The position numbers and the translations under genes were made by a program. DNA of 64,000 bases, taken from contig JACCGJ010013207.1 of NCBI GenBank assembly GCA_013407085.1, forward strand, positions 1 through 64,000, written 5' to 3'. Below are positions 1 through 64,000 of this stretch, piece after piece (within the stretch, counting starts at the first letter, position 1; every line of letters starts with the position of its first letter). The notes under the pieces were generated by a model that ran no database searches, was not told the origin of the DNA, and worked only from the letters and a program-made list of their open reading frames with translations. This DNA is from Atriophallophorus winterbourni (taxonomy: Eukaryota; Platyhelminthes; Trematoda; Plagiorchiida; Microphallidae).

Positions 1-535
1 TATTATGATCAGAGGCTCCACTGCCAAGAAATGACGAATTCCGACTTGGTGATTCAGGACACGCTATGGTGTTTGTTGACAACGACTTAAGGCGAATATT
101 GCACAATCGGCGTAATTTATCGTCCACCAGCAGCCCCGGGAGTATATAATACGAATCTACTCGACAAGCTACGCTTGCTTTCCCTCGAGGATATCATACC
201 ATAATCTTGATCATGGGAGACTTTAATCTGCCTAACTTGCTTGATACTAACAAAATGTCTCAGACCTTCACTGCTGCCATCTTCCAGCAGTTGTTTGACG
301 AAATTGCCTTGTACAATCACGTCGAAAGCAATACAAGATACAGATGGAGAGATATGCCTTCAATGCTTGATCTGATCTTGACAACTGAAGAAGACTCCGT
401 AGAAATCATTACATACGATTTTCCGCTAGGTTCGAACGACCATTTGGTCTTGAATTTTTGACTACCTATGTCGAGCGCCGAACAAAACTATACACAAAAT
501 CTCAGAAGGTAACCTATCACAAATTATCAACACTC
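1..535 (+). pseudogene. CR1-like retrotransposon fragment, endonuclease domain
   Basis: This is a piece of the apurinic/apyrimidinic-type endonuclease domain of a non-LTR retrotransposon. The region closely matches bases 56176-56720 of the longer copy downstream. The readable part (207-461) holds the motif IMGDFNLPN, in which the catalytic-region GDFN is intact, and ends with the SNDH motif expected near the end of this nuclease fold. Upstream, YRPP appears in another frame, so the copy is frameshifted; after 461 a stop interrupts it. Homology fades near 535. It is a dead fragment that runs off the left edge. Confidence 0.85.
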
Positions 536-1520
536 CATTCGTGCGTTCGTAGTGAGATGCCCTAATTATTAAACCTTTTGCAATGGTAACTATTTATATT
601 ATATATGTGCACTACTTATTTATACACAGTAGGCAAACAGATAAGATAGTGACTCGATTGGAATTATAATGAAAGTCGTCACCAAAAATATGCAAGGGGA
701 AAATGAAATAACTCGTAAATAATTCAGGTTCCAAGCCATTACATGTGGTGGTTAATGATGGAAAATTTTTGCACAAATAAAACACTGGACGGATAAGATT
801 TTAATTAGTTATGCCTACGCAAAAACGTCAATGTTAGGATAAAAATGTCTTGACAGCATCGTCATACCGAGCAACTTATATTCACTTCTATACTGTAAGG
901 TATGCATATAGATAACATAAACAACGGGGTATGTTGCATATAGTCGTCAAGTGATGATTTAAATATAAGCATATTATTGTAGTTTACCGAATTGGCAGTA
1001 CAAACCACGCACGCGCGTACCTGATTAAACATCTGCGTTAGTTTCATTTGGAGTGCGTTAACCTCCAAAATTCAAGCATGACCTGTGATCTTTCACGGAG
1101 TTTGAAGTTGTAATAAGTAATCTCGATAATGGGAAACAGTGGTAAGGACTTAATATACAAAGGTAAGGTCAACTAGCATTATTCTTCGATGAAAGGCCTT
1201 TGTGTCCATTCGTCTGAAGCACTTGGCGAATGGTGTTTATTTTGTAACACATCAACAAGCTTATACACTCGATGATACAATCGATCTAGAAGCTAAATAT
1301 CTTTCTTGAATCATGATTTCCAGGCTTGGTCAACATAGTCTAGATTCATGTGTGTACATGTATTTCAAATTAAGGGAAACGATTCCATTGAATAAATCCA
1401 AGCATCTGCCGTAAAATGTCTAACAGATAAGAAATGCGTTTGTAGACCATTTTTCAAATTACCACAAATGCAAACTCCAGGTGCTTTTCTTCGATTTGTT
1501 TGCGTACGTTTTCCTGAAAG
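536..1520. other. No recognisable gene
   Basis: AT-rich sequence with only short chance reading frames. I see no family motif, tandem repeat or RNA gene here. Confidence 0.5.
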
Positions 1521-3660
1521 TTTGCGTTAATAATCGATATTCTCTACAGCTGTGGGTTCTGATGTAAGTATTAAGTCCAAGGTAGACGGCTGGTCTGATC
1601 CCCTCGTACGAGTAAATCCAAAAACATGGATATAAAGGGATGCGTGATCCAAGACGGCTCGAAGTTCATATTCAAGTGTCTCTGATGGATGACCATCCCG
1701 GCTATAGCGCAGGGAAAGTTGTAATACCCCATTATCAATATTTGAGTATTGAACCGCGTTGTTCCAATAATGCATTGGACTCCTGAAGTAAGAGTCAGAG
1801 AGCATCAAATGTGTCAGTTATATCAAAGGGTCTGGTCGTTCATAGCTCTGAAGATAAACGATTGCTTGAAGTATAGTGCTGCACCTCCGCCATCGCCTAA
1901 ACAGTCACGCTGGGCAAAGAGATTTCACTATCAGACAATGAGGCATTGAAACACGTTCCTGTTATTGCAAATATGTCCGGCGCCGTTTCATTACAAATCT
2001 CGAAGAATTCGATTAATTTGTTAAAAGGCTGTTTGCGTATGTATAGATGCATTTAATTGTATTTTTTATGAGTAATGACGGGGTGTTAACTGAAGTTATT
2101 GGTCCAGCTTCTCCGGAGTCGGAACTAACAAGTAGTGATGAATCATGTGGTATGGGATAAGGCGTTAAACAGTGTGATGCCGAATGTCGCTGAATAGTCA
2201 GTGCCTGAGATGATAAAACGTGTGAGCTGCTCATTGTTCGCCGACCGTTTGAATCGACAATAAGGTTTCTGTGTTAATTGGTCAGTCCGACTCGATTTGG
2301 GCTGGACCTACGAAGGTTTTTGATGTATTGATTTCTTCAATTTGGATGGTAACGCTGCTATCCACTGTCTCTGAACTGGAAGTGTTTGACTTATGGCATT
2401 GGGTTTGTTTGGGCTAAGTGTAACCTCTTTGGGTAATGTTCGTTTTCATTTTCTTCATTCCGACTTGTCGAGTTCGGCCATAGCGCTGCTCACGAACGTA
2501 ATTTTCAGAGTTTTCGGTCCATCCCATTTATATTTTGGCGAAAAATGAACTCGAAATATGTCTACAACAACGGCATTAAAATATCTAGAGAACACCAATG
2601 TAGCGCCATTGCTTGACGTCGTGCTCCACGGTTTTCTGAATCAATGCTGTAAAAGTATTTTCTGTAATACCATACCGTTTGTGCCCTGGCGTTCAAGATA
2701 CACTTCCCTTCCCACAACGGTACATCGGGATATATGAGGCAGTTTGAATCGGGATCTGTCATGAGTAGGTACGCATTCAGCATTACGTTCTCGAGGTTGA
2801 CCAATATGAAATGAAGTTGAGTGGCGAGTTAGACGAGTCACTTTTTCTGCGATTACATGTTCAATTTGCATTAGGCGGCAAAGTTGAGTCCATTTCTCGA
2901 CGTCGTGTTTCTGTTTGCTATCAAACAGGCTTTCTTGGGACTCGCTAACGTTCGTACATATCACGCTCAGCGAGTATGGGGAGTTCTTTTTGCGTATCAG
3001 AAAGTCAGATGTTTTCGAATTTAAAACATTTGGGGCTTGATTTTATGAGCCAGGTGCAGCAGTTTTTGACTGTGCAGCTGAGGTCGACCTAACAGCATAT
3101 CTCTTAAAGAAATTCCCACTTCCGTGGTCGTTTTATCTCATTCCAAAACGTGATTAACCCTGAAACAATATATTCATTTGCAGTCCTTTTTCTTTTTTTA
3201 GCACATAGCCTTAGTCTAAGATTTCTTCAGTGGTGGCACCGAAATCGTTGTACTGATGTGATGGTTTACATCAGTGATTACTTGCGTACTCACATGATTT
3301 ACCAATATTTCCTCCACACGTCTAAGGCTCAACTCGAAAATGGCCATTCTATTTTTTAATTTGGCTTCAAAATTATCGGCACTGCGCAAGGATTTATCTC
3401 TACAACGAACATAGACATAGCAGGCGCCTGGAACCTTTTCATTATTTATTAATGCCTTTGAATCAGGGGCTAAAGTACGGTCACATTTACCATGGATTTT
3501 ACCCATACAGAGAAAACTCGTTATGACTTTACTCACCATGGGACTCACCGGTTGTTCACATGCTTTGCACGTGACCTCGGCACAATTCTGTGTCGAGATT
3601 CGTCCTATCAGCTGAGCCGTCCGTGACTATTGTTGCGTTCGCACTGAGGTCAAGTTGGTT
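1520..3660 (-). pseudogene. CR1-like retrotransposon fragment (ORF1 and endonuclease), reverse strand
   Basis: A degraded element runs right to left. Its ORF1 part (about 3660 to 2560) includes the cysteine-bearing stretch ACYVYVRC, which corresponds to CYICRVC in the copy at 54513. It also carries ICTNVSESQESLF with HDVEKWTQLC, matching ICTDVPELECTLF and HDEEKWKELC, and LENVMLNAYLL, matching LENVLINSYLL. The endonuclease part (about 1990 to 1527) shows GGGAALYF, as in GGGVALYY, and STLDLILTSEP. Stops and frameshifts are scattered through it. No reverse transcriptase follows, so the copy is truncated in its 3' half. Confidence 0.8.
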
Positions 3661-4805
3661 CCATGTCGCTGTCACAGTTTGATTGATCGATTTTTTGGTC
3701 CGTATGTTGGATCTCGTCATGCGGTCAAACATGTTAGTAGCCTGAACTGGGTTGCTCGGTTGAGTGGTAGGCGTTTGGTTGACAGGTCGATGTGGCTACT
3801 TCGGAACTCGTGATTTCGTGATTTAGCAAATAATCTACTATATCTCGCTAACCACACAAGGTAGAATACGGGAACAAGTACCAAAATGCCTAGGTTGACG
3901 CGATCTTTGCAATGACAGCAAAATCCTAGAATAGTTAGCCATGGAAAAAGTTTGCGCGCTTTAGCGTTGTTAATCAGTTGACACGAGCAAAACAAATAAA
4001 TTACGATAAATCTGATGGAAATTAGCTCAGAATTCTTGGAATGGGATAAATCCAAGCAGATTCGGCGAAGATATGATCAGAAGTGTTAGAAGCGAAAAAA
4101 TGCGACCGCACAGAAGTTGACAGTTATTTTTTCAATGGACGGCTTGAGCGCCGTAAGTTTTCCCGTGTCGGGTAGTTCCGGTCAGATATGCCATTAATTC
4201 TCGCTTTTATAAACCTGACGCCTTGATAAGGATAACGCTGTTCAAGAATCGCCGGCAGTTTATTAACAATTCAGAGTTCAAATGGAAAGATCTGTGGAGA
4301 TGTATATTTTGTCTGTGTGGCAATACAAACTGTATTTTCATATTATTCTAACGCTGTAGTGGAATAGCTCAATTTCTGATTTGTCACCAGAATTCCCAAT
4401 GATGCCTTTGACTTTTTTGCTGAGAACCAAGCCCAACATGAGATCACCTAGCTTGCTTTGCTCGACACTCGTTAAAGTATACTAATCTTCAGTTGACTTT
4501 GTTCGAAATTGTTTACACATTTAGCCTAGGCCAGGCATCTTTTCATCATTTAAAATCGATATCACTTCCAAGGTCAATGATTTGTCACATTTTCCGTGAA
4601 ATTGTACGCGTGTCAGTAGCTGAAACATGTGAGAGATTAGACCTTAAAACTCACCATGTTCTAGAGGATGAGTCATGCTTAGCGAAAATAAGATCGTTCC
4701 AATATATTTTGGTGGTCACATCCCAATCACCTAAATAACACAACAGGTTACTAGCGGTTTGTCGTCACCAGGTGTGAACAGTAAGAGCTATCGTTTAGCT
4801 ATCCT
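3661..4805. other. No recognisable gene
   Basis: Only short reading frames without recognisable motifs. The reverse-strand ORF at 3717-4055 (112 codons) resembles nothing I know and is probably chance. Confidence 0.4.
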
Positions 4806-5262
4806 TTCTTTATAAGGCTTGTTACGAATGATGAGAACTATTTTTGTTGAGCGGTGATAGATTCTCTGCATAAGTTTAACATTCTTCTGGCCCCAATGTC
4901 GTGAAGACTACACTACATTTTCCATGACTGGTCTCAAGTATGTATTCATGATCCTTGTGAATACCTGGGGTGAAAATTTTTCAAATATCCGTTTGATTAT
5001 ATTTAGGACATGTGTTGCTTTTTTGAAGGCAGTGTTAGTTTGAAGTGAGGTTTTTAAACTGAAGCCTATCCAGACACAAAAATCGTTTTCGTCACTGCAA
5101 TTTTCAAAGACATGTGAACATATATGTTACGCGAATTCACCACATTAATGAGCCTGCATTTGTTGAAGTTAAACGGCAGTTTGTTCTTCAACGACCAGCT
5201 GTGAAGCATATCGAGATCGTTTTTTAATAGCAGACAGTCTTCGGGAAAACAATTGCAACGGT
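4806..5262 (-). pseudogene. CR1-like reverse transcriptase C-terminal fragment, reverse strand
   Basis: Reading the reverse strand from 5262 gives, in order, LHSWSLKNKLPFNFNKC, then SLKTSL, then FSPQVFTRIMNTYLRPVME, then QRIYHRSTKIV and NKPYKER. These match the thumb and C-terminal part of the reverse transcriptase at 29350-29790 over the same order of blocks. One stop follows MENVV. It faces the next fragment head to head. Confidence 0.8.
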
Positions 5263-5277
5263 ATTACCAAATGTGAA

Positions 5278-5870
5278 TTGCATGAAAAAAACTTCATTCA
5301 ATTAATCTCGTTCTATTCGAATCCACTCGAAATATTTCATGTCACAAGACTCCGTCGCAAACTTTACAATGAGAATATCACAAGCCTTCATTTATTTGAT
5401 CAACAATGTCATTGTTTCCGAGAAAATTTAATTAGGACTTACAATATTTTGAATTCAACAAATCACTGTTTGTAATGCTATTTAATCTCACGTGCTCGCG
5501 TTCTTCTAGGGCTCGCATAATCACTCTGACTGTCCGTCACTCACGACTCAACTGTAGTCCACATGCGAGTTTGTTTTACGTGAAAGTATCTATGTCAATA
5601 TTTGCACGCCTTTACATCGTACGCCTAACTGAATGTTCGGGGATGATTTCAGTACAACTTGGAACGCGTACCTTTAATGAAATGTGGAATAGCTGGCGGT
5701 GGTCAATCGTCAAAGCCACTGTTCGACTGTCAATCTTGTTCAATCACATGATCACACATATCACATGCAGATGTGATAAAACCTATGAGCAACACATTCG
5801 AGTTTCATGGCGTTTCTTTGAAGAACGATTCACAATGTCTAATCTTATCTGGTGAAGATTGTACAAACAC
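5278..5870 (+). pseudogene. CR1-like reverse transcriptase 3' end fragment
   Basis: Forward-strand continuation of the same kind of element. SLHLFDQQCH and RENLIRTYNILN match TLNLFDYPRR and RGDLILVYNILN at 58400-58480. The next stretch (about 5490-5590) matches the segment after 58500 encoding the last residues of the protein. Frameshifts separate the blocks. It begins only about 15 bases from the inverted fragment on its left. Confidence 0.75.
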
Positions 5871-7600
5871 AATCCTGGTTGCTTCCTCATGTGGCATACT
5901 ATCCGTTTATCCATCGCGCAATGCATTGACCAAATTGTTTACGGCTATAGGTTGTGTATCCTCTATTCCGATTTACACAACATCTCACGTGGGAGGCTAC
6001 GGAGATAAACAGATTGAATCGCTTACTTCAAGGTGAATTTCACCTGATCAGTAAACTCAGGCATGCAAAATTTATCTGCGTGTCGTCTATTACTCCAGTG
6101 AATTACAGGTATATAATCCAATCGTGGTCGATAGGTTCTCCCCATCTCTAAATAATCAATGAAACACAGACATTTCTTGCCATTGAGTTACGTTTCATCA
6201 ACCAAAATATTGTGGAGATGCACAGAGTACTAGCGATGAGCGCTAACCACGAGCTTCCGGATGAGATGCAGAGCACCACCCACTACACACCTTAAGAGAT
6301 GGAAGCACCAAAACGTCCGTCGACGATAATCGTGAATTCGTAGTAATTCGGGTTTCTTGAGGATTTCATCGGAACGTTTCGAGCAAAAATATCCCTCGAA
6401 GCATGAGGAAATGGTCAATATCAAATGATATGAAAAACTTCAATGTCGGTCAAATGAGCCTTGTTTAAATCGTTCCGGTTGGCAAGAAATCGAATGACAA
6501 ATAAGATCGAAGTGACCACAGGATCAGACGTGTTTCAGCTAATAATGTGAATATATAATTTGCCAATATAAGATAGACATGCGCTTTGTTACTTGTTTTT
6601 GTGAGTGTAATGAACGCGTTTGACCAATCGGCTTTATCTTGAGTTGAGGGATTCGTCAAGAGAACGCGACTTGTTTGGATCGGACGACTTCATGGATAAG
6701 ACGAGACGCAATCTTTAAATGTCTGTGAAACGTGAGGGTAAAGGGATTAATGTTGCACCGATGTTCCAAATATATTGTAAGAGGTCACATGACACCCGTC
6801 GAACTGTATTGACCTGATGTAATCTTTTCCGGTTTGCCCCAACACTACGACAATACGAAAGTTAGAGCATTGTACGATCTACCCTTAATGATAGAATAAA
6901 GTTGCAGCTGTTTTATGCGATAACCGTTGATTACATCAAAAGGTAATAATGCCGAAATGAATGTTTTATTTTAAATTAAAAATGTGATGCGAATCAATTT
7001 GCGCAGGTCCGTTTTAAGCAAATATTTATTTTACGAAAAGATGCTTGCACCCTGGTCCGTTTGAGACTTGACATGGAAAAAGATGGAAACAGAGACGGAA
7101 TCAGGAAAATGAAGAAAAATTAAAGCAAAGCAATTAAATACCTACAGCATACTTACCCGTGATTATTCATGATCAACCTATTGAGAACAGAATTATGAAA
7201 ATGAAAATCTTAATCTGATTATCTCTAATATGACATCTGTCAAAATCTCAAAAAGATATAGTAATACATCGGGCATGTTATTTGTGTGTTGTTTATCTAT
7301 TATTTACAAACTTGGAAATTTTATTATAGAAAAAAACAGTAAGGGTAACTAAAACAGCATGATAAGTAAGTATATGGAATATAAACAATACCAACCGACT
7401 TCTAATAGGGAGAGTCACATATCATGTGGTTCGTCATGGATTTATCTAGTTTTGAAGTGAAAACAAAAACCGATTCCAAGCGTATGTTTTTTTTTAGGTA
7501 CGGCGTTTCAATTGACCCAAATTCTAACGAAGGAATGTTGGGACGAATATCAAATCGGGGTGGTGAATGACTTTGAGTGTTTGAATAAGATTCTCGAGAT
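5871..7600. other. No recognisable gene
   Basis: AT-rich spacer. Open frames are short and lack motifs. I found no RNA gene or tandem repeat. Confidence 0.4.
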
Positions 7601-7617
7601 ATAATCCATGCTTGAGT

Positions 7618-7756
7618 GGTAGGCTGTTCCACAAAAAGCATACACGGTTCCAATCTCCTGACCCGTAGTCACAACCTGACTATTCAGCATTCTCCAATTA
7701 AACTGTCGCCGCAACATTCACGCAGTCCGTGTATGCTTTTTGTGGAACAGCCTACC
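7618..7756. repeat. Perfect 30-bp inverted repeat with 79-bp loop
   Basis: Bases 7618-7647 are the exact reverse complement of 7727-7756. The right arm lies inside a forward CR1-like 3' end fragment; the left arm is an inverted copy of that short segment placed at the fragment's 5' edge. RNA or single-stranded DNA from this site could fold into a 30-bp hairpin. Confidence 0.9.
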
Positions 7757-8086
7757 TCCAGTAATTGTTTCCTCATCAAACCAAATGATATTCAAGGAAA
7801 CATAACGATCTTTAATGTAGAATAATAATGTGTTGGCCCAAGTTTAATGAAATCCCATAGTGATTACTGCTTGCACAAATACTTGGAAAAACAAATATAC
7901 CCTATCATATATATCCGGTCGAGACTACCTACCTGCCTGTCACAGTAGGAATTATTTTTGCTCCTTGCTTGACGTATATGAACGCAAACATTAAGGTAAC
8001 GATTTGTTTACCTTACATACATATGTCATATGGTATTGTACATTTATTTACTTTTTCAGTATAAATCTTAAATCTTGAACTTGGCT
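7645..8086 (+). repeat. CR1-like element 3' end and tail
   Basis: About 430 bp alignable by eye to 24140-24570: the shared blocks include the stretch around the CMLFV-encoding segment, the TTTCCTCATCAAAC block, GGTATTGTACA and the final TAAA/CTTGAA portion. It carries the very end of the protein region and the 3' untranslated part. The LTR element that follows starts immediately after it. Confidence 0.75.
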
Positions 8087-8140
8087 GCTCGATGACAAAT
8101 CTAGCCGGATTTGAGGTAGCAGGAAAACGTTCAACAGAAC
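8087..8140 (+). repeat. 54-bp LTR-end segment (copy of 11275-11328)
   Basis: This 54-bp block recurs at 11275-11328 with one mismatch, where it forms the 3' end of the right LTR. Here it lies directly before the left LTR, giving the order A-B-internal-B-A. The simplest reading is the tail of another LTR joined to this element's left LTR. Confidence 0.8.
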
Positions 8141-8514
8141 TAATGGGAAAAGACGTTTATGTTCCCTAAAAACTCAATATCTTTGAAGATATTACGACTC
8201 TATATTGACACTATGTCAACATAGATTTGAATTATGTGGCGCGAAAAACATGATTATAATTTGATCATATTCGCTCTTTATTCTGATTGGTCCATCGAGT
8301 CTTTGACACGGTTTTAATGTGCTATTTTCCAAGGTCATTTCCTTTTACATTCTCAGCCTATATATATGGATGAGTAAACCATGTTTATTATTATTGGAAG
8401 TGAGCTGCCATACGAACTTCTCTGAAGCCTTGGTCTTTTCTCTCAATAATCGATTGGGCAATATTGTGGGAAGCATATCCGGTGCATTATTAGCTCCGTA
8501 TCAAGAACGTAACA
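8141..8514 (+). mobile_element. 5' LTR of gypsy-type element
   Basis: Bases 8141-8496 match 10923-11278 over 356 bp with about 10 substitutions (near 3 percent) and no indel. After 8496 this copy appears to lack about 37 bases present in the right LTR, then resumes with a similar end (...GAACGTAACA). A primer-binding-like TGGCGACGGG follows at 8518. It contains a TATATATA stretch that could be its promoter. Confidence 0.85.
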
Positions 8515-8547
8515 GTTTGGCGACGGGTTTATTCAAGTTACGAAATC

Positions 8548-10902
8548 ATGGAACAATCCAAGATAGAAATTCTTTTGGAGCGACAAATGATGCTAATGGA
8601 ACTTCTTCTGCAGAAGCAAGTACCAATCACAGAACCTCGTGCTATTCCACCCTCTATTGATGGAATTGCGAACAGCATCGCAGAATTCTCCGATGATCCG
8701 GAAGCTAACGTCACATTTGAAACTTGGTTCAGGCGTTATGAAGATCTTTTCCGTGTTGATTTTTCAGCCCAAGATGATGCATGGAAAGTCCGGCTGCTGC
8801 TACGTAAACTTGGCCCAGCAGAGCTGGATAAGTACTGTAACCTGATCCTACCCAAAAATCCTCGGGATAGAACTTTTGATGAGACGATCAAGTCACTGAT
8901 TGAACTCTTCGGTGAGCATGTATCTCTATTCAACACTCGCTACAGGTGCCTCAAGCTGAAAATGAACGACACAGACGACTTCCTGACACACATGGGCATT
9001 GTCAATCGCGAATGCGAACGCTTCAAGTTACGGTCCCTCACAGACGATCAGTTCAAGTCCTTGATATTCATATGTAGCCTGGTATCTCCGCGTTTCGCTG
9101 ATATTCGAACGCGACTGCTCAACAAACTTGAGCAAGAACCCTCATTCACTCTCCCAGCCATTGGTGATGAATATCTACGACTGGTCCGTCTCCAAGAAGA
9201 TTCGGCAATGATTCAACATGGGAATCATGGCACCGACACCGTCTATGCCGTTCAGCAAAGCAATTGGCATTCGTCACAAGATTCCAGCGCAAAGAAGCCA
9301 CCGTCTTCATGTTGGCATTGCGGATCCTGGCACTACGCCCGATATTGTCCCTTCAAACAACACCGTTGCAGTCAGTGCAACGTCACAGGCCACAAAGAAG
9401 GATTCTGCAGATCCAGAACGAAACAACAAGTTTCGTCGAAACCAAAGATTTCGAAGCCCTTTTCAAAGCCGCAGCAAACCCAGCAAAGGTTTTCATCAGA
9501 TCAGCCAATCAATGCTGTGTGCAACCAAATCCAGTGCAGCAGTGCACCCTCTAACAGGATTGCAGCTATATCTACTGAGCAGTATGTACGCGATCAGTTG
9601 ACCACATCATTGCGAAACCTTCCCGTGACGGTCGCAGATATCAAGAGGACACTGAACGACGACGAGGTTCTCTCAGAAGCTATCAGGTATGTTCAATCTG
9701 GATGGCCTAGGCTAGCACCACAATTGAATGACAATCAACTGTTCCAAAGACGGGAATCCTTATCAATCGTGGATGACTGTCTCATGTTTGGTGCTCGAGT
9801 CGTTATTCCCGCTGCTTTGCGTCAACGGGTTATACGTCAATTTCATGCTGGACATCCGGGGCTCAATCGGATGAAAGCAATCGCCCGAAGTTTCGCCTAC
9901 TGGCCAGGGATGGACGCTGACATCACCGAGTTTGTCAGGCGCTGTACCAATTGTCAACAAGCGGCAAAACTTCCTGCTCACGCAACACCGGTTCCGTGGC
10001 CCCGACCTGACAAAGCATGGTCGCGTATCCACATTGACTTCGCCGGTCCACTCAACGGAACCACCTACTTAGTCTTGGTAGACGTTTATTCAAAATGGCC
10101 AGAAATCGTCTCGCTCTCTCCTGCCACAAGTTCGACCACAATCGGAGCACTCACTTCGCTATTCAGCCAACACGGAGTTCCCGACACCATTGTCTCAGAT
10201 AATGGATCCCAATTCACATCAGCTCATTTTGCCGAATTCTGCAAGAAGAATGCAATTGAGCATATCCGGACTCCAATCTACCATCCCCAATCGAACGGAC
10301 AAGCGGAGAGGTTTGTCGACACATTCAAAAGAGCAATGCTCAAGTCTCGAGGGGAGGGGACTACCGTCGACAACTTGCAACGATTCCTGTTAGTCTACCG
10401 GACGACCCCACACGAATCCCTGATGAATAGTCAAACGCCAGCAGAGGCACTTATGGGTAGAAAACTTCGTACAGTCAATAACGCAATGGTCCCGAAGCCA
10501 CCGCAACCTCAGGTTCATCAGCATCTTAGTCAAAGGAGCTTCAAAGTGGGATCCAGCATCTATGCTCGTGATTATCGACAACGAAGAAACCCATGGATCG
10601 AGGGCAAGGTTGTATGTCGGCGAGGTAGCGTCATGTTCGACATCCAAGTTGGAAACGACATTTGGATACGCCATCTCAATCAATTGAGACCAAGAGAAGG
10701 ACAGTCGCAGTTAAAACCTGCGGAACCAGTGAATCTTTCGTTGGATCTTCTATTTGATACCTTCCAGCTACCATTTCCTCCGGTTGAAATACCACCTGAA
10801 ATTATCGCTCCCGACCGCGCACTAGTACCCCGACGATGGACTAAGCGAAGACGCAAGACTGTCGTACCACTTCAAGTGAACCCCAAGCTCTGTCGGTACT
10901 GA
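8548..10902 (+). CDS. Gag-integrase fusion of a Ty3/gypsy-type retrotransposon (no RT)
   Basis: One uninterrupted 784-codon ORF. Residues about 1-240 resemble a gypsy Gag. Two zinc knuckles follow: the first has Cys255 and Cys258 (CX2CX3HX4C), the second is CX2CX4HX4C near residue 270. A basic, Gln/Ser-rich linker (about 285-340) leads straight into the spacer that normally lies after RNase H. The integrase zinc-binding region comes next (His433, His436, Cys466, Cys469). The catalytic core has Asp497, Asp551 and Glu587, with exactly 35 residues between the last two (DD35E). A C-terminal integrase tail follows. Protease, reverse transcriptase and RNase H are absent. Nucleic-acid binding and strand transfer could be retained, but the element would need RT supplied in trans. 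The ORF lies between LTRs and is followed by a polypurine tract. A large in-frame deletion is the likeliest origin. Confidence 0.9.
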   Translation: MEQSKIEILLERQMMLMELLLQKQVPITEPRAIPPSIDGIANSIAEFSDDPEANVTFETWFRRYEDLFRVDFSAQDDAWKVRLLLRKLGPAELDKYCNLILPKNPRDRTFDETIKSLIELFGEHVSLFNTRYRCLKLKMNDTDDFLTHMGIVNRECERFKLRSLTDDQFKSLIFICSLVSPRFADIRTRLLNKLEQEPSFTLPAIGDEYLRLVRLQEDSAMIQHGNHGTDTVYAVQQSNWHSSQDSSAKKPPSSCWHCGSWHYARYCPFKQHRCSQCNVTGHKEGFCRSRTKQQVSSKPKISKPFSKPQQTQQRFSSDQPINAVCNQIQCSSAPSNRIAAISTEQYVRDQLTTSLRNLPVTVADIKRTLNDDEVLSEAIRYVQSGWPRLAPQLNDNQLFQRRESLSIVDDCLMFGARVVIPAALRQRVIRQFHAGHPGLNRMKAIARSFAYWPGMDADITEFVRRCTNCQQAAKLPAHATPVPWPRPDKAWSRIHIDFAGPLNGTTYLVLVDVYSKWPEIVSLSPATSSTTIGALTSLFSQHGVPDTIVSDNGSQFTSAHFAEFCKKNAIEHIRTPIYHPQSNGQAERFVDTFKRAMLKSRGEGTTVDNLQRFLLVYRTTPHESLMNSQTPAEALMGRKLRTVNNAMVPKPPQPQVHQHLSQRSFKVGSSIYARDYRQRRNPWIEGKVVCRRGSVMFDIQVGNDIWIRHLNQLRPREGQSQLKPAEPVNLSLDLLFDTFQLPFPPVEIPPEIIAPDRALVPRRWTKRRRKTVVPLQVNPKLCRY

Positions 10903-10911
10903 GTCACTTTT

Positions 10912-10922
10912 AAAAAGGGAGG
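10912..10922 (+). promoter_or_regulatory. Polypurine tract
   Basis: AAAAAGGGAGG lies immediately before the right LTR, where plus-strand DNA synthesis of an LTR element is primed. Confidence 0.7.
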
Positions 10923-11330
10923 TAATGGGAAAAGACGTTTATTTTCCCTAAAAACTAAATATCTTTGAAGATATTACGACTCTATATTGACACTATGTCA
11001 ACATAGATTTGAATTATTTGGCGCGAAAAACATGATTATATTTTGATCATATTCGCTCTTTATTCTGATTGGTCCATCGAGTCTTTGACACGGTTTTAAT
11101 GTGCTATTTTCCAAGGTCATTTCCTTTTACATTCTCAGCCTATATATATGGATGAGTAAACCATGTTTATTATTATTGGAAGTGAGCTCCCATACGAACT
11201 TCTCTGAAGCTTTGGTCTTCTCTCTCAATAGTCGGTTGGGCAATATTGTGGAAAGCATATCCGGTGCATTATTAGCTCGATGACAAATCTAGCCGGATTT
11301 TAGGTAGCAGGAAAACGTTCAACAGAACCA
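10923..11330 (+). mobile_element. 3' LTR of gypsy-type element
   Basis: It matches the left LTR over its first 356 bp, then continues with the 54-bp block (11275-11328) that is also found in front of the left LTR, ending ...GAACCA. If this is the full form, the LTR is about 408 bp and the left LTR has an internal deletion near its end. Confidence 0.85.
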
Positions 11331-11860
11331 TAGCCAAGTGAGATGTTGTAAAAGAACTTTTAATCGCAAGGCGGAATCTTTACCAATCAATGTGATGCTT
11401 CTCGGCGTTTCCGCTACAGAATACTGGTAAAATCACAGGGGTTTACACTTCAAGGTAATGATCAGTTTCATATATTCATTCCGTCGTGTAACAATTACTA
11501 TTTGATAATTCGTGTTCGAAAATTATCTAAATGAATTAGGTACAATAAATTGTGCCGCTCACGTCCACCAACTCACATATCACAACTGGTTTTTGACTGT
11601 TTGACATCATCACGTGGAGACCGTAGGATCAGGTTCAGTTTTGGTATAAAAAAAGTTATATTGGTATGAGAGTTATTCACACCGTTCTTACAAAGAATCA
11701 CGATGTTCAAAAACGGAATCTTAAAGTGATTCATGGTCAGGCATTCGATGGGCTTATCAAATACCAAAATGTTGTGGCGCTCAGATCCACTCACTCATCA
11801 AGATTCTTTGTTAGAACATTGGCAAACATTGTTGAATACGTACAAATAATACAAGTTGTA
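11331..11860. other. No recognisable gene
   Basis: Only short overlapping reading frames on both strands and no family motif. It borders the hammerhead-type repeat on its right. Confidence 0.4.
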
Positions 11861-12120
11861 CTTGTATGCCACTGTTGTATAAGGCTGGTACAGCCAACAC
11901 TCATGTAGATGTAGTGAAACAAGCGGAACTTGTTTACCATTCTTCCACTGATTGAAGCGCATGCAGATCTTGATCGTACTGTCCCTACCTGATGAGTGCG
12001 AACCGTCCGAAACCGGTCGTAGTTTGCGAGGTGGAAATGCATGCAAAATGGATTGTTCAAATGATTCATTAAGGCAGAATTTCTCCAGGCGAATCGATAT
12101 ATTTGTGTCCACGGGAACAG
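11860..12120 (+). repeat. Dispersed repeat carrying a hammerhead motif
   Basis: Blocks of this region recur at 28680-28720, 33780-33910, 50390-50470 (reverse), 50570-50740 and 51765-51960. Shared blocks include the GCGCAACTTGT-like segment, the AAGCGCATGC segment, the ribozyme and the ATGCATGCAAA segment after it. Family unknown; Penelope-like elements and satellite or SINE-like repeats are the known carriers of such ribozymes. Confidence 0.6.
11985..12022 (+). ncRNA. Hammerhead ribozyme (minimal type I)
   Basis: The core CTGATGA (11989-11995) and GAA (12009-12011) are intact. Stem I pairs CTAC (11985-11988) with GTAG (12019-12022). Stem II is imperfect (G-C, one mismatch, G-U, C-G, G-C). 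Stem III is the self-complementary ACCGGT, and the cut would fall after GTC at 12018. A stem III without a loop usually works better as a dimer. Cleavage is predicted from sequence only. Confidence 0.65.
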
Positions 12121-12122
12121 AA

Positions 12123-14360
12123 TTTGCTGGCCCTTGGTCTTTCGACTAAAACGCGACATTTAAATATATTTACATGAAAGATTGCTGCATTGTGGCGCTC
12201 GGTTTTCGGTGGTTCATACCCTGTGCAGTTTACAAGTGAGAGCGCGTAAAACAATCTAGATCGGCTGTTCTTTCTTGAGAGGTTGATGAAATTGCCTTAC
12301 TAGCTTATATATTTGAAATCTACCACAAGATAGTCGCAATAACTTTCTTGATATTTTGATCAATATTTCCAACAACCGCCACGTTAAATCTACATTTTAA
12401 TCTAAAACGAACGGCGCTAACGTAGCACTTCTGCGAGTTAATCTGTGGCTTGTTAATTTAGTAGGAAAATGTCGATCAGTGTAGCAAAGATTTTGCAGAG
12501 TACGTTCCTATATATAAAGATGGTTTATTCGAAATATTTTTGGAATATTTATATGTATATATCACCATAAGTCTTAGTACATCATTTTTACATATATGAA
12601 AATCAATATTTAACTACCTATTAAAAATCGCGTTAATATTGTAGCTTTTTCGAACGCAAGTAAGTTTAATGATTGTTGAACAGCACAGTGTGGTTCAACA
12701 CTTACAGACCAATCCGCGTCATCATAACATCGACTGCACTCTGAGTTTTATGCAGTGAGTTTAGCCGCTGACTCACCACATGGCTGACCTCTTAGTTGCA
12801 TGTGAATCTACAGTTAAAGCTGAAAAATAAAAAAATACAAGTGAATTAGAATTACTGTTCAGTTTTAACTTGCAAAACAACTATCTACATTCAAATGAAT
12901 GCAACACTTCATACGCATTATGCAGACAAAATTGATAAAATCGGAGATCTTTCATGCTGCCGTCCAGATGGCGAGAAGCACTCGAACACTATTCAATCCA
13001 AATAATGCTGACCACGTTTGACGTCTGGTGATTTAAAATTAATTGTTTGAATCAGACAAAATATAACCGAAGAGAAGGAGAATACGTAATCATTCAGATA
13101 GCATTGTTAATCAGATAGGGACTGAACGATCGGCGGCAGGACTTAGTGTGCGTCGTAACTTTACGGCACACAGTTTTCATCGCAACGCTAATTTATCTAA
13201 CACACAGTGATATTTATCCAAACATGCAATTTTGATATGATTATGTATGTGTACAATAAGACCGACTTGCAAGTGTAGCGATCAGATGCCTAAACATGCT
13301 TGGGCTAACGAAGCACTTGAACCAAGAACGTTAAAATGGATGATTCTTGCATGCCAGATTTATTCTGTCAACTGTTTTACGTGCACATGTTAAATCTCGT
13401 CTGATTGTGATATATAGTTACTATCCAATAAGCTGCGAGAATGTGCTGTAAAACCTCTAGTTCAGAAGCCCAAATTGTAATTCACTAGAAAGCGCTTTAA
13501 CTGAAATCGGAAATAAATTGCCATGGTAATCTTTAGGTGATCATATAAAAGGACTTGTGCAACCAAATCCTTCAGGCACCTTGGAAATTGCATAGTAAAC
13601 ATAAACCAATTAGCTGAAATGATGAAACGTTTGCGTGAGTTTCAACAAGCCGCAAGATCAAAGTCATAACTTCACGTGGAGGACCTGGGGAAAACAGACC
13701 GTCTTGTTTAAATATAAATCATCCTCAAACAATATGGCGGCGGATTTGAAGACGTTCAAATAATAAACATTAATCTGGACATTAATACCTCATTTAACAA
13801 GGATGTATGATCTGCATTGTCAACAGTAATCTTGAAGCACTTTTTCTATATGCCCAGCAAATAAAGGTAATTACGTTGAATGGAATATTTCAGATCGACT
13901 CGAAAGACTTATATATTCACATCGAATTCAGTGTGATTTAAAATGGTCTAGACATATTCTAAAATTAATCATTCAATCACGTTTAAAAGATATAATACAG
14001 AAAGCTGTAAACTTACGTTGAAAATTATAACACCATTGAGCACTGAGCACACGTCATCTATAATGTGATTCACCTTCATACGGTGACCTAACGCTTCTTG
14101 CAAAACATCACCGCACCTTGTGCAGCAGGTGCATGATCAAGTTAAACGTTGAGATACAAATCTGCTTTCAGTGTGTTTAACGAGTTGTAGAATCAGTGTT
14201 ATCGTAAATTTGCAAACTAAAGCACCGATTTTCGCGATTATAATTATATATAATTTCAAATTGAACGTCAAAATGTATATCACCATAATACGAAAAAGCT
14301 GAACGAATCCTAAATTCAATTAGATATATACGCCTAAACGCGTTGCATTTTGTGTGCTTC
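12123..14360. other. No recognisable gene
   Basis: More than 2 kb of AT-rich DNA with only short frames. I see no transposon motif, tandem array or RNA gene. Confidence 0.4.
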
Positions 14361-14364
14361 ATTC

Positions 14365-14730
14365 GTTCAATGTCGACTACGGATGTCCATCACAATCGCA
14401 TGATGCTTTTGTGCTCCGCAGCTTTCTGAATGACTAAAAGGTCCGCTGCGGGTTCAACAATTACTCCCGATGCGCTCATAGAGATAGGCAAGACATGGTC
14501 GTTCGGTGTCAGTTGCACGCCTGTGGTGTTATCTGCGTTCAGCAGTCACAAGCTGTATCTGTTCTTTTCCAGCTTAAACGTGACGCTTTAACCAGTGCCT
14601 ACAAAATGAGCCGTGAAGAGCAAATTCTTCTCAACTTGTATGGTAAACCAGGGGATGTTTCGTATCTCATTTTGCGCACCTCTGAGTACCGAAATTGTGG
14701 TCAGTCGTTAGGACGACTTTAATAATTTTC
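14365..14730 (-). pseudogene. RTE-like element 3' end, reverse strand
   Basis: Aligns by eye with the RTE 3' end at 45970-46360. The reverse strand encodes a decayed form of the terminal zinc-finger-like segment (one frame reads GPFSHSESC) and the Gly/Arg-rich stretch before it. A stop breaks the finger. It faces away from the next fragment. Confidence 0.7.
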
Positions 14731-14869
14731 ACTCACCATCGAGTTGTTTTTTTCGGAATACGACTATTTTCCATTCTGTACAGTTTTGACAGGAGTATTT
14801 CAATTTGTCCCAATTGAACTCTCTTGTTTCTGGTAACAGCAATTGACTGCAAATTCTAAGATGATAGTA

Positions 14870-15515
14870 TATAGCGTGTGCGTACTAAATGCTTTACTGC
14901 ACGGCTGTGAAACATGTACCATTCACTGATGACACGAACGGTGTTTGAATGCTTTTAATTTACGAATCCTGCATCGTATCTTAAACATATCGTGGATGGA
15001 CGAAATTACAAATGTTGAAGGGTTTTTTAAAACGTGTCGACAGAGCCTATTCACACGACTACGACAGCCACGCTTGGCCACGTCTACAGAATGGAGAATT
15101 TTAGTATTCCGAAAGATCTACTCTTTGGTGAGTTGCAATCAAGAAGTCAACCATTGGGGAGACGTTTTCAAAAGAGAAACGAAGCCTCATATCATTGACC
15201 CAGCGAGCTTAGAAGAACTTACTTTTGACCGCTCACATTTTAGATATTGTGTAGAGCGTCGTCTGCAAGCTGGGGAGGAGCAGATACAGCTGTTATTTGG
15301 TGAACACATCACGAAGCGGGCGTGAAACTGACGCCTATCAACCGAGTTCTTCTTTTCTTTGCACGCGCTGCGGGAAAGATTGTTCCTCCCGAATCAGACT
15401 GATTCGTGATTTGAAAAGCTGTGTAACATGAAAAATAACATGCGATTGTTATGTACATCCATGCTCGACATCGACCGAACTAGGCCAACAACAACAGCAA
15501 GTGACTAAACCAGCG
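14870..15515 (+). pseudogene. RTE-like reverse transcriptase C-terminal fragment
   Basis: LLHGCETC, then LNAFNLRILHRILNISWMDEITNVE, match the C-terminal region of RTE-clade reverse transcriptases. In another frame the end reads CTRCGKDCSSRIRLIRDLKSC, the cysteine-rich finger that closes these proteins, so at least one frameshift lies between (near 15325). The end shows the GACATCGACCGAA and CAACAACAACAGCAA segment of the 3' tail. Confidence 0.8.
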
Positions 15516-15519
15516 TACG

Positions 15520-16425
15520 CCTTGCTGTCGTATTAGGGTTAAACTACAATCTAGACCATCATTAGAAAGCACTTCAGCAATCGCTTGTTCGTCCATTCGC
15601 GATAAGATAAGGCGGATGGTTCATGTTTTGTGCGGATGATCCAGGTCTCATGGCGTTAAAATAACGTTTCATAATTTCTCTATACAAACAGTGGGCATAC
15701 CATGGTTTAGGACAGTGTACGTAATTTGAGAATACATCACGTTTTTTTCGGGCATTTCTAACAACGAATACAGAAAAAAAGTAGTTTCAGTTGGCCATTA
15801 ATTGCGAAACCTCTATATTATTTATATAATTTTGAAATATTTTTCCAATCAATGTCATATTTTTGAACAGCGTTAAGCGCATACAAATAATGCCGTTAAA
15901 TATTTCAAATCACTAACTTCTTAGATGAGGTTACCAGTCCATCTCATTAATCTTGTAATCTTCAAAATGATTGCAAAGAAAAATCATTATTACCTTCCCT
16001 AGTCCATAAGCTATTACAAGACATATCATGCTTTATCCAATTATATTGAAAGTATTGGCAAATTAATTGCGCAATTTTAGGATGCGATCTTTAATCGACC
16101 ACTATAGTAATGATTTGCTTCGGAAGCGCTCTGCTTTGTTTAAATGATACAATTACAAATGATTGATGACAGTGATGCTGAAACGTTATGTAATCTAGAA
16201 ATGATTTAATTTACTACATTAGATACAATACAACACAGTAATCCACAGATCAAGCTATGCCCTAAGTATTCCCGCTTGCATAAAGTCTTGGTGTTGCTGG
16301 TGGGGTCGGAAAGCCAGAAATTACAGCTGGCGAGCATCTGTGAATTTATCGCAACATTCGGATCATCGGTACAACCTTACATACGTTAACCCCCCCCCAC
16401 GTAACACGCAGTCACATCGGCTATC
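15520..16425. other. No recognisable gene
   Basis: AT-rich spacer before the satellite array. A run of nine C bases (about 16389) is notable, but nothing else stands out. Confidence 0.4.
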
Positions 16426-16428
16426 TTG

Positions 16429-18511
16429 ATCTATACCTGAGGTCCACCTGTCCAAAGATAATTGCGTTCACCCACCAATCCCACAACACAAGAGAAGCTG
16501 ATTGGTCAAAGGCGTTTATTACGCTTCATCCCTGAGGTCAACCTGTCCAACGCTAATCGCGTTGACCCACGAATCCTACAACACAAGAGAAGCTGATTGG
16601 TCAAAGGCGTTTATTACGCTTCATCCCTGAGGTCAAGCTGACCAACGCTAATCGCGTTCACCCACGAATCCCACCACACAAGAGAAGCTGATTGGCCAAA
16701 GGCGTTTATTACGCTTCATCCCTGAGGTCAACCTGTCCAACGCTAATCGCGTTCACCCACGAATCCCACAACACAAGAGAAGCTGATTGGTCAAAGGCGT
16801 TTATTACGCTTCATCCCTGAGGTCAACCTGTCGAACGCTAATCGCGTTCACTCACGAATCCCACAGCACAAGGAAAGCCGATTGGTCAAAGGCGTTTATT
16901 ACGCTTCATCCCTGAGGTCAACCTGTCCAACGCTAATCGCGTTCACCCACGAATCCCACAACACAAGAGAAGCTGATTGGTCAAAGGCGTTTATTACGCT
17001 TCATCCCTGAGGTCAACCTGTCCAACGCTAATCGCGTTCACCCACCAATCCCACAACACAAGAGAAGCTGATTGGTCAAGGAGTTTATTACGCTTCATCC
17101 CTGAGGTCAACCTGTCCAACGCTAATCGCGTTCACCCACCAATCCCACAACACAAGAGAAGGTGATTGTTCAATGGCGTTTGTTACGCTTGATCCCTGAG
17201 GTCAACCTGTCCAACGCTAATCGCGTTCACCCACCAATCCCACAACACAAGAGAAGCTGATTGGTCAAAGGCGTTTATTACGCTTTATCCCTGAGGTCAA
17301 CCTGTCCAACGCTAATCGCGTTCACCCACCAATCCCACAACACAAGAGAAGCTGATTGGTCAAGCAGTTTATTACGCTTCATCCCTGAGGTCAACCTGTC
17401 CAACGCTAATCGCGTTCACCCACCAATCCACCCACAACACAAGAGAAGCTGATTGGTCAAGGAGTTTATTACACTTCATCCCTGAGGTCAACCTGTTCAA
17501 CGCTAATCGCGTTCACCCACCAATCCCACAACACAAGAGAAGCTGATTGGTCAAAGGCGTTTATTACGCTTCATCCCTGAGGTCAACCTGTCCAACGCTA
17601 ATCGCGTTCACCCACCAATCCCACAACACAAGAGAAGGTGATTGGTCAAAGGCGTTTATTACGCTTCATCCCTGAGGTCAACCTGTCCAACGCTAATCGC
17701 GTTCACCCACCAATCCCACAACACAAGAGAAGCTGATTGGTCAAAGGCGTTTATTACGCTTCATCCCTGAGGTCAACCTGTCAAACGCTAATCGCGTTCA
17801 CCCACCAATCCCACTACACAAGAGAAGCTGATTGGTCAAAAGCGTTTATTACGCTTCATCCCTGAGGTCAACTTGTCCAACGCTAATCGCGTTCACCCAC
17901 CAATCCCACAACACAAGAGAAGCTGATTGGTCAAAGGCGTTTATTACGCTTCATCCCTGAGGTCAACCTGTCCAACGCTAATCGCGTTCACCCACCAATC
18001 CCACAACACAAGAGAAGCTGATTGGTCAAAGGCGTTTATTACGCTTCATCCCTGAGGTCAACCTGTCCAACGCTAATCGCGTTCACCCACCAATCCAACA
18101 ACACAAGAGAAGCTGATTGGTCAAAGGCGTTTATTACGCTTCATCCCTGAGGTCAACCTGTCCAACGCTAATCGCGTTCACCCACCAATCCCACAACACA
18201 AGAGAAGCTGATTGGTCAAAGGCGTTTATTACGCTTCATCCCTGAGGTCAACCTGTCCAACGCTAATCGCGTTCACCCACCAATCCCACAACACAAGAGA
18301 AGCTGATTGGTCAAAGGCGTTTATTACGCTTCATCCCTGAGGTCAACCTGTCCAACGCTAATCGCGTTCACCCACCAATCCCACAATACAAGAGAAGCTG
18401 ATTGGTCAAAGGCGTTTATTACGCTTCATCCCTGAGGTCAACCTGTCCAACGCTAATCGCGTTCACCCACCAATCCTACAACCCAAGAGAAGCCGATTGG
18501 TCAAAGTTGTT
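16429..18511 (+). repeat. Satellite array, about 22 copies of a 95-bp unit
   Basis: The motif CTGAGGTCA recurs about every 95 bases, giving about 22 copies. Each unit holds GGCGTTTATTACGCTTCATC, CCAACGCTAATCGCGTTCAC and CACAAGAGAAGCTGATTGG. Copies 2-6 read CCCACGAATC at one site (copy 5 with one further change), while copy 1 and copies 7-22 read CCCACCAATC. A few units are 94 bp (GGAGTTTATTA), and one has a short insertion near 17430. Since 95 is not a multiple of 3, the short open frames here are not coding. The array ends about 400 bp before the promoter of the gene on its right. Confidence 0.95.
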
Positions 18512-18780
18512 TATTTCGCACAAGGCAAACACGAAAACACACGCCTATTTTATATAGGCAAAACAAACAACCACAACACTGATCGTCAAACATGCCTATC
18601 TCGGTTGTCACTTCGATTCGTTAGTCGATTTCGTACCCATCTGTACAATTCAAGCCCTCGGATGTTAAGTTTTGTATATCGTTCGAAATGCTGTGATCAG
18701 CACTCACCGCTAATGCACTGCGACCTCCACATGAGAAACTTGAACCATAACACAGCATATGCGACATGATATTGATTTAA
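18512..18780. repeat. Single-copy flank of the satellite, shared with 32460-32620
   Basis: Immediately after the last unit, sequence with the blocks ATAGGCAAA and CAACACTGA recurs in the same order after the lone unit-like segment at 32420. The satellite therefore seems to be an expanded inner part of a longer dispersed repeat. Confidence 0.55.
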
Positions 18781-18913
18781 GGTGCACATGTGAACTTTCA
18801 AAGCGGTGCACCGTACATCCAACGTTTGATATTTTCTCACTGCGGTTCATGCAACGAAAAACATCAATATTTTTTCAACCAATCATATGCAATGTGAGTA
18901 GATAGCTAACGGG

Positions 18914-18920
18914 TATAAAT
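18914..18920 (+). promoter_or_regulatory. TATA box of the micro-exon gene
   Basis: TATAAAT lies 45 bases before the start codon at 18959. If transcription starts about 30 bases downstream, the 5' leader is only about 15 bases, so the TATA box fits the ATG chosen. Confidence 0.6.
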
Positions 18921-18958
18921 GTTGCTAAAGATTTTGAGTGCACAAAATTATACACATT

Positions 18959-63978
<45,020 letters not shown>

Positions 63979-64000
63979 GTAATATATATATATTGCAAGA

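Follow-up and report, generated by a model that had tools for sequence, protein, structure and literature searches.

Micro-exon genes (MEGs) are hard to annotate owing to their tiny exons, and according to PMC4350168 they appear to be restricted to platyhelminths. For Schistosoma mansoni, the accessible part of PMC10526429 describes 35 MEGs with 10 to 20 exons of 6–81 nt, mostly multiples of three, with a signal peptide and with introns of 0.1–5 kb, the shorter ones lying towards the ends of the gene. According to a figure legend in the same source, the longest of 87 S. mansoni MEG proteins has 189 residues. Long flanking exons, a signal peptide in the 5′ exon and symmetric micro-exons (26/33) are reported in an excerpt of PMC4671649. 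The structural definition excerpted from PMC7653826 comprises at least seven exons, at least half of them shorter than 70 nt and a multiple of three in length, in runs of at least four. This source also lists wider sets of 109 MEGs in S. mansoni, 52 in Hymenolepis microstoma and 35 in Echinococcus multilocularis, and rates the curation of MEGs across flatworm lineages as a high priority.

As to their distribution, an excerpt of PMC8293314 states that MEGs seem confined to schistosomes; MEGs have been reported from tapeworms (PMC4413821, PMC7653826) and from Trichobilharzia (PMC5825161, PMC6362228). For flukes outside the schistosome family, we found no description of MEGs among the literature matches listed, and the accessible parts of PMC3534613, PMC7263636 and PMC6736295 contain nothing on MEGs of other flukes.

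Here we analysed a 64-kb stretch of DNA (the window), for which a sequence-only reading had claimed a 45-kb candidate MEG. Between 19 and 40 kb, the window carries a grid of exons with a common phase and a coding bias, behind a hydrophobic, signal-like start. Very probably this is a micro-exon gene of the MEG kind, and its owner a parasitic flatworm, most likely a non-Schistosoma digenean. By estimate, the gene would have about 23 exons (exon 1 plus about 22 up to 40.3 kb).

Start of the gene and listed micro-exons

The listed chain consists of exon 1 and 28 internal candidate exons. We refer to the 22 listed exons up to 40.3 kb (exons 2–23) as the core, and to those beyond as late. The features are:

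18,879–18,919, +, promoter-like CCAAT (18,879) and TATAAA (18,914), exact motif search
18,959–19,019, +, exon 1, coding part, 61 nt, predicted signal peptide, ends in phase 1
19,096–19,116, +, micro-exon 2, 21 nt, core, above intron-side cut-off
19,783–19,806, +, micro-exon 3, 24 nt, core, above intron-side cut-off
21,267–21,308, +, micro-exon 4, 42 nt, core list, below intron-side cut-off
21,981–22,010, +, micro-exon 5, 30 nt, core, above intron-side cut-off
23,124–23,144, +, micro-exon 6, 21 nt, core, above intron-side cut-off
24,896–24,913, +, micro-exon 7, 18 nt, core list, below intron-side cut-off
25,582–25,599, +, micro-exon 8, 18 nt, core, above intron-side cut-off
26,607–26,636, +, micro-exon 9, 30 nt, core, above intron-side cut-off
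27,556–27,579, +, micro-exon 10, 24 nt, core; an alternative 12-nt version ends at 27,567
28,295–28,321, +, micro-exon 11, 27 nt, core, above intron-side cut-off
30,390–30,407, +, micro-exon 12, 18 nt, core, above intron-side cut-off
31,179–31,214, +, micro-exon 13, 36 nt, core, above intron-side cut-off
31,978–31,995, +, micro-exon 14, 18 nt, core, weaker sites
33,108–33,122, +, micro-exon 15, 15 nt, core, above intron-side cut-off
33,243–33,269, +, micro-exon 16, 27 nt, core list, weak donor GTAATG, below both site-score cut-offs
35,471–35,500, +, micro-exon 17, 30 nt, core, above intron-side cut-off
35,750–35,758, +, micro-exon 18, 9 nt, core, above intron-side cut-off
36,372–36,395, +, micro-exon 19, 24 nt, core list, below intron-side cut-off
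38,312–38,323, +, micro-exon 20, 12 nt, core, above intron-side cut-off
38,910–38,939, +, micro-exon 21, 30 nt, core, above intron-side cut-off
39,478–39,492, +, micro-exon 22, 15 nt, core, above intron-side cut-off
40,249–40,263, +, micro-exon 23, 15 nt, core, above intron-side cut-off
45,358–45,381, +, micro-exon 24, 24 nt, late, probable
47,038–47,055, +, micro-exon 25, 18 nt, late, probable
47,967–47,987, +, micro-exon 26, 21 nt, late, probable
51,459–51,491, +, micro-exon 27, 33 nt, late, weak, below both site-score cut-offs
53,000–53,008, +, micro-exon 28, 9 nt, late, strong sites in a weak region
61,218–61,249, +, putative optional exon, 32 nt, GTTAGT donor, from a site pair
62,720–62,741, +, putative optional exon, 22 nt, from a site pair
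63,955–63,978, +, candidate exon 29, 24 nt, in a region without support of its own

At the start of the gene, both the TATA box and the 61-nt signal-peptide exon ending in phase 1 that had been claimed were recovered. TATAAA was accompanied by an upstream CCAAT, which we take to be promoter-like motifs, either of them singly being weak evidence. Exon 1 begins with the ATG at 18,959, has a hydrophobic core of 3.2 and ends at a GTGAGT donor. From the TATAAA to the ATG the distance is just 45 nt, which makes a short leader probable. Signal-like ORFs were frequent by our own criterion (32 on the forward and 54 on the reverse strand), six forward and four reverse ones having a phase-1 donor; the donor of exon 1, with a score of 10.5, was the strongest among those on the forward strand. 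As in the MEGs excerpted from PMC4671649, whose signal peptide lies mostly or wholly in the 5′ exon, the hydrophobic core is found within the 61-nt exon. Where that source describes a long 5′ flanking exon, this locus has a coding part of 61 nt and the probably short leader.

The 28 internal candidates have AG/GT borders on the forward strand and measure 9–42 nt, all divisible by three; they were picked for divisibility and openness, and their figures are not independent. None contained a stop in phase 1, compared with 15/28 in phase 0 and 12/28 in phase 2. The joined listed frame ran through 231 codons without a stop, the other two frames having 19 and 17. The claimed chain of short exons, symmetric and open across every junction, was thus reproduced, and its number, about 27, agrees with our own list. 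At the donors of the 29 exons, position +3 was A or G in 28, +4 was A in 28, +5 was G in 23 and +6 was T in 25. The first intron has 76 nt; of the 28 introns listed, 20 measure 0.5–2 kb, and the longest reaches 10.9 kb. At the far end, the two putative optional exons of 32 and 22 nt, if both were used, would preserve phase 1 and connect to candidate exon 29.

Several pairs were left out of the list. The pair at 42,500–42,528 (29 nt, strong sites) shifts the phase, and no partner was found for it; 46,862–46,867 lies beside a TATC array; and 41,896–41,910 and 42,127–42,153 belong to a stretch that by eye seems to derive from a transposon, though it was unmarked in the transposon comparison. The pairs 43,768–43,788 and 60,000–60,023 were also left out, as were 31,593–31,607 and 36,644–36,652, yet the last two score equal to listed exons and may be real. 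A pairwise comparison of the exon neighbourhoods gave only matches of 14–29 nt with E 0.002–0.03, barring overlaps of adjacent windows, which is no signal of exon duplication.

Micro-exon 4 raised the question of a second gene start. A signal-like ORF from the ATG at 21,182 extends in frame into this exon, which is the longest micro-exon listed and has one of the weaker acceptors. The window could accordingly hold two or more neighbouring MEGs, or one MEG with alternative first exons, and some S. mansoni chromosomes carry clusters of MEGs, as stated in PMC10526429. Signal-like ORFs, however, ran into pairs at the same rate on both strands (2/75 forward, 2/72 reverse), placing the second first exon at chance level, and a non-systematic look established no terminal exon with a stop between the listed exons. 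We regard more than one gene or gene start as unlikely and rejected the second first exon.

Unselected counts and codon bias

Since the listed exons were chosen for openness and divisibility, we used unselected counts of site pairs. The donor and acceptor matrices were our own, simple ones that follow the general splice-site consensus rather than training on this species. The whole-range count covered pairs of 6–75 nt in 18.9–64 kb, scored on intron letters only, with overlaps removed and a cut-off of 12. On the forward strand, 39 pairs were divisible by three, compared with 14 and 12 in the other two length classes, and on the reverse strand the classes were 16/12/19. In 100 dinucleotide shuffles, the mean number of pairs divisible by three was 19.0 and the maximum 30. 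Phase 1 was open in 31 of the 39 pairs, and phases 0 and 2 in 21 and 22; the shuffles had a mean of 9.1 and a maximum of 18 for phase 1.

Block counts were made for lengths up to 60 nt at a cut-off of 12, and are given in the order divisible by three/other two classes:

18.9–26.0 kb, +, 7/1/2
26.0–33.5 kb, +, 12/5/1
33.5–40.3 kb, +, 9/1/2
40.3–48.0 kb, +, 7/0/2; three of the seven are listed
48.0–54.0 kb, +, 5/2/1; one of the five is listed
54.0–64.0 kb, +, 0/3/1
1–16.4 kb, +, upstream control, 4/3/9

For 18.9–40.3 kb as a whole, the counts were 28/7/5 on the forward and 8/8/7 on the reverse strand, an excess of about 22. Raising the cut-off to 13 left 21/3/2, with 20 of the 21 open in phase 1, compared with 11 in phase 0 and 13 in phase 2. 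Seventeen of the 28 unselected core pairs were identical to listed exons, corresponding to 17 of the 22 listed core exons; the other five were below the intron-side cut-off or outscored by an alternative. The 11 unlisted core pairs include a shortened form of exon 10 as well as 36,644–36,652, a plausible candidate, and some of them may be real exons. The number of exons is therefore better supported than their exact set.

We also computed an unrestricted chain, allowing exons of any length and phase with a penalty of 12. It scored 103.5 on the forward and 29.0 on the reverse strand, and 60 shuffles gave a mean of 43.1 (sd 10.1) with a maximum of 75.1. As in MEGs, most micro-exons were symmetric, both in the unselected core count and in this chain, where 33/40 exons were divisible by three (5/25 on the reverse strand). 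Phase 1 held 26/40 of its exons and 14/40 were outside, asymmetric exons being used too; we think that the chain gains its phase shifts from asymmetric chance exons, which are free of cost.

Codon composition was determined for the 27 exons listed as far as 53.0 kb, after three bases had been trimmed off either border. Position 1 had 74% purine and 34% G, position 2 had 44% A, and position 3 had 36% T. Because openness alone depletes T at position 1, we compared the exons with shuffles kept open in phase 1. In the 22 listed core exons, the frequency of G at position 1 was 0.347, compared with 0.226 in the open shuffles (0/3000), and the mutual information 0.062 compared with 0.018 (p 0.0007). 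No such bias was found in 49 reverse-strand decoys (G at position 1, 0.224 vs. 0.234). A weaker one was found in 38 unselected open core pairs (G at position 1, 0.245 vs. 0.186, p 0.004; mutual information, p 0.056), which fits a set diluted by chance pairs. Among the late exons, which at five are too few to tell, no bias was significant (p 0.48 and 0.09).

These results bear on whether the exons are chance AG/GT pairs in AT-rich DNA. Short pairs are indeed frequent, the shuffles yielding 19 divisible by three at an equal cut-off, and the 54–64 kb block is at chance level. Against this, the excess is confined to one strand, one length class and one phase, and comes with a codon bias. Chance is contradicted for 19–40 kb as a whole and stands for individual late exons; as an account of the locus we consider it extremely improbable.

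As far as about 40.3 kb, a gene with about 22 internal exons, taken as a group, is well supported. Its reach to about 48.0 kb is probable, and to 53.0 kb doubtful. The claimed extent of 45 kb, with a last exon at 63,955–63,978, found no support in the 54–64 kb block, and with the support fading after 40.3 kb this gene end is not established. No 3′ terminal exon was found within the window. The reverse strand of 54–64 kb had an excess of pairs divisible by three (20/8/11 at a cut-off of 10, 6/2/3 at 12), possibly by chance, showing that counts in 10-kb blocks are noisy.

Transposons and repeats around the exons

Reverse-transcriptase pieces were found in at least three introns (23,696–24,310; 28,928–30,090; 57,403–58,712 and 61,946–62,229). 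The piece at 28,928–29,983, in the intron after exon 11, had 74% identity to Paragonimus westermani over 352 residues. This search scored the 7976 candidates with the most shared words and listed 120 matches, most of them without a name; Schistosoma was absent among the named ones. Two non-LTR retrotransposons, at 28,928–30,090 and about 54,500–58,712, were similar to the P. westermani reverse transcriptase (about 74% and 65%, respectively), and both sit between listed exons in gene orientation. A signal-like ORF at 23,333 resembles, by eye, a reverse-transcriptase remnant.

Upstream of the gene there is a Ty3/gypsy-type reading frame with an integrase (8,548–10,902). It is flanked by two mutually similar stretches (about 8,150–8,500 and 10,930–11,270), which by eye resemble terminal repeats. 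The best listed match of the integrase, at 70%, had no name; the named ones were Sparganum (68%), S. rodhaini (67%), S. turkestanicum (66%), Paragonimus (66%) and Dicrocoelium (59–60%), showing that the protein database is rich in Schistosoma. Judged by these transposons, which are weak taxonomic markers, the host is a flatworm, probably a digenean, and not evidently Schistosoma.

SM-alpha elements bear hammerheads. In the window, a hammerhead-like repeat lies between listed exons at 37,892–37,956 (RF02275, 21.1 bits with a gathering score of 52, E 0.005), and a second copy of 73% similarity, also between listed exons, at 49,207–49,352. At gathering scores, an Rfam scan of the whole window gave nothing.

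A 95-bp satellite with 21.9 copies occupies 16,436–18,519 and ends 395 nt before the TATA box; its consensus unit contains CCAAT and ATTGG motifs. Diverged copies of its flank were found at 32,464–32,595 and 6,465–6,644, suggesting that the satellite probably grew from a dispersed repeat. The interrupted TATC tetranucleotide array (46,382–46,857, about 120 copies), between listed exons, was the sole direct-repeat family of at least 60 nt. A transposon-rich locus of this kind fits the enrichment of transposons around MEGs, including SM-alpha, described in the accessible part of PMC8293314.

Predicted product and comparison with known micro-exon genes

The exon-joined translation was compared with 492 word-sharing candidates out of 5.8 billion proteins, exact 5-residue words being required; no relative reached E 10, and there was no Pfam or NCBIfam match. 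The six published S. mansoni MEG motifs, as coded here, were not found in the listed chain (0/6). Among these candidates and motifs, similarity to a named family (MEG-1 to MEG-32) was not seen. A foldase at E 0.4, the sole line from the PDB, was discarded as chance level. In their structure, the predicted exons fall within the definition excerpted from PMC7653826. The MEG-type architecture of the sequence-only reading is supported. Its attribution to schistosomes, though possible, is not supported, the intron reverse transcriptase being nearest to Paragonimus among the named matches and the gypsy integrase reaching at most 67% with listed Schistosoma copies.

Genes of other kinds also have many small symmetric exons, namely aphid-type bicycle genes, collagen-like repeats and VAL-6-like composites. 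Bicycle genes average about 17 exons, with tiny internal exons that start at codon position 2 (PMC9168663, excerpt), and the phase-1 borders of the internal exons here give the same start. VAL-6 is partly built like a MEG, according to the excerpt of PMC4350168. The intron reverse transcriptase, however, was nearest to flatworms among the named matches, not pointing to an insect genome, and the listed product has only four Cys in 231 residues (with 28 Lys), beside the CYC motifs of bicycle genes. Aphid bicycle genes carry a signal peptide. A Gly-X-Y repeat was not seen by eye in the translation, and a composite needs a conventional domain, of which there is none in the listed chain, itself lacking the 3′ end. 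Overall, we judge these other gene kinds improbable.

For the MEG-kind gene, we propose that a promoter with CCAAT and TATA boxes would drive the pre-mRNA, the first exon encoding a signal peptide and the coding body being cut into symmetric micro-exons with phase-1 borders. The exons would be spliced into a small secreted protein, incomplete at its 3′ end in the listed version. By analogy to schistosome MEGs, glands or tegument may release the product where parasite and host meet. Skipping of single exons could give in-frame variants: when the sequences were joined, 24/27 single skips left an open junction and 3/27 created a stop, and among all exon pairings 376/406 were open and 30/406 made a stop. 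The variability by skipping that had been claimed would be feasible in frame for most single skips, which would yield protein, but not for all. In S. mansoni meg-8.2, with 17 exons, a skipped exon was seen in only one of ten cDNA clones (PMC12998952, excerpt), and so the architecture by itself is no proof of much variation.

We conclude that this is very probably a real MEG-type gene of an already known class, with an exon number probably beyond the reviewed S. mansoni range. The exon grid was recoverable from bare genome sequence by tests of strand, phase and codon usage, without RNA. Should the DNA come from a non-Schistosoma fluke, to which the transposons point, large MEGs would be no speciality of schistosomes. 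More tentatively, a non-schistosome digenean may have an unusually large MEG of 23 to 29 or more exons, all in phase 1, convergent with bicycle cassettes. The shared phase-1 borders would then make the exons skippable, duplicable and shufflable behind one signal peptide. If true, the bicycle-like border phase would represent a convergent, phase-locked cassette design for fast-changing secreted proteins of parasites.

Compared with known systems, the locus resembles the aphid bicycle/megacycle genes in its many micro-exons and in having internal exons whose first base is codon position 2 (PMC9168663, excerpt). Those are insect genes with CYC motifs, and we found no evidence of common descent, leaving convergence at most. 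With the tapeworm MEGs of H. microstoma and E. multilocularis it shares the fit to the structural definition (PMC7653826, excerpt), whereas its intron reverse transcriptase points to a fluke. From the MEGs of Schistosoma and Trichobilharzia it differs by the absence of the six S. mansoni motifs and of a sequence relative, and by a 5′ exon that is not evidently long. It resembles them in the signal peptide of the 5′ exon, the run of symmetric micro-exons, the absence of a known domain, the transposon-rich long introns and the short first intron. Measured against the excerpted figures for S. mansoni (PMC10526429), the listed product is longer (231 codons vs. at most 189 residues) and the listed introns reach 10.9 kb vs. 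about 5 kb. The number of exons is probably higher (about 23 estimated and 29 listed, vs. 10–20), so that the larger exon number claimed for this gene is likely for its core.
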